Positions 1 through 64,000 of a stretch of 64,000 bases of DNA are shown in pieces (the first letter of the stretch is position 1; every line of letters begins with the position of its first letter). The notes beneath the pieces were generated by a model. That model was not told the DNA's origin. It saw only the letters and a program-made list of their open reading frames with translations, and ran no database searches. The DNA comes from Gallionella sp. GTDB taxonomy: Bacteria > Pseudomonadota > Gammaproteobacteria > Burkholderiales > Gallionellaceae. The DNA is taken from positions 62,001 to 126,000 of the forward strand of contig JAQTMZ010000007.1 in assembly GCA_028714075.1 (NCBI GenBank). The letters run 5' to 3'. The position numbers and the translations under genes are program-made.

Positions 1-804
1 ATGCCCGCGCCTGCCGTGCCGCCAAGCCTTATCCCAGGCCGTATTTCGGCCAGCGGCTACAACAGTCTGGTCGCCTGCCCGTACCAGTATTATGCGCGCC
101 ACATGCTGCGCCTCAACGAGCTGGACGAGGTACGCGAGGGCGTGGAGAAGCGCGATTACGGCGAGTGGGTGCATGGCATTCTGCATCGTTTCCATCAGCA
201 ATTTCCGGTGCTGACCGAACATGATCGTGCGGCGCTGGAAGAAGTGTTGCGGCACATCAGCGACGAGGTGTTTGCGCCCAGCGTGGAACGCGACTATCTG
301 GCGCGCGCCTGGCTGCTGCGCTGGCAGCAGGCAATCCCGGCCTATCTCGACGCACAACTGAAAAGCGAGGTGGAAGGCTGGCGTTATCAAAACGGCGAAG
401 TGCCGTTCGAGCTGCCATTGACCGACGAACTGATCCTGCACGGGCGTATCGACCGCGTGGACGCGCGGGAAGGCGAATGCCGGGTGTTGGACTACAAGAT
501 GATGGAAGCGACCCGGCTGCGCAACAAGCTCAAGGAAGCGGGCGAGGACGTGCAACTGGCCTGCTACGCCCATGTGTACGAGGCCAACGAAGCGGCCTTC
601 GTCAGCATCGAAAAAGACAAGGTGGTTGCCGTTGCACCGCCGCAGGATTTGCCGGAACTGGCAGAGGCCAATATCGAGCGGCTACTGTATGTGTTCGCGC
701 AGATGCGCGAGGGTGCCAAGATGCCCGCCCACGGCGTGGATGAAGCCTGCGCGTATTGCGAGATGCGTGGGTTGTGCCGCAAGTCGGAATGGAGCGCGGC
801 ATGA
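1..804 (+). CDS. PD-(D/E)XK nuclease, AddB-like subunit (5' partial)
   Basis: C-terminal part of an AddB/RexB-like nuclease that would act with the helicase encoded next in processing double-strand breaks. The visible nuclease core has GRIDRVD (aspartate at residue 151 of the visible part) and VLDYK (D164 to K166). Cysteines at 26, 250, 253 and 259 (one, then C-x2-C-x5-C) fit the 4Fe-4S staple that holds the nuclease domain of AddB-type proteins. AddB proteins are far longer than 267 residues, so the ATG at base 1 is probably an internal methionine and the gene begins upstream of the window. Its TGA overlaps the ATG of the helicase gene (ATGA), so the two are translationally coupled. Confidence 0.85.
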   Translation: MPAPAVPPSLIPGRISASGYNSLVACPYQYYARHMLRLNELDEVREGVEKRDYGEWVHGILHRFHQQFPVLTEHDRAALEEVLRHISDEVFAPSVERDYLARAWLLRWQQAIPAYLDAQLKSEVEGWRYQNGEVPFELPLTDELILHGRIDRVDAREGECRVLDYKMMEATRLRNKLKEAGEDVQLACYAHVYEANEAAFVSIEKDKVVAVAPPQDLPELAEANIERLLYVFAQMREGAKMPAHGVDEACAYCEMRGLCRKSEWSAA

Positions 805-3800
805 GTATGGATAACCGGGCCGCCCTCGATCCGCAACACAGCGTCGTAGTCGAAGCCTGCGCGGGCAGCGGCAAGACCTGGCTGCTGGTGTCGCGCATCG
901 TGCGCTTGTTGCTGGATGGCGTGCAGCCCGGCGAGATACTCGCCATCACTTTCACGCGCAAAGCCGCGCAGGAGATGCAGGCGCGCTTGCACGAGTGGCT
1001 GCATCTGCTCGCGGTGCAGGATGACGCTGCTGTGCGTCAATTTCTGCGCGAGCGCGCCGTCGATGACATCGACGCTGCGCTGCTGTCGCGTGCGCGCGGC
1101 CTGTACCGCGACGCATTGCTGGCGCAACCGGCGATCACCATCAGCACCTTCCACGGCTGGTTCATGCAGATCATCGGGCGCGCGCCGCTGAATGCCGGGG
1201 TGCCGGTCGGCATGCAATTGCTGGAGCGCACTGCGGCGCTGCGCGACGAGGCGTGGCAGGCCTTCGCCGACAGCCTGCGCACCGCGCCTGATGGCGAAAC
1301 CGCACAGTTCATGCAATGGCTGTTTGCAGAATATGGTCTGCCCAGCACGCGCACGCTGCTGGAGAATTTCGTGCACAAGCGCGCCGAATGGTGGGCTTAC
1401 TCTGCCGGACAGGAAGATGCTGCGGGCTATGCGTTCGAGCAATTGCGCAACGAATTCGAAGTAGATATGGAGTTCGACCCTGCGGCTGACTGGGGCATGT
1501 GCAGCAACAACGAGGAAATGTTGTTCGCGTTCATTGCTCAACTAGCCAACAAGGGAACCGGCCCACAGAAAGCAAAAGCGAGCGAACTTGAGAAGACGTG
1601 GATAGACTCGAAACCCGAAGAACGTTTCACAAAGCTTTGGCCTTTGCTGTTCACACAGAAGAGCGAGCCGCGGGTTGGCAGCCCTTTCAAGCCGACAGCA
1701 AAGCAGAATGAGGAAGCTTTCCTGCCCCCCCTCGGTTCGCTGCAAGCCAGCTTGCAGGCCGTGCGCGATGCGTTGGCCGAACTTGAAGCCCTGCGCATGA
1801 ACCAGGCCGCGCTGCATTGCGGCGCGGCACTGCTGGAGCACTATCAGGAGCTGAAACTGCGCGCGCAGCAGATGGACTTCACCGATCTGGAATGGCAGGT
1901 GGCACACCTGCTCAACCGGAGCGACTGCGCCGAATACATGCAATACAAGCTGGACAGCCGCTACAAGCATGTGCTGCTGGACGAGTTTCAGGACACCAAC
2001 CCGTTGCAGTGGCAGATCCTGCAAGCGTGGTTTGGCGCCGCCGCAGCAGCGGACTCGCGCCCCACTGTGTTCGTGGTGGGCGACCCCAAACAGTCCATCT
2101 ACCGCTTCCGCCGCGCCGATGCGCGCTTGTTCGGCGTGGTGAAAGAATTTATGCAGGCAGAATTCGGCGCGCATTACCTCACGCAGAACGAGACGCGGCG
2201 CAACGCACCGGCGGTGCTGGGTGCGGTGAACGGCGTGTTCGCCTCGTTGCCGGACGGCTTCGCGGATTTCGAAGAACACATCGCCCACCATCGGGATTTG
2301 CCCGGCCACGTCGAAGCGCTTCCGCTATGTGTGGTGACAACAACACCCCCTCTCCCGCTTGCGGGAGAGGGTTGGGGAGAGGGGCTGCGCAATCCGCTCA
2401 CCACCCCGCGCGAAGAAAATGAAAGCGGCGCGCGCGAAAGCGAAGCCGAGCAATTCGCCGCGCACATCGCCAGCATCGTCGCGAACTGGAGCGTGCAGGA
2501 GGAGGGCGGCACGCTGCGCCGCGCCGAGTACCGCGACATCATGGTGCTGGTGCGCAAGCGCACCCATCTGCGCGTGTACGAACACGCGTTGCGCGCGCGC
2601 CACATCCCGTTCCTGACCTCGCGGCGCGGCGGGCTGCTCGATACGCTGGAAGCGGAAGACATCCAGGCGCTGCTGACTTTCCTGATTACCCCGTTCGCCG
2701 ATCTGGAACTGGCGCAGGCGCTGCGCTCGCCGCTGTTCGCCTGTTCCGATGAAGACTTGATACAGCTTGCGGAAATCCAAACCCTCCCCAACCCTCCCTT
2801 GTCAGGGAGGGAGCCGGTTGGTGACGGCAACATGATGTGCGCACCCTCCCCTGACAAGGGGAGGGCTGGGGAGGGGTTTCGCTGGTGGGCGCGCCTAAAA
2901 AATATTATCGAAAACGAAGCTGCTTCGCCACAACTGCAACGCGCCCACCGCCTGCTGCGCGGCTGGCTGCAACAGGCCGACAAACTGCCGGTGCACGACC
3001 TGCTCGACCGTATTTATTTCGAGGGCGATCTGGTGCATCGCTACGCGGCGGCGCTGCCTGCCGAGCTGCGTGAAACGGTGCGCGCCAACCTGCAAGCCTT
3101 CATGGAAATCGCGCTTAACGTGGATGCCGGGCGCTATCCCAGCCTGCCGCGCTTTCTCGCCGAACTACGCGAATTGCGCATGGCGGAAAACGAAGCGCCG
3201 GACGAGGGCAAGGTGGGCGAGATCGGTAACGCGCTGCGCATCTACACCGTGCATGAGGCCAAGGGGCTGGAAGCGCCCATCGTGTGGCTGCTCGACGCCA
3301 ACGACACACAGCGCAAGGCCGACAGCTACGGCGTGCTGCTCGACTGGCAACCCGACGAACCGCGCCCGGCGCATTTCTCCCTGTATAGCGACAAGCGCGG
3401 CCGCGGCGCGAAGCGCGCGCCTTATTTCGATGCCGATGAAGCCTACGCGCGGCGCGAAGAAATGAACCTGCTGTACGTCGCGATGACGCGCGCCAAACAG
3501 GCGCTGCTGGTGAGCGGCAACGGCGAAGCGGCGGCGACATCCTGGTACGGGCGCATCGCGCAAGCGGCGGGGCAGGGCGGCAACCCCTTGCTGGCTGCGG
3601 CAGGCAGAGTCGCACCGGTGCCGGAAAAATCATTTATGAAAGTGGATGCGGCATTGCTGCACCCGCGGCCGACCGGGCAACATGCGCCGCGCACCACGGC
3701 AGAACAGCGCCGCGGAATATGGCTGCATGCGCTGCTGCAACACCTAACACCACCCTCTCCCCTAACCCCTCTCCCGCAAGCGGGAGAGGGAAGCGCGGTA

Positions 3801-4169
3801 GCGCGGGAGAGGGAGGTGTTGCGACAACATTGCGGTATTCCCGCTTCAGATTTTTTGCCACTAATGGAGCAAGCGCAGCACCTGCTCACTTCGCCGCAAC
3901 TCGCGTGCTTCTTCGATCCGCAGCAATACCGCAACGCCTGCAACGAGATGCCCTACGTCAATGCGCGCGGCGAAATGAAGCGTATCGACCGGCTGGTGGA
4001 ATTTGATAACGAAGTATGGGTGCTGGATTACAAGCTGGGCGACAGCGAAAATGCCGCACGTTACCGTGCGCAGATGGGTGAATACCGCAGCGCGATGCAG
4101 GCGGTATATGCGGGCAGGACGGTGCGCTGCGCGTTACTGTTTGCGGATGGGGTGTTGAGCGAAGTGTAG
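801..4169 (+). CDS. UvrD/AddA-like helicase-nuclease with three translated REP palindromes
   Basis: Superfamily 1A helicase with a C-terminal RecB-type nuclease, 1122 aa; partner of the upstream AddB-like protein. Walker A (AGSGKT) lies near residue 20, motif II is LLDEFQDTN, motif III VVGDPKQSIYRFRRAD, motif V TVHEAKGLE, motif VI LLYVAMTRAKQ, and the nuclease has RIDRLVEF and VLDYKLGD. The ATG at 801 (ATGA overlap with the preceding stop) is preferred to the ATG at 756, which lies inside the preceding gene. Three palindromic repeats (about 2343-2395, 2781-2877 and 3752-3817) are read in frame as Pro/Gly/Glu-rich inserts near residues 515-532, 660-692 and 984-1006, all between conserved motifs. 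The frame stays open throughout, so the gene is probably functional. Confidence 0.9.
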   Translation: MSMDNRAALDPQHSVVVEACAGSGKTWLLVSRIVRLLLDGVQPGEILAITFTRKAAQEMQARLHEWLHLLAVQDDAAVRQFLRERAVDDIDAALLSRARGLYRDALLAQPAITISTFHGWFMQIIGRAPLNAGVPVGMQLLERTAALRDEAWQAFADSLRTAPDGETAQFMQWLFAEYGLPSTRTLLENFVHKRAEWWAYSAGQEDAAGYAFEQLRNEFEVDMEFDPAADWGMCSNNEEMLFAFIAQLANKGTGPQKAKASELEKTWIDSKPEERFTKLWPLLFTQKSEPRVGSPFKPTAKQNEEAFLPPLGSLQASLQAVRDALAELEALRMNQAALHCGAALLEHYQELKLRAQQMDFTDLEWQVAHLLNRSDCAEYMQYKLDSRYKHVLLDEFQDTNPLQWQILQAWFGAAAAADSRPTVFVVGDPKQSIYRFRRADARLFGVVKEFMQAEFGAHYLTQNETRRNAPAVLGAVNGVFASLPDGFADFEEHIAHHRDLPGHVEALPLCVVTTTPPLPLAGEGWGEGLRNPLTTPREENESGARESEAEQFAAHIASIVANWSVQEEGGTLRRAEYRDIMVLVRKRTHLRVYEHALRARHIPFLTSRRGGLLDTLEAEDIQALLTFLITPFADLELAQALRSPLFACSDEDLIQLAEIQTLPNPPLSGREPVGDGNMMCAPSPDKGRAGEGFRWWARLKNIIENEAASPQLQRAHRLLRGWLQQADKLPVHDLLDRIYFEGDLVHRYAAALPAELRETVRANLQAFMEIALNVDAGRYPSLPRFLAELRELRMAENEAPDEGKVGEIGNALRIYTVHEAKGLEAPIVWLLDANDTQRKADSYGVLLDWQPDEPRPAHFSLYSDKRGRGAKRAPYFDADEAYARREEMNLLYVAMTRAKQALLVSGNGEAAATSWYGRIAQAAGQGGNPLLAAAGRVAPVPEKSFMKVDAALLHPRPTGQHAPRTTAEQRRGIWLHALLQHLTPPSPLTPLPQAGEGSAVAREREVLRQHCGIPASDFLPLMEQAQHLLTSPQLACFFDPQQYRNACNEMPYVNARGEMKRIDRLVEFDNEVWVLDYKLGDSENAARYRAQMGEYRSAMQAVYAGRTVRCALLFADGVLSEV
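2343..2395. repeat. REP-like palindrome inside helicase gene (copy 1)
   Basis: Contains CCCTCTCCCGC-TT-GCGGGAGAGGG, a near-perfect hairpin, followed by TTGGGGAGAGGGG. Its reverse complement closely matches the copy at 3752-3817, so the two are opposite-orientation members of one family. It is translated in frame as PPLPLAGEGWGEG. Confidence 0.85.
2781..2877. repeat. REP-like palindrome pair inside helicase gene (copy 2)
   Basis: Two facing arms, CCCTCCCTTGTCAGGGAGGG and CACCCTCCCCTGACAAGGGG, separated by about 36 bases, with outer CCCTCCCCAACC / GGCTGGGGAGGG complementarity. It belongs to a different sequence family from the other two inserts and adds about 33 in-frame codons. Confidence 0.8.
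3752..3817. repeat. REP-like palindrome inside helicase gene (copy 3)
   Basis: CCCTCTCCCGCAAGCGGGAGAGGG hairpin preceded by CCCTCTCCCCTAAC and followed by a degenerate arm. It falls in the linker between the helicase core and the nuclease domain and is translated in frame without a stop. Confidence 0.85.
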
Positions 4170-4188
4170 GCTGGCGGTGAGGTACGAT

Positions 4189-4219
4189 CCCCAGCACTTA
4201 TAATTTTAAAATGCTGGGG
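4189..4219. terminator. Stem-loop after helicase gene
   Basis: CCCCAGCA (4189-4196) pairs with TGCTGGGG (4212-4219) across a 15-nt AT-rich loop, 20 bases after the helicase stop. No U-tract follows, so it may be a repeat or a factor-dependent terminator rather than a classical intrinsic one. Confidence 0.4.
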
Positions 4220-4296
4220 TTCGCAAGCTTACCCCAGCCTACCGCGCTGCCGGGCTACCCTCGGCGGTTTTGATTTTTGATTACAGGATTTTTGAA

Positions 4297-5352
4297 GTGA
4301 AGCATGAAGTAGCAAAAGGCCGCGGTGCAACCTTGCAGATCGAGGGGCGTTTCGAGAGCGTGGCGCGCGAGCGGGTTGACGACGGCTGGGGCACGGACGA
4401 AGAGCTGCTGCCGTTCAAAACCACGGTGACCGTCGAGCGGGCGAAGAGCGTGATTCAGCGCCAGGATCCGTCCAACCCGTCGTTCTCGCAGTCGCTCAAC
4501 GCCTATCGCGGCTGCGAACACGGCTGCATCTATTGCTTCGCGCGCTCCAGCCACGGCTATCTCAATCTTTCGCCGGGGCTGGATTTCGAGACCAAGCTGT
4601 TTGCCAAACCGGACGCAGCGAGGCTGCTGCGCGCGGAGCTGGCGAAGCCTTCCTATCGCTGCGCGCCCATCGCGCTGGGCACCAACACCGATCCCTACCA
4701 GCCCATCGAGCGCGAGTGGAAGATCACGCGGCAGATTCTCGAGGTGCTGGCGGAGTGCCGGCATCCGCTGTCCATCGTGACCAAGTCGGCGCTGGTCGAG
4801 CGCGATCTCGATCTGCTCGCGCAGCTGGCGCAGCAGAGCCTGGTGCAGGTATACATTTCGGTCACCACGCTGGATGCGGAGCTGGCGCGCAAGCTGGAGC
4901 CGCGCGCTTCCTCGCCGCGCCGCAGGCTGCAGGCCATCGCGCGGCTGAACGCGGCGGGTGTGCCATGCGGCGTGCTGGTTGCGCCGGTGATTCCGTTCCT
5001 CACCGACGCGGAGCTGGAGAACGTGCTGCGGGCCGCGCACGAGCATGGCGCGCGCAGCGCGGGCTACAGCCTGCTGCGCCTGCCTTACGAGGTGAAGGCG
5101 CTGTTCGAGGACTGGCTTGCGACGCACTATCCGCTCAAGGCGGCGCATGTGATGAACCGGCTGCGCGAGATGCGCGGCGGGAGCGATGCCGGCCTGGGCA
5201 GCTACCTGCGTTACAGCGACCAATTCTCCGAGTTGCTGGCGCAGCGCTTCCAGGTCGCGTGCGGGCGGCTGGGCATGAACCTCAACGAGGTACCGCTCGA
5301 TGCCGGCAGCTTCAGACCACCGTCACGGGCGGGGCAAATGGCCCTGTTCTAG
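4297..5352 (+). CDS. Radical SAM protein, PA0069/SplB-like family
   Basis: Radical SAM enzyme of the PA0069 family (Rv2578c/SplB-related). The [4Fe-4S]-binding CxxxCxxC is seen in GCEHGCIYCFARS, and the conserved KGRGA and EGRFES segments near the start are typical of the family. The true substrate is unknown. I prefer the GTG at 4297, which has ACAGGA about 8 bases upstream; a TTG at 4270 in the same frame is possible. The 3' end overlaps the 3' end of the convergent Mut7-C gene by 41 bp, so the two mRNAs are antisense over that stretch. Confidence 0.85.
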   Translation: MKHEVAKGRGATLQIEGRFESVARERVDDGWGTDEELLPFKTTVTVERAKSVIQRQDPSNPSFSQSLNAYRGCEHGCIYCFARSSHGYLNLSPGLDFETKLFAKPDAARLLRAELAKPSYRCAPIALGTNTDPYQPIEREWKITRQILEVLAECRHPLSIVTKSALVERDLDLLAQLAQQSLVQVYISVTTLDAELARKLEPRASSPRRRLQAIARLNAAGVPCGVLVAPVIPFLTDAELENVLRAAHEHGARSAGYSLLRLPYEVKALFEDWLATHYPLKAAHVMNRLREMRGGSDAGLGSYLRYSDQFSELLAQRFQVACGRLGMNLNEVPLDAGSFRPPSRAGQMALF

Positions 5353-5818
5353 CTGCCTGCCAGGCGGCCAGCCTGGCGTGCATGCGCTTGTAGTGCGAGC
5401 CGCGCCAGTAAACCCGCCCGCATGCCGGGCAATGGCGCAGCGGCTCACCCGGCTTGAGCGCATCGGTTGGGGCGCGCGCCGATGCGGCGGAATCTGCCGC
5501 AACCAGCGGCGTGTTGTCCTCCAGGCAGCGGGTGAAGGCATGGTTGAGCCAGTCGAGCTTGAAGTGCGCACCGAGCGCGGCGGCGAGCCGGTCAAGATCG
5601 CCCTGCGGCAGCAGCAGCGCCACGCCGCGCGCCGCCTTGTGTTCCTGCACCAGTTGATCCTGCGTCAAAAAGTAGCGCACTTCCGCACGGCATTGCTGCA
5701 ACAGCTCGGCGTCGCTGTGGCCACCGCTGGCCAGCAGCGCGTCATATCCGGCAGCGCGCAGATAGCGGCACAGCCGGCCAAGCATTTCGTCGCACAAAAA
5801 ACGCGGTGTTGAATTCAT
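5312..5818 (-). CDS. Mut7-C RNase domain protein
   Basis: Protein of 168 aa with a PIN-like Mut7-C fold: the N-terminal FLCDEMLGRLCRYLRAAGYD carries the acidic residue typical of the family, and a C-terminal zinc-ribbon half (CPACGRVYWRGSHYKRM) follows. Members are predicted RNases. The ATG at 5818 (MNSTPRFL) is chosen over an ATG five codons upstream, because the family begins shortly before the FLCDEML block. It converges on and overlaps the radical SAM gene and is divergent from sodB. Confidence 0.85.
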   Translation of the reverse strand: MNSTPRFLCDEMLGRLCRYLRAAGYDALLASGGHSDAELLQQCRAEVRYFLTQDQLVQEHKAARGVALLLPQGDLDRLAAALGAHFKLDWLNHAFTRCLEDNTPLVAADSAASARAPTDALKPGEPLRHCPACGRVYWRGSHYKRMHARLAAWQAARTGPFAPPVTVV

Positions 5819-5864
5819 GTCAAAATGGTACACCCCGATAGTGAAAATAGGTGACGCAGGTCAT

Positions 5865-5892
5865 TGTTTGCTACCGGTCGTTTGGCTAGAAT
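5865..5892 (+). promoter_or_regulatory. Candidate sigma-70 promoter for sodB
   Basis: TTGTTT (5865-5870), 16-bp spacer, TAGAAT (5887-5892; five of six consensus bases), about 40 bases upstream of the sodB ATG. Sequence match only. Confidence 0.45.
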
Positions 5893-5932
5893 CGCTATGC
5901 TGCAACCCGCTGACACTCTAAGGAGAACGACG

Positions 5933-6517
5933 ATGGAACATACCCTTCCCGCATTACCCTACGCGATGGACGCGCTACAGCCGCACATGTCCAAAGAGAC
6001 CTTCGAATACCACTATGCCAAGCACCATCAGGCCTATGTCACCAACCTCAACAACCTGATCAAGGGCACCGAATACGAAAACCTTGGGCTGGAAGCCATC
6101 ATCAAGAAGGCTCCCGCAGGCGGCATCTACAACAATTCCGCGCAGGTGTGGAACCACAGTTTCTTCTGGAACTGCATGAAACCGAAGGGCGGCGGCGCAC
6201 CCGCCGGCGCGTTGGCGGACGCGATCAACAAGAAGTGGGGCAGCCTCGACGACTTCAAAAAGGCCTTCCAGACTTCCGCCGTGGGCAATTTCGGTTCCGG
6301 CTGGACCTGGCTGGTGAAGAAAGCCGACGGCAGTCTGGACATCGTCAACATGGGCGCAGCCGGAACACCGCTGACTACCGGTGACAAGGCATTGCTGTGC
6401 GTGGACGTGTGGGAGCACGCCTATTACATCGACTACCGCAACCAGCGCCCCAAGTATGTCGAGACCTTCCTCAACAATCTGGTGAACTGGGATTTTGCGG
6501 CGAAGAATTTCGCTTAG
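5933..6517 (+). CDS. sodB: Superoxide dismutase [Fe]
   Basis: Cytoplasmic Fe superoxide dismutase, 194 aa, dismutes superoxide to peroxide and oxygen. Metal ligands are visible as H27 (EYHYAKHH), H75 (VWNHSFFW), D158 and H162 (DVWEHAYY). Gln71 just before VWNH is the Fe-type signature, Mn enzymes having a different arrangement. The start at 5933 follows AAGGAGAA; longer in-frame starts upstream lack family similarity. It appears monocistronic. No Fur box was evident to the eye. Confidence 0.95.
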
Positions 6518-6821
6518 CTCCGGCTCATGATGATTTCGTTGTTGGCCACGCTACGCCCTTCGTAAGTTCAGGACCGGCTTTATTCAACCAGCATATTGAT
6601 TCTTATCACCGTTCCCATGCTACGCGTGGGAACGGCCCCTCGCTCTGCAATTAGGCGTATAATCAACCACTTGCACGATTGCTCGCGACTTTGAGTGCCG
6701 GAACCTTGTTCCGCTATAGAGCATGGGAACAATAAAGAAATTTTATTTGTCTTGAGCTCGTTGACCTGCGGCATTCATTTGATAAACTGCAATCAGTGTT
6801 TAATCAGGTAGCACCTCCATC
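6518..6821. repeat. 304-bp spacer with two related palindromic repeats
   Basis: No gene is supported. CGTTCCCATGCTACGCGTGGGAACG (about 6610-6634) forms a long hairpin, and a degenerate inverted relative (TTGTTCCGCTATAGAGCATGGGAACAA, about 6706-6732) lies 75 bases later. Together they look like one dispersed element with inverted ends between sodB and the HD-GYP gene. A promoter for the HD-GYP gene may lie after 6740. Confidence 0.55.
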
Positions 6822-7937
6822 ATGTTCGATCATCAAGATGTTTTTTCCGCCTTGAACGGCAAACTGCCGTTGCCGGAGAAAATCGATTTTATCCATGGCT
6901 TGTTGAAAGACCGCTTTGAATTCATCGACCGGGTTGCGGTGGCGATTTATGAGCCGAAAACCGATTTGCTGAAGACTTTTGTGCACAGCAGCGGTGGTGA
7001 TAATCCCTTGAGTTTTTACTCCGCCAGGTTGGCTGATTCGGCATCGTTGCAGGAAATCCTGAAAACGGGCCGCCCGCGCGTGGTGAACGATATGGAGGTA
7101 TTCAACCGTGCACCGGCAGAGCATTCACGCCGCATCGCCACGCAAAAATACGGCTCGAGCTATACCATGCCGATGCTCCTCAATGGAGAATTTTTCGGTT
7201 TTCTGTTTTTCAACTCCTACCGTAAATATGCTTTCAACGATGGGGTTTTGAATTATCTGGATATGGTTGGACACTTGCTGTCGCTGCTGGTAATCCATGA
7301 AATATCGACCGCGCGTAATCTGCTGGCAACGGTTAAAACGGCTACAAACATGGTGCTGCACCGTGATTTTGAGACCGGTATGCATCTTGACCGGATGGCC
7401 AACTATGCCCGCCTGATCGCCAAAGAGGTGGCAAAAAAGCATCAGTTGAATGATGACCTCATCGAGCATATTTTCCAGTTTTCACCGTTGCACGATGTTG
7501 GAAAAATCGGCATCCCCGACAGCATCCTGCTCAAGCCGGCCAAGTTGACCGAAGCTGAATTCGACATGATGAAAACCCATACCGTGAAAGGCGGCGAGAT
7601 CATCGGCCTGATGCTGGAGAATCTCGGGCTGGATGATTTGCACCATGCCGGGATTTTGCGCAATATTGCGCTCTATCACCACGAGGCAATCGACGGCAGC
7701 GGATATGGCGGACTGACGGATGCGCAAATTCCCATCGAGGCAAAAATTGTTGCGGTGGCGGATGTATTCGATGCGCTGACCAGCAAGCGCATCTACAAAA
7801 AGGTCTGGAGCAACGATGAAGCAATCGAATTTTTGCAGTCTACGGTCGGCAGCAAATTCGACCGCGACTGTGTGGCCGCACTGATAAGTTGCCGTGATGA
7901 GATAGAGGCAATCCAGGCAAAATTCAAGGATGAGTGA
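6822..7937 (+). CDS. GAF-like/HD-GYP phosphodiesterase
   Basis: Soluble 371-aa protein with a GAF-like N-terminal sensor (about 20-160) and an HD-GYP domain (about 170-365), the class that hydrolyses c-di-GMP to pGpG/GMP. The metal-binding HD pair is H224-D225 in SPLHDVGKIGIPD, and the second motif is HHEAIDGSGYG (286-296). The signature GYP is GYG here: the proline is lost but HHE, DG and GY are kept, so activity remains plausible. No membrane segment or receiver domain. The next gene is a diguanylate cyclase candidate, so opposing c-di-GMP activities are adjacent. Confidence 0.88.
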   Translation: MFDHQDVFSALNGKLPLPEKIDFIHGLLKDRFEFIDRVAVAIYEPKTDLLKTFVHSSGGDNPLSFYSARLADSASLQEILKTGRPRVVNDMEVFNRAPAEHSRRIATQKYGSSYTMPMLLNGEFFGFLFFNSYRKYAFNDGVLNYLDMVGHLLSLLVIHEISTARNLLATVKTATNMVLHRDFETGMHLDRMANYARLIAKEVAKKHQLNDDLIEHIFQFSPLHDVGKIGIPDSILLKPAKLTEAEFDMMKTHTVKGGEIIGLMLENLGLDDLHHAGILRNIALYHHEAIDGSGYGGLTDAQIPIEAKIVAVADVFDALTSKRIYKKVWSNDEAIEFLQSTVGSKFDRDCVAALISCRDEIEAIQAKFKDE

Positions 7938-7996
7938 CCCTGATTTCTGTGCGGTAAAAAACAACATGGACATTGCGTATCGGTAAGGAAAATAGC

Positions 7997-10900
7997 TTGA
8001 ACGAGAAAATAAACGAGCAAGATCCGTTGCCAATAGCCGGGTGCAATGTGGCAGATGGTACGCTTGAAGAGGGCAGGCGCTTCTTCTCCACCCTGGCGCA
8101 GATCAGCCCGGTGGGGATATTCCGGACTGACGCGCAGGGTAATTGCGTGTATGTCAACGAATGCTGGTGCAAGATTACCGGCAGATTATCGGCTGATGCG
8201 CTTGGCCGGGGCTGGGCGCAAGCCGTACACCCGGATGACCGGGAACGGGTTGCGCAAGCCTGGTACACATCGGCACAGGCCCGGCAGAATTTTGTCATGG
8301 AATACCGCATCCTGCGGCAGAATGGAGCGACACGCTGGGTACTGGGTCAGGCGGCAGCCGAACGTGGTGCGGCGGGCGAAATGGCCGGCTATGTTGGCAC
8401 CATCACCGACATTACCCAGAGCAAGCAGGCCGAAGAAGAATTCCAGAAATTTTTTAATCTCATCCCCGATCTGGCATGCATCGCATCAGCCGATGGGCGT
8501 TTCCTGAGAATCAACCGCATGTGGCAGGAAACGCTCGGATTCTCGGAGCAAAAAATCCTGGCCACGCCCTTCCTCGATTTGATCCATCCCGACGACCGGG
8601 ATGCGACGATGAAGGAGGTGGAGCGGCAACTGGCCGGCGAAGCGACCATACAATTCACCAACCGCTACCGCTGCAAGGACGGCAGCTACAGATGGCTGGA
8701 ATGGAGGGCGACACCGGCTGTTGACAGGAAGCTGCTGTTCGCCTCTGCGCGAGACATCACCGAACGCAAGCGGTTGGAAGTGATAAAGCAGGAAGTGCTG
8801 GATCGCCTCCAGAAGATTTCTTCCCAAGTCCCCGGGATTGTCTACCAATTCCGCTTGCGCCCGGACGGCAGTACCTGCGTTCCCTACGCCAGCGAAGCGG
8901 CCCGCCAGATATACCGGCTCGACCCGGAGGAAATTCGCGAAGACGCAACCAAGGTATTTACCCCGGTTCACCCGGACGATCTGGAAAATTTCAAGGCATC
9001 CATTCAGGTATCGGCACAAGATTTGTTACCGTGGCAGCACGAATACCGGCTGAAGTTTGACGATGGCACGGTACGCTGGCTGTTCGGTAATGCCATTCCG
9101 CAGCGCGAAGCGGACGGATCCACGCTCTGGCACGGTTTTCTCACCGATATCACCGAGCACAAAAATAGCGAGGAGCGCCTCAAGCGAAGCGAGGAAAAGC
9201 TGCAAGCCTATCTGGATAACATTTCCGATACCATCTGGCTGATCGGTGCGGACTTGAATATGGCCTATGTCTCATCCAGTGTCACGCAGTTGCTGGGTGT
9301 TTTACCCGAGGAGTTGATCGGACGGCCAAGCGCTCTGGTTATCCACCCGGATGACATGGATGTCGTAACCAATGCGCAGCGTTATGTGGTGGAGCATCCC
9401 GGCGAACCCCATACGATCCAGTACCGGGTCAGCCACAAGGATGGCCGCTGGATTCATGTGGAGAGCAGCGGCGTAAACATGCTGGGCAACCCGGCGATCA
9501 ACGGTGTACTCGTTACCATGCGGGATATAACCGGGCACAAAAATATTGAGGATGAGCTGAAGCAAACCAAGGAAAGATATGACTTTGCCACAGCGATTGG
9601 TAAAGTCGGAACTTGGGATTGGAACCCGGCTACGGGTGATCTGATTTGGAGCAACGAGACGTTCCGGCTTCTGGGTCTCACGCCGGGTACAGTCACGCCT
9701 TCTTATGAGTTGTTTTTGGGCAAGGTGCATCCGGACGACAGGGAGTTTCTTGATAGTGCCGTTCAAGCGGCTCTGCACGACAAGAAGTCATATGCCATCG
9801 ATTGCAGGATCGTTTCCGGTAGTGGAGATGAGTTGACCTGTCATATAACCGGGGAGGTTGAATTCGATGCAAAAGATCACCCGATCCGCATGCTGGGAAC
9901 GATTCATGACATCACCGAGCGCAAGCAGAGCGAGCAGGCATTGACCGAGAGCGAGAGCCGCTTCCGCGAGATATTCAATACCGTCAGTGATGCGATTTTT
10001 ATCCATGATGCGGAAACGGGGCGCATCATCGATGTCAATCGCCGCATGTGCGAGATGTACGGTCTTACCCATGAACAAGCGCTCGCCTGCGGCGTCAACG
10101 ACCTGAGCGCCGGCACGCCGCCCTATTCGACCGCCGAGGCCCTCGAAAAAATCCACCTGGCGCACACCGATGGCCCGCAGACTTTCGACTGGCTGGCGCG
10201 CGCCCGTGATGGGCATCTCTTCTGGGTCGAGGTGAGCCTGAAATTCGCGCTCATCGGTAACCACCAGAGGATACTGGCCGTGGTGCGCGATATTTCAGAA
10301 CGCAAGCAGGCCGAAGAAGAGCTACGCATTGCCGCAACGGTATTCGAGTCTCAGGAAGGCATGATAGTCACCGATGCCCATAGCGTGATCCTGCGCGTCA
10401 ACCATGCCTTCACCGGGATCACCGGCTACACGGCAGAGGAAGCCGTCGGGCAGACCCCGCGCCTGCTCAGTTCGGGCCGCCACGATGCGGTGTTTTATGC
10501 CGCGATGTGGAAATGCATCCGGTATGCCGGAGTCTGGCAGGGTGAAATCTGGAACCGGCGCAAAAACGGCGAGGTATATCCGGAACATCTCACCATTACC
10601 GCCGTAAAGGGAAGTGCCGGCGAGGTCACCCACTATGTCGCCACGCTGCATGACATCACCGAACGCAAGATGGCGGAAGAGGAAATCAACAATCTGGCTT
10701 TTTACGACACCTTGACGCAACTGCCTAACCGCCGCATGTTAAACGACCGGATCGGGCAGGCGATAGCCGCCAGCAAGCGTAGCGGCCATTATGGCGCGCT
10801 GATGTTCCTCGATCTGGATAACTTCAAGCCGCTCAATGACACATACGGGCATGGTGTGGGTGATTTGCTGTTGATTGAGGTAGCGCATCGCCTCACCAAT

Positions 10901-11254
10901 TGCGTGCGCGAAGTGGATACCGTCGCCCGATTCGGCGGCGACGAGTTCGTGGTGATGCTCAATGAACTGGGCGAGGATAAAACCGAGTCCGCCACGCAAG
11001 CCGGCATCGTCGCGGAAAAAATCCGCATCGCTTTGGCAGAGCAGTATTTTCTGAATTACAGGCATGAAGGCGAAGCGGAAAGGACTGTCGAGCATCATTG
11101 CGCGGCAAGCATCGGTGTGGTGGTGTTCAATAGTGAAGCCGATGCGGAAGACCTCATCAAGTGGGCGGATATAGCGATGTACCAGGCGAAAGAGGGCGGG
11201 CGCAATTCGGTGCATTTCTTTGACCCGGAACCGGGCAGTTTGCCGCTTTTTTGA
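7997..11254 (+). CDS. Seven-PAS diguanylate cyclase
   Basis: Cytosolic sensor of about 1085 aa. Seven consecutive PAS/PAC units (about 28-148, 149-262, 263-390, 391-520, 521-645, 646-775 and 776-900), each ending in a DITERK-like linker, precede a GGDEF domain. The active site GGDEF is intact at 980-984 (ARFGGDEFVVML), and an RxxD inhibitory site (REVD, 971-974) lies five residues before it, predicting product inhibition. No EAL domain or transmembrane helix. The TTG at 7997 has AAGGA seven bases upstream; another TTG at 7973 is possible. The second PAS domain is strikingly similar, also in DNA, to the last PAS domain of the protein at 38494-39696. Confidence 0.92.
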   Translation: MNEKINEQDPLPIAGCNVADGTLEEGRRFFSTLAQISPVGIFRTDAQGNCVYVNECWCKITGRLSADALGRGWAQAVHPDDRERVAQAWYTSAQARQNFVMEYRILRQNGATRWVLGQAAAERGAAGEMAGYVGTITDITQSKQAEEEFQKFFNLIPDLACIASADGRFLRINRMWQETLGFSEQKILATPFLDLIHPDDRDATMKEVERQLAGEATIQFTNRYRCKDGSYRWLEWRATPAVDRKLLFASARDITERKRLEVIKQEVLDRLQKISSQVPGIVYQFRLRPDGSTCVPYASEAARQIYRLDPEEIREDATKVFTPVHPDDLENFKASIQVSAQDLLPWQHEYRLKFDDGTVRWLFGNAIPQREADGSTLWHGFLTDITEHKNSEERLKRSEEKLQAYLDNISDTIWLIGADLNMAYVSSSVTQLLGVLPEELIGRPSALVIHPDDMDVVTNAQRYVVEHPGEPHTIQYRVSHKDGRWIHVESSGVNMLGNPAINGVLVTMRDITGHKNIEDELKQTKERYDFATAIGKVGTWDWNPATGDLIWSNETFRLLGLTPGTVTPSYELFLGKVHPDDREFLDSAVQAALHDKKSYAIDCRIVSGSGDELTCHITGEVEFDAKDHPIRMLGTIHDITERKQSEQALTESESRFREIFNTVSDAIFIHDAETGRIIDVNRRMCEMYGLTHEQALACGVNDLSAGTPPYSTAEALEKIHLAHTDGPQTFDWLARARDGHLFWVEVSLKFALIGNHQRILAVVRDISERKQAEEELRIAATVFESQEGMIVTDAHSVILRVNHAFTGITGYTAEEAVGQTPRLLSSGRHDAVFYAAMWKCIRYAGVWQGEIWNRRKNGEVYPEHLTITAVKGSAGEVTHYVATLHDITERKMAEEEINNLAFYDTLTQLPNRRMLNDRIGQAIAASKRSGHYGALMFLDLDNFKPLNDTYGHGVGDLLLIEVAHRLTNCVREVDTVARFGGDEFVVMLNELGEDKTESATQAGIVAEKIRIALAEQYFLNYRHEGEAERTVEHHCAASIGVVVFNSEADAEDLIKWADIAMYQAKEGGRNSVHFFDPEPGSLPLF

Positions 11255-11400
11255 ACCCGGGCCGAATAACCAGTTCTTTGGGGCAGGGTGAATTACCGAT
11301 GACAAATGCCATGCAGCCCTGTTAAAGTAATACCAGTAAAGTACTTTTTGGATATTTAAGGTTTTGTCAGGCAGCAACTTTCTATATACAGGTGAACACG

Positions 11401-13878
11401 ATGAGCACCCCGAAAAAAGTTACTTACAAACCCTTTCGCAGTTCCGACCAGCATTCAATAGAACAATCATTGACCAATCACCTGATGTACACGGTGGGCA
11501 AGTCTGTCAAAGCAGCCACCGGGCGCGATTGGTTCGATACCTCCGCGCATACCGTACGCGATCACCTGATCGAACGCTGGACGCATACGGTAGACAATAA
11601 TTTAGAGCAAGACCCCAAACGGATTTATTATCTTTCGATGGAATTCCTGATCGGCCGCACGCTGTCGAATGCCGCGCTCAATCTGGGGATAGAGCCATCG
11701 CTGCACGCCGGGTTGCTCGCGCTGGGCCAGGAAATGGAGCATATCGAAGAAATGGAAACCGATGCCGCGCTCGGCAACGGCGGTTTGGGGCGTCTCGCCG
11801 CCTGCTTTCTCGATTCCATGGCGACCATGGATCTGCCGGGCATGGGCTACGGCATCCGTTACGAATACGGCATGTTCACCCAACGCATCGAGGACGGCCA
11901 GCAGGTGGAGCACCCCGATAACTGGCTGCGTTATGGCAACCCGTGGGAGTTTCAGCGCCCCGAGCGCCTGTACCCGGTCAAATTCTACGGCCATATAGTC
12001 AAGTTCCCGGATGCGCACGGCAATGTCGAACACCGCTGGGTGGACAGCGAAACGGTGATGGCGATGGCCTACGATATGCCGGTCCCCGGCTATAACACGG
12101 AGACGGTCAATAACCTGCGTTTATGGGCGGCCAAGTCCACGCGCGAATTCAATCTGGGCTCTTTCAACGCGGGCGACTATATCGGCGCGGTGGTGGAAAA
12201 AGATATTACCGAAAACCTGTCCAAGGTGCTCTACCCGGACGACAGCTCGCTGATGGGCCGCGAACTGCGCCTCAAGCAGGAATATTTCTTTGTTTCCGCG
12301 TCTATCCAGGACATCCTGGTGCGTTTTTCGTCCAGGCACAGCGACTGGAATCAACTGCCGGATAAGATCGCCATTCAACTCAACGATACTCACCCGGCCA
12401 TCGCCGTGGCGGAGATGATGTATCAGTTGCTCGATAAGCATCATCTCAATTGGGATAATGCCTGGCGGCTGGTGACGGGCATATTTGCCTATACCAACCA
12501 TACCCTGATGCAGGAGGCATTGGAGGCCTGGCCGGTGGCGATGTTTGAACGGGTATTGCCGAGGCATCTGGAAATCATCTACGAGATCAATTGCCGTTTT
12601 CTGGCGCAGGTGAATCATTGTTTTCCCGGCGATACCGAATTGCTGAAGCGCGTTTCCATTATCGACGAGGAGCATGGCCGCCGCGTGCGCATGGCGCATC
12701 TGGCGGTGATCGGCAGCCATACCGTGAACGGCGTTGCCGCAATCCACAGCGAACTGGTGAAATCTGTACTGTTTCACGATTTTCAGCGCATTTTCCCCGG
12801 CAAGTTCATCAACGTCACCAACGGCATTACGCCGCGCCGCTGGTTGAACCAGTGCAACCCGCGCTTATCCGAATTGATTGCTTCGCGCATCGGCACAGAT
12901 TTTGTGCACGATCTCGCACAGCTCAAGAAACTGACCGAACATGCCGAGGATGCCGAATTCCGCAAGCAGTTCCGCGCCGTCAAACAGGCCAACAAGCTGT
13001 ATCTCGCCGAACATATCGAGCAGGTGACCGGCATCCGCGTCGACACGAACTCGCTGTTCGACGTGCAGGCCAAGCGCATCCACGAATACAAACGCCAGTT
13101 GCTCAACGTGCTGCATGTCATCACCCTGTACAACCGCATCCGCTCCGGGCAGACCAAAGGCATCACGCCGCGCACCGTGATTTTCGGCGGCAAGGCCGCA
13201 CCGGGTTACCGGACGGCCAAGCTGATCGTCCGCCTCATCAACGACATGGCCGATATCATCAATAACGACCCGGCCGTGGGCAACTTGCTCAAGGTGGTGT
13301 TCTACCCCAACTACGATGTTTCGACGGCGGAAAAAATCTTCCCGGCTGCCGAACTTTCCGAGCAGATTTCCACTGCGGGCACCGAGGCTTCCGGTACCGG
13401 CAATATGAAAATGGCGCTTAACGGCGCGCTTACCATGGGCACGCTGGACGGTGCCAACATCGAGATATGCGAGGAAGTCGGCGAGGAAAATATTTTCATT
13501 TTCGGTTTGACCACACCGCAAGTTGCCGAGCTGCGCGCACGCGGCTATAACCCGTGGGACTACTACAACGGCAACGCGGAACTGCGCCAGGCGCTGGATA
13601 TGATCGGGAATGGCTTCTTCTCGGTGGAGGACCTGGACCGTTACCGCTCCCTGTTCGACAACCTGACGCGGAACGGCGATTACTACCTGCTGCTGGCCGA
13701 CTATGCCAGCTATATCGCCGCCCAGGACCGGGTGAGCGCGCTGTATCAGGATCAGGAAGAGTGGACGCGCCGCGCTATTCTCAATGTCGCCAACATGGGC
13801 AAGTTTTCCAGCGACCGCACTATTCAGGAATATGCCGACAAGGTGTGGAAAGTGCAGCCTGTGTCGCCCAGGTGTTAA
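11401..13878 (+). CDS. glgP: Glycogen/maltodextrin phosphorylase
   Basis: GT35 phosphorylase of 825 aa releasing glucose-1-phosphate from alpha-1,4-glucans. The PLP-lysine region EASGTGNMKMALNGALTMG is intact, as are ALGNGGLGRLAACF and NDTHPA. Full family length. The ATG at 11401 is preferred, with AGGTGA five bases upstream; a GTG at 11392 is also in frame. No other glycogen genes lie in the window. The small gene at 13894 follows after 15 bases and is probably cotranscribed. Confidence 0.95.
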   Translation: MSTPKKVTYKPFRSSDQHSIEQSLTNHLMYTVGKSVKAATGRDWFDTSAHTVRDHLIERWTHTVDNNLEQDPKRIYYLSMEFLIGRTLSNAALNLGIEPSLHAGLLALGQEMEHIEEMETDAALGNGGLGRLAACFLDSMATMDLPGMGYGIRYEYGMFTQRIEDGQQVEHPDNWLRYGNPWEFQRPERLYPVKFYGHIVKFPDAHGNVEHRWVDSETVMAMAYDMPVPGYNTETVNNLRLWAAKSTREFNLGSFNAGDYIGAVVEKDITENLSKVLYPDDSSLMGRELRLKQEYFFVSASIQDILVRFSSRHSDWNQLPDKIAIQLNDTHPAIAVAEMMYQLLDKHHLNWDNAWRLVTGIFAYTNHTLMQEALEAWPVAMFERVLPRHLEIIYEINCRFLAQVNHCFPGDTELLKRVSIIDEEHGRRVRMAHLAVIGSHTVNGVAAIHSELVKSVLFHDFQRIFPGKFINVTNGITPRRWLNQCNPRLSELIASRIGTDFVHDLAQLKKLTEHAEDAEFRKQFRAVKQANKLYLAEHIEQVTGIRVDTNSLFDVQAKRIHEYKRQLLNVLHVITLYNRIRSGQTKGITPRTVIFGGKAAPGYRTAKLIVRLINDMADIINNDPAVGNLLKVVFYPNYDVSTAEKIFPAAELSEQISTAGTEASGTGNMKMALNGALTMGTLDGANIEICEEVGEENIFIFGLTTPQVAELRARGYNPWDYYNGNAELRQALDMIGNGFFSVEDLDRYRSLFDNLTRNGDYYLLLADYASYIAAQDRVSALYQDQEEWTRRAILNVANMGKFSSDRTIQEYADKVWKVQPVSPRC

Positions 13879-13893
13879 TTGCAGGAGTAGCTT

Positions 13894-14157
13894 ATGAATT
13901 CATCAGGCATACCCGGTCAGCAAGGCAGTGCAGGTGGCGAAGACAAGCGCATCCACGCGCATTTGCGCGTGGTTTTCGAAACCGCCTGCCAGATAACGGC
14001 GCCATTTTTCGATCCCGCACAGGGATGGGGCGGCAAACCCCTGACGCTTTATGCCCGCCAGGCTTTGCATGAGAAATATCCCGACCTGACGCAGCAAGAT
14101 GTCGCGCTCCTGTTTTCCGCAGTACAGCGTTTTCACAGGGACAGCGCCAATAAGTAG
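13894..14157 (+). CDS. Small hypothetical protein after glgP
   Basis: Protein of 87 aa that I do not recognise. An AGGAG sits seven bases before the ATG, so translation is credible. The first 17 residues are Gly/Ser-rich; the rest looks like a short helical cytosolic domain (HAHLRVVFETACQITAPFFD, then QDVALLFSAVQRFHRDS). No signal peptide, membrane helix or cysteine pair. It is 15 bases after glgP. The longest frame of the next gene begins inside its last 20 codons. Confidence 0.65.
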   Translation: MNSSGIPGQQGSAGGEDKRIHAHLRVVFETACQITAPFFDPAQGWGGKPLTLYARQALHEKYPDLTQQDVALLFSAVQRFHRDSANK

Positions 14158-16114
14158 CCTGGAGCGTTTCATAAATCATTCCCGCAAATACTGCGTACGG
14201 CTGGTGCGGCGCACCTTGCTGGTATTGCTGTTGCCTTTCACCGCGAACGCCACAGAACTTTCCCTGAGCATTGCCGACGTTGTCGCGCCGGATTTTTCCG
14301 CGCGCGGCATCACGCTGTTGTTGCCGGCGAGCGGTTCGGCGGATTTGCGCATCACCGAGTTGCATGTGCAGCGACGTAGCTTGCTCGACGTGCGCATCCA
14401 TTGCGCGGCCTTCGCGCTTTCCACTGCAAGTGTGAGCTGCCATGGTGGCAGTCTTGCGCAGCTGCCGGGCATGCTTGTGCAGTTCGATTACCGCTTCGAT
14501 ACGGCCAGCTGGCAGGTCTCGGCGCAGTTGCGCAATGTGCCGGGCAAACAGCTCGCGTCTCTTTTGCCGCCGGATATGCCGCCGGCCAATCTGCCACTGC
14601 CCGGCCAGGGCGCGTTGACTGGCACGCTACGGGTAAGCGGCAACGCGTCCGCTGTGGATGCATTCGATGCCGACATGCAGTTGACCGATATCGGATTCAG
14701 CGATGCCAGCGGTTTGCATGCGGCGGAAAAACTGCACGGCACAGTCAAGCTCGCAGCCACGCGCAAGGCCGCATTGTGGGCTTGGCAAGGCCATATCGCG
14801 TGGCAGTCCGGCGAAATTTTCTGGCAACCGTTGTACCTGCGCGGCGGGCATAGAATCAGCGCATCCGGCAGCCTGGATGGCGCATCCCTGAAAGTTGAAC
14901 AGGCCGTAGTCGATCTGCCGGAAACCGGGCGCGTGCAATTCAGCGCACTCTGGGACATGAAGCAAGGCGCGTTAGCGGAATGTGCGGCGCACGGCAGCGA
15001 CCTCGCGCTGGAAAAATTATTCACCGATTACGCCAAGCCGTTTCTGGACAAGGGTGCGCTGGCCGAATCGCACGTGTACGGCCATGCCGATGCGGATTGG
15101 CAATATCGTAACGGCGCGACCCAATCGTTGCGCCTGGTGTTGCGCGATGCGGGCATCGCCGATGAGGGACAGCGCTTTGCGTTGCTGGGCGTGAACAGCG
15201 AGATTGACTGGCAGGCGGATGCGCCGCGTAGCGCCAGCATCGCTTTTGCCGGTGGCGCGCTGCTCGGTGTGCCGTTGGGCGCAGGGCAGTGGGCGGTGCA
15301 AATGCGCAGCATGGATTTCAGCGTGGCGCAGGCCGCTTTGCCGATTCTGGACGGCAAGCTCGAATTGCGCGACTTCAGGCTGCATCGCGAAGGTGCGGCA
15401 TGGCAATGGCAATTCGGCGCATCGCTCAGCCGGGTTTCGATGGAGCAATTCAGCCAGGCGGCGGGCTGGCCGAAGATGCTCGGCTCGTTGGCGTGGCGCA
15501 TCCCCAAGGTCAGTTACGACGGCAATGAAATCAACATCGATGGCGCATTGTTATTCAACGTGTTCGACGGCACGGTGGTGGCAACCCAGCTTAAACTGGT
15601 CAATCCGTTCGGGCGTGCGCCGCGCCTGTCCGGCAACCTGAATATGCGCGAGCTCGATCTCGATTTGCTGACACACACTTTTTCGTTCGGCAATATGCAG
15701 GGGCGCATCGACGCGGACGTGAACAACCTGGAATTGCAGGATTGGCAGCCGGCGCGTTTCGACGCGCGCATATTCAGCAGCGCCGGGAACTATCCAAGAA
15801 AGATCAGCCAGAAAGCGGTGCAGAACATTTCCGCACTGGGCGGTGCGGGCGCGGTGGCAGCGATCCAGCGCAGCTACCTGCGTTTCTTCGAGAACTTCGG
15901 CTACGAGCGCATCGGCTGGAGCTGTGTGTTGCGCAGCAGCGTGTGCACGATGGGCGGCGTGGATGGCGGCGACAGCGGCGCGTACACCATTATCAAAGGC
16001 GGCGGCATTCCGGCAATCACCGTGATGGGCTACAATCGCAACGTTTCGTGGAACGAACTGATTACGCGCCTGAAGCGCGTGACGCAGGGTAATATGCAGG
16101 CCATTGTTAAATAA
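14099..16114 (+). CDS. ydbH: YdbH-family AsmA-like intermembrane transport protein
   Basis: AsmA-like envelope protein: an N-terminal hydrophobic anchor (LVRRTLLVLLLPFTANA, about residues 34-50), then a long beta-rich repeat region, ending in the conserved YdbH C-terminus (LRSSVCTMGGVD, IKGGGIPAITVMGYNR, ISWNELITRL-like). In E. coli YdbH spans the periplasm and works with the lipoprotein YnbE and with YdbL in phospholipid transport to the outer membrane; the same three genes occur here in order. The 5' end is unresolved: the ATG at 14099 lies inside the preceding gene with a poor ribosome site, while a GTG at 14204 would give a clean signal-anchor start. Confidence 0.82.
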   Translation: MSRSCFPQYSVFTGTAPISSLERFINHSRKYCVRLVRRTLLVLLLPFTANATELSLSIADVVAPDFSARGITLLLPASGSADLRITELHVQRRSLLDVRIHCAAFALSTASVSCHGGSLAQLPGMLVQFDYRFDTASWQVSAQLRNVPGKQLASLLPPDMPPANLPLPGQGALTGTLRVSGNASAVDAFDADMQLTDIGFSDASGLHAAEKLHGTVKLAATRKAALWAWQGHIAWQSGEIFWQPLYLRGGHRISASGSLDGASLKVEQAVVDLPETGRVQFSALWDMKQGALAECAAHGSDLALEKLFTDYAKPFLDKGALAESHVYGHADADWQYRNGATQSLRLVLRDAGIADEGQRFALLGVNSEIDWQADAPRSASIAFAGGALLGVPLGAGQWAVQMRSMDFSVAQAALPILDGKLELRDFRLHREGAAWQWQFGASLSRVSMEQFSQAAGWPKMLGSLAWRIPKVSYDGNEINIDGALLFNVFDGTVVATQLKLVNPFGRAPRLSGNLNMRELDLDLLTHTFSFGNMQGRIDADVNNLELQDWQPARFDARIFSSAGNYPRKISQKAVQNISALGGAGAVAAIQRSYLRFFENFGYERIGWSCVLRSSVCTMGGVDGGDSGAYTIIKGGGIPAITVMGYNRNVSWNELITRLKRVTQGNMQAIVK

Positions 16115-16124
16115 AGGGGCAACT

Positions 16125-16310
16125 ATGAAAAAAATCCGGATTGTCATGCTGCTTGCGGCATTCGCCTTGAGCGCCTGCGTCACCATCAACATCTACTTCC
16201 CTGCCGCGGCTGCCGAAAAGGCGGCGGACAAGATCATCGAGGAAGTGTGGCAAACCCAGAAAGCGGATAAGCCCTCTGCAAACCAACCCGCCGCAAAGGA
16301 GACGAAATGA
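16125..16310 (+). CDS. ynbE: YnbE-family outer-membrane lipoprotein
   Basis: Lipoprotein of 61 aa. The signal peptide ends in a lipobox with Cys (ALSAC), followed by VTINIYFPAAAAEKAADKIIEEVW, which is diagnostic of the YnbE family. E. coli YnbE is reported to stack onto the C-terminus of YdbH to form a bridge reaching the outer membrane. The ATG at 16125 follows AAAGGGG; it sits 10 bases after the ydbH stop and its own stop overlaps the next ATG (ATGA), showing a tight operon. Confidence 0.9.
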   Translation: MKKIRIVMLLAAFALSACVTINIYFPAAAAEKAADKIIEEVWQTQKADKPSANQPAAKETK

Positions 16311-16723
16311 GAGCCCTGATTAAATTCTTTATCGCATTGTTTGCGTTGACTGCCGCACTGAACGCATTCGCCGCCGCCGATCTTGAAGTCAATACCCCCG
16401 GCATAAATGCCATCAAGCAGAGCATGCAGGCGCGCCATGCGCAGCTTGCCGCCCACTACTCCAGCGGCGCGGTGGGGTTGACGGCGGACGGTATGATTGC
16501 ACTGCGCGATGCCGGTGCCGTGCCGCTGGCGCAACGCCAGGCGGTAAATGCGCTGGTGGCTGCCGAGAACAATGACCGCAATGCGCTGTATGCCGAAATC
16601 GCCAACGCCAACGGTCACCCGGAATGGCAAGGGGAAATCCGCAGCACTTTCGCGCAACGCTGGATACAGCGCGCCCAGTCGGGCTGGTGGGTGCAGAGCG
16701 GCGGCGCATGGAAGCAGAAGTAG
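16307..16723 (+). CDS. ydbL: YdbL-family periplasmic protein (DUF1318)
   Basis: Secreted protein of 138 aa with a Sec signal (cleavage after AFA, about residue 22). The mature part matches YdbL/DUF1318: residues containing TPGINAIKQSMQARHAQL, GLTADGMIALRDAGAVPLAQRQ and a C-terminal WIQRAQSGWWVQ. In E. coli YdbL modulates the YdbH-YnbE bridge. It starts inside the ynbE stop codon. A palindromic repeat follows it. Confidence 0.9.
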   Translation: MRALIKFFIALFALTAALNAFAAADLEVNTPGINAIKQSMQARHAQLAAHYSSGAVGLTADGMIALRDAGAVPLAQRQAVNALVAAENNDRNALYAEIANANGHPEWQGEIRSTFAQRWIQRAQSGWWVQSGGAWKQK

Positions 16724-16739
16724 GCATTTTTAAGTAACC

Positions 16740-16786
16740 GTAGGGTGGGCTCCGCCCACCATGTCGGGCAAAGCCCGATCTACATT
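16740..16786. repeat. REP-like double hairpin
   Basis: GTAGGGTGGGCTCCGCCCACC is followed by TCGGGCAAAGCCCGA and TCTACA, forming two adjacent hairpins within outer GTAG/CTAC-like ends. It lies between ydbL and the exonuclease gene and could double as a terminator. Confidence 0.6.
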
Positions 16787-16821
16787 TAGTTCCGGCTTGC
16801 CCGGTTCAGATTGGTCGATAA

Positions 16822-17604
16822 TTGAACCCCACCCTCGTCTTCGACATCGAAACCATCCCCGACATCGCCGGGTTGCGCGTGCTGCATGAGCTCGATGCGT
16901 GCGTCGGCGACGCCGAAGTGGCGGAGATGGCTTTCCAGTTGCGCCGCCAGAAAACCGGCAGCGATTTCCTGCCGCACCACCTGCAGCGCGTGGCGGCGAT
17001 TTCCTGCGCATTGCGCGAGGGTGATAGCTTCAAGGTCTGGTCGCTGGGCGGCCTGGAGGAGGATGAAGGCTCCATCATCCAGCGTTTTTTCGACGGCATC
17101 GACAAATACACGCCGCAACTGGTGTCGTGGAACGGCGGCGGTTTCGACCTGCCGGTGCTGCACTATCGCGGTTTGATCCACGGCGTGCAATGTCCGCGCT
17201 ACTGGGACATGGGTGAGGACGACAAGGAGTTCAAGTGGAACAACTACATCAGCCGCTATCACTCGCGCCACATCGACCTGATGGATTTGCTTGCGATGTA
17301 CACCGGACGCGCCAACGCGCCGCTGGACGAGCTCGCCAAGCTGATCGGCTTTCCCGGCAAGCTGGGTATGGACGGCAGCAAGGTGTGGGATGCGTACCAG
17401 CAGGGCAGGCTCGAAGAGATACGTAACTATTGCGAGACCGATGTGGCGAACACCTGGCTGGTGTTTGCGCGCTTCCAGATGATGCGCGGCGTGTTGACCC
17501 GCGCCCGCTTTCAGCAGGAATGCGAACTGGTGCGCAGCGAACTGGGCAAACTGGATCAGCCGCACTGGCGCGAGTTTCTGGCCGCATGGCCTCAATCTAA
17601 ATAA
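16822..17604 (+). CDS. 3'-5' exonuclease, DEDDy type (PolB exo-like)
   Basis: Predicted 260-aa 3'-5' exonuclease of the DNA polymerase B exonuclease-like family (PF10108 type). ExoI motif is VFDIETIPD (D8, E10), ExoII is SWNGGGFDLPVL, and ExoIII is NYCETDVANTW, where Y-x3-D is the DEDDy pattern. No polymerase domain is attached. The start is a TTG at 16822; no ATG or GTG gives a better fit, and the ribosome site is weak. Substrate and pathway are not known from the sequence. Confidence 0.85.
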   Translation: MNPTLVFDIETIPDIAGLRVLHELDACVGDAEVAEMAFQLRRQKTGSDFLPHHLQRVAAISCALREGDSFKVWSLGGLEEDEGSIIQRFFDGIDKYTPQLVSWNGGGFDLPVLHYRGLIHGVQCPRYWDMGEDDKEFKWNNYISRYHSRHIDLMDLLAMYTGRANAPLDELAKLIGFPGKLGMDGSKVWDAYQQGRLEEIRNYCETDVANTWLVFARFQMMRGVLTRARFQQECELVRSELGKLDQPHWREFLAAWPQSK

Positions 17605-17609
17605 TTTTT

Positions 17610-17642
17610 ACCCTACCGTTCGCCCTGAGCTTGTCGAAGGGT
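17610..17642. repeat. Dispersed repeat with CCCTGAGCTTGTCGAAGGG core
   Basis: ACCCT (17610-17614) pairs with AGGGT (17638-17642) around CCGTTCGCCCTGAGCTTGTCG. The core is the familiar dispersed intergenic repeat seen in many proteobacterial genomes. It sits just upstream of rlmD. Confidence 0.6.
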
Positions 17643-17650
17643 GCAGTTAA

Positions 17651-18979
17651 ATGACAACAGAAAACAAAGTAACAATCGAGTCGCTGGACCAGGAAGGGCG
17701 CGGTGTTGCGCACTTTGACGGCAAGGTTATTTTCATCGAGGGTGCGCTGACCGGCGAGACCGTCAGCTACAGCTCTTATCGCAAAAAACCTTCCTTCGAG
17801 CTGGCGCAAGTCACGCAAATTTACCAAGTATCATCGATGCGCGTGCAGCCCAAGTGCAAGTATTTCGGCGTGTGCGGCGGATGCTCCATGCAGCATCTGG
17901 AGGCCAGCGCGCAGGTCGCGGTGAAGCAGCGCATTCTCGAAGACAGCCTGTGGCATATCGGCAAGGTCAAGGCGCAAACCATCCTGCCGCCGATCCATGG
18001 GCAGGCTTGGGGCTACCGCCAGCGCGCGCGACTTTCGGTCAAGCATGTCATCAAGAAAGGCAAGACGCTGGTGGGTTTCCACGAGAAGCGCAGCAGCTTC
18101 GTCGCCGACATGCAGCACTGCGAAATCCTTACCCCGAAGATCGCCGGGCTGATTGCGCTGCTGGCGGAACTGATTGAGGGATTGTCCATCCGCGAGAAAC
18201 TGCCGCAGATCGAGGTCGCGGCGGGCGAGCATGTCGACGCGCTGGTGCTGCGCGTGATGCAGCCGCCCTCGGCGGGCGACGAGGCCGCGTTACGCGCCTT
18301 TGCCGATAAACATGGGATTCAATTCTGGTTGCAATCCAAGGGGCCGGACACCGTTGTGCCGTTCCATCCCTTGACGGCACCACCGCTCACCTACACTCTG
18401 CCCGAGTTCGGCATCGAGATGCCGTTTGCGCCGATTGAGTTTACCCAGGTGAACAGCGCCCTGAACCGTGTGATGGTCAGCCGCGCCCTGCGCCTGCTCG
18501 ACCCGCAGCCCGGTGAACGCATCGCGGATTTTTTCTGCGGCCTGGGCAACTTTACCCTGCCCATCGCGCGCAGCGGCGCACAGGTGCTGGGCATCGAAGG
18601 CAGCGCCGCGCTGGTGCAGCGCGCACAGCAGAATGCCGCGCATAACGGCTTGGCCGGCAATACCAGCTTTGCCGCGCTGAATCTGTTCGAGATGACCGAA
18701 GAGGCTTTCGCCAAACTGGGGCGCTTCGACAAGCTGCTGATCGACCCGCCGCGCGACGGCGCAATCGAGCTGGTGAGGTCGCTAGGTTGCGGGAATGGAG
18801 GCGGTGAACATGCCCCGTGCCGTATCGTGTATGTGAGCTGCAACCCCGCCACGCTGGCGCGCGATGCGCAGGTGCTGGTGCAGGATCACGGCTACACGCT
18901 GAAGGCGGCGGGTGTGATGAATATGTTTCCGCATACCTCGCATGTGGAGTCGATCGCCTTGTTCGAGAAAATGAAATAG
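17651..18979 (+). CDS. rlmD: 23S rRNA (uracil-1939-C5)-methyltransferase RlmD
   Basis: SAM-dependent rRNA methyltransferase, 442 aa. An N-terminal TRAM domain (about 1-60) precedes an Fe-S cluster motif ([10 protein letters not shown], with a later Cys in MQHCEIL), then the methyltransferase domain with [13 protein letters not shown] and the catalytic cysteine in [12 protein letters not shown]. The Fe-S motif marks RlmD/RumA-type enzymes. A small glycine-rich insertion ([13 protein letters not shown]) lies just before the catalytic motif. The ATG at 17651 fits the family start. Confidence 0.93.
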
Positions 18980-19105
18980 GCTCCGGGTTGATTGAAATTC
19001 ATGCGGCGGAACCACTATGCGTTCCGCCTTGCTTGCATGGTCCGGCTCACGTCGAACGGCTCAAAATTATAGCTAAAGCGCTTCAGATGCCGGTCATCTT
19101 GTGGG

Positions 19106-19723
19106 TTAGTCATCCGATTTTTCACGGTCGGCAGGCGGTGTGTCGTCTTGCTTGCCCATGTCGCGTTTGAATTGGTCACGTTCTTCCGGTGACATATTTT
19201 CAAAACGTTCGTGCATCTCCTTGCGGCGCTCCGCACGTTCTTCCGGCGATATATTTTCCCAGCGCTCCTTCATTTTTTCGCGCATCTGTTCGCGCTCTTC
19301 CTGCGACATATTTTCAAAACGTTCGCGCATCTCCTTGCGCCGTTCCGCGCGCTGCTCGGGAGTCATGCTGTCCCACTCCTTGCGTTTTTCCGCATGATGT
19401 TTGGCGCGTTCCTCGGGGGACATGCTCATGAAATTTTCGTGCATCTTCTCGCGCATGGCCTTGCGCTCTTCGGGAGATAACTTTTCCAGATATTCGCGCA
19501 TGGCTTTGCGGCGCTCGGCGCGCTGTTCCGGCGTCAGGTTGCGTATCTCCTCGCGCATCTCATCGTATTCTCTGGCGCGCTGTTCGGGTGTCATGGTCTT
19601 CATGCGTTCCATGCGCTGTATGCGATCCTGTACTGAAGGGGGTACGGCGGTATCGGCGGCCAGCGCGTTGAGGCTGGACAATACGATGACGGCGGCGACC
19701 AGCATTTTCAAAATAGTATTCAT
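19106..19723 (-). CDS. Secreted 19-residue tandem-repeat protein (DUF3106-like)
   Basis: Exported 205-aa protein: signal peptide to about residue 22 (LNALA), then eight consecutive 19-residue units of the pattern [MLI][ST]PE[EQ]RAERRKEMRERFEN. The units are highly charged and predicted helical, so the mature protein is probably a long helical rod in the periplasm. It resembles DUF3106/Spy-CpxP-like proteins with LTPEQR motifs, suggesting chaperone or metal-stress roles, but this is inference. The ATG at 19723 begins the signal peptide; an upstream ATG adds a non-signal extension. It is divergent from the response regulator gene, so stress-linked coregulation is possible. Confidence 0.8.
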   Translation of the reverse strand: MNTILKMLVAAVIVLSSLNALAADTAVPPSVQDRIQRMERMKTMTPEQRAREYDEMREEIRNLTPEQRAERRKAMREYLEKLSPEERKAMREKMHENFMSMSPEERAKHHAEKRKEWDSMTPEQRAERRKEMRERFENMSQEEREQMREKMKERWENISPEERAERRKEMHERFENMSPEERDQFKRDMGKQDDTPPADREKSDD

Positions 19724-19899
19724 GGTCTTTCTCTGCACGGCTTTTCGGGTTTGATGCCATTTTTGGCGTGAATGCATAGTATGTTTGAACTGTAAGCCAA
19801 GTGTTTATGCCAGTGCCTGATTTGTAAAAGTTTGTTTCAACCTTGCAGTCAAGTGAAAATTTTTACTGCTTAAATGGCTATTCGTTTTATCATGTCATT

Positions 19900-20619
19900 A
19901 TGCCTAATATGCAACGCATTCTCATTATCGACGACGACGAGCGCCTGCGCGAGTTGCTGCTGCGCTACTTGACCGAACAGGGTCTTGCGGTCAAGGCGGT
20001 GGCGGATGGCAGCGCGATGGACAATGCCTTGTCGTTGAACCACTATCACTTGCTGGTGTTGGATCTGATGCTGCCCAATGAAGACGGGTTAGCGATTTTG
20101 CGGCGGTTGCGCGGCGCGGGTGATACCGTACCAGTAATTCTGCTCACCGCCAAGGGCGACGAGATCGACCGCATCGTCGGGCTGGAAATGGGCGCGGACG
20201 ATTACCTGCCCAAACCGTTCAATCCGCGCGAACTGGTGGCGCGCATCAACGCGGTGTTGCGGCGCAAGGGATCGTTGCCTGCCGGTGCGCCCGATGCCGA
20301 GGAGAAGAGCATTTTCTTCGGCGATTGCGAACTGAATCTTGCGACGCGCGTGCTGACCAAGTCCGGCACACCGGTCTCCCTGACCACCGGGGAATTCGCG
20401 CTGCTCAAAGCATTGGTGACCCATCCGCGCCATCCGCTGTCGCGCGACAAGCTGATGGATCTGGCGCGTGGCCGCGGTCACGAGCCGTTCGATCGTGCCA
20501 TTGATGTGCAGGTATCGCGTTTGCGCAAACTGGTTGAAGCCGATCATGCCAAGCCGCGCTTCATTCAGACGGTGTGGGGGCATGGCTATGTATTTGTGCC
20601 GGATGGGGCCAAGCCTTGA
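19900..20619 (+). CDS. OmpR-family response regulator
   Basis: DNA-binding response regulator of about 239 aa. The receiver domain has the acidic pocket IIDDDERLR, phospho-acceptor aspartate in LLVLDLMLPNEDG and lysine in PKPF; the C-terminal winged helix ends in VWGHGYVFVPDG with VSRLRKLVE recognition-helix features typical of OmpR. The ATG at 19900 is chosen (a second ATG at 19909 is possible); the frame extends upstream only through a TTG without family similarity. Its kinase gene follows after a 160-bp inserted element. The regulated genes are unknown; the divergent repeat protein is a candidate. Confidence 0.9.
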   Translation: MPNMQRILIIDDDERLRELLLRYLTEQGLAVKAVADGSAMDNALSLNHYHLLVLDLMLPNEDGLAILRRLRGAGDTVPVILLTAKGDEIDRIVGLEMGADDYLPKPFNPRELVARINAVLRRKGSLPAGAPDAEEKSIFFGDCELNLATRVLTKSGTPVSLTTGEFALLKALVTHPRHPLSRDKLMDLARGRGHEPFDRAIDVQVSRLRKLVEADHAKPRFIQTVWGHGYVFVPDGAKP

Positions 20620-20778
20620 GGGACCTCTAAAATCAACACTTCACCCCCAATGCCGCGTTGTGTAAAAAATTCCTTTGCGGCGCGGCACAATTTTTTGCGA
20701 GCCGCCGCTATGTGGCTTGCTTGCTTACCCCGCTTCCGCGTCTTGCCCTTGGGCGAACTCTGGATTTTTAGAGGCTCC
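20620..20778. repeat. MITE-like element between response regulator and kinase genes
   Basis: The 5' end GGGACCTCTAAAATC (20620-20634) and the inverted 3' end GATTTTTAGAGGCTCC (20763-20778) are imperfect terminal inverted repeats. Inside are a second inverted pair, TAAAAAATT / AATTTTTTG, around GCGGCGCGGC. No coding capacity. The left end begins at the base after the regulator's TGA, and the right end supplies the AGAGG that serves as ribosome-binding site of the kinase gene. Confidence 0.6.
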
Positions 20779-20779
20779 T

Positions 20780-22096
20780 TTGTTTAATCTGCCGAAAACC
20801 TTGCTGGCGCGTTCTTTCCTGTTGATGGTCATATTGATCGTGCTGTCGCTCGCCGCTTCCATGGCGACTTTCCGCCATGCCGAGCAGCAGCCTCGCATCA
20901 GGCAGACGGCGCAATTGGTGGTGTCCATGGTCAATCTCACGCGCGCCGCAGTGTTGTCCGCCGCGCCGGAATGGCGTTCCGCGCTGCTGTCCGAATTGGC
21001 GGAATCTGAAGGATTGCGCGTGCAGATGGCGGAGCCCGGAGATTTGCTCGAAACCTTGCCCGACCATCCGCCAGAATTGCAGATGATGGCGGAAAAAGTG
21101 CGCGACAGCCTGGGTAGCAATACCCGCTTCGCAGCGAAACACAACGGCGTGGAAGCCTTGTGGGTGAGCTTCTTCATCGGCAGTGAAGAATTCTGGATAG
21201 CATTGCCCAGGGAGCGCGTCGAACACCCGGTGTCGCAAATGTGGATGATATGGGGCGGGGTGGTGCTGGTGCTGGCTCTGCTCGGGGCATACTTCATCGC
21301 GCGCCAGGTGGTGCGCCCGTTGAAGCAACTCACGCAGGCGGCGCAACAGGTCGGGCAGGGCGCAACGCCGCAACTATTGCCGGAACGCGGTGCACGGGAA
21401 GTCGTTGTAGTATCGCGCGCCTTCAATCAGATGTCTGCCGACCTCGCTGCCAACGAACGCGAACGTGCTTTGGTTCTGGCGGGCATCTCGCACGACTTGC
21501 GCACCCCGCTGGCACGCGTGCGGCTCGCTGCCGAATTGATCGCGGATGAAGCGCTGCGCGACGGGTTGGCAGCCGACGTGGAGCAAATGGATGCGGTGAT
21601 CCGGCAATTTCTGGACTATGCGCGTCTCGATGAAAATGAAACCGCTATTTTTGCCGACATACGGGATGTGGTGCGGGAAGCGGCGCAGCAGTTTACAGCA
21701 CAGGCCAAGTCGCTCACCCTTGACTTGCAGCCGGTGCCGCCGCTTGCCGTGCGACCGCTGTTATTGAAACGCGCGCTTGCCAACCTGCTGGATAACGCCG
21801 TCAAATATGGCGGCGGCGAGATTGCCGTGCAGCTCAGGCAAGATGGAAATACTGTCGTACTGGCGGTGGAGGATCGCGGCGCGGGCATTCCTGCCGCGCA
21901 ACGCGAAGCCGCGAAACGGCCATTCGTGCGGCTGGAGAGCGCGCGCAGTGACGCGACCGGATCAGGCCTGGGCCTGGCGATTGTCGAACGCGCCGCGCGG
22001 CTGCACGGCGGCGAGTTCTACCTGGAAGACCGCGCCGGAGGCGGCCTGGCGGCCAAGCTGGTATTGCCGGCGAACCAGGCTGAAAAATCGGAATAA
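20780..22096 (+). CDS. EnvZ-type sensor histidine kinase
   Basis: Inner-membrane sensor kinase of 438 aa. TM1 near residues 9-30, a periplasmic loop of about 120 residues, TM2 near 153-175 (MIWGGVVLVLALLGAYFIA), HAMP, then HisKA with LAGISHDLRTPLARVR (phospho-accepting His) and HATPase with NLLDNAVKYGG, DRGAGIP and GSGLGLAIV. This matches EnvZ architecture and it partners the regulator just upstream. The start is a TTG at 20780 with AGAGG five bases upstream, that site being part of the inserted repeat; a longer frame from 20675 runs through the element and is not credible. Confidence 0.88.
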   Translation: MFNLPKTLLARSFLLMVILIVLSLAASMATFRHAEQQPRIRQTAQLVVSMVNLTRAAVLSAAPEWRSALLSELAESEGLRVQMAEPGDLLETLPDHPPELQMMAEKVRDSLGSNTRFAAKHNGVEALWVSFFIGSEEFWIALPRERVEHPVSQMWMIWGGVVLVLALLGAYFIARQVVRPLKQLTQAAQQVGQGATPQLLPERGAREVVVVSRAFNQMSADLAANERERALVLAGISHDLRTPLARVRLAAELIADEALRDGLAADVEQMDAVIRQFLDYARLDENETAIFADIRDVVREAAQQFTAQAKSLTLDLQPVPPLAVRPLLLKRALANLLDNAVKYGGGEIAVQLRQDGNTVVLAVEDRGAGIPAAQREAAKRPFVRLESARSDATGSGLGLAIVERAARLHGGEFYLEDRAGGGLAAKLVLPANQAEKSE

Positions 22097-22117
22097 GAGA
22101 TTCTAAAAAGGCTCAAT

Positions 22118-23515
22118 ATGGACTTTCTGCCGATTTTTTTGAACGTCAAAGACAAGTTGTGTCTGGTGGTCGGAGGTGGCGGGGTTGCACGCCGCAAAGC
22201 GGCTATGCTGACGAGTGCGGGTGCCATGGTGAAAGTGGTTGCACCGGCGCTTTCCGGCGCTTTTGCCGGCATGCCCGGCATCGGGCATGTCGCGGAATAT
22301 TTTCAGCCCGGTCATCTGGATGGGGCGGCGCTGGTCATTGCCGCGACCGGCGACAGCGCCGTCAATCTGGATGTTTCGCAACAAGCCCGCGCGCGCAATA
22401 TTCCGGTGAATGTGGTGGACAACCCAAGTTTAAGCACCTTCATCATGCCGTCGGTACTGGACCGCTCGCCGTTGCTGGTGGCATTTTCCACAGGTGGAGC
22501 ATCGCCGGTACTCGCAAGAATGCTGCGCAGCAAGCTGGAAACGCTAATCCCGCAGGGCTATGGCCGTTTGGCCGCATTTTCCGCGCGCTTCCGCGATACC
22601 GTCAAGGCGCGTGTCACCAGTCTGGCCAAGCGGCGAATTTTTTGGGAAGCCGTGCTGGAAGGGGCGGTCGCCGAGGAGGTGTTGGCGGGCGATGAAGCCG
22701 GTGCGGAAGCCATGTTGCTCGGCATGCTGGAAAATGCCCGCCTGCCGGAAAATGAAAGGGTGCAACAAGTCGGCGAGGTGTATCTGGTCGGTGCGGGACC
22801 CGGCGACGCGGATTTGCTGACTTTCCGCGCTTTGCGGCTGATGCAGAAAGCCGACGTGGTGGTTTACGATAATCTGGTATCCAAGCCGGTGCTGAAAATG
22901 ACGCGGCGCGATGCGACAAGAATTTTTGCCGGAAAAAAACGCGACGACCACGTCATGCCGCAGGAAAAAATTAATGAATTGCTGGTGCGCTTGGCCAAAC
23001 AAGGCAAGCGCGTGCTGCGCCTCAAGGGTGGCGACCCGTTCATTTTCGGGCGCGGCGGCGAGGAAATCGAAACCCTCGCCGAAAACGGCATCCCGTTCCA
23101 GGTCGTGCCCGGCATCACCGCCGCATCCGGCGTCGCCGCCTACGCGGGCATTCCGCTGACGCACCGCGACCATGCGCAGTCGTGCATTTTCGTTACCGGG
23201 CATTTGAAGGACGGCAGCATGAATCTGGACTGGGAAGCGCTGGCGCGCCCGAACCAGACCATTGTGGTTTACATGGGCCTGCACGGCCTGGCAATGCTTT
23301 GCGCGGAATTGATCGGGCACGGCCTGCCGGACAGCACGCCTGCCGCCATCGTGCAACAGGGAACCACGCAAAATCAGCGCGTCATCAGCGGCACATTGGC
23401 GACGCTGCCCGGCATCGCGCAGATCGAAAAACTGCAAGCCCCAACCCTGATCATTGTCGGCGGGGTCGTCGCGCTCAGGAAAAAACTGGCCTGGTTTAAT
23501 CCGGGAAAGCCCTGA
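22118..23515 (+). CDS. cysG: Siroheme synthase (trifunctional)
   Basis: CysG, 465 aa: N-terminal precorrin-2 dehydrogenase/sirohydrochlorin ferrochelatase (about 1-205; [15 protein letters not shown] nucleotide loop, [10 protein letters not shown]) fused to C-terminal uroporphyrinogen-III C-methyltransferase (about 215-465; [49 protein letters not shown]). It makes siroheme for sulfite and nitrite reductases. Full length, with an ATG 21 bases after the kinase gene, so it may be cotranscribed with it. An intrinsic terminator follows. Confidence 0.95.
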
Positions 23516-23581
23516 ATATTAAAAACCTGCTGAAACCAGGTTCCTGAATGTAATTTTTTAGCAAATGGGTTTGCTGTCGTT

Positions 23582-23611
23582 AGCGGATTTGGCCGATAAT
23601 CCGCCGTTTTT
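23582..23611 (+). terminator. Intrinsic terminator after cysG
   Basis: GCGGATT (23582-23588) pairs perfectly with AATCCGC (23597-23603) over an 8-nt loop, followed by CG and six T residues (23606-23611). This separates cysG from the FmdE-like gene. Confidence 0.8.
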
Positions 23612-23648
23612 TAATAATTCCATATTTAATAATTAAGGATTTCAAAAT

Positions 23649-24257
23649 ATGAGCTACCCAAGTTTCTATGATGCCGTGCCCAAGATCAGTTTGTACGACC
23701 CGTTGGCCGAATTTCTCGGCGCGACCGAAGGCGGGATTTTGCAATACGGTTATTTTGACGCGGTGCGGTTGGCCGGGCACTCCTGCCCGACGGTCGCCTC
23801 GGCCTATTGGGCTACCTGCAAGGCGCTGGCTGCTCTTTATCCGAATACGATGCCGGTGCGCGGCGATATCCGGGTGGAATTCGACCAGAGCAACACGAGT
23901 GGTGTCACGGGCGTGATCGCAAATGTCGTGAGCATGCTGACCGGCGCCATGGCCGACAATGGCTTCAAGGGTATTGGCGGACGCTTCGACCGGCGCAAAC
24001 GCCTGTTTTTTTCGGTGGAAATGCCGGGGGAAATGCGCTTCACCAGGCTTGACACGGATCAGGCCGTATCCGTCGCGGCTTATTTGCAGTTGGTACCTGC
24101 TTCGCCGGATCTGCCTGAGCTGATGTCAGGTTGCATGGCCGGTGTGGCAACTCCGGAGGAGGCTGCCGAGTTCCGGCGCTTGTGGCAGGAACGGGTACGC
24201 AGCATCCTGATGGATTATCGCGACAATCCGGAAGTGTTTGTCGTAATACCCGGTTGA
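23649..24257 (+). CDS. FmdE-like (formylmethanofuran dehydrogenase subunit E domain) protein
   Basis: Soluble 202-aa protein. LAGHSCPTVASAYWATCKAL matches the GHxCPG-like metal-site motif of the FmdE domain, followed by the expected VEFDQSNTSGVTGVIANV-type segment. The usual C-terminal zinc ribbon is absent. FmdE-like proteins outside methanogens have no settled function and no methanofuran genes are visible here. An in-frame ATG with AAGGA nearby starts it. Neighbours are a hemerythrin and a DUF2249 protein, a grouping seen with nitrogen-oxide or redox genes; that suggests metal or NO chemistry, inferred only. Confidence 0.6.
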   Translation: MSYPSFYDAVPKISLYDPLAEFLGATEGGILQYGYFDAVRLAGHSCPTVASAYWATCKALAALYPNTMPVRGDIRVEFDQSNTSGVTGVIANVVSMLTGAMADNGFKGIGGRFDRRKRLFFSVEMPGEMRFTRLDTDQAVSVAAYLQLVPASPDLPELMSGCMAGVATPEEAAEFRRLWQERVRSILMDYRDNPEVFVVIPG

Positions 24258-24264
24258 GCGGAAT

Positions 24265-24669
24265 ATGAAGAGAAGCGCAGCCCTGCAACCCCTGTCGCGG
24301 GAACATCACACCGCTCTTAGCCTGGCGAAGGCCTGCGAGCGGGCTGCGCAATCGGGTGATGATGAGAAGGTGGATAAAGCCTGCCAGCACGCAATCCGGG
24401 CATTCTCCGCTGAGCTGGAGCCGCATTTTCAGTATGAGGAACAGTCGCTGTTGCCGCTTCTGCAAAGTTCGGAAAACCAGCTGCTTGAGCAGCGCACATG
24501 GGCGGATCACCGACAGTTGCGCGAACTGCTCGATGGTTTGCGGCAGAACGATGCAGGGGCGCTGGGCAATTTCGGCAAACTCTTGTCTGCCCATGTCCGG
24601 TTCGAGGAAAGAGAGCTGTTTCCGGCGCTCGAAAGCTTGCTGCCGGCATCTGATGCCGGTCAATGCTGA
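24265..24669 (+). CDS. Hemerythrin HHE-domain protein
   Basis: Single-domain 134-aa cytosolic hemerythrin-like protein. Expected di-iron ligands are present: H in LSREHHTALS, H and E in LEPHFQYEEQSLLP, H in WADHRQLRELL and H/E in LSAHVRFEERELFP. Such proteins bind O2 or NO or sense iron/oxygen. The ATG at 24265 is 7 bases after the preceding stop, so the two genes form an operon. It is followed by a 128-bp AT-rich gap before the DUF2249 gene. Confidence 0.88.
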   Translation: MKRSAALQPLSREHHTALSLAKACERAAQSGDDEKVDKACQHAIRAFSAELEPHFQYEEQSLLPLLQSSENQLLEQRTWADHRQLRELLDGLRQNDAGALGNFGKLLSAHVRFEERELFPALESLLPASDAGQC

Positions 24670-24708
24670 ATCTGCGCGCTTCAATCACACCCGGAATATT
24701 CAACAGAC

Positions 24709-24736
24709 TTGCATTTTTTTAATATCCGATTAAAAT
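24709..24736 (+). promoter_or_regulatory. Candidate sigma-70 promoter for DUF2249 gene
   Basis: TTGCAT (24709-24714), 16-bp spacer, TAAAAT (24731-24736). A second match, TTGCAA (24751-24756) with 18-bp spacer to a perfect TATAAT (24775-24780), is closer but would leave a leader of only about 11 bases. I see no FNR-type TTGAT-N4-ATCAA palindrome. Confidence 0.4.
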
Positions 24737-24797
24737 AGTCGGGCATTATTTTGCAACCAAATTTTTTCAATTAATATAATTTTTAAGGAAACCAACG

Positions 24798-25055
24798 ATG
24801 CACAATTGCGCGAATTCTACATCCCCCGATATGCTTTACCCGTTTGATGCCCGTGGCGTCGCCAAACGCTTCCGTCATGCTGCCATTTTTGGCGCATTCG
24901 ACTCTTTGCACCCCGGCGAAACCATGCATTTCTGCAACGACCATGACCCGTTGCCGCTGCTGGCACAACTGAAAGACCGTTACGGCGATGGCATCGATAT
25001 CAGCTATGTCGCCCGTGAACCAGGCCAAATCATCATCAATTTCTTGCGTAAATAA
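24798..25055 (+). CDS. DUF2249-domain protein
   Basis: Small 85-aa protein of the DUF2249/TusA-like fold: FDARGVAKRFRHAAIFGAFDSLHPGETMHFCNDHDPLPLLAQL contains the family's DxR and NDHDPxPL motifs. Members cluster with hemerythrins and nitrogen-oxide reduction genes; biochemical role unknown. AAGGAAA precedes the ATG. The AT-rich upstream spacer has its own candidate promoter. Confidence 0.85.
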   Translation: MHNCANSTSPDMLYPFDARGVAKRFRHAAIFGAFDSLHPGETMHFCNDHDPLPLLAQLKDRYGDGIDISYVAREPGQIIINFLRK

Positions 25056-25120
25056 TCACCCCTTGTCCCGGCGATGGCGGCTGTCTGCCGCCGTCACTGG
25101 GACAATTCGCTTCACCGCGG

Positions 25121-26185
25121 TTACCTCCGTAGCCGTTCAGTTACCCAATCTGCTGCCTGTCCCGCGCCTTCCGGAATAACCGGCTTGGGGTGCGGTGCGG
25201 TGCAGATTTCTTCCAGTTCCCCGGCAAAATTCCCCTGTTCCAGCGCTTCCCGTGAAACCTCGCGGCACAGGCCGTGTTGGCGCAGCCATCCGGCTAATGC
25301 TGCCGTCTCCGGCCAGTCGGCGCGGCTGACATACAGCACAGGCGTGCCGCTGCATGCGGCCTCGACGAAGCTGCCGTAGCCCGGCTTGCAGATCAGCGCA
25401 TCGCTGCTGGCGAGCAGGTCGCCGAAATTTATGGGCAGGGATTCGATGGCGCTGGCATCGGGGTGCTCGATCCGCCAATCGCCCTGCACCAGCCAGCGTA
25501 CGCCTTCGATGCGCGGCCAGCGTTCGACGGGCAGGCGGCTGGCGATGCCGCCCAGGCTGACCAGCACCAGTTTTTCTTCTCCCGATAATTTCAAGTGGCG
25601 GTTGAGTTCATCGCGCCGGTTGCGGCCGACATCGGCGATGGGCGCGACCGGAACGAGATTGGGCAGGTGCTCCATCGCAAGGCCGGGCGCGATGCGCAGG
25701 AAGGCATCGGCATTGGCGTAGCAGTCGCGGATTTGCGCGGCGACGGCATCATCGCCGCAATAATGGCGATAGATATCGAACCAGTTCAGCGAACACAGCG
25801 CCGCATTCGGAATGCCCGCCCGCTGCGCGCCCGCCAGCGGCAGGTAACCGGCGTTGGACAACACCATGTCCGCACCGAGCTCGCGCAGCAGTTGAGCTTC
25901 CCCGGCGACGCGCGCATCCCAGTTTTCATGGAAGGCACGATAGGCCGCGCGGCTTTCATCGGCGAGAATATCCACCGCCGAAGACATCACCATGCCGATG
26001 TCGCCCTCGCTGGTCAGATGCTCGAATGGCGCGCGGATGCGCGAACGCAGGTGGCCGAGCGGCACGGTAGAGCGCACCGTGAGACGCAGTTGCGGCAGGC
26101 GTGCAAACAGCAGGTTAAGAACCGGCGCAGTCTGTGCGACATGGCCGAAGCCGTGGCCGGAGATCGAGACGATAAGGTGGCGCAT
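25121..26185 (-). CDS. UDP-glycosyltransferase/MurG-like protein
   Basis: Soluble 354-aa GT-B-fold protein. HGFGHVAQTAPVLNLL at residues 10-25 is the nucleotide/acceptor loop seen in MGT- and MurG-like enzymes; the C-terminal half has LVSLGGIASRLP and CKPGYGSFVEAACSGTPVLYV, which resembles the donor-binding motif. Substrate unknown; it may modify a lipid or sugar phosphate. The gene stands alone, convergent with the DUF2249 gene and divergent from the coiled-coil gene, which starts 130 bp away. Confidence 0.7.
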   Translation of the reverse strand: MRHLIVSISGHGFGHVAQTAPVLNLLFARLPQLRLTVRSTVPLGHLRSRIRAPFEHLTSEGDIGMVMSSAVDILADESRAAYRAFHENWDARVAGEAQLLRELGADMVLSNAGYLPLAGAQRAGIPNAALCSLNWFDIYRHYCGDDAVAAQIRDCYANADAFLRIAPGLAMEHLPNLVPVAPIADVGRNRRDELNRHLKLSGEEKLVLVSLGGIASRLPVERWPRIEGVRWLVQGDWRIEHPDASAIESLPINFGDLLASSDALICKPGYGSFVEAACSGTPVLYVSRADWPETAALAGWLRQHGLCREVSREALEQGNFAGELEEICTAPHPKPVIPEGAGQAADWVTERLRR

Positions 26186-26314
26186 CGGACAAGTTTAACG
26201 TTATCGCTCACGAATGGTTTGCCGAATATTATATATAATCCGGGTCTGGCCTCTTAAATAATGCCGTTCTGCCAAGTGTTGTGCCGCAAGCCCGAATTCA
26301 CGAGGAGAGATATT

Positions 26315-26893
26315 ATGGACAAGACAGTAAAAGTTCGCGCATATCCTGACGATGCAAAAAGCAATGTTCCGCGAAGCAATCTTACGGAAGATCAGGACAA
26401 GATGGTCGAGCTCGTTAAGAAAAATGCCCTGCTGGAAGAAGAGAACAAGAAGTCGCGCGAGTATTTGAATACGATCGAGCAGCTAAAAGAAAGCCTCAAA
26501 CAGGAGCAGGTCAAAACAGCCGAGATGGCGGCGAAAACGGCCAAGCTGGAAGCTAAAGTGAACGACTTGGCTGCGCTGGAAGCGAATGATCTCGCCATGA
26601 AGAATGCCCAGATTGAAGAAGAAAAGAAAAAGTCGCTCGAGCATTTGAAGACAATCGAGCAGTTACGGGAAAGCCTCAAACAGGAGCAGGCAAAAACGGC
26701 CGAGATGGTCAAGAAAACGGCTGGGCTGGAAGCTAAAATAAACGAACTTTCCGGGTTGGAGGATAAAGTGAAAGCGGTGGCCGAGCTGGAAGCCAAAGTA
26801 AAAGAATTGCCCGCGTTGGAAGCTAAAGTCAAAGAATTGACCGATATACTCGGCAAGATTTCAGGCATTGCCGCGACGGGAAAAGCGGGCTAG
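26315..26893 (+). CDS. Coiled-coil protein with duplicated 60-residue unit
   Basis: Cytosolic 192-aa protein that I cannot name. After about 30 basic/polar residues it is almost all heptad coiled coil rich in K/E/L. A 60-residue unit (starting NALLEEENKKS and NAQIEEEKKKS) is repeated with a 180-bp offset, followed by shorter ELEAKVKELPALEAKVKEL repeats and a small C-terminal tail. No signal peptide or membrane helix. GAGGAGA precedes the ATG at 26315; the frame's earlier ATG at 26261 has no such site. Probably a structural or scaffolding protein. Confidence 0.7.
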   Translation: MDKTVKVRAYPDDAKSNVPRSNLTEDQDKMVELVKKNALLEEENKKSREYLNTIEQLKESLKQEQVKTAEMAAKTAKLEAKVNDLAALEANDLAMKNAQIEEEKKKSLEHLKTIEQLRESLKQEQAKTAEMVKKTAGLEAKINELSGLEDKVKAVAELEAKVKELPALEAKVKELTDILGKISGIAATGKAG

Positions 26894-26962
26894 CAACCCG
26901 CGCTTGTCAAGGCCCGTTCGCCCGTAGCCTGACGGAGGGTTGGTGTGGCAATCAGTGCTTCA

Positions 26963-27877
26963 TCAGATCGGGCAACTCTCCATCCCGCGCAACTGTTTCA
27001 GATAATCCTCCACCCGCTCATGCAGCGTCTCCGGTGCGGTGACGATGTCGCGCACCAGCGAGAACAGCGGGTAGCCGCGCCAATCGAACAGGCGGTATTT
27101 CTCCACCATGCGCAGGGTATGCACCCCCTCGCCGGAGATGTCCGACCAGTCGCCCAGCACCAGACGGCGCCCGAGCGCATGGTGGTGCGAGTCCTCGCTG
27201 GTGGCCGTCGTCAGCAGGTCGCCCAGCCCGGCATAACTGTATGGCGTGTGCGCCTGCCCGCCGAACGCCTGCACGATGCCGGACAGCTCCGCGACCGCGG
27301 CGACCATCAGATGCCCGCGCATATTGTCGCCCAGCTTCAGCTCATCCGCCACGCCGAACATGATCGCGTAAACATTTTTCAGGATCACCGACCAGCTCCT
27401 GCCGTGCATGTCCGGCGCCTGCTGGCACACCAGCGTGCTGCCGCGGAACAGGCTGTGCATCACGTCGAAATCCGCCGCGTCGGACAACACCGCATCGGCA
27501 AACGCATGCCGTCCCATCCTGATCTCCTCCGAGATCATCGGCCCATACACCACACCGTAGTGATGTTTGCCGCCGAACACGCGCTCGAACACCTGCGCAG
27601 CCGTGCGCCCCGCTTCATCCAGCCCCTTCGCGATGGAAAGGCACAGGCTGCCCTGCGCCAGAAAAGGCGCGATGCGGCTCGCGATCTCGTGGTGCGGATT
27701 CACCGGCAGGCAGAACAGGATCGCCTGCGCGTCGGCGACCTCATCCTCCAGCGTCGCTTTGCTGCCTTTCACCACCACGCCCATGTTCCAGATGCGCACA
27801 TCGTGGCGCGCCGCCAGCAGATACTCCATGGCATGCCCCATCTCGCCATAGCCCAGAATCAATACGCGGAGTTTCAT
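26963..27877 (-). CDS. Glycerol-3-phosphate dehydrogenase (GpsA)-like protein
   Basis: NAD-dependent dehydrogenase of 304 aa related to GpsA but about 30 residues shorter. The Rossmann loop is LILGYGEMGHAMEYL; the GpsA catalytic region is recognisable as VILKNVYAIMFGVADELKLGDNMRG and GLGDLLTTATSEDSHHHALGRRL. Divergence from true GpsA suggests a paralogue, possibly with another substrate. Its ATG overlaps the stop of the upstream persulfide dioxygenase remnant (ATGA), and GAGGTG inside that remnant is its ribosome site, so translation is probably coupled. Confidence 0.75.
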   Translation of the reverse strand: MKLRVLILGYGEMGHAMEYLLAARHDVRIWNMGVVVKGSKATLEDEVADAQAILFCLPVNPHHEIASRIAPFLAQGSLCLSIAKGLDEAGRTAAQVFERVFGGKHHYGVVYGPMISEEIRMGRHAFADAVLSDAADFDVMHSLFRGSTLVCQQAPDMHGRSWSVILKNVYAIMFGVADELKLGDNMRGHLMVAAVAELSGIVQAFGGQAHTPYSYAGLGDLLTTATSEDSHHHALGRRLVLGDWSDISGEGVHTLRMVEKYRLFDWRGYPLFSLVRDIVTAPETLHERVEDYLKQLRGMESCPI

Positions 27878-28104
27878 ATCTGCACCTCGTCACAAAGAAA
27901 CGGGCAACGCCCTAGTTTAATGGCGCCGATCAGATTGGCCGGCACGGCCTCGTGAATGCGCCTCGGGGGAGCGAGATGGAAGTTGTCCATGATCTGGACG
28001 AACTCATCGAGCACCGGGTCGATGATGGCCGCAATGCCTTGCTCCTCGGCGAGCAGATAAGCGAGGGTGGAAGAGTCCGCGTCAAACAACTGACGGAAAA
28101 TCAT
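27874..28104 (-). pseudogene. Internally deleted persulfide dioxygenase (ETHE1-like) remnant
   Basis: An open frame of 76 aa whose first part (MIFRQLFDADSSTLAYLLA to DPVLD) is the N-terminus of ETHE1-type MBL-fold sulfur dioxygenases, and whose second part (EFVQIMDNF, PPRRIHEAVPANL) is their C-terminus. The roughly 170 residues between, including all HxHxDH metal ligands, are missing, yet the frame is kept. No catalysis is possible. AGGAGAAGG still precedes the ATG, and the stop overlaps the gpsA-like start (ATGA), so the fragment may be retained as a leader for coupled translation. A last stretch (LIGAIKLGRCPF) is unlike the family. Confidence 0.75.
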
Positions 28105-28332
28105 GGCTGCGCCTTCTCCTGATGTGGGTAGCGAATATGTTAGCAAATCGCCATTCTGCGGGTATGGGATATTGTGTTGCTGCATAGCGCGTTGGGTATT
28201 GCATTGCTCGAACTATCTTACGCTCGCTGTGGTTTTAGATAACTGTGTTGGGCAAGCTGGGGGAAGCATCCTGAAGTTAAGTCAACGGGCTTCATGTGGT
28301 GGTGACGGGCAATGCGTGGATTTCGCACTGAC

Positions 28333-28365
28333 AAACCGCCGGTGCCAGAGACAGCCCGGCGGTTT
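28333..28365. terminator. Strong inverted repeat, possible terminator
   Basis: AAACCGCCGG (28333-28342) pairs perfectly with CCGGCGGTTT (28356-28365) over a 13-nt loop, followed on + by TTGTG. It lies just past the end of the small minus-strand gene at 28392-28532 and could end its transcript. Confidence 0.5.
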
Positions 28366-28391
28366 TGTGTGGCGGGATGTATTGCAGGTAA

Positions 28392-28532
28392 TCAGGTGAG
28401 TATTTTCAACCGCTTTAAGCGCAGGAACAGGGCATTGTAGAACTCCGCCTGGGTTATTTCGGTGGCATCCCTGAAAAATTGTTTGGGGGAGGCATAATAT
28501 ACATGCCCGTCAAGCCTGAATTTTTCGCTCAT
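28392..28532 (-). CDS. 46-residue hypothetical protein
   Basis: Reading the minus strand from 28532 gives a 46-codon frame beginning MSEKFRLDGHVYYASPKQFF and ending in RLKRLKILT before TGA. An AAGGAG lies about eight bases before the ATG, the strongest ribosome site in this 680-bp gap. It is rich in aromatic and basic residues, with no signal peptide or cysteine. I do not recognise it. The remaining parts of this gap (28105-28391 and 28533-28785) hold no other convincing frame. Confidence 0.5.
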   Translation of the reverse strand: MSEKFRLDGHVYYASPKQFFRDATEITQAEFYNALFLRLKRLKILT

Positions 28533-28785
28533 ATTCGCTGCTCCTTATGAACTCCTGATATTTTATTCCGAGCATTGGGCATTGCTTTATATATCCCCAA
28601 AACTCACCGGAGATATCGGCAAGTAACGGCACAACTTTAGGCGGATTCAGGATTAAACAGCCATTTCTCGCCAACCGCCGTATGGCACAAGAATTTTTTG
28701 CCGGTTATCATGCGCGGCTTACAAGGCATTCGCACCGTGCCAGCGGCATGGAGCGAAGCCCTCCAAAGGTGCGAGGCAATCAACC

Positions 28786-30030
28786 ATGCAAGAGAATTTG
28801 CGGAATCTTCTGAACTTTGTGCGTTTCGTCGCGGCGCGCTTCAACCAGGATCGCTGCGTGCAGATTGCGGCGAGCCTGACCTTCACCGCGCTGCTGTCGC
28901 TGGTCCCGTTGATCACCATCGCCCTGGCGATGTTCTCGGCATTTCCGGTGTTCGATGATTTTTCCACCCAGATCAAGGCTTACCTGATCAGCAACCTGAT
29001 GCCGGATATGGCGGGCAAGGTCATCACGCAATATATGCACCAGTTCACCGAGAGCGCGATGCGCCTGACCGCGGCCGGTCTGGTGATTCTTGCGGTGACG
29101 GCGATGCTGATGATGCTGACCATCGACCATGCATTCAACACGATCTGGCGGGTGTCGCGCCCGCGGCCATTAGTCAAACGGCTGGTGATCTACTGGGCGG
29201 TACTGACGCTCGCGCCGTTGCTGATCGGCGCGAGCCTGTCGCTGACTTCATGGCTGGTCGGGCTGTCGCTGGGCTACGCCAAACAGATTCCGGTCTTCGG
29301 CGTGGGCACGCTGAAGATATTGCCGGTGCTGTTCACCACGCTGGCGTTCGCGATGTTGTTCCGGCTGGTGCCGAACAGCTACGTGCCGCGCAAGCACGCA
29401 TTGATCGGCGCGATCGTGGCCGCCGTCGTGTTCGAGTCGATGAACCGCATTTTCGGTTATTACATCAGCCATTTTCCCACCTACAAGCTGGTGTACGGCG
29501 CGTTCGCCAGCGTGCCGATCTTCCTGATGTGGATTTATTTGTCCTGGCTGGCTACGCTGCTCGGTGCGGTGATCGCGGCATCGCTGTCGCACTGGGGCGC
29601 TCCCGCAATGCAAAATATGTCGGCTGCCGCCCAATTGCTGGATGCGCTACGCGTGCTGCAAAGCATGGCAAACGGTTTGCGGCAGGGCAGGGTGAATACC
29701 TTCAGGGAATTATCCGAATCCCTGCATCTCGGTTACGACGCGCTGGAAGAAATCCTCGACAGGCTGGAAGACGCCGGCATGGTGCGCAAGGCGGAGGGGG
29801 ACGGCTGGCTGCTGGTGCGCGATGCGGGACATATCCGCGCCAGCGAATTGCTGTGCCTGTTCGTGCTGAATCACCGCCCGTTGCCCGCCGGGCAGAACGA
29901 CGATCCGTTGCAGCAATGGTTTGCGGATTGTGTCCGGCAGCTCGAGCAAAGCGCCGACCTGACTTTGCAGGAACTGTTTGCGCGCAGCGTGGAACTTCCA
30001 AGCCATGCCGGACAGGTTTCCGGCGCATGA
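28786..30030 (+). CDS. YihY/BrkB-family inner-membrane protein
   Basis: Integral membrane protein of 414 aa, YihY (BrkB, once called ribonuclease BN) family. About six transmembrane helices lie between residues 25 and 270 (for example LTFTALLSLVPLITIALAMF, VIYWAVLTLAPLLIG, FLMWIYLSWLATLLGAVIA), with the family's conserved TFTALLSLVPL and GAFASVPIFLMWIY. A cytosolic winged-helix-like tail (about 285-400, ELSESLHLGYDALEEILDRLEDAGMV) is attached, as in many betaproteobacterial members. Function not established; the RNase label is a historical error. Confidence 0.88.
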   Translation: MQENLRNLLNFVRFVAARFNQDRCVQIAASLTFTALLSLVPLITIALAMFSAFPVFDDFSTQIKAYLISNLMPDMAGKVITQYMHQFTESAMRLTAAGLVILAVTAMLMMLTIDHAFNTIWRVSRPRPLVKRLVIYWAVLTLAPLLIGASLSLTSWLVGLSLGYAKQIPVFGVGTLKILPVLFTTLAFAMLFRLVPNSYVPRKHALIGAIVAAVVFESMNRIFGYYISHFPTYKLVYGAFASVPIFLMWIYLSWLATLLGAVIAASLSHWGAPAMQNMSAAAQLLDALRVLQSMANGLRQGRVNTFRELSESLHLGYDALEEILDRLEDAGMVRKAEGDGWLLVRDAGHIRASELLCLFVLNHRPLPAGQNDDPLQQWFADCVRQLEQSADLTLQELFARSVELPSHAGQVSGA

Positions 30031-30090
30031 AATACGCCCTGTGCAAATAGGCGCATAACGGCGCACAGAGCGCGGTTTCATCGCCACTGA

Positions 30091-31824
<1,734 letters not shown>

Positions 31825-31835
31825 ACACGGCAAAT

Positions 31836-31891
31836 GTAGCGTGCGCTGTGCGCACGATCCAGAGCAATGTCGTGCGCACAGCGCACGCTAC
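31836..31891. repeat. Perfect 22-bp inverted repeat between pyrG and kdsA
   Basis: Positions 31836-31857 (GTAGCGTGCGCTGTGCG then CACGA) are the exact reverse complement of 31870-31891, with a 12-nt loop. The arms are themselves rich in GTGCGC alternation. A REP-like dispersed element inserted in an otherwise compact operon; could attenuate or stabilise the mRNA. Confidence 0.8.
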
Positions 31892-31909
31892 TCTGGCAGC
31901 GGTGGTGAT

Positions 31910-32761
31910 ATGAAGCTGTGCGGATTCGATGTCGGCCTAAGCCAGCCGCTGTTCCTGATTGCCGGGCCTTGCGTGATCGAATCGCAACAGATGGCATTGG
32001 ACACCGCCGGGCAGTTGCAGGAACTCTGCCGCGAGTTGGGCATCCCGTTTATCTACAAGTCCTCCTACGACAAGGCCAACCGCAGTTCCGGCAAATCGTT
32101 TCGCGGTTTTGGCCTGGACGCCGGGTTGAAAATTCTTGGTGAAGTGAAGGCGCAACTGGGTGTGCCGGTATTGACCGACGTGCATGGCATCGAAGAAATC
32201 GCGCCAGTCGCGGCAGTGGTGGACGTGCTGCAAACACCGGCGTTTCTTTGCCGCCAGACCGATTTCATTTACGCCGTGGCAAAATCAGGCAAGCCGGTGA
32301 ACATCAAGAAGGGGCAGTTCCTGTCGCCGTGGGATATGCAGAACGTGGTGGAAAAAGCACGCGAGGCCAGCGGGCAGGACAACATCATGGTGTGCGAGCG
32401 CGGCGCGTCGTTCGGCTACAATAATCTGGTGTCGGATATGCGCTCGCTGGCGGTGATGCGCGGCACCGGTTGCCCGGTGGTGTTCGATGCGACGCATTCG
32501 GTGCAGTTGCCCGGAGGGCAGGGCACGGTCAGCGGCGGGCAGCGCGAATTTGTTCCGGTGCTGGCGCGTGCCGCTGTGGCGGCGGGAATTTCCGGTTTGT
32601 TCATGGAGACGCACCCCGACCCATCCAAGGCATTATCGGACGGGCCGAACGCCTTTCCGCTCAAGCATCTCAAGGCGTTGTTGCAAACGCTGAAAGCACT
32701 GGACGAAACGGTCAAGCGGCAGGGGTTGATCGAAGAAAAACTCGATTTGAAAAATGTGTGA
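31910..32761 (+). CDS. kdsA: 3-deoxy-8-phosphooctulonate synthase
   Basis: KDO-8-phosphate synthase, 283 aa, condenses PEP with arabinose-5-phosphate for lipopolysaccharide core. Family motifs: [65 protein letters not shown]. The ATG at 31910 matches the family; the open frame extends back through the inverted repeat but that part is not protein-like. Confidence 0.95.
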
Positions 32762-34062
<1,301 letters not shown>

Positions 34063-34063
<1 letters not shown>

Positions 34064-34428
34064 TGCGTCGTGCGGTCACACTGATACTGGCGGCCCTGCT
34101 GCTGCTGTTGCAGTACCCGTTGTGGCTGGGCAAGGGCGGCTGGCTGAAAGTATGGGGCTTGAACCGGCAGGTCGAAGCGCAGCAACAGGTTAACCAGCAA
34201 GCTCAGGCGCGCAACGCTTTGCTGGATGCCGAAGTGCGCGACCTCAAGCAGGGCACCGGAGCCGTCGAAGAGCGTGCGCGCAGCGAACTGGGCATGGTCA
34301 AACGCGACGAAGTGTTTTTTCAGGTTCTGGAAAAACCAGCTAGCCAAATGGATGAAAAACAGGCGGTGCCACCGTTCGTTTCTGCGGTTACAGCGGCCTC
34401 CAAAATACAACAGCGACAAGCACCTTAA
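34063..34428 (+). CDS. ftsB: Cell division protein FtsB
   Basis: Bitopic septum protein of 121 aa: short cytosolic N-terminus, one transmembrane helix (about 6-23), then a periplasmic coiled coil ([26 protein letters not shown]) and the conserved [26 protein letters not shown] block. It links FtsL and FtsQ in the divisome. The C-terminal extension after about residue 93 (Gln/Ala-rich) is longer than E. coli FtsB. Start codon shared with the eno stop, as in other betaproteobacteria. Confidence 0.93.
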
Positions 34429-34553
34429 ACGGCCTCCGCATCAGCTTTCAACTGTGTCAAAGCCGGGGCCGGTTACCGCCATTGACATGCCAGGGTGGAA
34501 GTTGTTTAATGAAACAGCTTGTAGTAGCAATTCCATTTTGAAGGGGAATAATC

Positions 34554-34925
34554 ATGGCTGCCGTATCTGACACTACTAAACCGATGACTGTTGCACTATT
34601 ACCCGGCAAACCTGAAACCAGAACGCCTTTGCCGGCTCTCTTGAGAAAAGAAAAACAGGCAATGCAAGCGGAAGATAAAAAGCTTGATACCCCTCAAAAA
34701 CAGTCGCAATCCTCCACGGTCGTTAATATTTCCGCAAAAGCCAGGGAGTTGAACAGTACAGCCCCGGTCGATCAAACGTCTTCGGCAGTAAAGACCGGCA
34801 GTTCTACCGATAAAGCTGCCAATGTTACTGCCAAGGATACGGAAGCAAACCGTACAGCCCCGGTTGCCCAACCGCCATCGGCAGTCAATACCGGCAGTCC
34901 TGCCACCCCTACAAAGAAAGCATAG
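34554..34925 (+). CDS. Low-complexity hypothetical protein
   Basis: Frame of 123 codons preceded by GAAGGGGA, so translation is likely. Composition is Thr/Ser/Ala/Lys/Pro-rich and probably disordered. A segment is duplicated: TAPVDQTSSAVKTGSS and TAPVAQPPSAVNTGSP, also similar as DNA (about 44 bp each, roughly 96 bp apart). No signal peptide or domain recognised. It converges with the CWC gene, whose stop lies 3 bases away. Confidence 0.5.
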   Translation: MAAVSDTTKPMTVALLPGKPETRTPLPALLRKEKQAMQAEDKKLDTPQKQSQSSTVVNISAKARELNSTAPVDQTSSAVKTGSSTDKAANVTAKDTEANRTAPVAQPPSAVNTGSPATPTKKA

Positions 34926-34928
34926 ATT

Positions 34929-35162
34929 TCAGCGGTTATCTGTATTTGCGGGCAAGCGCGAGGTTGCGCAACGTCGGCAGATGCAGGACTCGTTGCGTTG
35001 TACTCCCGGTATTTGAGCGAGAGTAGACGGGCCAATCACCACGCCGTGACACCAGCAAGGCGCTTCGGTGCTTCCAGATTGCGCAAGGGCGCATTCGTTC
35101 GGATTGCCGCACAGTGGGCAGATGCAATTCGGTTTTGTATCCATACATTGAGGCTTCACCAT
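34929..35162 (-). CDS. Cysteine-rich CWC family protein
   Basis: Small 77-aa protein with the CWC (Cys_rich_CWC, PF14375-type) pattern: [13 protein letters not shown], then CWCHGVVIG and a final CICRRCA. Seven or more cysteines suggest a metal site. Function unknown. The ATG at 35162 is the longest start; the ATG at 35144 ([13 protein letters not shown]) is equally plausible because no strong ribosome site distinguishes them. It is divergent from gloA, and its 5' end nearly reaches the gloA ribosome site. Confidence 0.72.
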
Positions 35163-35179
35163 ATTTCAGGAGAAAAACT

Positions 35180-35566
35180 ATGCGCATACTTCACACCATG
35201 ATTCGGAGCGGTGATCTGGATCGTTCCATCGATTTTTATACCAATGTGCTGGGCATGAAGCTGCTGCGCCGCAAGGATTATCCCGAGGGGAAATTCACGC
35301 TGGCCTTTGTCGGCTATGGCGACGAGAGCGAGCAGGCCGCGATCGAGTTGACTTACAACTGGGGTGTTGAGCGCTACGATATGGGTAACGGCTTCGGCCA
35401 TGTCGCCATCGAAGTGGATGATGCCTATGCCGCCTGTGACGAGATCAAGCGGCGCGGCGGAACGGTGACCCGCGAGGCGGGTCCGATGAAGGGCGGGACG
35501 ACGGTCATCGCGTTTGTCTGCGACCCCGATGGCTACAAGATCGAGCTCATCGGAAAAAAAGTCTGA
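35180..35566 (+). CDS. gloA: Lactoylglutathione lyase (glyoxalase I)
   Basis: Glyoxalase I, 128 aa, converts the methylglyoxal-glutathione hemithioacetal to lactoylglutathione. The four metal ligands of the Ni/Co-type enzyme are visible: H5 (RILHTMIR), E in AIELTYN, H in [11 protein letters not shown] and E in YKIELIG. Short form as in E. coli. CAGGAGAAAA precedes the ATG at 35180; a longer upstream frame overlaps the CWC gene and is rejected. Confidence 0.95.
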
Positions 35567-35597
35567 TCCGGCTGGCCGGACTATCTGAGATAGCACG
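35567..35597. terminator. Weak hairpins between gloA and folD
   Basis: TCCGGC-TG-GCCGGA (35567-35580) and CTATCTGAGATAG lie between the convergent gloA and folD genes. On the minus strand the first hairpin is followed by TCAGAC and then seven T residues, which could end the folD transcript. Confidence 0.35.
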
Positions 35598-35610
35598 GTA
35601 GCCTGCCTGC

Positions 35611-36462
35611 TTAGCTTGCCGTCCGCTCCGCCGCCTGCACGGTGTTGGCTACCAGCATGGTGATGGTCATCGGGCCGACGCCGCCGGGAACCGGGGTGAT
35701 CCAGCCGGCGACTTGTTTGGCAGACTCGAAATCGACGTCGCCGCACAGCTTGCCGTCTGACATGCGGTTGATGCCGACGTCGATCACCGCCGCGCCGGGT
35801 TTGATCATGTCGCCGGTGATCATCTTCGGCTTGCCGGTTGCGACCACGAGGATGTCGGCATCGCGGGTGAATTTGGCGAGGTCAACGGTTCTGGAAGTGC
35901 AGATGGTGACGGTGGCGTTCTGTTGCAGCAGCATCAGCGCCATCGGTTTGCCGACGATGTTGCTGCGCCCGATCACCACGGCGTGCTTGCCTTCGATGGA
36001 TACGCCGCTCTTTTCCAGCAGCTTCATCGCACCGTAAGGGGTACAGGGGGCGAAGCGCATGTTGCCGGTGGTCAGTGCGCCGACGTTGAGCGGGTGGAAG
36101 CCATCCACGTCCTTGTCCGGGCTGATCGCTTCGAGCACCTTGCTGCTGTCGATGTGTTTGGGCACCGGCAGTTGCACCAGGACACCGTGTATTTTCGGGT
36201 CGGCGTTCAGCTCGGCGATTTTTGCCAGCAGCGTGGCTTCGGGAGTATCGGCGGACATGATTATGTGCTCGGAGTGCAAGCCCAGTTCGGCGCAGGCTTT
36301 CACCTTGTTGGCGACATACACTTTCGAGGCCGGGTCTTCGCCGACGATGATGACCGCCAGCCCCGGCGTGATGCCACGCGCCTTCAGCGCATCGGCGCGC
36401 TCCTTCCATTCGGCGCGCACCTGCTGTGCGATGGTTTTGCCGTCGATGATTTGTGCTGTCAT
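35611..36462 (-). CDS. folD: Methylene-THF dehydrogenase/cyclohydrolase
   Basis: Bifunctional FolD, 283 aa, oxidises 5,10-methylene-THF to methenyl-THF and hydrolyses it to 10-formyl-THF. Motifs: [14 protein letters not shown] (catalytic lysine region), [30 protein letters not shown] (NADP loop) and [14 protein letters not shown]. The ATG at 36462 has GGAG upstream; the longer frame lacks similarity. Downstream of ppa by 22 bp, probably one transcript. Confidence 0.96.
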
Positions 36463-36484
36463 GCTTTGCTCCTGTCCATTTGCG

Positions 36485-37027
36485 TTATTTGCCTGATGAT
36501 TGTTTCTTGTAGCGCTCCAAGCCATTCATGATTTCGGCATGCGCCGACTCAACACCTTGCCAGCCCTTAATTTTGACCCACTTGCCCGGCTCCAGCGCTT
36601 TGTAGAGTTCGAAAAAATGTATGATTTGCTCCAGCGTGATTTTTGGCAAATCCCGGTAAGACTGGATATCGTGGTATAGCGGAGTCAGCTTGTCGGTGGG
36701 GACGGCGACAATTTTGGCGTCGCCGCCGCCCTCGTCTTCCATGCTCAACATGCCGACCGGGCGGCACGGGATGATGGCGCCATGCACGATGGGGAATTGC
36801 GTGACCACCAGCACATCCACCGGGTCGCCATCGTCGGCGATAGTTTCCGGGATGAAGCCGTAATTGCACGGATAGCGCATCAACGAACCGATGAAGCGAT
36901 CCACGACCAGCACGCCGGACACCTTGTCCACCTCGTATTTGACCGGGTCGGCGTGTTTGGGGATTTCGACGATGACATTGCATTCGTGGGGTAGATTGTC
37001 GCCGGGGCGGACATTTAATAGGCTCAC
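36485..37027 (-). CDS. ppa: Inorganic pyrophosphatase (soluble, family I)
   Basis: Cytosolic Mg-dependent pyrophosphatase of 180 aa, hydrolysing PPi to two phosphates. Family I motifs: [38 protein letters not shown] and the signature [11 protein letters not shown] with its catalytic aspartates. Full length. It is divergent from the PPi-phosphofructokinase gene 111 bp away, and the two proteins compete for the same substrate. Confidence 0.96.
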
Positions 37028-37138
37028 GCGGTTTTCCTTGCTGTTGATTAAAGACCGCGATTATAAGCGATGCAAGGCGATGCCGCAGAGCCGTATTCAG
37101 TTTAGAATGCACCGATTTCAACCACGGGAGATGATGCT

Positions 37139-38332
37139 ATGGCTATGCAAGGAAAGTTAGTCGGCAAGATGGTAATCGGCCAATCCGGAGGCCCCACCGC
37201 AGTGATCAACCAGTCGCTGGTCGGCGCGATACTGGCGGCGCGCAAACAACCCAACATCACCGGCATCCTCGGCGCGCGCCACGGCATCGCTGGGATCATG
37301 AAAGAAGATTTCATCGACCTGACCACGCAGAGCGCCGAGCAGCTCGAGCTGGTCGCCACGACCCCGGCGGCGGCACTGGGGTCGGTGCGCCTCAAGCCCG
37401 GCAAGGCCGAATGCGAAAAAGTGTTCGAGGTGTTCAGAAAAAACGACGTGCGCTATTTCTTCTACATCGGCGGCAACGATTCCGCCGAGACCGCGCACAT
37501 CATCGCCGAGATGGCGAAGGAGGCGAATTACGATTTCTGCACCGTGCATATCCCCAAGACCATCGACAACGATCTGAAGGTCACCGACCACTGCCCCGGC
37601 TTCGCGTCGGCGGCGCGTTTCGTCGCGCTGGCCTTCATGGGCGATGACCGCGACAACCGCGCGTTGCAGGGCATCAAGGTCAACGTGGTGATGGGGCGCA
37701 GCGCCGGGTTTCTGACTGCCGCATCCGCGCTGGCGCGCCAGGCGGAAGGCGATGGCCCGCACCTGATCTATTTGCCGGAACGCGTGTTCGATGTCGAAAA
37801 ATTCAAGCAGGATGTGCGCGATGCGATGGCGAAATACGGCCGCTGCGTGATTGCCGCGTCTGAAGGCATCACCGACAAGGACGGCAACCCGATCTCGACC
37901 AGCGGCGAGCGCGACTCGCACGGCAACATCCAGCTTTCCGGTTCGGGTGCGCTGGGCGACACGCTGGCGGCCTTGGTGAAAGAGGCTTTCCCTGGGCAAA
38001 AAGTGCGCGTGCGCGCCGACACCTTCGGCTATTTGCAGCGCTCCTTCCCTACTATCATTTCCCCGGTAGATGCCAAGGAAGCGCGTGCGGTCGGCGACTT
38101 CGCGGTGAATCATGCCGCCGGCACCGGGCAGCCCGGCTCGGTGGCGATCCGCCGCCTGAGCAGCAAGCCGTATGCCAGCGAATGTTTCATCACACCGTTG
38201 TCGAGCGTGGCGAAAGTCGCCACCGAAATGAAGGATGAATATATCAATGCGGCAGGCAACGATGTGACGCAGGCGTGGCTGGATTATGTCGCGCCGCTGG
38301 TGGGCGAGTTGCCGAAGATGGGACGGTTGTAG
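37139..38332 (+). CDS. pfp: PPi-dependent 6-phosphofructokinase
   Basis: Phosphofructokinase of 397 aa. The nucleotide-site motif reads YIGGNDSAETA: an aspartate where ATP enzymes have glycine (GGDGS), and PKTIDNDL in place of PGTIDND; both indicate PPi as phosphoryl donor. This makes the fructose-6-phosphate/fructose-1,6-bisphosphate step reversible. Two plausible starts are ATG 37139 and ATG 37145; GGGAGATG is upstream. Head-to-head with ppa, so a shared promoter region may balance PPi use. Confidence 0.9.
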   Translation: MAMQGKLVGKMVIGQSGGPTAVINQSLVGAILAARKQPNITGILGARHGIAGIMKEDFIDLTTQSAEQLELVATTPAAALGSVRLKPGKAECEKVFEVFRKNDVRYFFYIGGNDSAETAHIIAEMAKEANYDFCTVHIPKTIDNDLKVTDHCPGFASAARFVALAFMGDDRDNRALQGIKVNVVMGRSAGFLTAASALARQAEGDGPHLIYLPERVFDVEKFKQDVRDAMAKYGRCVIAASEGITDKDGNPISTSGERDSHGNIQLSGSGALGDTLAALVKEAFPGQKVRVRADTFGYLQRSFPTIISPVDAKEARAVGDFAVNHAAGTGQPGSVAIRRLSSKPYASECFITPLSSVAKVATEMKDEYINAAGNDVTQAWLDYVAPLVGELPKMGRL

Positions 38333-38493
38333 AGCGGCCGTTCGAACAACGAACCAACATCATTTGGTCAGGCAATATCTGCCTTTCGGCTATAAACAGA
38401 TGCGGCAAATGGCCTGAAACGGCCGGTAAGTGACTTGGTTGCGGGCGGTTAAATTACAAGAGTGTATTTCCGCATAGTGCCAAAGGAGATAGT

Positions 38494-39696
38494 TTGAGCA
38501 AGAAGACAAACGGGCAAGATTCGCTACATGCAGCCACCGAGGCGCGCCAGGCCGAATTGGAGACGCAAAACGAGCAATTGCGCCAGTTGCAGGCGGTACT
38601 GGAGAAATCCCTCGCCCACTACGCGGATTTCTTTGAGTACGCCCATATCGGCTATCTTGTTCTCAACCACAAATGCATGATCGATGAAATTAACTTTACC
38701 GGTGCCGCAATGCTCGGAGTGGCGCGCAGCAAACTTATTCACCACAGCTTCAATTCTTGCGTTGCAGCCGAGGATCGCCAACGCTGGCAAAATCATTTCA
38801 TAAAAGTAATAACGTCCGACGACAAACTGACTTGCGAGGTGGTATTGCAGCACGATGGCGCTTCGCGCTTCGACGCCCAACTGGATTGCCAATGTATAAG
38901 AAAAACTGACAAGGAGCTGGCGGTGCGCGTGGCGCTGACCAACATTACCGAGCGCAAACGGATAGAAGCTGATTTGCGAGCGAGCGAAGCGAGCATGCGC
39001 GCCATTCTGGACAATTCACCCTATCTGGCCTGGCTGAAGGATTCCGAAAGCCGTTACGTCCAGGTAAACAAGAGTTATGCCGAATATGCCCGGCTGAAAG
39101 ATGCCCAGCAGGTCATTGGCAAAACCGACTTCGATCTTTGGCCCAGGGAACTGGCGGAAAAATACCGCACCGATGATGACGAGGTGATGGCCACACGCTG
39201 GCAGAAACATGTCGAGGAGCGATCACTCGACGGCGACAGGATACACTGGGTAGAAACTTTCAAGACCCCGATCATCGACGAGAACGGCAACGTGCTGGGC
39301 ACTGCCGGGGTTGCCATGGATATTACCGAGCGCAAACAGGCTGAGGAGAAATTGCAAAGATTCTTCGATCTTATTCCTGAGCTGGCGTGCATCGCATCAA
39401 CCGACGGACATTTGCTGAAAATCAACCCCGCGTGGCAGACGACGCTCGGGTACACCGAGCAGGAAATCCTCTCCACCCCTTTCCTCGATTTCATCCATCC
39501 CGACGACAGGGGCGCGACGATGAAAGAAGTGGAGCGGCAACTGATTGGCGAAGCGACCATGCGATTCACCAACCGTTATCGCCACAAAGACGGCAGTTAC
39601 CGATGGCTGGAATGGACGGCGACGTCGGACGTTGACAAGAAGCTGCTTTACGCCTCCGCCCGCGACATCACCGCACGCAAACAAGCCGGGGAGTAG
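38494..39696 (+). CDS. Three-PAS protein without output domain
   Basis: Cytosolic 400-aa protein with an N-terminal coiled coil (about 15-45), and three PAS/PAC units (about 45-155, 165-285 and 290-400). It stops right after the third PAC (ITARKQAGE) with no kinase, GGDEF or EAL domain. The last PAS strongly resembles PAS 2 of the diguanylate cyclase at 7997 (shared LIPxLACIAS, PFLDxIHPDDR, ATMKEVERQL), also at DNA level. The start is a TTG at 38494 with AAAGGAGA upstream. The sequence beyond the stop carries PAS-like fragments in other frames, so this is probably a truncated sensor. Confidence 0.8.
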   Translation: MSKKTNGQDSLHAATEARQAELETQNEQLRQLQAVLEKSLAHYADFFEYAHIGYLVLNHKCMIDEINFTGAAMLGVARSKLIHHSFNSCVAAEDRQRWQNHFIKVITSDDKLTCEVVLQHDGASRFDAQLDCQCIRKTDKELAVRVALTNITERKRIEADLRASEASMRAILDNSPYLAWLKDSESRYVQVNKSYAEYARLKDAQQVIGKTDFDLWPRELAEKYRTDDDEVMATRWQKHVEERSLDGDRIHWVETFKTPIIDENGNVLGTAGVAMDITERKQAEEKLQRFFDLIPELACIASTDGHLLKINPAWQTTLGYTEQEILSTPFLDFIHPDDRGATMKEVERQLIGEATMRFTNRYRHKDGSYRWLEWTATSDVDKKLLYASARDITARKQAGE

Positions 39697-39835
39697 GCCC
39701 CGGCATCTGCCGAATCAACGATACCGAACTCGCTGGGCTACGCGCGATGAGGTAATCGGCAAGATAACATGGCCCGATTTAATTACTGCCGCGAGCCGGC
39801 ATGCAGATTTGTCGTCCGATAATGGTGAGCGACCT
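39697..39835 (+). pseudogene. Decayed PAS-domain remnant after orphan PAS gene
   Basis: In the second frame after the stop of the PAS gene, RDEVIGKITWPDLITAASRHADL matches the middle of a typical PAS domain (xxEVIGKxxxDLI). The preceding NSLGYAR block occurs in a different frame of the same bases. This pattern points to at least one frameshift in a fourth PAS domain. No GGDEF or kinase homology remains before the terminator. Confidence 0.5.
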
Positions 39836-39881
39836 CTGCTATTGGCAATGTGTGTCAGGCGAAGTTTGAGTTACTCCAGAT

Positions 39882-39915
39882 AAAAAACAGGGCAGAATTT
39901 CTGCCCGGTTTTTGT
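39882..39915. terminator. Bidirectional intrinsic terminator
   Basis: GGGCAGAATTTCTGCCC (39890-39906) is a perfect hairpin, flanked by a six-A tract on the left and a five-T tract on the right, so it can stop both the PAS-gene (+) and dnaJ (-) transcripts. Confidence 0.85.
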
Positions 39916-39930
39916 TTCACCAACTTAATA

Positions 39931-41046
39931 TTACTGCGCGAAGAAATCTTTTACCTTGTCCATCCATGATTTGGCGCGCGGGTTGTGGTGCCCGCTGTCG
40001 GTCTCATTGATGGTTTCAAGCTCACGTAGCAGTTCCTTTTGCCGTTCGGTCAGGTTCACCGGCGTTTCCACTATGACGTGGCAATGCAAATCGCCGTGGC
40101 TCGAACTGCGCACGCCCTTGATGCCCTTGCCGCGCAGGCGGAAGATTTTGCCGCTTTGCGTTTCGGCGGGAATCTTGATGCGCGCCACGCCGTCCAGCGT
40201 GGGGATTTCGATTTCGCCGCCGAGCGCGGCGGTGCTGAAACTGATCGGCATTTCGCAATGCAGGTCGTTATGGTCGCGCTGGAATACCGCATGCGGCGTG
40301 GTATGGATCACCACATACAAATCGCCGGGAGGCCCGCCGTTCACGCCATGCTCGCCCTCGCCGGACAGGCGGATGCGGTCGTCGTTGTCCACGCCGGCCG
40401 GAATCTTTACCGACAGTGTCTTGTGTTTTTTGATGCGCCCGTTGCCGCTGCAATCCTTGCATGGCGAGGAGACCATTTTTCCGGTGCCGTGGCAGCGCGG
40501 GCAGGTTTGCTGGATGGAAAAGAAGCCCTGCTGCATACGCACCTGGCCATGCCCGCCGCAGGTGGAGCAAGAGGTGGGGCTGGTGCCGGGCTTGGCGCCC
40601 GAGCCGTGGCAGGTCTCGCATTCGGCCATGGTCGGCACGCGAATCTGCGTTTCAGTACCGCGCGCCGCCTGTTCCAGCGAGATTTCCATGTTGTAACGCA
40701 GGTCGGCGCCGCGATGCACATTGCTGCGTCCGCCACCGCCGCGCCCGCCGCCGAAGATGTCGCCGAAAATGTCGGAGAAATCGAAGCCCGCCGCGCCTGC
40801 ACCGCCGCCCATGCCGCCCGCCTCGAACGCGGCATGACCATACTGGTCGTAAGCCGCGCGCTTTTGTCCGTCGCTCAGCGTTTCATAGGCTTCTTTGGCT
40901 TCCTTGAAGTGTTCCTCCGCCTTCGGGTTGTCCGGGTTACGGTCGGGGTGATGCTTCATCGCCAGCTTGCGATAAGATTTTTTTATTTCTTCGTCCGAGG
41001 CGTCGCGGTTGACGCCCAGCACTTCGTAGTAGTCTTTTTTAGCCAT
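39931..41046 (-). CDS. dnaJ: Chaperone DnaJ
   Basis: Type I Hsp40, 371 aa, stimulates DnaK ATPase. J domain with HPD ([10 protein letters not shown]), Gly/Phe region with [10 protein letters not shown], four CxxCxGxG zinc motifs ([32 protein letters not shown]) and a C-terminal substrate domain. Last gene of the grpE-dnaK-dnaJ cluster; a repeat lies between it and dnaK. Ends at a bidirectional terminator. Confidence 0.97.
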
Positions 41047-41064
41047 TTGTAAAGGGAATGGGGA

Positions 41065-41133
41065 ATAGGGGTTGGGGGCTAGAAAACAAGAGCCGGGGGG
41101 TAGGTTTTCTAGTCCCTAGTCCCCAGCCCCTAG
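41065..41133. repeat. Inverted repeat in dnaK-dnaJ gap
   Basis: CTAGAAAAC (41079-41087) pairs with GTTTTCTAG (41104-41112), and the flanking G-rich run GGGGTTGGGG pairs with CCCCAGCCCC. The whole is an imperfect hairpin of about 65 nt, resembling a dispersed repeat. It may modulate the dnaK:dnaJ ratio. Confidence 0.6.
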
Positions 41134-41140
41134 ACCTTTT

Positions 41141-43084
41141 CTACTTTTTGTCGCCTTTTACTTCAGTAAACTCGGCATCCACTACATCGCCTTGGTCTTT
41201 TTTCTGGTCGGAGCAGGGTTCGTCCGATCCGCAGCTTCCGCAGCCTTCCGCACCCTGTGTCTTGGCCTGGTCGGCATACATTTTCTCGGCCAATTTTTGC
41301 GCGGAAGCTGCCAGCGCGGCAGACTTGGCTTCGATGGCATCCTTGTCGTCGCCTTTCACCACTTCCTCGGCTTCCTTCAACGCGACTTCGACGGCGGTTT
41401 TTTCATCGGCGGTCAGCTGTTCACCGTATTCCTTCATGGATTTCTGCGTCGAGTGGATCAGCGAATCCAGCTGATTGCGTGCGGTCACCAGTTCCAGCGC
41501 CTTGCGGTCATCTTCGGCGTGGACTTCGGCATCGTTCACCATGCGCTGGATTTCCGCTTCGCTCAAGCCGGAGCTGGCCTGGATCTTGATCTTGTTTTCC
41601 TTGCCGGTCGCCTTGTCCTTCGCCGACACGTGCAGGATGCCGTTCGCGTCGATGTCGAAGGTCACTTCGATCTGTGGCATGCCGCGCTGTGCGGGCGGTA
41701 TGTCGGTCAGGTTGAATTGCCCGAGGCTCTTGTTGCCGGAAGATACTTCACGCTCGCCTTGCAGCACATGGATGGTTACCGCGTTCTGGTTGTCTTCGGC
41801 GGTGGAGAATACCTGCGATGCCTTGGTCGGGATCGTGGTGTTCTTTTTGATCAGCTTGGTCATCACGCCGCCCATGGTCTCGATACCCAGCGACAGCGGG
41901 GTCACGTCGAGCAGCAGCACATCCTTCACTTCGCCTTGCAGCACGCCGCCCTGAATCGCCGCGCCCACTGCCACGGCTTCGTCCGGGTTCACGTCCTTGC
42001 GCGGCTCCTTGCCGAAGAACGCCTTGACTCGTTCCTGCACCATCGGCATCCGGGTCTGGCCGCCGACCAGGATCACGTCGGCGATGTCCGAGGCAGAAAC
42101 GCCCGCGTCCTTCATCGCGATCTTGCACGGCTCGATGGTGCGTGCGACCAAATCATCCACCAGGCTTTCCAGCTTGGCGCGGGTAATTTTCACCGCGAGG
42201 TGTTTCGGGCCGCTGGCATCCGCCGTGATGTACGGCAGGTTCACTTCGGTCTGCTGTGCAGAAGACAGTTCGATCTTGGCTTTTTCCGCCGCGTCTTTCA
42301 GGCGTTGCAGCGCCAGCATGTCCTTCTTCAGGTCGATGCCGCTTTCCTTCTTGAACTCTTCCACCAGAAATTCGATCACGCGCATGTCGAAGTCTTCGCC
42401 GCCGAGGAACGTGTCGCCGTTGGTGGACATCACCTCGAACTGGTGCTCGCCGTCGATTTCCGCGATGTCGATGATGGAGATGTCGAACGTGCCGCCGCCC
42501 AGGTCATACACCGCGATCTTGCGGTCGCCTTCCTGCTTGTCCAGGCCGAAAGCCAGCGCGGCTGCGGTCGGTTCGTTGATGATGCGCTTCACTTCCAGTC
42601 CGGCGATGCGCCCGGCATCCTTGGTGGCCTGGCGTTGCGAATCGTTGAAGTAGGCGGGTACGGTGATGACCGCTTCGGTAACCGGTTCGCCCAGATAATC
42701 CTCGGCGGTTTTCTTCATCTTCATCAGCACTTCTGCGGAGATTTCCGGTGCGGAAATTTCCTTGTTGCGCACCTTGATCCAGGCATCGCCGTTCTTCGCC
42801 TTGATGATGTCGTACGGCACCATCTTGATGTCCTTCTGCACCATCGGTTCCTCGAAGCGGCGGCCGATCAGGCGCTTCACGCCGTACAGCGTGTTTTTCG
42901 GGTTGGTCACCGCCTGACGCTTGGCCGGTGCGCCGACCAGCACTTCACCGTCTTCCATGTAGGCGATGATGGACGGCGTGGTGCGCGTGCCTTCTGCGTT
43001 TTCGATCACCTTGGTCTTGCCGTTTTCCATGATGGCCACGCAGGAGTTGGTCGTGCCCAAGTCGATACCGATAATCTTTCCCAT
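41141..43084 (-). CDS. dnaK: Chaperone DnaK (Hsp70) with Cys-bearing tail
   Basis: Hsp70 of 647 aa. Nucleotide-binding domain: [25 protein letters not shown] ([12 protein letters not shown]), and [11 protein letters not shown]; then the substrate domain and helical lid. The disordered C-terminus ends in the usual [14 protein letters not shown], but before it stands [10 protein letters not shown], three cysteines absent from typical DnaK tails and suggesting metal or redox binding. A sigma-32-like promoter lies directly upstream. The long reverse-strand open frame covering this gene is an artefact of its codon usage. Confidence 0.97.
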
Positions 43085-43145
43085 GATGCTTTTCCTTTCA
43101 GTTGAATGCTGGATAATTTGATGCCGTTGTTGCCTTGCCGCCTAA

Positions 43146-43172
43146 CATAGGGGCGGCGCCGATTATTTCAAG
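43146..43172 (-). promoter_or_regulatory. Sigma-32-like promoter for dnaK
   Basis: On the minus strand CTTGAA (43172-43167), 13-bp spacer, CCCCTATG (43153-43146), close to the heat-shock consensus CTTGAA/CCCCATnT, about 65 bases before the dnaK ATG. Confidence 0.65.
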
Positions 43173-43210
43173 CCCTTTGTTCTTCCTGTTCCCTTCGGGG
43201 AAGAGGGAGG

Positions 43211-43759
43211 TTATTCTTTTGCCTTTGCCACCATCACCAGCGCCGGACGCAGCACCCGGTCATTCAGCGTATAACCCTTTTGCATCACGCTGACCACGGT
43301 GTTGGCCGGCTGGTCGCTGTCCAGCATGCCGATTGCCTGGTGTTTGTGCGGATCCAGCTTCTCGCCGACCGGGTTGATCTCGCTGATGCTGAACTTCTCG
43401 AATACGCCGGATAATTGTTTGAGCGTCAGTTCCATGCCGCTCTTGAAGCTTTCGATATTCTCTGTCTTTACCACCAGACCGGCTTCCAGACTGTCTTTCA
43501 CCGCCAGCATTTCGTTGGAAAAACGCTCCACGGCAAATTTCTGTGCCTTGCTGATGTCCTCGGCCGCACGGCGGCGGATATTCTCGCCCTCGGCCTTGGC
43601 ATACATCCACGCGTCATAATGCTCCTGCGCCTTGCGCTCGGCTTCCTTGAGCATATCTTCGAGGCTGGGCATGACTTCTGGCGCATTTTCTGCGGCGGGT
43701 TCGGCGCTCGCCTGAGCCGCTTGCTGCTCAAGTTGCGGGTTGGTTTCGTTCTGTTCCAT
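43211..43759 (-). CDS. grpE: Nucleotide exchange factor GrpE
   Basis: GrpE, 182 aa, releases ADP from DnaK. Acidic/Gln-rich N-terminus, a long dimerising helix (about 35-95), then the beta domain with [42 protein letters not shown]. First gene of the heat-shock cluster, and its own sigma-32-like promoter lies upstream. Divergent from the exopolysaccharide locus across a 363-bp gap. Confidence 0.96.
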
Positions 43760-43786
43760 GGCACTCTCCGGATTTCAAGCCTCTTG

Positions 43787-43815
43787 TAATGGAGCCATTA
43801 CGTTGAAATTTCAAG
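43787..43815 (-). promoter_or_regulatory. Sigma-32-like promoter for grpE
   Basis: On the minus strand CTTGAA (43815-43810), 15-bp spacer, CTCCATTA (43794-43787), near the heat-shock consensus; about 28 bases before the grpE ATG. The -35 lies within a TTGAAATTTCAA palindrome. Confidence 0.6.
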
Positions 43816-44122
43816 GACAACCTGAATAATTTTTTCAGGAATTTTGTGATTTTTTAAAGCGCAACAACATATCTATATGAATATATTGAATTTTGTGTAG
43901 TGTAGGAATTGTTACAATTTATCGAAAGGCCTGAATAACACATCTAGATATAATCCGTGCCAGCTCGGGGCAACTGGGCTTTTAACAAACCACACAATAA
44001 AAATAATTTAGCACCCCATAAAGTTCGGTGACACCTCGGCTGTTAAAGCTAGATGTCTGTATCTTGCTGTCCGCGATAAAACAGAGCGGCGGAGTAACCA
44101 TATTCAGTTCCGCATTAATTTT
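43816..44122. promoter_or_regulatory. Divergent control region upstream of the exopolysaccharide locus
   Basis: AT-rich non-coding gap. AATTGT-T-ACAATT (43907-43919) is a perfect operator-like palindrome. TATAAT at 43949-43954 could be a -10 for the + strand, but I see no good -35. No c-di-GMP riboswitch core was recognised. Confidence 0.4.
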
Positions 44123-46387
44123 ATGAATCAAATTCAAATTGTAATGAGATTTTATTTTTGGCTGGTGATGATGGCGCTGTCAGGTCAGGCGGTCGCCGAG
44201 AAACACGAGTGGTTGGTAAAAAACCAGGTGGCTTCGCCCACGACCCGCGTGGTTGCGCTGAGCGATCTCGGCTTGACTGATCCTGTGGCATTGAATGATG
44301 GCGATACTAATCGTGAGCAGCATTTTTTCTTTTCTGTGCCGCAGGATGTGGTGCTTAAGGATGTCCGGATTGAGGTGCGCGGCGTTTACCTGCGCGCGTT
44401 TACCGGGGAGGCTACGCTGAGTTTTCTGGTGAACGGGGTGCCGGTTTCGAAGCTGTCGCTTTCCGGTAATGAAGATGAGTTTTCCCGCCCTGTTAAAGCC
44501 GATGACATCGCCTCATCGCCAGTTCGCGGGGCGCGTCCCGCCAAGGAAATTGTACTTTCCGTTCCGGTGAAGAATTTTGATGCAAAAAAAGGCTTCCTTG
44601 ATTTTGCGGTGGTGCTGAGCAGTCGGGTCAGCAAGGATGTCCGCGACACCGGGGGGGGCAACGCATTGTCTATCGACCCCAAAGAAACCGGGCTGATTTA
44701 CACTTTTGATGCCGCGTCGGTCAGGGATATTCGCTCCATGCTGGGCACCCTGTCTTTCCACCCTGTGATACTTCTGCCCGAGCGTGTATTGGGCCAATCG
44801 CAGTATGAGGCTGCGCTGCGTACGGCCTTGGCACTGTATCAAACCGGGGCACAGCCGGAATTCGTCACTATCCCGAAAGTGGGCGACACGGTTTATACCG
44901 ATGGATTGCCGGTGCCGGATGAACTGAAAGCCATGCCGCTGTTCAGTGATTTTTCTGCGGCATCTGAAAAACACACCCCGCTAAAGATTACCCGTCCGGA
45001 GCAGATTGGTGCTTGGCTGGTATTGCGTGCGCTCTCTCCGCGAGGATTGGCGCAAATCGTGCTCGATTCGGCGCGGACACGAAAATATTTGCGCGAAGCC
45101 CTCGGTCATGTTGCCGATCTCGGCCTGGAAAAACGCCTGGCATCCTGGGGAAAGATCGCGCAATTCGACCAGTGGCTTGCGCAAGATACAAGCCAAAAAG
45201 CAAATGTCCGCGTCTCGTCGCTGGCCGGACAACCGGTGTTGTTGCTGGATGAGCCCAATATGGCACAGGGCGCGGCGCTGATTGACACCATGTGGCACGA
45301 AGTGGCGAACAGCCGGGACGAATTGCTCGACAAGGCGTTGCTGTTGACCAATGACGAGCAGGATAAGACGCATTTCTATTTTGCCCAAAGCCAGTCTGTC
45401 AAATATGTCGAAAAGAATATTGAATGGACGGTTCCATTCAAACTGAGTGATTTGCCGGAAGGAAAATGGCCGGAAGAATTCGAGATAAACCTGGTGGCAT
45501 CCCCGATGGGTGACAGTGTGCAACCAGTGGCTTCGGTATTCCTGAATGACAATCTGTTGTCGGCGAGTTTTTTGCGCACCGACGGCAAGATCGAACGTGT
45601 TTCAGCGCGTATCCCGATGTACAGTATCGCGTCGAACAATTATCTGAAAGTTCAGGTGCGCCGCCGCTGCGATGATGGCAAATGCGCGGACAACATGCAG
45701 AGTTACCCGGTGCAGATGCTGCCATCCAGTTATTTGGGGCTGGCTTCGCGTAGCGATTACCTGCAATTTTTCATGTTGCCCCCCGCGTTTGGGCATGCTG
45801 GCGATGTGATACTTCCGGTTCGATATCTGGAACAGTCTGATCAAAGCCTGTCTTTTGTCAGTGCAATATTGAGCAGCCTGTCCGCCAAATCTTCCGGTAT
45901 CAATATCCATTTCAGCGACAAGCCTGAATTTTCCCCCAAGCGCACCTTTGTTTCTTTTGAGGTTGCGCCGTCTTCGGCCAATGGCTTGATCAGGAGCGGA
46001 AATGGCCAGTTAACGGTACGCGATGCCGGTGGCCGGGCTATCTTTGACGGGGCTGGCATGGGCGCGCTGGCTACGCTGCAGCTGGTTCATGCCGGTGGCC
46101 GGGCAGGCGTAGTGGTGTCTTCAGTGAGCAACCAACTGCTGCGCTTTTCCGAGCCGCTGGATATTTCACAAGGCGATTTTGCCGTGTTGGATGCCAAAGG
46201 GGTAAAGCTGAGCCTCAATCTGAACGACCCGAAAAATGAAATGCAGCTGGACGAACAAAATCGCGACATCTGGTTTTTTATTGAACGGTATCGGGGCTGG
46301 CTGATTGCGCTGGGATTGCTGTTCTTTGTGGTTGCATGCGTGTACCTCTTGCGCATGTATTTTCAACGCGGCGCTAACCGGAAATAA
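44123..46387 (+). CDS. BcsB-like periplasmic exopolysaccharide subunit
   Basis: Membrane-anchored 754-aa periplasmic protein. Signal peptide (WLVMMALSGQAVA, about residues 13-26), a long beta-rich ectodomain and one C-terminal transmembrane helix (about 724-746, LIALGLLFFVVACVYLLRMY). This is the BcsB plan (carbohydrate-binding domains, flavodoxin-like domains, tail anchor), with recognisable BcsB-like FFFSVPQDVVLKDVRIEV near the start. In cellulose systems BcsB guides the polymer into the periplasm and completes the synthase pore. It stands 6 bp before the synthase gene, so it is probably its partner. The overall similarity looks low, so BcsB-like is safer than BcsB. Confidence 0.7.
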   Translation: MNQIQIVMRFYFWLVMMALSGQAVAEKHEWLVKNQVASPTTRVVALSDLGLTDPVALNDGDTNREQHFFFSVPQDVVLKDVRIEVRGVYLRAFTGEATLSFLVNGVPVSKLSLSGNEDEFSRPVKADDIASSPVRGARPAKEIVLSVPVKNFDAKKGFLDFAVVLSSRVSKDVRDTGGGNALSIDPKETGLIYTFDAASVRDIRSMLGTLSFHPVILLPERVLGQSQYEAALRTALALYQTGAQPEFVTIPKVGDTVYTDGLPVPDELKAMPLFSDFSAASEKHTPLKITRPEQIGAWLVLRALSPRGLAQIVLDSARTRKYLREALGHVADLGLEKRLASWGKIAQFDQWLAQDTSQKANVRVSSLAGQPVLLLDEPNMAQGAALIDTMWHEVANSRDELLDKALLLTNDEQDKTHFYFAQSQSVKYVEKNIEWTVPFKLSDLPEGKWPEEFEINLVASPMGDSVQPVASVFLNDNLLSASFLRTDGKIERVSARIPMYSIASNNYLKVQVRRRCDDGKCADNMQSYPVQMLPSSYLGLASRSDYLQFFMLPPAFGHAGDVILPVRYLEQSDQSLSFVSAILSSLSAKSSGINIHFSDKPEFSPKRTFVSFEVAPSSANGLIRSGNGQLTVRDAGGRAIFDGAGMGALATLQLVHAGGRAGVVVSSVSNQLLRFSEPLDISQGDFAVLDAKGVKLSLNLNDPKNEMQLDEQNRDIWFFIERYRGWLIALGLLFFVVACVYLLRMYFQRGANRK

Positions 46388-46393
46388 GCAACG

Positions 46394-49243
46394 ATGATTA
46401 TCAGTAATGAAACCATCGCCATATACCGCGAGGTATTGGAGGTAATAGCGGCAATTGCGGCGGTGGGCGTATTGATCAGCTCATTGGATGATTTATTCAT
46501 CGATGTTTATTATTGGGTGCGCAAGATTTATCGCTGGGTAACGCTTTCATCAAAGCATAAGCCGTTGCGCGTCGAGCAGTTGCTGGAGAAGGAGGAAAGT
46601 TATCTGGCGATTATGGTGCCCGCATGGCAGGAGCATGATGTGATCGCAAAAATGGTCGAGAACACTATTGCAACCATGAACTATCAGAAGTATGTGATTT
46701 TTCTCGGCACTTACCAGAATGATGCGCAGACTACGGCTGAAGCGGATCGTATGGCACGACGCTTCCCTACCATGGTGAGGCGCGCCACGGTGTTGAACGA
46801 TGGGCCAACTTGTAAAGCGGACTGCTTAAACTGGATTGCGCAGTCGATTTTTCTTTACGAAGAGCAGCACAACATCAAGTTTGCCGGCCTGATTATCCAT
46901 GACAGCGAGGACGTCATTCACCCGCTCGAATTCCGCATGTTCAATTTCCTGGTCGGGCGGAAAGATTTGATTCAAATGCCGGTGCTTTCCCTGGAAAGAG
47001 GTTGGTGGGACTGGATCGCGGCGAGCTACATGGATGACTTTGCCGAGTGGCATGAAAAGGAAATGGTGGTGCGTGAGAGCCTCAACGGCCTGGTGCCCGG
47101 CTCCGGTGTTTCTACCTGTTATAGCCGTCGTGCCATCCAGTTGCTTGCCGACAAGAATAAAAACCAGCCCTTTAATACCGATACGCTGACCGAAGACTAC
47201 GATTTGAGTTTCCGTCTCAAGGAACTTGGCACCACCCAGGTTTTTGTGCGCTTCCCTGTGCTGCATGCGGTCAAGCGGAAATCATTTTTCACCGGCAAGG
47301 AATATCAGGTCAACGTTAACAGCGTGATTGCAACTCGCGAGTATTTTCCGAGCACCTTGCGCACCGCCTATCGCCAGCGTGCGCGCTGGATTCTGGGGGT
47401 GGCATTTCAGGGCTGGCAACAAATGGGATGGAAAGGCGGCCTCGCATCGAAATACTTGTTTTTCCGTGACCGCAAATCTTTGTGGGTGCCTTACGTCGGG
47501 TTGCTGACCTACCTGACCGCCGGCTCGTTCATGACGATTTGGTTGTTGCGTTTGATGGGTCTGGAGTACATGCGCTTTCCGGATTTTGTGGAAACGCGCA
47601 GCTGGCTTTTCTATTGCTATTTATTGAGTTTCTGGTTTTTCTTCAACCGTGTTTTTCATCGCGCTTATTTCGTATCGCTCGAACATGGCATTGTGCAGGG
47701 CTTCCTGTCCATACCGCGCATGGTCGTGGGCAGCGTAATCAATCTGGCCGCGGTTTCCCGTGCATGGAAGATTTTTGTGACGCACCTGATAACCGGCAAG
47801 CGGATCGCATGGGATAAAACCCAGCATTTCTATCCGACCGTCGAGGCCCTGAAGAAACTCCGTAAACAAACGGGTGAATTGCTGCTCAGCTGGAATCAGA
47901 TCAGCCAGGAACAGCTTGATCATGCGCTGTCCCAGCAGAAGATTACCGGTAAACGGGTCGGACGATTGCTGCTCGAACAAGGCGCTATCAGCCAGGAGAA
48001 GCTTGCCGATGCGATGGCCGACCAAACCGGGTTGCCGCGCACGGTTCTTGAACCGCAGGCTATCAAGCAGTTCTTTGGGCGGCTGCCCGGCTTTCTGGTG
48101 CAACGCCATAGCGTCATACCTTTCGCCGAAGCGCAGGATGGAACGCTGAATTTGGCAGTTTATGACGCGCTTTCAGACGATGCGTTGGCAATAATTCAGG
48201 AGGCGGTTGGTCGCCCTGTCGCACTCTTCATCGCAACCGAACAGGAGATTACCGCGGCGGTTGGCTGGTACGGCGTGGGCGGCGATACCGCCAAGCTTAA
48301 GGCCGGACCTGCCGAACGCAAGCCGCTGGGCGACTTCCTTGTCGAAGTTGGCGCAGTTACGGTGGAGGCTTTAGCCAGCAGTTTGTCGGGCTACAACAGT
48401 GAGCGCGATGGGCGAATTGGCGAATATCTGTTGGCGCGCGGAGTGATTTCCCAAGCGCAACTTGATGATGCTCTGCATCGGCAAAGCGAGCTTGCAAACG
48501 AGCTGGCAAATTTTAATCCGGCACCCTGGAATGCCGCCGTTGATGCCCTGAAAAAACTCCGTAAACAAACGGGTGAATTGCTGCTCAGCTGGAATCAGAT
48601 CAGCCAGGAACAGCTTGATCATGCGCTGTCCCAGCAGAAGATTACCGGTAAACGGGTGGGGCGATTGTTGCTCGAACAAGGCGCTATCAGCCAGGGTAAG
48701 CTTGCCGATGCGATCGCCGAACAGGCCGGATTGCCGCGCATCGTTCTGGAACCGCAGACTATCAAGCAGTTCTTCGGGCGATTGCCCGCCTTTTTGGTGC
48801 AACGTCATGGCGTCGTACCTTTCGCTGAAGCGCCGAATGGAACACTGAGTCTGGCAGTTTTTGATACGCCTTCAGATGAGGTATTGGCAGCGATTCAGAA
48901 GGCAATTGGTCATCCTGTGGCGCTCTTCATCGCAACCGAGCAGGAAATTTCTGCGGCGGTTGGCTGGTACAGCGCGGGTGACGACACGGTCAAGATCAAG
49001 GCAATGCCTGTTGCACGCAAACCGCTGGGCGACTTCCTTATCGAAATTGGTGCAGTGACGGTGGAGACTCTGGTCGGCAATTTGTCGGGCTACAATAGCG
49101 GGCGCGATGGGCAAATTGGTGCCTATCTGTTGGCGCGTGGAGTAATTTCCCAAGCGCAGCTTGATGAGGCCCTGCGCCGTCAGGGCGAGGCTTCAGGCGG
49201 GCTGGAAAATTCCAATTCAACACTCCGGAGTGCCGCACGATGA
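46394..49243 (+). CDS. nfrB: NfrB-like GT2 exopolysaccharide synthase with duplicated MshEN region
   Basis: Inner-membrane glycosyltransferase of 949 aa. TM near 11-33, then a GT2 domain with HDSED (D170-D173), TEDYD (266-270) and QRARW (328-332), the residues of processive synthases, and further helices around 360-460. The C-terminal half consists of two 233-residue copies (486-718 and 719-949). Each has four MshEN-type motifs (pattern GxxLLxxGxISxxxLxxALxxQ), which bind c-di-GMP in MshE and NfrB. E. coli NfrB is a c-di-GMP-activated polysaccharide synthase and phage N4 receptor component. Its stop overlaps nfrA (ATGA). Normal NfrB has one such region. Confidence 0.85.
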   Translation: MIISNETIAIYREVLEVIAAIAAVGVLISSLDDLFIDVYYWVRKIYRWVTLSSKHKPLRVEQLLEKEESYLAIMVPAWQEHDVIAKMVENTIATMNYQKYVIFLGTYQNDAQTTAEADRMARRFPTMVRRATVLNDGPTCKADCLNWIAQSIFLYEEQHNIKFAGLIIHDSEDVIHPLEFRMFNFLVGRKDLIQMPVLSLERGWWDWIAASYMDDFAEWHEKEMVVRESLNGLVPGSGVSTCYSRRAIQLLADKNKNQPFNTDTLTEDYDLSFRLKELGTTQVFVRFPVLHAVKRKSFFTGKEYQVNVNSVIATREYFPSTLRTAYRQRARWILGVAFQGWQQMGWKGGLASKYLFFRDRKSLWVPYVGLLTYLTAGSFMTIWLLRLMGLEYMRFPDFVETRSWLFYCYLLSFWFFFNRVFHRAYFVSLEHGIVQGFLSIPRMVVGSVINLAAVSRAWKIFVTHLITGKRIAWDKTQHFYPTVEALKKLRKQTGELLLSWNQISQEQLDHALSQQKITGKRVGRLLLEQGAISQEKLADAMADQTGLPRTVLEPQAIKQFFGRLPGFLVQRHSVIPFAEAQDGTLNLAVYDALSDDALAIIQEAVGRPVALFIATEQEITAAVGWYGVGGDTAKLKAGPAERKPLGDFLVEVGAVTVEALASSLSGYNSERDGRIGEYLLARGVISQAQLDDALHRQSELANELANFNPAPWNAAVDALKKLRKQTGELLLSWNQISQEQLDHALSQQKITGKRVGRLLLEQGAISQGKLADAIAEQAGLPRIVLEPQTIKQFFGRLPAFLVQRHGVVPFAEAPNGTLSLAVFDTPSDEVLAAIQKAIGHPVALFIATEQEISAAVGWYSAGDDTVKIKAMPVARKPLGDFLIEIGAVTVETLVGNLSGYNSGRDGQIGAYLLARGVISQAQLDEALRRQGEASGGLENSNSTLRSAAR
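47849..49243 (+). repeat. 699-bp tandem duplication in nfrB-like gene
   Basis: Copy 1 (47849-48547) and copy 2 (48548-49243) are offset by exactly 699 bp (233 codons). The first 110 bp are nearly identical as DNA, differing at about one base; later parts differ by scattered substitutions. Confidence 0.9.
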
Positions 49244-52095
49244 GATTTTCTTTCAGGCTCGGCTTGGTTTCCGCGCTGGCATTGTCGCCGTATCTTGCGC
49301 CGCTGCCTTCGGCTTATGCCGGCGAGGAGATGTTGGCGCTTCCCGAGCCCTATGTTGTCGCTAGCAACGACTTTATGGGGCAGTTTTTAGGTGTCTTTAA
49401 GGAAACCGAACAGAAGGAAGAAAAAATTCTCACCGGAAAGGCATACCGCCTGGCGGATCAGGCCTATAAAGCCCTTGCAGAGGGGAAAGTGGGCGAGGCC
49501 GAAGGATTTGTCAATGAAGCTTTGTTGCTGCGCCCGGACAGCAAACAGCTTGGCCTGATTTCCCTTGATATTCAAATGCGCAAGGGGGATTTGATCAAAG
49601 CGCGTTTGTATGCGGACAATTTGCTGGCGCGTTATCCAAATGATTCTTTGGTGCTGGCTTCAAGAGGATATATCTGTCAGAGGCAGAACCGTCATGATTT
49701 GGCGGCGCAGGACTTTGCTGCTGCGCTGCGCCAGCCCGGATTGGACGACACACAACAGCGCAATGTCAGATTATCTTTGGCCGACAGCGCCATTGCCATA
49801 AAGCGGCCGCAACAGGCATTGGATGCGCTCATTCCGCTTGTGACACCGGAGAGCTATGCCGTGCAAATCCGTATCACGCAAGCCCGGCTGATGATGGGCG
49901 AGCGCAATGCTGCGCGCGCTGCCGGGGAAAAAGCCAATGAATTGGCCGCTAATGATGCTGAACGCAAGTCCGTACAGCAATTGCTATTAAATACCGGGGT
50001 GCCGGTTGCCAAGCCATCTCCGCCGGCAGTGCCAACACCGCCTCCTGGGGCAGAGCCAAAAAATATCGCTCAGTCACCCGCTGTGAAGTCCGCCGTGGAT
50101 GAGGGCTACAAATTCCTGAAGCAAAGAAAAGACCGGCAGGCGTTGAAAGCTTTCCAGCGCGCCTTTGCCGCCGGACAGGGCAGCGCGACCGCTTATGCCG
50201 ATGCCGGCTATACCGCCAGACGTTTGGGCGAACACGATGTCGCGGCCGACTTGCTGAACAAAGCGCTAACACAAAGCCCCGGCCTGGATGCGGCACATGA
50301 ACGCGATGCCAGGCTGAATCTGGCCGATGGTGCGCTTGCCAAACAACAGCCGCAACAGGCATTGGATGTGCTGGCAACCATGCTGACAGAAGATAGTTAT
50401 GCGGTGCAGATTCGCCTCGGCCAGGCATATATGATGCTGGCGCAGCGTGATGCAGCGCGCGCTGCCGTAGAGTGGGCGGACAAGCGTGCCGCTACCGACG
50501 ACCAAAAGGCATTCGCCCAGTCGCTGTTGAAGAATATCAATACATCGGCGGGTATGGTTCATGTGGATGGCGGCTATGCAGATATTCTTAATGAAGGTTA
50601 CCGGCAACTGGGAGAGCAAAAAGATAAAGAAGCTCTGGCGGCTTTCCAGCGCGCCTTTGCCGCCGGGCAGGGCAGCGCGACCGCTTATGCCGATGCCGGC
50701 TATACCGCCAGGCGTTTGGGCGAACACGATGTCGCGGCCGACTTGCTGAACAAAGCGCTAACACAAAGCCCCGGTCTGGATGCGGCACATGAACGTGATG
50801 CCAGGCTGAATCTGGCCGATGGTGCGCTTGCCAAACAACAGCCGCAACAGGCATTGGATGTGCTGGCAACCATGCTGACAGAAGATAGTTATGCGGTGCA
50901 GATTCGCCTCGGCCAAGCATACATGATGCTGGCGCAGCGTGATGCAGCGCGCGCTGCCGTAGAGTGGGCGGACAAGCGTGCCGCTACCGATGACCAAAAG
51001 GCATTCGCCCGGTCGCTGTTGAAGAATCTCAACACATCGGTGAACATGGTTCACGCGGATGGAGGCTATGCGGACCTTAATGAAGGCTACCGGCAACTGG
51101 GAGAGCACAAAGACAAGGAAGCTCTGGCGGCTTTCCAGCGCGCCTTTGCGAATGGTTATGGCAGTGCGACCAATTATGCCGATGCCGGCTACGCGGCAAA
51201 GCGTCTGGGTGAAAACAGTATTGCTGCCGAGTTGATCGGCCATGCCCTGGAACTCAATGAGAAAAGTCCTGAATCGGCAAAACCATTCAATGATGACCAG
51301 GCTATCGGTTATCGCAGCGAGATGCTGGAGATGAGCCGTAAATGGGGTTTGACCGCCAGCCTGGTGCGGCAAAGAACCTTGCTTGCCGGACGTCAGCGGA
51401 CCAATACTATACAGGGCGGCCTGGAAGGATACTGGCAGCCGTACAACGACAATAACCGTTTTGTGCAGCTGTATGCGCGGACTTATCAAACGTTTCATGA
51501 GGGGATAAACGTAGGTACCAATGGTTCGGGAACGGCCACCAATCAGGGCGCTGCCGGCGTGCGGGTGAAACCATTCACCGACTGGGGTTTCACGGTGGGT
51601 TTGGAAAGATTGATTCATTTCGGCATGTTTTCACGCATGGATTGGCTGGTGCGCATGGGTTATTCCACCGACAGCGGTTATGAGTTGAAACCCGGCAAGG
51701 CGAGTTTGGCAGACTGGAATTTTTACGGTGAAGCCGGCTATTATTTCGAGCCGGGTTCCGGCTTGAATGCCGGCGGCGGCGGTGCCGGCAACGCCTATTA
51801 TTACCATGCTATGGAAGCAACATATGGCAAGAGCGTGCACCTTCCCAGCGTGGATGCTCATTTGACGGCCTACCCGCATCTGGTGGCGACAAACGAGACC
51901 GACAACTCCCGCTCCGCACGCGCCAGACCCTCTTCTTCGACCATCGGGCCGGGAGTCAAATTACGCTATTGGTTCTCAGAAAAAAAATATCAGGTGCCAA
52001 GCAGCGTGATTGATCTGGACATCCAGTATCGTTTCAAGGTGGATAACTCTCCACGGGGGTCGGGGCTGCTGGTGCGGGGCAATTACTGGTTTTAG
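49240..52095 (+). CDS. nfrA: NfrA-like TPR/outer-membrane secretion protein
   Basis: Exported 951-aa protein: signal peptide to about residue 27, a TPR-like repeat region (about 60-690) and a C-terminal domain (about 690-951) like that of phage N4 adsorption protein A, ending in an aromatic residue (GNYWF) as outer-membrane barrels do. By analogy with NfrA and BcsC it would export the polymer across the periplasm and outer membrane. Within the TPR region a 164-residue unit is present in two almost identical copies plus a partial third and a diverged N-terminal relative. Coupled to nfrB by ATGA overlap, 14 bases before the epimerase gene. Confidence 0.82.
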   Translation: MRFSFRLGLVSALALSPYLAPLPSAYAGEEMLALPEPYVVASNDFMGQFLGVFKETEQKEEKILTGKAYRLADQAYKALAEGKVGEAEGFVNEALLLRPDSKQLGLISLDIQMRKGDLIKARLYADNLLARYPNDSLVLASRGYICQRQNRHDLAAQDFAAALRQPGLDDTQQRNVRLSLADSAIAIKRPQQALDALIPLVTPESYAVQIRITQARLMMGERNAARAAGEKANELAANDAERKSVQQLLLNTGVPVAKPSPPAVPTPPPGAEPKNIAQSPAVKSAVDEGYKFLKQRKDRQALKAFQRAFAAGQGSATAYADAGYTARRLGEHDVAADLLNKALTQSPGLDAAHERDARLNLADGALAKQQPQQALDVLATMLTEDSYAVQIRLGQAYMMLAQRDAARAAVEWADKRAATDDQKAFAQSLLKNINTSAGMVHVDGGYADILNEGYRQLGEQKDKEALAAFQRAFAAGQGSATAYADAGYTARRLGEHDVAADLLNKALTQSPGLDAAHERDARLNLADGALAKQQPQQALDVLATMLTEDSYAVQIRLGQAYMMLAQRDAARAAVEWADKRAATDDQKAFARSLLKNLNTSVNMVHADGGYADLNEGYRQLGEHKDKEALAAFQRAFANGYGSATNYADAGYAAKRLGENSIAAELIGHALELNEKSPESAKPFNDDQAIGYRSEMLEMSRKWGLTASLVRQRTLLAGRQRTNTIQGGLEGYWQPYNDNNRFVQLYARTYQTFHEGINVGTNGSGTATNQGAAGVRVKPFTDWGFTVGLERLIHFGMFSRMDWLVRMGYSTDSGYELKPGKASLADWNFYGEAGYYFEPGSGLNAGGGGAGNAYYYHAMEATYGKSVHLPSVDAHLTAYPHLVATNETDNSRSARARPSSSTIGPGVKLRYWFSEKKYQVPSSVIDLDIQYRFKVDNSPRGSGLLVRGNYWF
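50149..51230 (+). repeat. 492/489-bp tandem repeats in nfrA-like gene
   Basis: Unit 1 (50149-50640) and unit 2 (50641-51129) differ only by scattered substitutions and one codon; a third partial unit begins at 51130 and diverges after about 35 codons. The DNA similarity suggests recent duplication or gene conversion. Confidence 0.9.
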
Positions 52096-52109
52096 TTTCA
52101 GCGGGACAT

Positions 52110-53240
52110 ATGATGCGTAAAATTATGGTGGTGATTGGAACACGCCCGGAAGCCATCAAGATGGCTCCGCTGGTGCATGAGTTGCTGGCGCAGCCGCAAC
52201 TCAAGACGTTGGTTTGTCTCACCGCACAGCATCGCCAGATGCTGGACCAGGTGCTGGAGATTTTTGGCATTACGGCCGACATCGACCTTAACCTGATGAA
52301 GCAGGGCCAGCAACTGGCCGAGCTGACCGGCAGCGTGCTGACCGGCATAGACGATGTCCTGAAAATGCATCGCCCCGATTGCGTGCTGGTGCATGGCGAC
52401 ACCACCACGGCGATGGCTGCCGGGTTGGCGGCATTCTACCGGCATATTCCAGTAGGGCATGTCGAAGCCGGGTTGCGCACCTATGATTTGCATCACCCCT
52501 GGCCGGAAGAAATGAATCGCCGCGTGATTGATGTGGTGGCCGAATACTATTTTGCGCCGACCGATGTTTCCCGTGACAACCTGCTCAAGGAGCAGGTTCC
52601 GGCAGATCGAATTTACGTGACCGGCAACACGGTTATCGACGCGCTGCTGATGACGGATGGGCGGATCAGAGCTGACCGGGAGCTGTCCGCCCGTCTTGCG
52701 GATGCGTTTCCGTATCTTGATCCGGCCAAACGACTCATCCTGGTCACCGGCCACCGCCGCGAAAACCACGGGCATGGGCTGGAGTCGATTTGCCTTGCCT
52801 TGAAACAGCTAAGTGAAAGAACCGATGTGCAGGTGGTGTACCCGGTGCATCTCAACCCCAATGTGCGCCAGGTTGTCATGGGGACATTGGAAGGCAAGCA
52901 GAATGTGCATTTGATCGAACCGCTCGATTACCTGCATTTCGTGTATCTGATGAGCCGGTCGCATATCATTTTGACCGACTCCGGCGGGATACAGGAAGAA
53001 GCGCCATCGCTGGGCAAGCCGGTACTGGTGATGCGCGAGGTAACCGAGCGACCCGAGGCCGTGGCAGCCGGCACGGTGCAATTGGTCGGCACGGATACAC
53101 AAAAAATCGTTGCCGAATGCACACGGCTGTTGGACGACGCAACTTATTACCAGAAATTTTCACAGTGCTCCAACCCTTATGGAGACGGCACCGCCAGCAG
53201 GCAGATTGTTGCTGCGCTCACCGCACGATTTGCGCATTAA
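52110..53240 (+). CDS. wecB: UDP-N-acetylglucosamine 2-epimerase (non-hydrolysing)
   Basis: WecB-type epimerase of 376 aa interconverting UDP-GlcNAc and UDP-ManNAc. Motifs: GTRPEAIKMAPL, VHGDTTTAMAAG, VGHVEAGLRTYD, PEEMNRRVIDVV, TGHRRENHG and LTDSGGIQEEAPSLGKPVLVMREVTERPE. Two adjacent ATGs (52110, 52113) are possible. It lies 14 bp after the nfrA-like gene on the same strand. In E. coli N4 infection and Nfr polysaccharide need this activity, so physical linkage here suggests UDP-ManNAc as precursor for the secreted polymer. Confidence 0.93.
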   Translation: MMRKIMVVIGTRPEAIKMAPLVHELLAQPQLKTLVCLTAQHRQMLDQVLEIFGITADIDLNLMKQGQQLAELTGSVLTGIDDVLKMHRPDCVLVHGDTTTAMAAGLAAFYRHIPVGHVEAGLRTYDLHHPWPEEMNRRVIDVVAEYYFAPTDVSRDNLLKEQVPADRIYVTGNTVIDALLMTDGRIRADRELSARLADAFPYLDPAKRLILVTGHRRENHGHGLESICLALKQLSERTDVQVVYPVHLNPNVRQVVMGTLEGKQNVHLIEPLDYLHFVYLMSRSHIILTDSGGIQEEAPSLGKPVLVMREVTERPEAVAAGTVQLVGTDTQKIVAECTRLLDDATYYQKFSQCSNPYGDGTASRQIVAALTARFAH

Positions 53241-53332
53241 GCTCTACTTGATCAGCAAAATGGTTGACGTTCAAGATAAAATGGCACCGTTATCCACATA
53301 ACGCGGCTTATCCGGCAGCGGCATTCCAGCAA

Positions 53333-54481
53333 GTGACCCAAGCCAAAAACTACCACTGGCGCATCGCCGGTTTCTATTTTTTCTATTACGCCTTCGTGGG
53401 GATGTTCGCGCCCTACTGGAGCCTGTATCTAAAATCCATTCACTTCGACGCCATCGAAATCGCCATCCTGATGTCGGTGCAGCCGGTGATGCGCATGATC
53501 GCGCCGAACTTGTGGGGTTGGCTGGCCGACCATATCGGCGAGCGGCGGCGGGTGGTGCAGATCGCCGCGACATTGAGCGCGGTGTTCTATCTGGGCGTGT
53601 TCGCCACCACCAGTTTCTGGGGCATGCTGCTGGTGCTCGGGCTGATGAGCTTCTTCTGGAGCGCATCGATACCGCTGGTCGAGGCCACCACGCTGACTTA
53701 TCTGGGCAAGCACACCGCGCATTACGGGCGCATCCGCTCGTGGGGCTCAATCGGCTTCATCGTCGCGGTGGTGGGGCTGGGCTACGCTTTCGACTATATC
53801 GCCATCGCGTGGCTGCTGTGGGCCGGAGTGGTCTGCGAACTGGGTATCCTGATCTTCTCGCGCCAGATTCCGCCCACCGAAGTGCTGGCGCACCACACCG
53901 ACAGCCATTCGATCCGCAATATCGTGTTGCAGCCGCGCGTGCTGGTGTTGTTCGGCGCGTGTTTCCTGATGTCCGTCGCGCACGGGCCTTACTACACCTT
54001 CTTCTCGATTTATCTGGTCGAGCACGGTTACGCCAAGAGCGCGGTGGGCGGGTTGTGGGCGCTCGGCGTGATCTGCGAGATCGGCGTGTTTTTCCTGATG
54101 CCGTGGCTGGTGCGGCGCTACGGTTTTACGCGTATCCTGATCGGCAGCTTCGGGCTGGCCGTGCTGCGCTTCATGCTGATCGGCTGGGGCGTGGATTTTC
54201 TGTTGCTGCTGCTGATTGCGCAAGTGCTGCACGCCGCCACCTTCGGCGCGTATCACGCCGCCTCGGTCGGGCTGGTGCATGAGTTCTTTCAGGGGCGCCA
54301 CCAGTCGAAAGGCCAGGCCATGTTCGGCAGCCTCACCTACGGCGCGGGCGGCATGCTGGGCGGGCTGGCCAGCGGCCCGATCTGGCAGCACTACGGCGCC
54401 AGCGTGCTGTATTCGTGCAGCGCGGTCATGGCGCTGCTGGGATTGTTGCTGATGGGATGGAAACTGGGGATGGCAAAATGA
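53333..54481 (+). CDS. MFS transporter, phenylpropionate-permease-like
   Basis: Twelve-helix major facilitator protein of about 382 aa, HcaT/MFS_1_like type: RIAGFYFFYYAFVGMFAPYWSLYL opens the first helix, followed by LWGWLADHIGERR (A-motif) and the second-half helices ending LLLMGWKLGM. The substrate is unknown. The start is uncertain: GTG at 53333 fits the short N-terminus of the family; a TTG at 53264 is also in frame. It overlaps the next gene by ATGA and may or may not belong to the exopolysaccharide unit. Confidence 0.8.
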   Translation: MTQAKNYHWRIAGFYFFYYAFVGMFAPYWSLYLKSIHFDAIEIAILMSVQPVMRMIAPNLWGWLADHIGERRRVVQIAATLSAVFYLGVFATTSFWGMLLVLGLMSFFWSASIPLVEATTLTYLGKHTAHYGRIRSWGSIGFIVAVVGLGYAFDYIAIAWLLWAGVVCELGILIFSRQIPPTEVLAHHTDSHSIRNIVLQPRVLVLFGACFLMSVAHGPYYTFFSIYLVEHGYAKSAVGGLWALGVICEIGVFFLMPWLVRRYGFTRILIGSFGLAVLRFMLIGWGVDFLLLLLIAQVLHAATFGAYHAASVGLVHEFFQGRHQSKGQAMFGSLTYGAGGMLGGLASGPIWQHYGASVLYSCSAVMALLGLLLMGWKLGMAK

Positions 54482-54738
54482 AAAAACTGAAAAATGAAAA
54501 CGCATTATTCAAGGAAGCGCTGCTCGCGGGCGTGAAGTATGCGGAAGGGCGCGGCGTGGTCGAGTTCGAAGCCACCGATTCGGCGAGCGAGAAACTGCTG
54601 TACCTCTACCGGCTGCTGGTTCACGACAAAGTCATCCAGCCCCTGCCGGAAGACCAGGTCGCCGAAAAAACCATGCGGCATAAACTCGCCATCTGGTATT
54701 CCAAACAGTTGCCCAAGGATCATCCGTTGTTGAAGTAG
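54478..54738 (+). CDS. Small conserved protein (DUF5062-like)
   Basis: Cytosolic 86-aa protein: basic N-terminus KKLKNENALFKEALLAGVKYAEGRG, then EKLLYLYRLLVHDKVIQPLPEDQV and HKLAIWYSKQLPKDHPLL. It resembles the DUF5062 family as I remember it, but I cannot confirm. Coupled to the transporter gene (ATGA). Its stop is inside the following palindromic repeat. Confidence 0.6.
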   Translation: MKKLKNENALFKEALLAGVKYAEGRGVVEFEATDSASEKLLYLYRLLVHDKVIQPLPEDQVAEKTMRHKLAIWYSKQLPKDHPLLK

Positions 54739-54809
54739 GGGCGTATGGCAATACGCCTTTTCTGATATTCACACGGGCTTTCAAAGGGCGTATTGCCATA
54801 CGTCCCTAC
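54735..54809. repeat. Long palindromic repeat pair (GTAGGGGCGTATGGCAATACGCC type)
   Basis: Left arm 54735-54757 and right arm 54786-54809 (GGGCGTATTGCCATACGTCCC then TAC) are near-perfect reverse complements with a 28-nt loop. A related single copy lies at 58580-58603. The left arm includes the stop of the preceding gene. Confidence 0.8.
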
Positions 54810-54825
54810 GGCTAATAAGAAACCC

Positions 54826-54963
54826 ATGCCCGTCCAATTCTCCGCTTTTTACCACAGCCTCGATCCCGACCCGCTCAAGCGCGGCAAGCAGTTCGAGCAC
54901 TTCGTCAAATGGTTCCTCAAGACCGATCCTGAGTGGGCTACGCAAGTTGACCAGATAAGGCGT
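54826..54963 (+). pseudogene. N-terminal remnant of restriction-endonuclease-like helicase
   Basis: About 45 codons (MPVQFSAFYHSLDPDPLKRG, then GKQFEHFVKWFLKTDPEWATQ) match the start of large predicted helicase/restriction-type proteins, where GKQFExFxKWFLxxDPE precedes the nuclease motif. The similarity ends abruptly near 54963; the open frame continues to 55008 with unrelated residues. Everything downstream of the N-terminus has been lost. Confidence 0.6.
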
Positions 54964-55069
54964 TGCCGGGCTGGCGCCAGTCGGCAGAACGGCATTCCTG
55001 TTCGTTGAGCGTCGCACAACCGGAGAGCAGGGCAAGGCATGCCAGGATGATAGACGGGCTGATTTTCAT
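54938..55069 (-). pseudogene. N-terminal remnant of DUF2799-like lipoprotein
   Basis: A 43-codon frame: signal peptide with lipobox LLSGC, then ATLNEQECRSADWRQ, the start of DUF2799 lipoproteins (usual C-x-x-L-x-x-x-x-C-xx-xDWxxxG). It then reads into PGNALSGQLA and stops inside the opposite-strand helicase remnant, where family proteins continue for 100 or more residues. Together with that remnant it marks a deletion junction between about 54955 and 54985. Confidence 0.6.
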
Positions 55070-55157
55070 TGTCGGTGTTTCTTGTCAAATTACAGTGATT
55101 GCCGAACTCTACCCAAAATGGATTTGGCTGGAAACGGTCGCCGGTATTGGAGCAGGA

Positions 55158-55186
55158 GTGCCAAGCCGCCGCTGTTGTGGCATAAT
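55158..55186 (+). promoter_or_regulatory. Candidate extended -10 promoter for leuC
   Basis: GTGCCA (55158-55163), 17-bp spacer, CATAAT (55181-55186) preceded by TGG (extended -10). About 45 bases before the leuC ATG. Sequence match only. Confidence 0.45.
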
Positions 55187-55231
55187 CGCGCGCTCTAAAA
55201 AAAGCACAACAATAAAAGCACAACAATCGAT

Positions 55232-56635
55232 ATGGGCGCACAAACTCTTTACGACAAACTCTGGAATGCTCACGTGGTGCGGCAGGAAGCCGACGGCACC
55301 GCGCTGATTTATATCGACCGCCATTTGGTGCATGAAGTGACCAGCCCGCAGGCGTTCGAGGGGCTGAAACTGGCCGGGCGCAAGCTGTGGCGCAGCGCGT
55401 CTATCCTCGCGGTGGCCGATCACAATGTGCCGACCAAAGGGCGCGCGCAGGGCATCGCCGATCCGATCGCGCGCTTGCAGGTGGAGACGCTGGACAGCAA
55501 TTGCGCCGAGTATGGCGTGAACGAATTCAAGATGAACGACGTGCGCCAGGGCATCGTGCATGTGATCGGCCCGGAGCAGGGCGCGACGTTGCCGGGCATG
55601 ACGGTGGTGTGCGGCGATTCGCACACCAGCACGCACGGCGCGTTTGCCGCGCTGGCGTTCGGCATCGGCACTTCCGAAGTTGAGCATGTGATGGCGACGC
55701 AATGTTTGCTGATGAAGAAATCCAAAGCCATGCTGGTGCTGGTGGATGGCGCGCTGGGCAAGGGCGTGACCGCCAAGGATATCGCGCTGGCGGTGATCGG
55801 CAAGATCGGCACGGCGGGCGGCACCGGCTATGCGATTGAATTCGCCGGTAGCGCGATACGCGGCCTGTCGATGGAAGGGCGCATGACGCTGTGCAACATG
55901 GCGATCGAAGCGGGCGCGCGCGCCGGTATGATTGCGGCAGACGACACGACGACCAATTATTTGAAGGGGCGCCCGTTCGCGCCGCAGGGCGAGTTGTGGG
56001 ACAAGGCCGTGGCCTACTGGAATACGCTGCACAGCGACGACGGCGCGCGGTTCGACGCGACCGTCAAGCTGGATGCCGCGCAGATCAGGCCGCAAGTGAC
56101 TTGGGGCACGTCGCCGGAGATGGTGGTGGCGGTGGACGGGCGCGTGCCCGATCCGGCTACCATGAGCGACGCGGTCAAGCGCGAGGGTGCGGAGCGCGCG
56201 TTGCACTATATGGGCTTGAAAGCGAATACGCCGATCACTGAGATCAACATCGACAAGGTCTTTATCGGCTCCTGCACCAACGCGCGCATTGAAGATATGC
56301 GCGCCGCGGCGGCGGTGGCGCAGGGCAAGCATGTCGCGGCGAACGTGAAACTGGCGATGGTGGTGCCCGGCTCCGGCCTGGTCAAACAGCAGGCCGAGCA
56401 AGAAGGGCTGGACAAGATATTTATCGCGGCGGGCTTCGAGTGGCGCGATCCGGGTTGCTCGATGTGCTTGGCGATGAACGACGACCGGCTTGCGCCGGGC
56501 GAACGTTGCGCTGCTACCTCCAACCGCAACTTCGAGGGGCGACAGGGGCAGGGCGGACGCACCCATCTGGTCAGTCCGGAGATGGCCGCGGCCGCGGCGA
56601 TTGCCGGGCATTTTGTCGATGTGAGCAAAATTTAA
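55232..56635 (+). CDS. leuC: 3-isopropylmalate dehydratase large subunit
   Basis: LeuC, 467 aa, the Fe-S subunit of isopropylmalate isomerase for leucine synthesis, partner LeuD. Motifs: [36 protein letters not shown] and the cluster cysteines in [13 protein letters not shown] and [13 protein letters not shown]. Full length. First gene of leuC-entericidin-leuD-leuB. Confidence 0.97.
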
Positions 56636-56644
56636 GGAGCGATG

Positions 56645-56764
56645 ATGAAAGTATTCTCTTTGTTGTTGGCAGTATTGTTTCTGGCGGGCTGCAATACCGT
56701 GGAAGGCATCGGCAAGGACCTGAAAAAGGGCGGCGAGAAGATCGAGAAGGCCGCGACCAAGTGA
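56645..56764 (+). CDS. Entericidin-family small lipoprotein
   Basis: Lipoprotein of 39 aa: signal with lipobox LFLAGC, then [23 protein letters not shown], the amphipathic pattern of entericidin A/B. It starts with ATG at 56645 (AAGGAG five bases upstream; a second ATG at 56642 is less well spaced). It is embedded between leuC (9 bp) and leuD (TGATG overlap), a placement I recall from other betaproteobacteria. In E. coli entericidins form a toxin/antidote pair with cell-lysis functions; here there is a single gene. Confidence 0.85.
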
Positions 56765-57402
56765 TGCAAAAATTTACCGTACTCGATGGTTTGGTTATGC
56801 CGCTGGATCGCGCCAACGTGGATACCGACGCGATCATCCCCAAGCAATTCCTTAAGTCGATCAAGCGTTCCGGCTTCGGCCCGAATGCGTTCGACGAATG
56901 GCGTTATCTGGATCACGGCGAGCCGGGCATGGACAACAGCAAGCGGATACCCAACCCCGATTTCGTGCTGAACCAGCCGCGCTATCAGGGCGCGCAGGTT
57001 CTGCTGGCGCGCGAAAATTTCGGCTGCGGCAGTTCGCGCGAACACGCGCCCTGGGCGCTGGAAGACTACGGCTTCCGCGCCATCATCGCGCCGAGTTTCG
57101 CAGACATCTTTTTCAACAACTGCTTCAAGAACGGCCTGCTGCCGATCCGTCTGGCTGCGGAGCAAGTGGATGCGCTGTTCAAGGAGGTGGAAGCTACGCC
57201 GGGCTATCGTTTGAAGATCGACCTGGAGCGGCAGAGCATCACCGCACCGGACGGCACGGTATACCAGTTCGAGGTGGAGGCGTTCCGCAAGCACTGCCTG
57301 CTGAACGGGCTGGACGACATCGGCCTGACCTTGCAGCATGTGGGCGAGATTGCGGCTTACGAGGCGAAGCATCGCGCGGCGCAGCCGTGGCTGTTTGCGT
57401 AA
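56764..57402 (+). CDS. leuD: 3-isopropylmalate dehydratase small subunit
   Basis: LeuD, 212 aa, swivelling domain of isopropylmalate isomerase. Motifs: [56 protein letters not shown]. The start at 56764 overlaps the entericidin stop (TGATG); the same frame extends further upstream only as a shadow. Followed by a palindromic repeat. Confidence 0.97.
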
Positions 57403-57413
57403 CAACAAATCAC

Positions 57414-57482
57414 CCGCAGATTACACAGACTCACGCAGATTAAACCCAAGATTTTAATCTGTGAAATCTGCGTAATCTGCGG
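57414..57482. repeat. Palindromic repeat (CCGCAGATTAC...GTAATCTGCGG)
   Basis: Imperfect inverted repeat of about 30-base arms containing repeated CAGATTA / TAATCTG. A dispersed repeat type common in proteobacterial genomes; lies in the leuD-leuB gap. Confidence 0.7.
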
Positions 57483-57518
57483 ATAAAAAGGTTTAACTTT
57501 TTAAGAATGGAATTGTAA

Positions 57519-58583
57519 ATGAAGATTGCAGTATTGCCCGGTGACGGGATCGGCCCGGAGATTGTCGCGCAAGCGGTGAAAGTGCTGGAGGCGTTGCGTG
57601 GCGACGGCCTGAAAATTGAGCTGGAATACGCGCACTTGGGCGGTGCGGGGTATGACGCGGCGGGCGATCCGTTTCCGCCTGCGACCGAGAAGCTGGCGCT
57701 GGCATCCGATGCGGTGCTGCTCGGCGCGGTGGGCGGTTACCAATACGATACGCTGCCGCGCCCGCTGCGCCCGGAGCAAGGCCTGCTGCGCATCCGCAAG
57801 GGTCTCGGCCTGTTCGCCAACCTGCGCCCGGCAATGGTGTATCCCGAGCTGGTGAACGCGTCCAGTCTGAAGCCGGAATTGGTGTCGGGTCTGGATATCA
57901 TGATTTTGCGCGAGCTGACCGGCGACATTTATTTTGGCCAGCCGCGCGGCATCCGCACGCTGGATAACGGCGAGCGCCAGGGCTTCGATACCATGCTGTA
58001 CAGCGAATCGGAAATCCGCCGCGTGGCGCATGTCGGTTTCCAGATCGCGCTGAAGCGCAATAAAAAAATGTGTTCGGTGGACAAGGCCAACGTGCTGGAC
58101 ACCAGCATGTTCTGGCGCGAAATCGTCATCGACGTGGCGAAAGAATATCCGGTGATCGAGTTGTCGCATATGTATGTGGACAACGCCGCGATGCAACTGG
58201 TGCGTGCGCCCAAGCAGTTCGACGTGATCTTGACCGGTAATATTTTCGGCGACATTTTGTCCGACGAGGCGTCGATGCTGACCGGCTCGATCGGCATGCT
58301 GCCGTCCGCGTCGCTGGATGCGCACAACAAGGGTCTGTATGAGCCGTGCCACGGTTCCGCTCCTGACATCGCGGGCAAGGATATCGCCAACCCGCTGGCG
58401 ACGATCCTGTCGGTGGCGATGATGATGCGTTACACTTTTGCGCGCGAAGACATCGCGCAGCGTATCGAGGCGGCGGTGCGCAAGGTGTTGCAGCAGGGGC
58501 TGCGCACCGGCGATATTTACGAGGCAGGGATGCAGAAGGTCGGCTGTACTGCGATGGGCGACGCGGTGGTAAACAGCCTGTAG
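57519..58583 (+). CDS. leuB: 3-isopropylmalate dehydrogenase
   Basis: LeuB, 354 aa, NAD-dependent oxidative decarboxylation of 3-isopropylmalate. Motifs: [77 protein letters not shown] and [18 protein letters not shown]. Full length. Stop lies inside the next repeat. Confidence 0.97.
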
Positions 58584-58603
58584 GGGCGTAAGGCATTACG
58601 CCC
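58580..58603. repeat. Palindromic repeat copy (GTAGGGGCGTAAGGCATTACGCCC)
   Basis: Single hairpin related to the pair at 54735-54809, immediately at the leuB stop. Confidence 0.7.
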
Positions 58604-58660
58604 GCACCAGAAGGTAGGGCGCACCCTGCAAGTTAAGTTTTGAAGAGTGGAGAGTATTAA

Positions 58661-59683
58661 ATGAGCAAGCAATACGACGTATGCATATTGGGCGCGACCG
58701 GCGCGGTGGGCGAGGCGATGCTGGACATCCTGGAGCAGCGCAAGTTTCCGGTGCGCAACCTTTATCCGCTGGCTTCCAGCCGTTCGGCCGGTTCGACGGT
58801 GCAATTCAAAGGCAAGGAGCTCACCGTCATCGACGTGGAGGGCTTCGATTTCTCCAAGACGCAAATCGGCCTGTTCTCGGCGGGCGGAAGCGTGTCGGAA
58901 AAATACGCACCTATCGCCGCTGCCGCCGGTTGCGTGGTGATCGACAACACCGCGCACTTCCGCTATGACAAGGATATTCCGCTGGTGGTACCGGAAGTGA
59001 ACCCGCACGCCATCGCGCAATACAAGAACCGCGGCATCATCGCCAACCCGAACTGTTCGACCATCCAGATGGTGGTGGCGCTCAAGCCGATCAGGGATGC
59101 TGTGGGCATCACGCGCATCAACGTGGCGACTTATCAGGCGGTGTCCGGCACCGGCAAGGAGGCGATAGACGAGCTGGCCGCGCAAACCCGCGCGCTGTTC
59201 AATTCGCAGGATGTGGAAGTCGAGGTGTACCCGAAACGCATCGCCTTCAACGTGCTGCCGCAAATCGACGTGTTCATGGAAAACGGCTACACCAAGGAAG
59301 AAATGAAAATGGTGTGGGAAACCCAGAAAATCATGGAGGATGAAAGCATCATGGTGAATGCGACCGCGGTGCGCGTGCCGGTGTTCTACGGCCACTCCGA
59401 GGCGGTGCATATCGAGACCCGCAAAAAAATCACCGCCGCCGAGGCGCGCGCCTTGCTGGAAAAGGCTCCGGGCGTGACCGTGATGGACAAGCGCGAGCCG
59501 GGCGGATACCCGACCCCGATCGAGGCGGCGGGTAACGACGCGACCTATGTCGGGCGCATCCGCGAGGATATTTCGTGCCCGCTGGGCTTGAATTTGTGGG
59601 TGGTCAGCGATAATGTACGCAAGGGCGCGGCGTTGAATAGTGTGCAGATTGCAGAGATTTTGATTGCGAAATACCTCAATTAG
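58661..59683 (+). CDS. asd: Aspartate-semialdehyde dehydrogenase
   Basis: Asd, 340 aa, reduces beta-aspartyl phosphate to the semialdehyde for lysine, methionine, threonine and diaminopimelate. Motifs: ILGATGAVGEAMLDIL (NADP loop), catalytic cysteine in ANPNCSTIQMVVAL, TYQAVSGTGKEAIDEL and the histidine in VPVFYGHSEAV. AGAGTATTAA precedes the ATG. Lies in the leu/asd/fimV/truA order. Confidence 0.97.
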   Translation: MSKQYDVCILGATGAVGEAMLDILEQRKFPVRNLYPLASSRSAGSTVQFKGKELTVIDVEGFDFSKTQIGLFSAGGSVSEKYAPIAAAAGCVVIDNTAHFRYDKDIPLVVPEVNPHAIAQYKNRGIIANPNCSTIQMVVALKPIRDAVGITRINVATYQAVSGTGKEAIDELAAQTRALFNSQDVEVEVYPKRIAFNVLPQIDVFMENGYTKEEMKMVWETQKIMEDESIMVNATAVRVPVFYGHSEAVHIETRKKITAAEARALLEKAPGVTVMDKREPGGYPTPIEAAGNDATYVGRIREDISCPLGLNLWVVSDNVRKGAALNSVQIAEILIAKYLN

Positions 59684-59770
59684 GACATAATGCGAAAAAT
59701 ATTATGAGCTTGTGCTTATAACTCCATGATGTTATTTTACTTGTTCAACAAATAACCATAAGGTGATAGC

Positions 59771-62419
59771 GTGCGAAAGTCACTACTGAAACTGCTCTGG
59801 GTTGTTGCTGGTTTGACATTGTCCACATGTGTTTCCGCCGTTGGTATGGGCGGAATAAATGTGGCTTCTGCTTTGGGTCAGCCGCTGAAAGCCGATATCG
59901 AATTGGTGGCGGTCGGCAAGGCCGATAAAGCCAGCCTGGTTGCCCGTCTTGCATCACCCGATGCCTACAAGGGTGCGGGGCTGGAATACCCTTATGGCAG
60001 CAAATTCAAGTTTCAGATCGAGAGCCGCGCGAATGGAGAGCTATATCTCAAGGTGAGCAGCGCGCAACCGGTCAATGATCCCTTCGTGAGCATGCTGGTC
60101 GAGCTGACCTGGGCGTCCGGCAGGCTGTTGCGCGAATATACTTTCCTGCTGGATCCGCCGGGCTACGCCGCGGAACAACCCAAACAAGCGGAAGTGCAAA
60201 CCGTCGCACCGGCAGTGCAATCCGTATCTCCGGAAATTGCAACCCGGCCCATAGAGCAGGCCCCGGCAGCCGAAACACCGGTTGAGAGCAAGCCTGCCGA
60301 GAAGCCGGTTGAAAAACCTGCCGAGAAACCGGCAATGGCAGCACCGGCCAAGCAAGCCGCCGCTATGCCGGCCAAAATGAAAGTCGCCACAGGTGTCATT
60401 TCCGTTCAAAGTGGCGACACACTGAACAAAATCGCCGCGCAGAATAAGCCGGACGAAGTGAGCCTGGAGCGCATGCTGGTCGCGCTGTACCGCGCTAACG
60501 TTGACGAATTCGACGGCAAAAACATGAACCGTATCAGGGCCGGGAAAATATTGCGTATGCCGGTTCAGTCCGAGCTGCTGAACGTTTCGCAGGTGGATGC
60601 CATGAAGGAGATCCATGCTCATGTGGCGGACTGGAATGCGTACCGGCAGAAACTGGCCGCTGCTGCACCGGTCAGCAGCAAGCCGCAGGATGCCCAGCAA
60701 ATCGCCACCGGCAAGATCGCCGGTTCGGTTGCCGACAAGGCTCCGGTTGCCAAAGAATCCGCCAAGGAAGTGCTGAAATTATCCAAGGGCGAGGCTCCCG
60801 GAGACAAGGCTGCCACCGGTGTGGCGGGCAAAACTCCGACTGCGCAAGACAAGAAGAATGCCGCGCAAGAAGAGGCGATTGCCAGGGAGAAAGCCCTAAA
60901 AGAAGATCAAACGCGTGCCGCATTGCTGGAAAAGAACCTCAAGGATATGCAGCGCCTCACCCAGCTGAAAGCCGAGGCCGCGGCTTTGCTGAAATCTTCC
61001 AGCGCGGTAGTTGCCGCCGCCTCGCCGGTTGTAGCTTCTCCGGTTATCGCTGCTGCCAGCGAAGTAGCTGCCGCCAGTGCGGTCAAACCGGCGCCGGTCG
61101 CCAAGCCGAAACCCAAAGTGGTTGCACCGCCGCCACCTTCGCTGGTGGATCAAATTCTGGGCGAACCGCTTTATCTGGCTGGTGGAGCCGCAGTGTTGCT
61201 TGGTTTGGGTGGTATCGGTTTTATGTTGCAGCGCCGCAAGCAAGCTTTTGCCGCTGCACCTGCAACCGGCGGAAAAGATAAAGATGCCGGTGCGATAACC
61301 GGTCAGCTTGCCACGCCGGTTGCGCCATCTCCCGAGACTGGCGATTTTACCAGTACGGCAGTAGCGACCAGCGTTGAAGAAAGCGCCAAACCGGATGATG
61401 ATGTTGACCCGATCAGCGAGGCAGATTTGTTCCTGAATTTCGGGCGCGATGTGCAGGCGGAGGAAATACTGAAGGATGCTTTGCATAACAAGCCGGATGA
61501 TCATCGGATACATCTCAAGTTGCTGGGCATTTACGCCAACCGCAAAGACGCAAATTCCTTCTCGACCATCGCGCGCCAGTTGCAGGATTCCGGCGATGAA
61601 GAGGCGTGGCAACAGGCCGCCGCAATAGGGCGCAAGCTGGAGCCGAACAACCCGATGTACGGCGGTGGCGGTGGAGCCATTGAAGATACGGGTAGTGCAA
61701 CCATCATGCAAGCAGCAGCACCTGCTGAAGATGTGGGCAGCACGACCATGCAAATGAACGTGTTCAATCCGGACTTTGTTCTGGACAATACAGCGGCGGC
61801 GCAGGAAGCGCCGGCTGCCGATATGGATTTTGATTTGGGTGATACGGAAAAAACCACGATTTTATCGCCTGCCGACATGGCTGCGGTTCAGGCGGAATCG
61901 ATGGATTTTGATGTGACATCGACTAATCCTTCGCTGGCTGTGCCGACCGGGATGGATTTTGATATTACTTCGACCGGCTCTGCGGCACCGGAAACCGGCG
62001 GGCAGGCAGAAGCGGAATCATCGGACCTGAATGATTTGGTTTTTGATGTCACGTCAACCCAGCCTGCAGCACAAGTCGATGAGCACGCAGAAGAGGGGCC
62101 AGTTGACGAAGATGGGATGGAATTTACGCTGGATTTCCCGGTCGGGGAGATGGCCGCGAAGCCTGCCGAGGCGCAACCCGCTGAAGTCGGTTTGGCGGAC
62201 ATCAGCCTGAACCTGGATGATGCCGCAACGCCAAGTGAACCGGCATCGGAAATCAAGGATGAGCATTGGCATGAGGTCGCGACAAAACTCGATTTGGCCA
62301 AGGCCTATCATGAAATGGGCGATGCCGTCGGCGCGCGCGAAATTCTTGAGGAAGTCCTGCGCGAGGGTGATGCGGGACAGCGTGAATCCGCGCAATCCCT
62401 GCTCGATCAAATCGGTTAA
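59771..62419 (+). CDS. fimV: FimV-family protein
   Basis: Inner-membrane hub protein of 882 aa needed for type IV pilus assembly and c-di-GMP/cAMP signalling in Pseudomonas. GTG start with AAGGTG upstream. Signal peptide, FimV N-terminal beta domain (about 23-135, GQPLKADIELVAVGK), Ala/Pro/Lys-rich linker, LysM (about 212-260, VQSGDTLNKIA), one TM helix (about 468-488, LYLAGGAAVLLGLGGIGF), a TPR part and acidic repeats (MDFDxTST), then the FimV C-terminal TPR (WHEVATKLDLAKAYHEMGD). Complete architecture. Confidence 0.9.
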   Translation: MRKSLLKLLWVVAGLTLSTCVSAVGMGGINVASALGQPLKADIELVAVGKADKASLVARLASPDAYKGAGLEYPYGSKFKFQIESRANGELYLKVSSAQPVNDPFVSMLVELTWASGRLLREYTFLLDPPGYAAEQPKQAEVQTVAPAVQSVSPEIATRPIEQAPAAETPVESKPAEKPVEKPAEKPAMAAPAKQAAAMPAKMKVATGVISVQSGDTLNKIAAQNKPDEVSLERMLVALYRANVDEFDGKNMNRIRAGKILRMPVQSELLNVSQVDAMKEIHAHVADWNAYRQKLAAAAPVSSKPQDAQQIATGKIAGSVADKAPVAKESAKEVLKLSKGEAPGDKAATGVAGKTPTAQDKKNAAQEEAIAREKALKEDQTRAALLEKNLKDMQRLTQLKAEAAALLKSSSAVVAAASPVVASPVIAAASEVAAASAVKPAPVAKPKPKVVAPPPPSLVDQILGEPLYLAGGAAVLLGLGGIGFMLQRRKQAFAAAPATGGKDKDAGAITGQLATPVAPSPETGDFTSTAVATSVEESAKPDDDVDPISEADLFLNFGRDVQAEEILKDALHNKPDDHRIHLKLLGIYANRKDANSFSTIARQLQDSGDEEAWQQAAAIGRKLEPNNPMYGGGGGAIEDTGSATIMQAAAPAEDVGSTTMQMNVFNPDFVLDNTAAAQEAPAADMDFDLGDTEKTTILSPADMAAVQAESMDFDVTSTNPSLAVPTGMDFDITSTGSAAPETGGQAEAESSDLNDLVFDVTSTQPAAQVDEHAEEGPVDEDGMEFTLDFPVGEMAAKPAEAQPAEVGLADISLNLDDAATPSEPASEIKDEHWHEVATKLDLAKAYHEMGDAVGAREILEEVLREGDAGQRESAQSLLDQIG

Positions 62420-62434
62420 TCCTGGCTTTGTAAG

Positions 62435-62469
62435 AACGGCAGCCCAGCAGTGGGCTGCCGTTTTCTTTT
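62435..62469 (+). terminator. Intrinsic terminator after fimV
   Basis: Perfect 12-bp stem AACGGCAGCCCA / TGGGCTGCCGTT with a 4-nt GCAG loop, then TTCTTTT. It sits directly before the ribosome site of the next gene. Confidence 0.9.
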
Positions 62470-62479
62470 GGAGTAAAAA

Positions 62480-63094
62480 TTGCAATTCCATCCCGCCGCA
62501 CAAATTCTGACCTGGTGTTTGCTGGTTGCCACCATGCAGGTTTTGCCCCTTGGAATTTTGCTTGCCCCGGCCGGTTTGGTTCTGCTGTGCGCTTTTGTTA
62601 TTTCGCGGCACAAATTCATCCAGCTATTGCGCCGCACCCGCTGGATCATGCTGTCGCTGTTGCTGATCTACGCTTACAGCACGCCGGGACAGGCGCTGGC
62701 GGATGCACTCGGCATGTTCGGCCCGAGCCGCGAAGGGCTGGCCGATGGTGCGCTGCAACTGACCCGCTTGCTGGCCGCGCTGGCGGGGCTGGCGATACTG
62801 CTGGAACGCCTGCATCGCCAACAATTGATTGCCGGGCTGTACACCCTGTTTGCGCCGTTGCAATGGCTGGGGCTGTCGCGCGAGCGGTTTGCCGTGCGGC
62901 TGGCGTTGACCTTGCACTATGCCGAGGCGGCGATGTTGCGCGAGACGCATAGTTGGCAGGATGCGCTGCGCGGTTTGTTCGAGCCGCATGGCGAAACCAC
63001 CAAGCACATGGAATTGCCGCTGTACCGTTTTGCCGTGGGAGATGCGTTGTTATTGATCGTTGCGGCGCTGATCTTGTGGCTGGCAATAAGATGA
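62480..63094 (+). CDS. CbiQ/EcfT-like membrane protein
   Basis: Polytopic protein of 204 aa, about five to six helices, with a charged loop similar to the EcfT/CbiQ coupling helices (PLQWLGLSRERFAVRLALTLHYAEAAM). Such proteins are the transmembrane part of energy-coupling-factor transporters; no ATPase or S component is nearby. TTG start with GGAG seven bases upstream, right after the fimV terminator. Assignment is moderate. Confidence 0.55.
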   Translation: MQFHPAAQILTWCLLVATMQVLPLGILLAPAGLVLLCAFVISRHKFIQLLRRTRWIMLSLLLIYAYSTPGQALADALGMFGPSREGLADGALQLTRLLAALAGLAILLERLHRQQLIAGLYTLFAPLQWLGLSRERFAVRLALTLHYAEAAMLRETHSWQDALRGLFEPHGETTKHMELPLYRFAVGDALLLIVAALILWLAIR

Positions 63095-63104
63095 GGGGCG
63101 CACC

Positions 63105-63893
63105 ATGAGGATAGCGCTGGGTGTCGAGTACGACGGCCGCCCGTATTGTGGCTGGCAGAGCCAGGCGGACGGGCATACCGTGCAGGACACGCTGCAACGC
63201 GCGTTGAGCCAGATTGCCGGTGAACCAATTTCAGTTATCGCGGCGGGGCGCACCGATACCGGCGTACACGCGCTGGAGCAAGTGGTGCATTTCGATACCC
63301 GGGTCGAACGCCCGCTGACCGCCTGGGTGCGCGGCGTGAACGCGTTGCTGCCGGACAGCATCGCGGTGTTGTGGGCGCATCCGGTGCCGGACGAATTCCA
63401 TGCACGCTTTTCCGCGCACGGGCGCAGCTACCGCTATCTGCTGATCAATCGCGCCACGCGCAGCGCGATACATGCCGGCAAAGTCGGCTGGTTTCACGCG
63501 CCGCTGGATGTCGCGGCGATGCAGGCCGCCGCACGATGTCTGCTGGGCGAGCACGACTTCAGCGCATTCCGCGCGGCACAATGCCAGGCCAAATCGCCAA
63601 TCAAAAACCTGCATCAGTTAGACATCCGCCGACACGGCGAGACGCTGATTTTCGATGTGAGCGCCGATGCGTTCCTGCACCACATGGTGCGCAACATCGT
63701 CGGCTGCCTGGTATATGCGGGCAAGGGAAAACACCCGCCGGAATGGCTCGCGGAAGTACTGGGCAGCCGCGAACGCAGCATCGCCGCTCCGACCTTTGCG
63801 CCGGATGGCTTATACTTGCGCCGCATTCAATACGAAGCGAAGTGGGGGCTGCCGCAAATGGAAAATCAGAATGGGTTGGGAGAGTTGTTGTGA
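63105..63893 (+). CDS. truA: tRNA pseudouridine(38-40) synthase
   Basis: TruA, 262 aa. The catalytic aspartate is in [14 protein letters not shown]; other motifs are [22 protein letters not shown] and [17 protein letters not shown]. Complete. Its stop overlaps the GTG start of trpF (GTGA). Confidence 0.96.
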
Positions 63894-64000
63894 CACGCAT
63901 CAAGATTTGCGGCATCACCCGCGTGGAAGACGTGCTGGCCGCCGCCAACAGCGGGGCGGATGCCATCGGGTTGGTGTTCTACGAGCGCAGCCCGCGCCAT
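63890..64000 (+). CDS. trpF: Phosphoribosylanthranilate isomerase (3' partial)
   Basis: First 37 codons only: [20 protein letters not shown], then [17 protein letters not shown] match the TrpF N-terminus (KICGIT catalytic cysteine, GADxxGLVFxxxSPR). GTG start overlaps the truA stop. The rest lies beyond the window. Confidence 0.9.

Follow-up and report, generated by a model that had tools for sequence, protein, structure and literature searches.

In E. coli, infection by phage N4 requires NfrB, NfrA, and WecB, and the MshEN region of NfrB binds c-di-GMP with a Kd of 1.0 μM, according to the published account (PMC8669469). Genes like wecB linked to nfrB were reported in 2021 (PMC8669469), as was, in Achromobacter xylosoxidans, a cluster that unites a gene for a BcsB homolog with nfrA, nfrB, and wecB (PMC8669472). 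In 2025, an Acinetobacter BcsB/NfrB/WecB locus was described together with mutant phenotypes; deletion of pgrD, which encodes the BcsB homolog, or mutation of the wecB homolog blocks phage StAb3, and complementation restores infection (PMC12507263).

Here we analyzed a locus of this already known kind in a 64,000-nucleotide stretch (the window) of a Gallionella sp. genome assembled into 27 contigs. With the E. coli N4 glycan receptor (NGR) system, nfrBA-ybcH plus wecB, it shares an NfrB with GT2 and MshEN domains, an outer-membrane protein with NfrA_C, and a predicted dependence on WecB. E. coli, the reference of the preliminary description, differs in having ybcH and no BcsB-like gene beside nfrBA; its wecB is described as lying inside the ECA operon (PMC8669472). 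The Achromobacter cluster has the same four kinds of genes, a likeness drawn from its published gene content. It also has O-acetyltransferase homologs, whereas Pfam found none among the proteins scanned from the operon region of the window. By its published description, the Acinetobacter PGR locus, pgrA-G, shares homologs of BcsB, NfrB, and WecB plus a predicted outer-membrane porin; its mutants lose the phage receptor, and its extra genes encode a protein like the C terminus of PgaB and a cyclase-like protein without a GGDEF motif (PMC12507263). With the cellulose synthase BcsAB(ZC) the window shares a BcsB-like, periplasmic, tail-anchored subunit, but its synthase has no PilZ, and NfrA and WecB stand in place of BcsC and BcsZ.

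The operon and its products

The ORF coordinates and the Pfam and NCBIfam matches bear out the preliminary description of four genes on one strand, separated by a 6-bp gap, a 4-bp overlap, and a 14-bp gap. The features are as follows.

44123..46387, + strand: bcsB-like gene, 754 aa (ORF, translation, Pfam, profile-profile comparison)
46394..49243, + strand: nfrB-type GT2 synthase gene with a C-terminal MshEN region, 949 aa (NCBIfam, Pfam)
47840..49237, + strand: two tandem copies of a 233-codon MshEN module inside nfrB (47840-48538 and 48539-49237)
49240..52095, + strand: gene for an nfrA-type outer-membrane protein, 951 aa (Pfam NfrA_C)
50149..51132, + strand: TPR unit of 492 bp, duplicated in tandem within nfrA (repeat search)
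51044..53240, + strand: putative collapsed two-copy exact repeat holding the 3' part of nfrA and wecB (overlaps with the ends of contigs C7 and C6)
52110..53240, + strand: wecB-type UDP-GlcNAc 2-epimerase gene, 376 aa (TIGR00236)

The second protein is a GT2 synthase with C-terminal MshEN domains, the arrangement of an Nfr-type exopolysaccharide system. It scored 117.9 bits for GT2 and 73.4 bits for MshEN in Pfam and 1064.5 bits on the NCBIfam model NF012033 (cut-off, 537); its score on the NfrB equivalog NF008411, 696, was below the cut-off of 1170. Aligned with E. coli NfrB, it shows 37% identity across 710 columns, and its DSED, TED, and QxxRW residues are invariant across six aligned homologs. 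The copies of the duplicated module are 84% identical in DNA and 77% in protein (dN, 0.124; dS, 0.394; NG86), and the window NfrB has four MshEN matches versus one to three in the NfrBs of 80 other loci. Compared by eye with the published consensus, its second half-motifs are near consensus and its first half-motif is degenerate, without the Arg, the Leu, and the second Gly; the first half-motif of E. coli NfrB is imperfect too. The duplicated module is predicted to sense c-di-GMP.

In the third protein, Pfam found NfrA_C (PF13283) at 104 bits (cut-off, 25) and TPRs, the composition of an NfrA, behind a signal-peptide-like start; no other NfrA_C match occurs in the genome. Searches with phmmer for E. 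coli NfrA, YbcH, and BcsB among five operon-region proteins gave no match at an E value of ≤10, and so the link to NfrA rests on the NfrA_C profile. The TPR duplication includes a repeat (D1) of two 300-nt copies, 98% identical and spaced by 492 nt, and a further repeat (D3). The fourth protein, a WecB-type epimerase, which in Nfr-type systems is encoded beside nfrB or elsewhere in the genome and here next to the nfr genes, scored 415.1 bits for Epimerase_2 and 509.5 bits on the wecB model TIGR00236 (cut-off, 210.15). The assembly has one full wecB; elsewhere in the genome there are only an identical 41-aa piece at a contig end and one full-length match with 25% identity. In PHROGs, the epimerase matched only a family of unknown function.

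BcsB proteins contain carbohydrate-binding and flavodoxin-like domains. By eye, protein 1 has a signal-peptide-like start and a C-terminal hydrophobic anchor followed by a basic tail, with a BcsB-type periplasmic region between. The BcsB model PF03170 gave 20.3 bits with protein 1, just below its 21-bit cut-off. At an E value of ≤0.001, no NCBIfam model matched protein 1, the Pfam BcsB model matched nothing in the genome, the window gene included, and phmmer matched neither protein 1 nor protein 3 to any solved structure. The family alignment (A3) took in the window, locus L022, and 39 of the 61 loci that carry a BcsB-like gene, leaving out near-copies and split or cut genes. The Pfam model matches 37 of its 41 members at an E value of ≤0.001. 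The reference alignment (A6) combined E. coli BcsB with 12 of the 15 loci that scored highest with the Pfam BcsB model, called cellulose-type from Pfam score and not from context; L134, L135, and L145 were left out because their longest ORFs seemed overlong or uncertain. Comparison of the two alignments by hhalign gave a probability of 99.2 and an E value of 1.8e-19 over 586 columns. The same family gave no significant match to the single E. coli BcsB sequence (probability, 3.9), and its profile found, among solved structures, cellulose BcsB chains only at an E value of ∼0.04. Judged from the profile comparison, homology to cellulose-type BcsB extends along most of the family's length, which upholds the BcsB-like character given earlier to protein 1 despite its Pfam score.

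The gene set among nfrB loci

We fetched 80 nfrB loci other than the window. All four genes were present in 45, the commonest pattern, and this recurrence is more than chance. The preliminary description had seen the locus as a hybrid of two plans; that it is an unusual one is not supported by these counts or by the clusters already in print from Achromobacter and, with mutant phenotypes, Acinetobacter. In 61 loci a BcsB-like gene directly preceded nfrB, ending ≤2.5 kb from the nfrB ORF start, and a WecB match lay within the fetched stretch in 69 (45 + 19 + 5). In the fetched stretches of the 19 loci outside those 61, no BcsB-like gene was seen, nor did profiles of Sfb1 and cellulose BcsB find a relic of one; some lineages may thus do without this subunit. 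A role of E. coli YbcH as a stand-in for BcsB is not supported: the loci with YbcH-like proteins (10 at an E value of ≤1e-6, 9 from Stenotrophomonas and 1 from Azorhizobium) also have a BcsB-like gene. A diguanylate cyclase as a regular neighbor is not supported either: an undercounting search of the fetched stretches with one seed at an E value of ≤1e-8 found a GGDEF ORF in the window, in L022, and in 13 of the 80 loci, and the one in the window is ∼33 kb away. Among nfrB loci like that of the window, the four-gene form is ordinary, and E. coli, with no BcsB-like gene beside nfrBA and an unlinked wecB, is a reduced form.

The proposed machine and a probable second operon

Given this gene content and order, these domains, and the part-by-part homology, we consider it likely that the locus specifies an exopolysaccharide machine of the synthase-dependent Nfr type, gated by c-di-GMP and making a ManNAc-containing polymer. 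WecB would convert UDP-GlcNAc to UDP-ManNAc, which NfrB would polymerize at the inner membrane, probably only when c-di-GMP occupies the MshEN domains at its C terminus. In the manner of BcsB with BcsA, the BcsB-like protein, tail anchored and lying against the periplasmic side of NfrB, would guide the polymer as it grows, and NfrA would take the chain via its TPR region and export it through its outer-membrane barrel. By analogy with the published relatives, c-di-GMP would gate the synthase, UDP-ManNAc would be the donor, the BcsB-like subunit would be needed, and the polymer may be surface exposed and used as a phage receptor. The self-contained, c-di-GMP-controlled machine proposed earlier remains the best reading, but not as an unusual hybrid.

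That the main sugar is not ManNAc, the polymer being built, for example, of GlcNAc or a hexose while a merely cotranscribed epimerase serves another envelope glycan, seems unlikely to us. The NfrB donor is indeed postulated rather than shown in the published Nfr work, as those accounts present it (PMC8669472, PMC8669469, PMC12507263), and 11 of the 80 loci (5 BcsB-NfrB-NfrA and 6 BcsB-NfrB) gave no WecB, several of their stretches being cut by contig ends. Yet the other 69 have one, and WecB is described as the sole ECA gene on which infection by N4 depends (PMC8669472). PF03808, the WecG family of ManNAcA transferases, had no match in the genome; the E. coli control matched. That the operon encodes a synthase of the cellulose type whose c-di-GMP receptor was exchanged, a view to which the BcsB-like subunit would lend itself, is very improbable, and we rejected a cellulose machine because the synthase is of the NfrB type and not the BcsA type. 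Beside its score on the NfrB-like model, its blastp match to E. coli BcsA is only a 27-residue local one in the GT2 part (E value, 0.04). The outer-membrane part is NfrA_C, the epimerase is linked, and the Pfam BcsB model falls short; with neither PilZ nor a cellulase found by Pfam in the seven proteins scanned, the Bcs set (BcsA with PilZ, BcsZ, and BcsC) is not the one encoded here.

Most likely there is a second operon ∼98 kb away, with its own bcsB and nfrB and with a 3' part of nfrA and a wecB identical to the window copy. Contig C7 carries, just before its end, bcsB2, nfrB2, and the 5' part of nfrA2; the proteins of nfrA2 and nfrA1 are 83% identical. With the 3' end of C7 and an end of C6, at 51044-51170 and 53114-53240, the window has in each case an overlap of exactly 127 nt, not 128. 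Strain variation or misassembly near wecB could also produce overlapping contig ends in a genome of many contigs, where overlaps were judged from contig sequence. We think this improbable, for the contig ends fall on opposite edges of a single segment and C7 carries the other genes of an operon. Furthermore, a cyclase gene and next the same MFS gene (92% identical) come after locus 1 in the relative STA_17, an order that supports the path taken by the assembler.

Relation to the twisted-stalk clusters

Judged from stalk-type loci, the twisted-stalk cluster sfz/sfb (PMC8250860) resembles the window in having a BcsB-like gene followed by a GT2 gene with an MshEN domain. The first gene product is BcsB-like, with a profile E value of 1.4e-41 to the BcsB family of the window, and Sfb1-like proteins align better with that family than with cellulose BcsB; these were the Sfb1-like proteins of stalk-type loci. 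The N-terminal domain of Sfz2 is described as EpsE-like (PMC8250860). Its counterpart in the stalk-type loci is MshEN, by Pfam in the two loci scanned and by our own MshEN profile in four of four loci of the genus. The MshEN domain is N-terminal in the stalk-type GT2 and C-terminal in the window NfrB. One stalk-type GT2 is nearer BcsA than NfrB, and another is about equally close to both. After the GT2 gene, the stalk-type loci have sfb3, GH113, sfb5, and CotH genes, and none of the ten scanned matched the NfrA_C or WecB profile; the window, with NfrA and WecB after the synthase, does not have the sfb1-sfb4 order (BcsB-like, MshEN-GT2, unknown, glycoside hydrolase). A class-level search with alignment A2 matched 9 of 369 genomes, our own and 8 others. 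Seven of the latter were fetched; six had stalk-type clusters and one had an Nfr-type locus. The eighth was G465 (E value, 2.1e-4).

We tentatively suggest, with somewhat less than even confidence, that the Nfr-type machine and the twisted-stalk (sfz/sfb) machine of iron-oxidizing bacteria are two branches of one polymer-secretion superfamily, defined by a BcsB-like tail-anchored subunit and an MshEN-gated GT2, and that c-di-GMP may act on the synthase itself to switch stalk secretion. In species of the genus that lack a stalk-type cluster, the Nfr operon would then be the counterpart; in this genome it would be present twice, with a second sensing module and with the pore and the epimerase homogenized between the copies. 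Control of the stalk by c-di-GMP has already been proposed, from RxxD and RxxxR motifs in the published account (PMC8250860); MshEN would give that control an identified receptor domain, and the kinship described here offers a clue to the making of twisted iron stalks. The survey corrects the picture of nfrB loci derived from E. coli, and for work on N4-like phages and their hosts, the BcsB-like gene could mark the receptor system outside enterics.

The four-gene operon and its proposed function

A listing of the ORFs bore out the coordinates (44123..53240), strand (+), and spacing given for the four genes in the preliminary description. By eye, protein 1, the BcsB-like protein (754 aa), has a signal-peptide-like start, and its C terminus runs from an amphipathic segment through a hydrophobic helix into a basic tail. 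It scored 20.3 bits against the Pfam BcsB family, narrowly missing the cut-off of 21 bits. Protein 2, NfrB (949 aa), contains GT2 and MshEN domains (Pfam); it scored 1064.5 bits against NF012033 (cut-off, 537) and 696, under the cut-off of 1170, against the NfrB equivalog NF008411. Pfam found TPRs and NfrA_C (104 bits) in protein 3, NfrA, and protein 4 matched wecB TIGR00236 at 509.5 bits. Two genes flank the operon.

43211-43759, divergent from the operon: grpE, beside the operon's 5' side
53264-54481: MFS transporter gene (MFS_1_like family), immediately 3' of wecB

The position of the nfr locus beside grpE suggests an old, fixed site. In another genome, G033, the nfr locus also adjoins a divergent grpE (L026:2829-3377), 83% identical to that of the window; the BcsB-like proteins of the two genomes share only ~36% identity. 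The MFS gene is possibly in one transcript with wecB. The gap between wecB and the MFS ORF start is 23 bp and holds no gene; in a relative, a gene for a cNMP-binding/GGDEF protein (L024:3554-4513, − strand) sits between the two.

To place protein 1, we aligned 41 BcsB-like relatives (from the window, from L022, the stretch of the window genome with a second locus, and from 39 of the 61 retrieved loci that carry one), 37 of which matched Pfam BcsB at an E value of ≤0.001. Profile-profile comparison with 13 cellulose-type BcsB proteins (12 plus that of E. coli) gave a probability of 99.2 and an E value of 1.8e-19 over 586 columns. Comparisons with the single E. coli BcsB sequence (probability, 3.9) and of the family profile with solved cellulose BcsB chains (E value, about 0.04) were weak. 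Judged by these alignments, protein 1 is a distant BcsB homolog along most of its length.

The function proposed earlier, a c-di-GMP-controlled machine for a ManNAc-containing exopolysaccharide, appears right by homology. WecB would supply UDP-ManNAc, NfrB would polymerize it and start export, the BcsB-like protein would guide the chain in the periplasm, and NfrA would export the polymer; c-di-GMP bound to MshEN would switch NfrB on. What is said here of the donor, the polymer, and the switch is drawn from published relatives. Other WecB matches in the window genome were few (an identical 41-aa fragment where a contig ends, and a full-length protein of 25% identity), and PF03808 (the WecG family) had no match there; both results fit a dedicated precursor.

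Distribution of the gene set

The combination of bcsB, nfrAB, and wecB, first described as a hybrid of two plans, is not rare among the nfrB loci examined. In Achromobacter xylosoxidans, nfrA, nfrB, and wecB are described as clustered with homologs of BcsB and O-acetyltransferases (PMC8669472); in Acinetobacter, a BcsB homolog encoded at one locus together with homologs of NfrB and WecB is reported to be required for adsorption of phage StAb3 (PMC12507263); and the E. coli work describes binding of c-di-GMP to the MshEN region of NfrB and notes that nfrB is often linked to genes for diguanylate cyclases and to wecB-like genes (PMC8669469). The proposed combination was thus already in print.

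We searched genome contigs with an NfrB alignment and examined every one of the best 80 of 273 relatives, a sample biased towards the window NfrB's own kin because it consists of the top matches. All four genes occurred together at 45 of these 80 loci (on one strand in 44 of the 45), so the epimerase and the BcsB-like gene do associate with nfrAB. NfrB, NfrA, and WecB without BcsB were found at 19 loci, BcsB and NfrB only at 6, and sets lacking only NfrA or only WecB at 5 each; absences may be overcounted, since some stretches end at contig ends, and a few WecB matches were partial (e.g., L037 and L077). At 61 of the 80, a BcsB-like gene lay 5' of nfrB, ending ≤2.5 kb from the nfrB ORF start. 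When the window and L022 were added (82 rows), the most frequent order was wecB-bcsB-nfrB-nfrA (35 rows); the window's order, bcsB-nfrB-nfrA-wecB, occurred in 6, itself included. Hosts among these best 80 matches include Ralstonia, Burkholderia, Caballeronia, Ramlibacter, Stenotrophomonas, and Gallionellaceae. On an NfrB tree of 83 sequences, rooted at the midpoint only, the BcsB label required three changes and was present in both large groups; E. coli NfrB formed a very long branch of unsure placement. The four-gene operon is a known kind of system.

A probable second operon and a doubled sensor

The window genome has a probable second operon. bcsB2 and nfrB2 lie ~98 kb downstream on the window's own contig (C7), and the 5' part of nfrA2 runs to the contig end. 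The final 127 nt of C7 match window positions 51044-51170 exactly and no further; the end of another contig, C6, likewise matches 53114-53240 over exactly 127 nt. An assembler using 127-base words leaves such ends around an exact two-copy repeat. From the overlaps and this behavior, we infer that window 51044-53240 represents two collapsed copies and that the second operon continues into C6.

L022:11490-11783, between nfrB2 and nfrA2: leftover piece of a C-terminal tail resembling that of nfrB1
L037:12104-20814: second locus of the relative STA_17, with an nfrA-like start carrying RTX calcium-binding repeats, more RTX and M23 peptidase genes, and a truncated wecB

This remnant probably marks a past recombination event involving both operons. 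The BcsB2 and NfrB2 proteins are nearest those of L035, another fetched locus (60% and 80% identity, versus 39% and 58% to locus 1), whereas NfrA2 shares 83% identity with NfrA1, 80% with its STA_17 counterpart, and no more than 35 to 45% with those of L034, L035, L036, and L039. The simplest account of these identities is that locus 2 acquired nfrA, wecB, and the nfrB tail from a locus-1-like operon. In STA_17 (L033 and L037), all that the second locus has of nfrA and wecB is the truncated wecB and a short stretch like the start of nfrA, which is fused to RTX repeats. Genes for a MASE1-PAS-GGDEF cyclase and a YcgR-type PilZ protein lie 5' of the window genome's locus 2. Two large GGDEF ORFs (window 7973-11254 and L022:2646-5948) share 80% DNA identity over a 0.9-kb stretch, and a window PAS gene (38494-39696) shares a further 0.4-kb stretch with the L022 GGDEF gene at 78%.

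The C-terminal module of the window NfrB is a tandem duplication of 233 codons (47840-48538 and 48539-49237). Its copies are 84% identical in DNA and 77% in protein, and since they differ, the duplication is not an assembly stutter; each is 81% identical to the one module that the nearest relative has. NG86 gave a dN of 0.124 and a dS of 0.394; YN00 departed from these (0.155 and 0.246), which leaves the strength of constraint uncertain. The window NfrB has four MshEN matches (two full, two partial), and the NfrBs of the 80 other loci have two (58 loci), one (20), or three (2). The doubled sensor is not unique, since in one of the two NfrBs with three matches, that of L047 (an Acidobacteria MAG), two of the matches are full-length and the third is weak. 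By eye, the first MshEN half-motif in the window reads QTG...N versus the published consensus RLG...G, and the second half-motifs are near consensus; the first half-motif of E. coli NfrB is also imperfect. NfrA contains a 492-bp TPR duplication (98% identity across a 300-nt stretch).

Kinship with twisted-stalk-type clusters

The window BcsB protein, searched against 101 genomes including its own, matched in 8, all of a single genus. Four (its own, G018, G033, and G048) carry Nfr-type loci; the others (G002, G028, G041, and G053) carry a cluster encoding, in order, a BcsB-like protein, an MshEN-GT2, an unknown protein, GH113, an unknown protein, and CotH. The order and kinds of genes agree with sfz1-sfz6 of the twisted iron stalk cluster as described in PMC8250860, and four sfz/sfb genes are reported from 12 Gallionellaceae genomes (PMC10734462); our use of the name sfb follows from gene order and domains.

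The Nfr-type BcsB family aligned with the four Sfb1-like proteins of these clusters at a probability of 100 and an E value of 1.4e-41 over 605 columns; against cellulose-type BcsB, the E values were 1.8e-19 for the Nfr-type family and 1.1e-13 for the Sfb1-like proteins. The four scored 117 to 151 bits with the Nfr-type profile; the cellulose-type profile gave 21 bits in one and no match at an E value of ≤1e-4 in three. Six-gene stalk-type clusters (BcsB-like, MshEN-GT2, sfb3-, GH113-, sfb5-, and CotH-like) also turned up when 369 genomes of the class were searched, in six of them, each from a different family other than the window's (L153, L154, L155, L156, L158, and L159), so the cluster reaches beyond the window's family. 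The BcsB-like gene of L159 is in two pieces. These six loci scored 100 to 274 bits with the Nfr-type profile and, where matching, 33 to 58 with the cellulose-type profile. Bit scores from the two profiles are not strictly comparable, since more sequences went into the Nfr-type one. Among the four Sfb1-like proteins, one matches Pfam BcsB (E value, 3.6e-7), which speaks against drawing the division too sharply.

The synthases speak against simple common descent of the machine as a whole. The GT2 domain of one Sfb2, the stalk-type synthase (L029), matched BcsA of E. coli more closely (8.8e-13) than it did NfrB of E. coli (2.6e-4) or of the window (0.02), that of another (L031) was about equally near BcsA (1.5e-8) and E. 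coli NfrB (1.3e-8), and MshEN lies at opposite ends of the Nfr-type and stalk-type synthases. Control of stalk formation by c-di-GMP was proposed earlier, from other motifs (PMC8250860). In the one open literature library searched, no paper linked NfrB with stalks and Gallionella, or MshEN with the twisted stalk. The probable second operon, the doubled sensor, and the kinship with the stalk are worth following.
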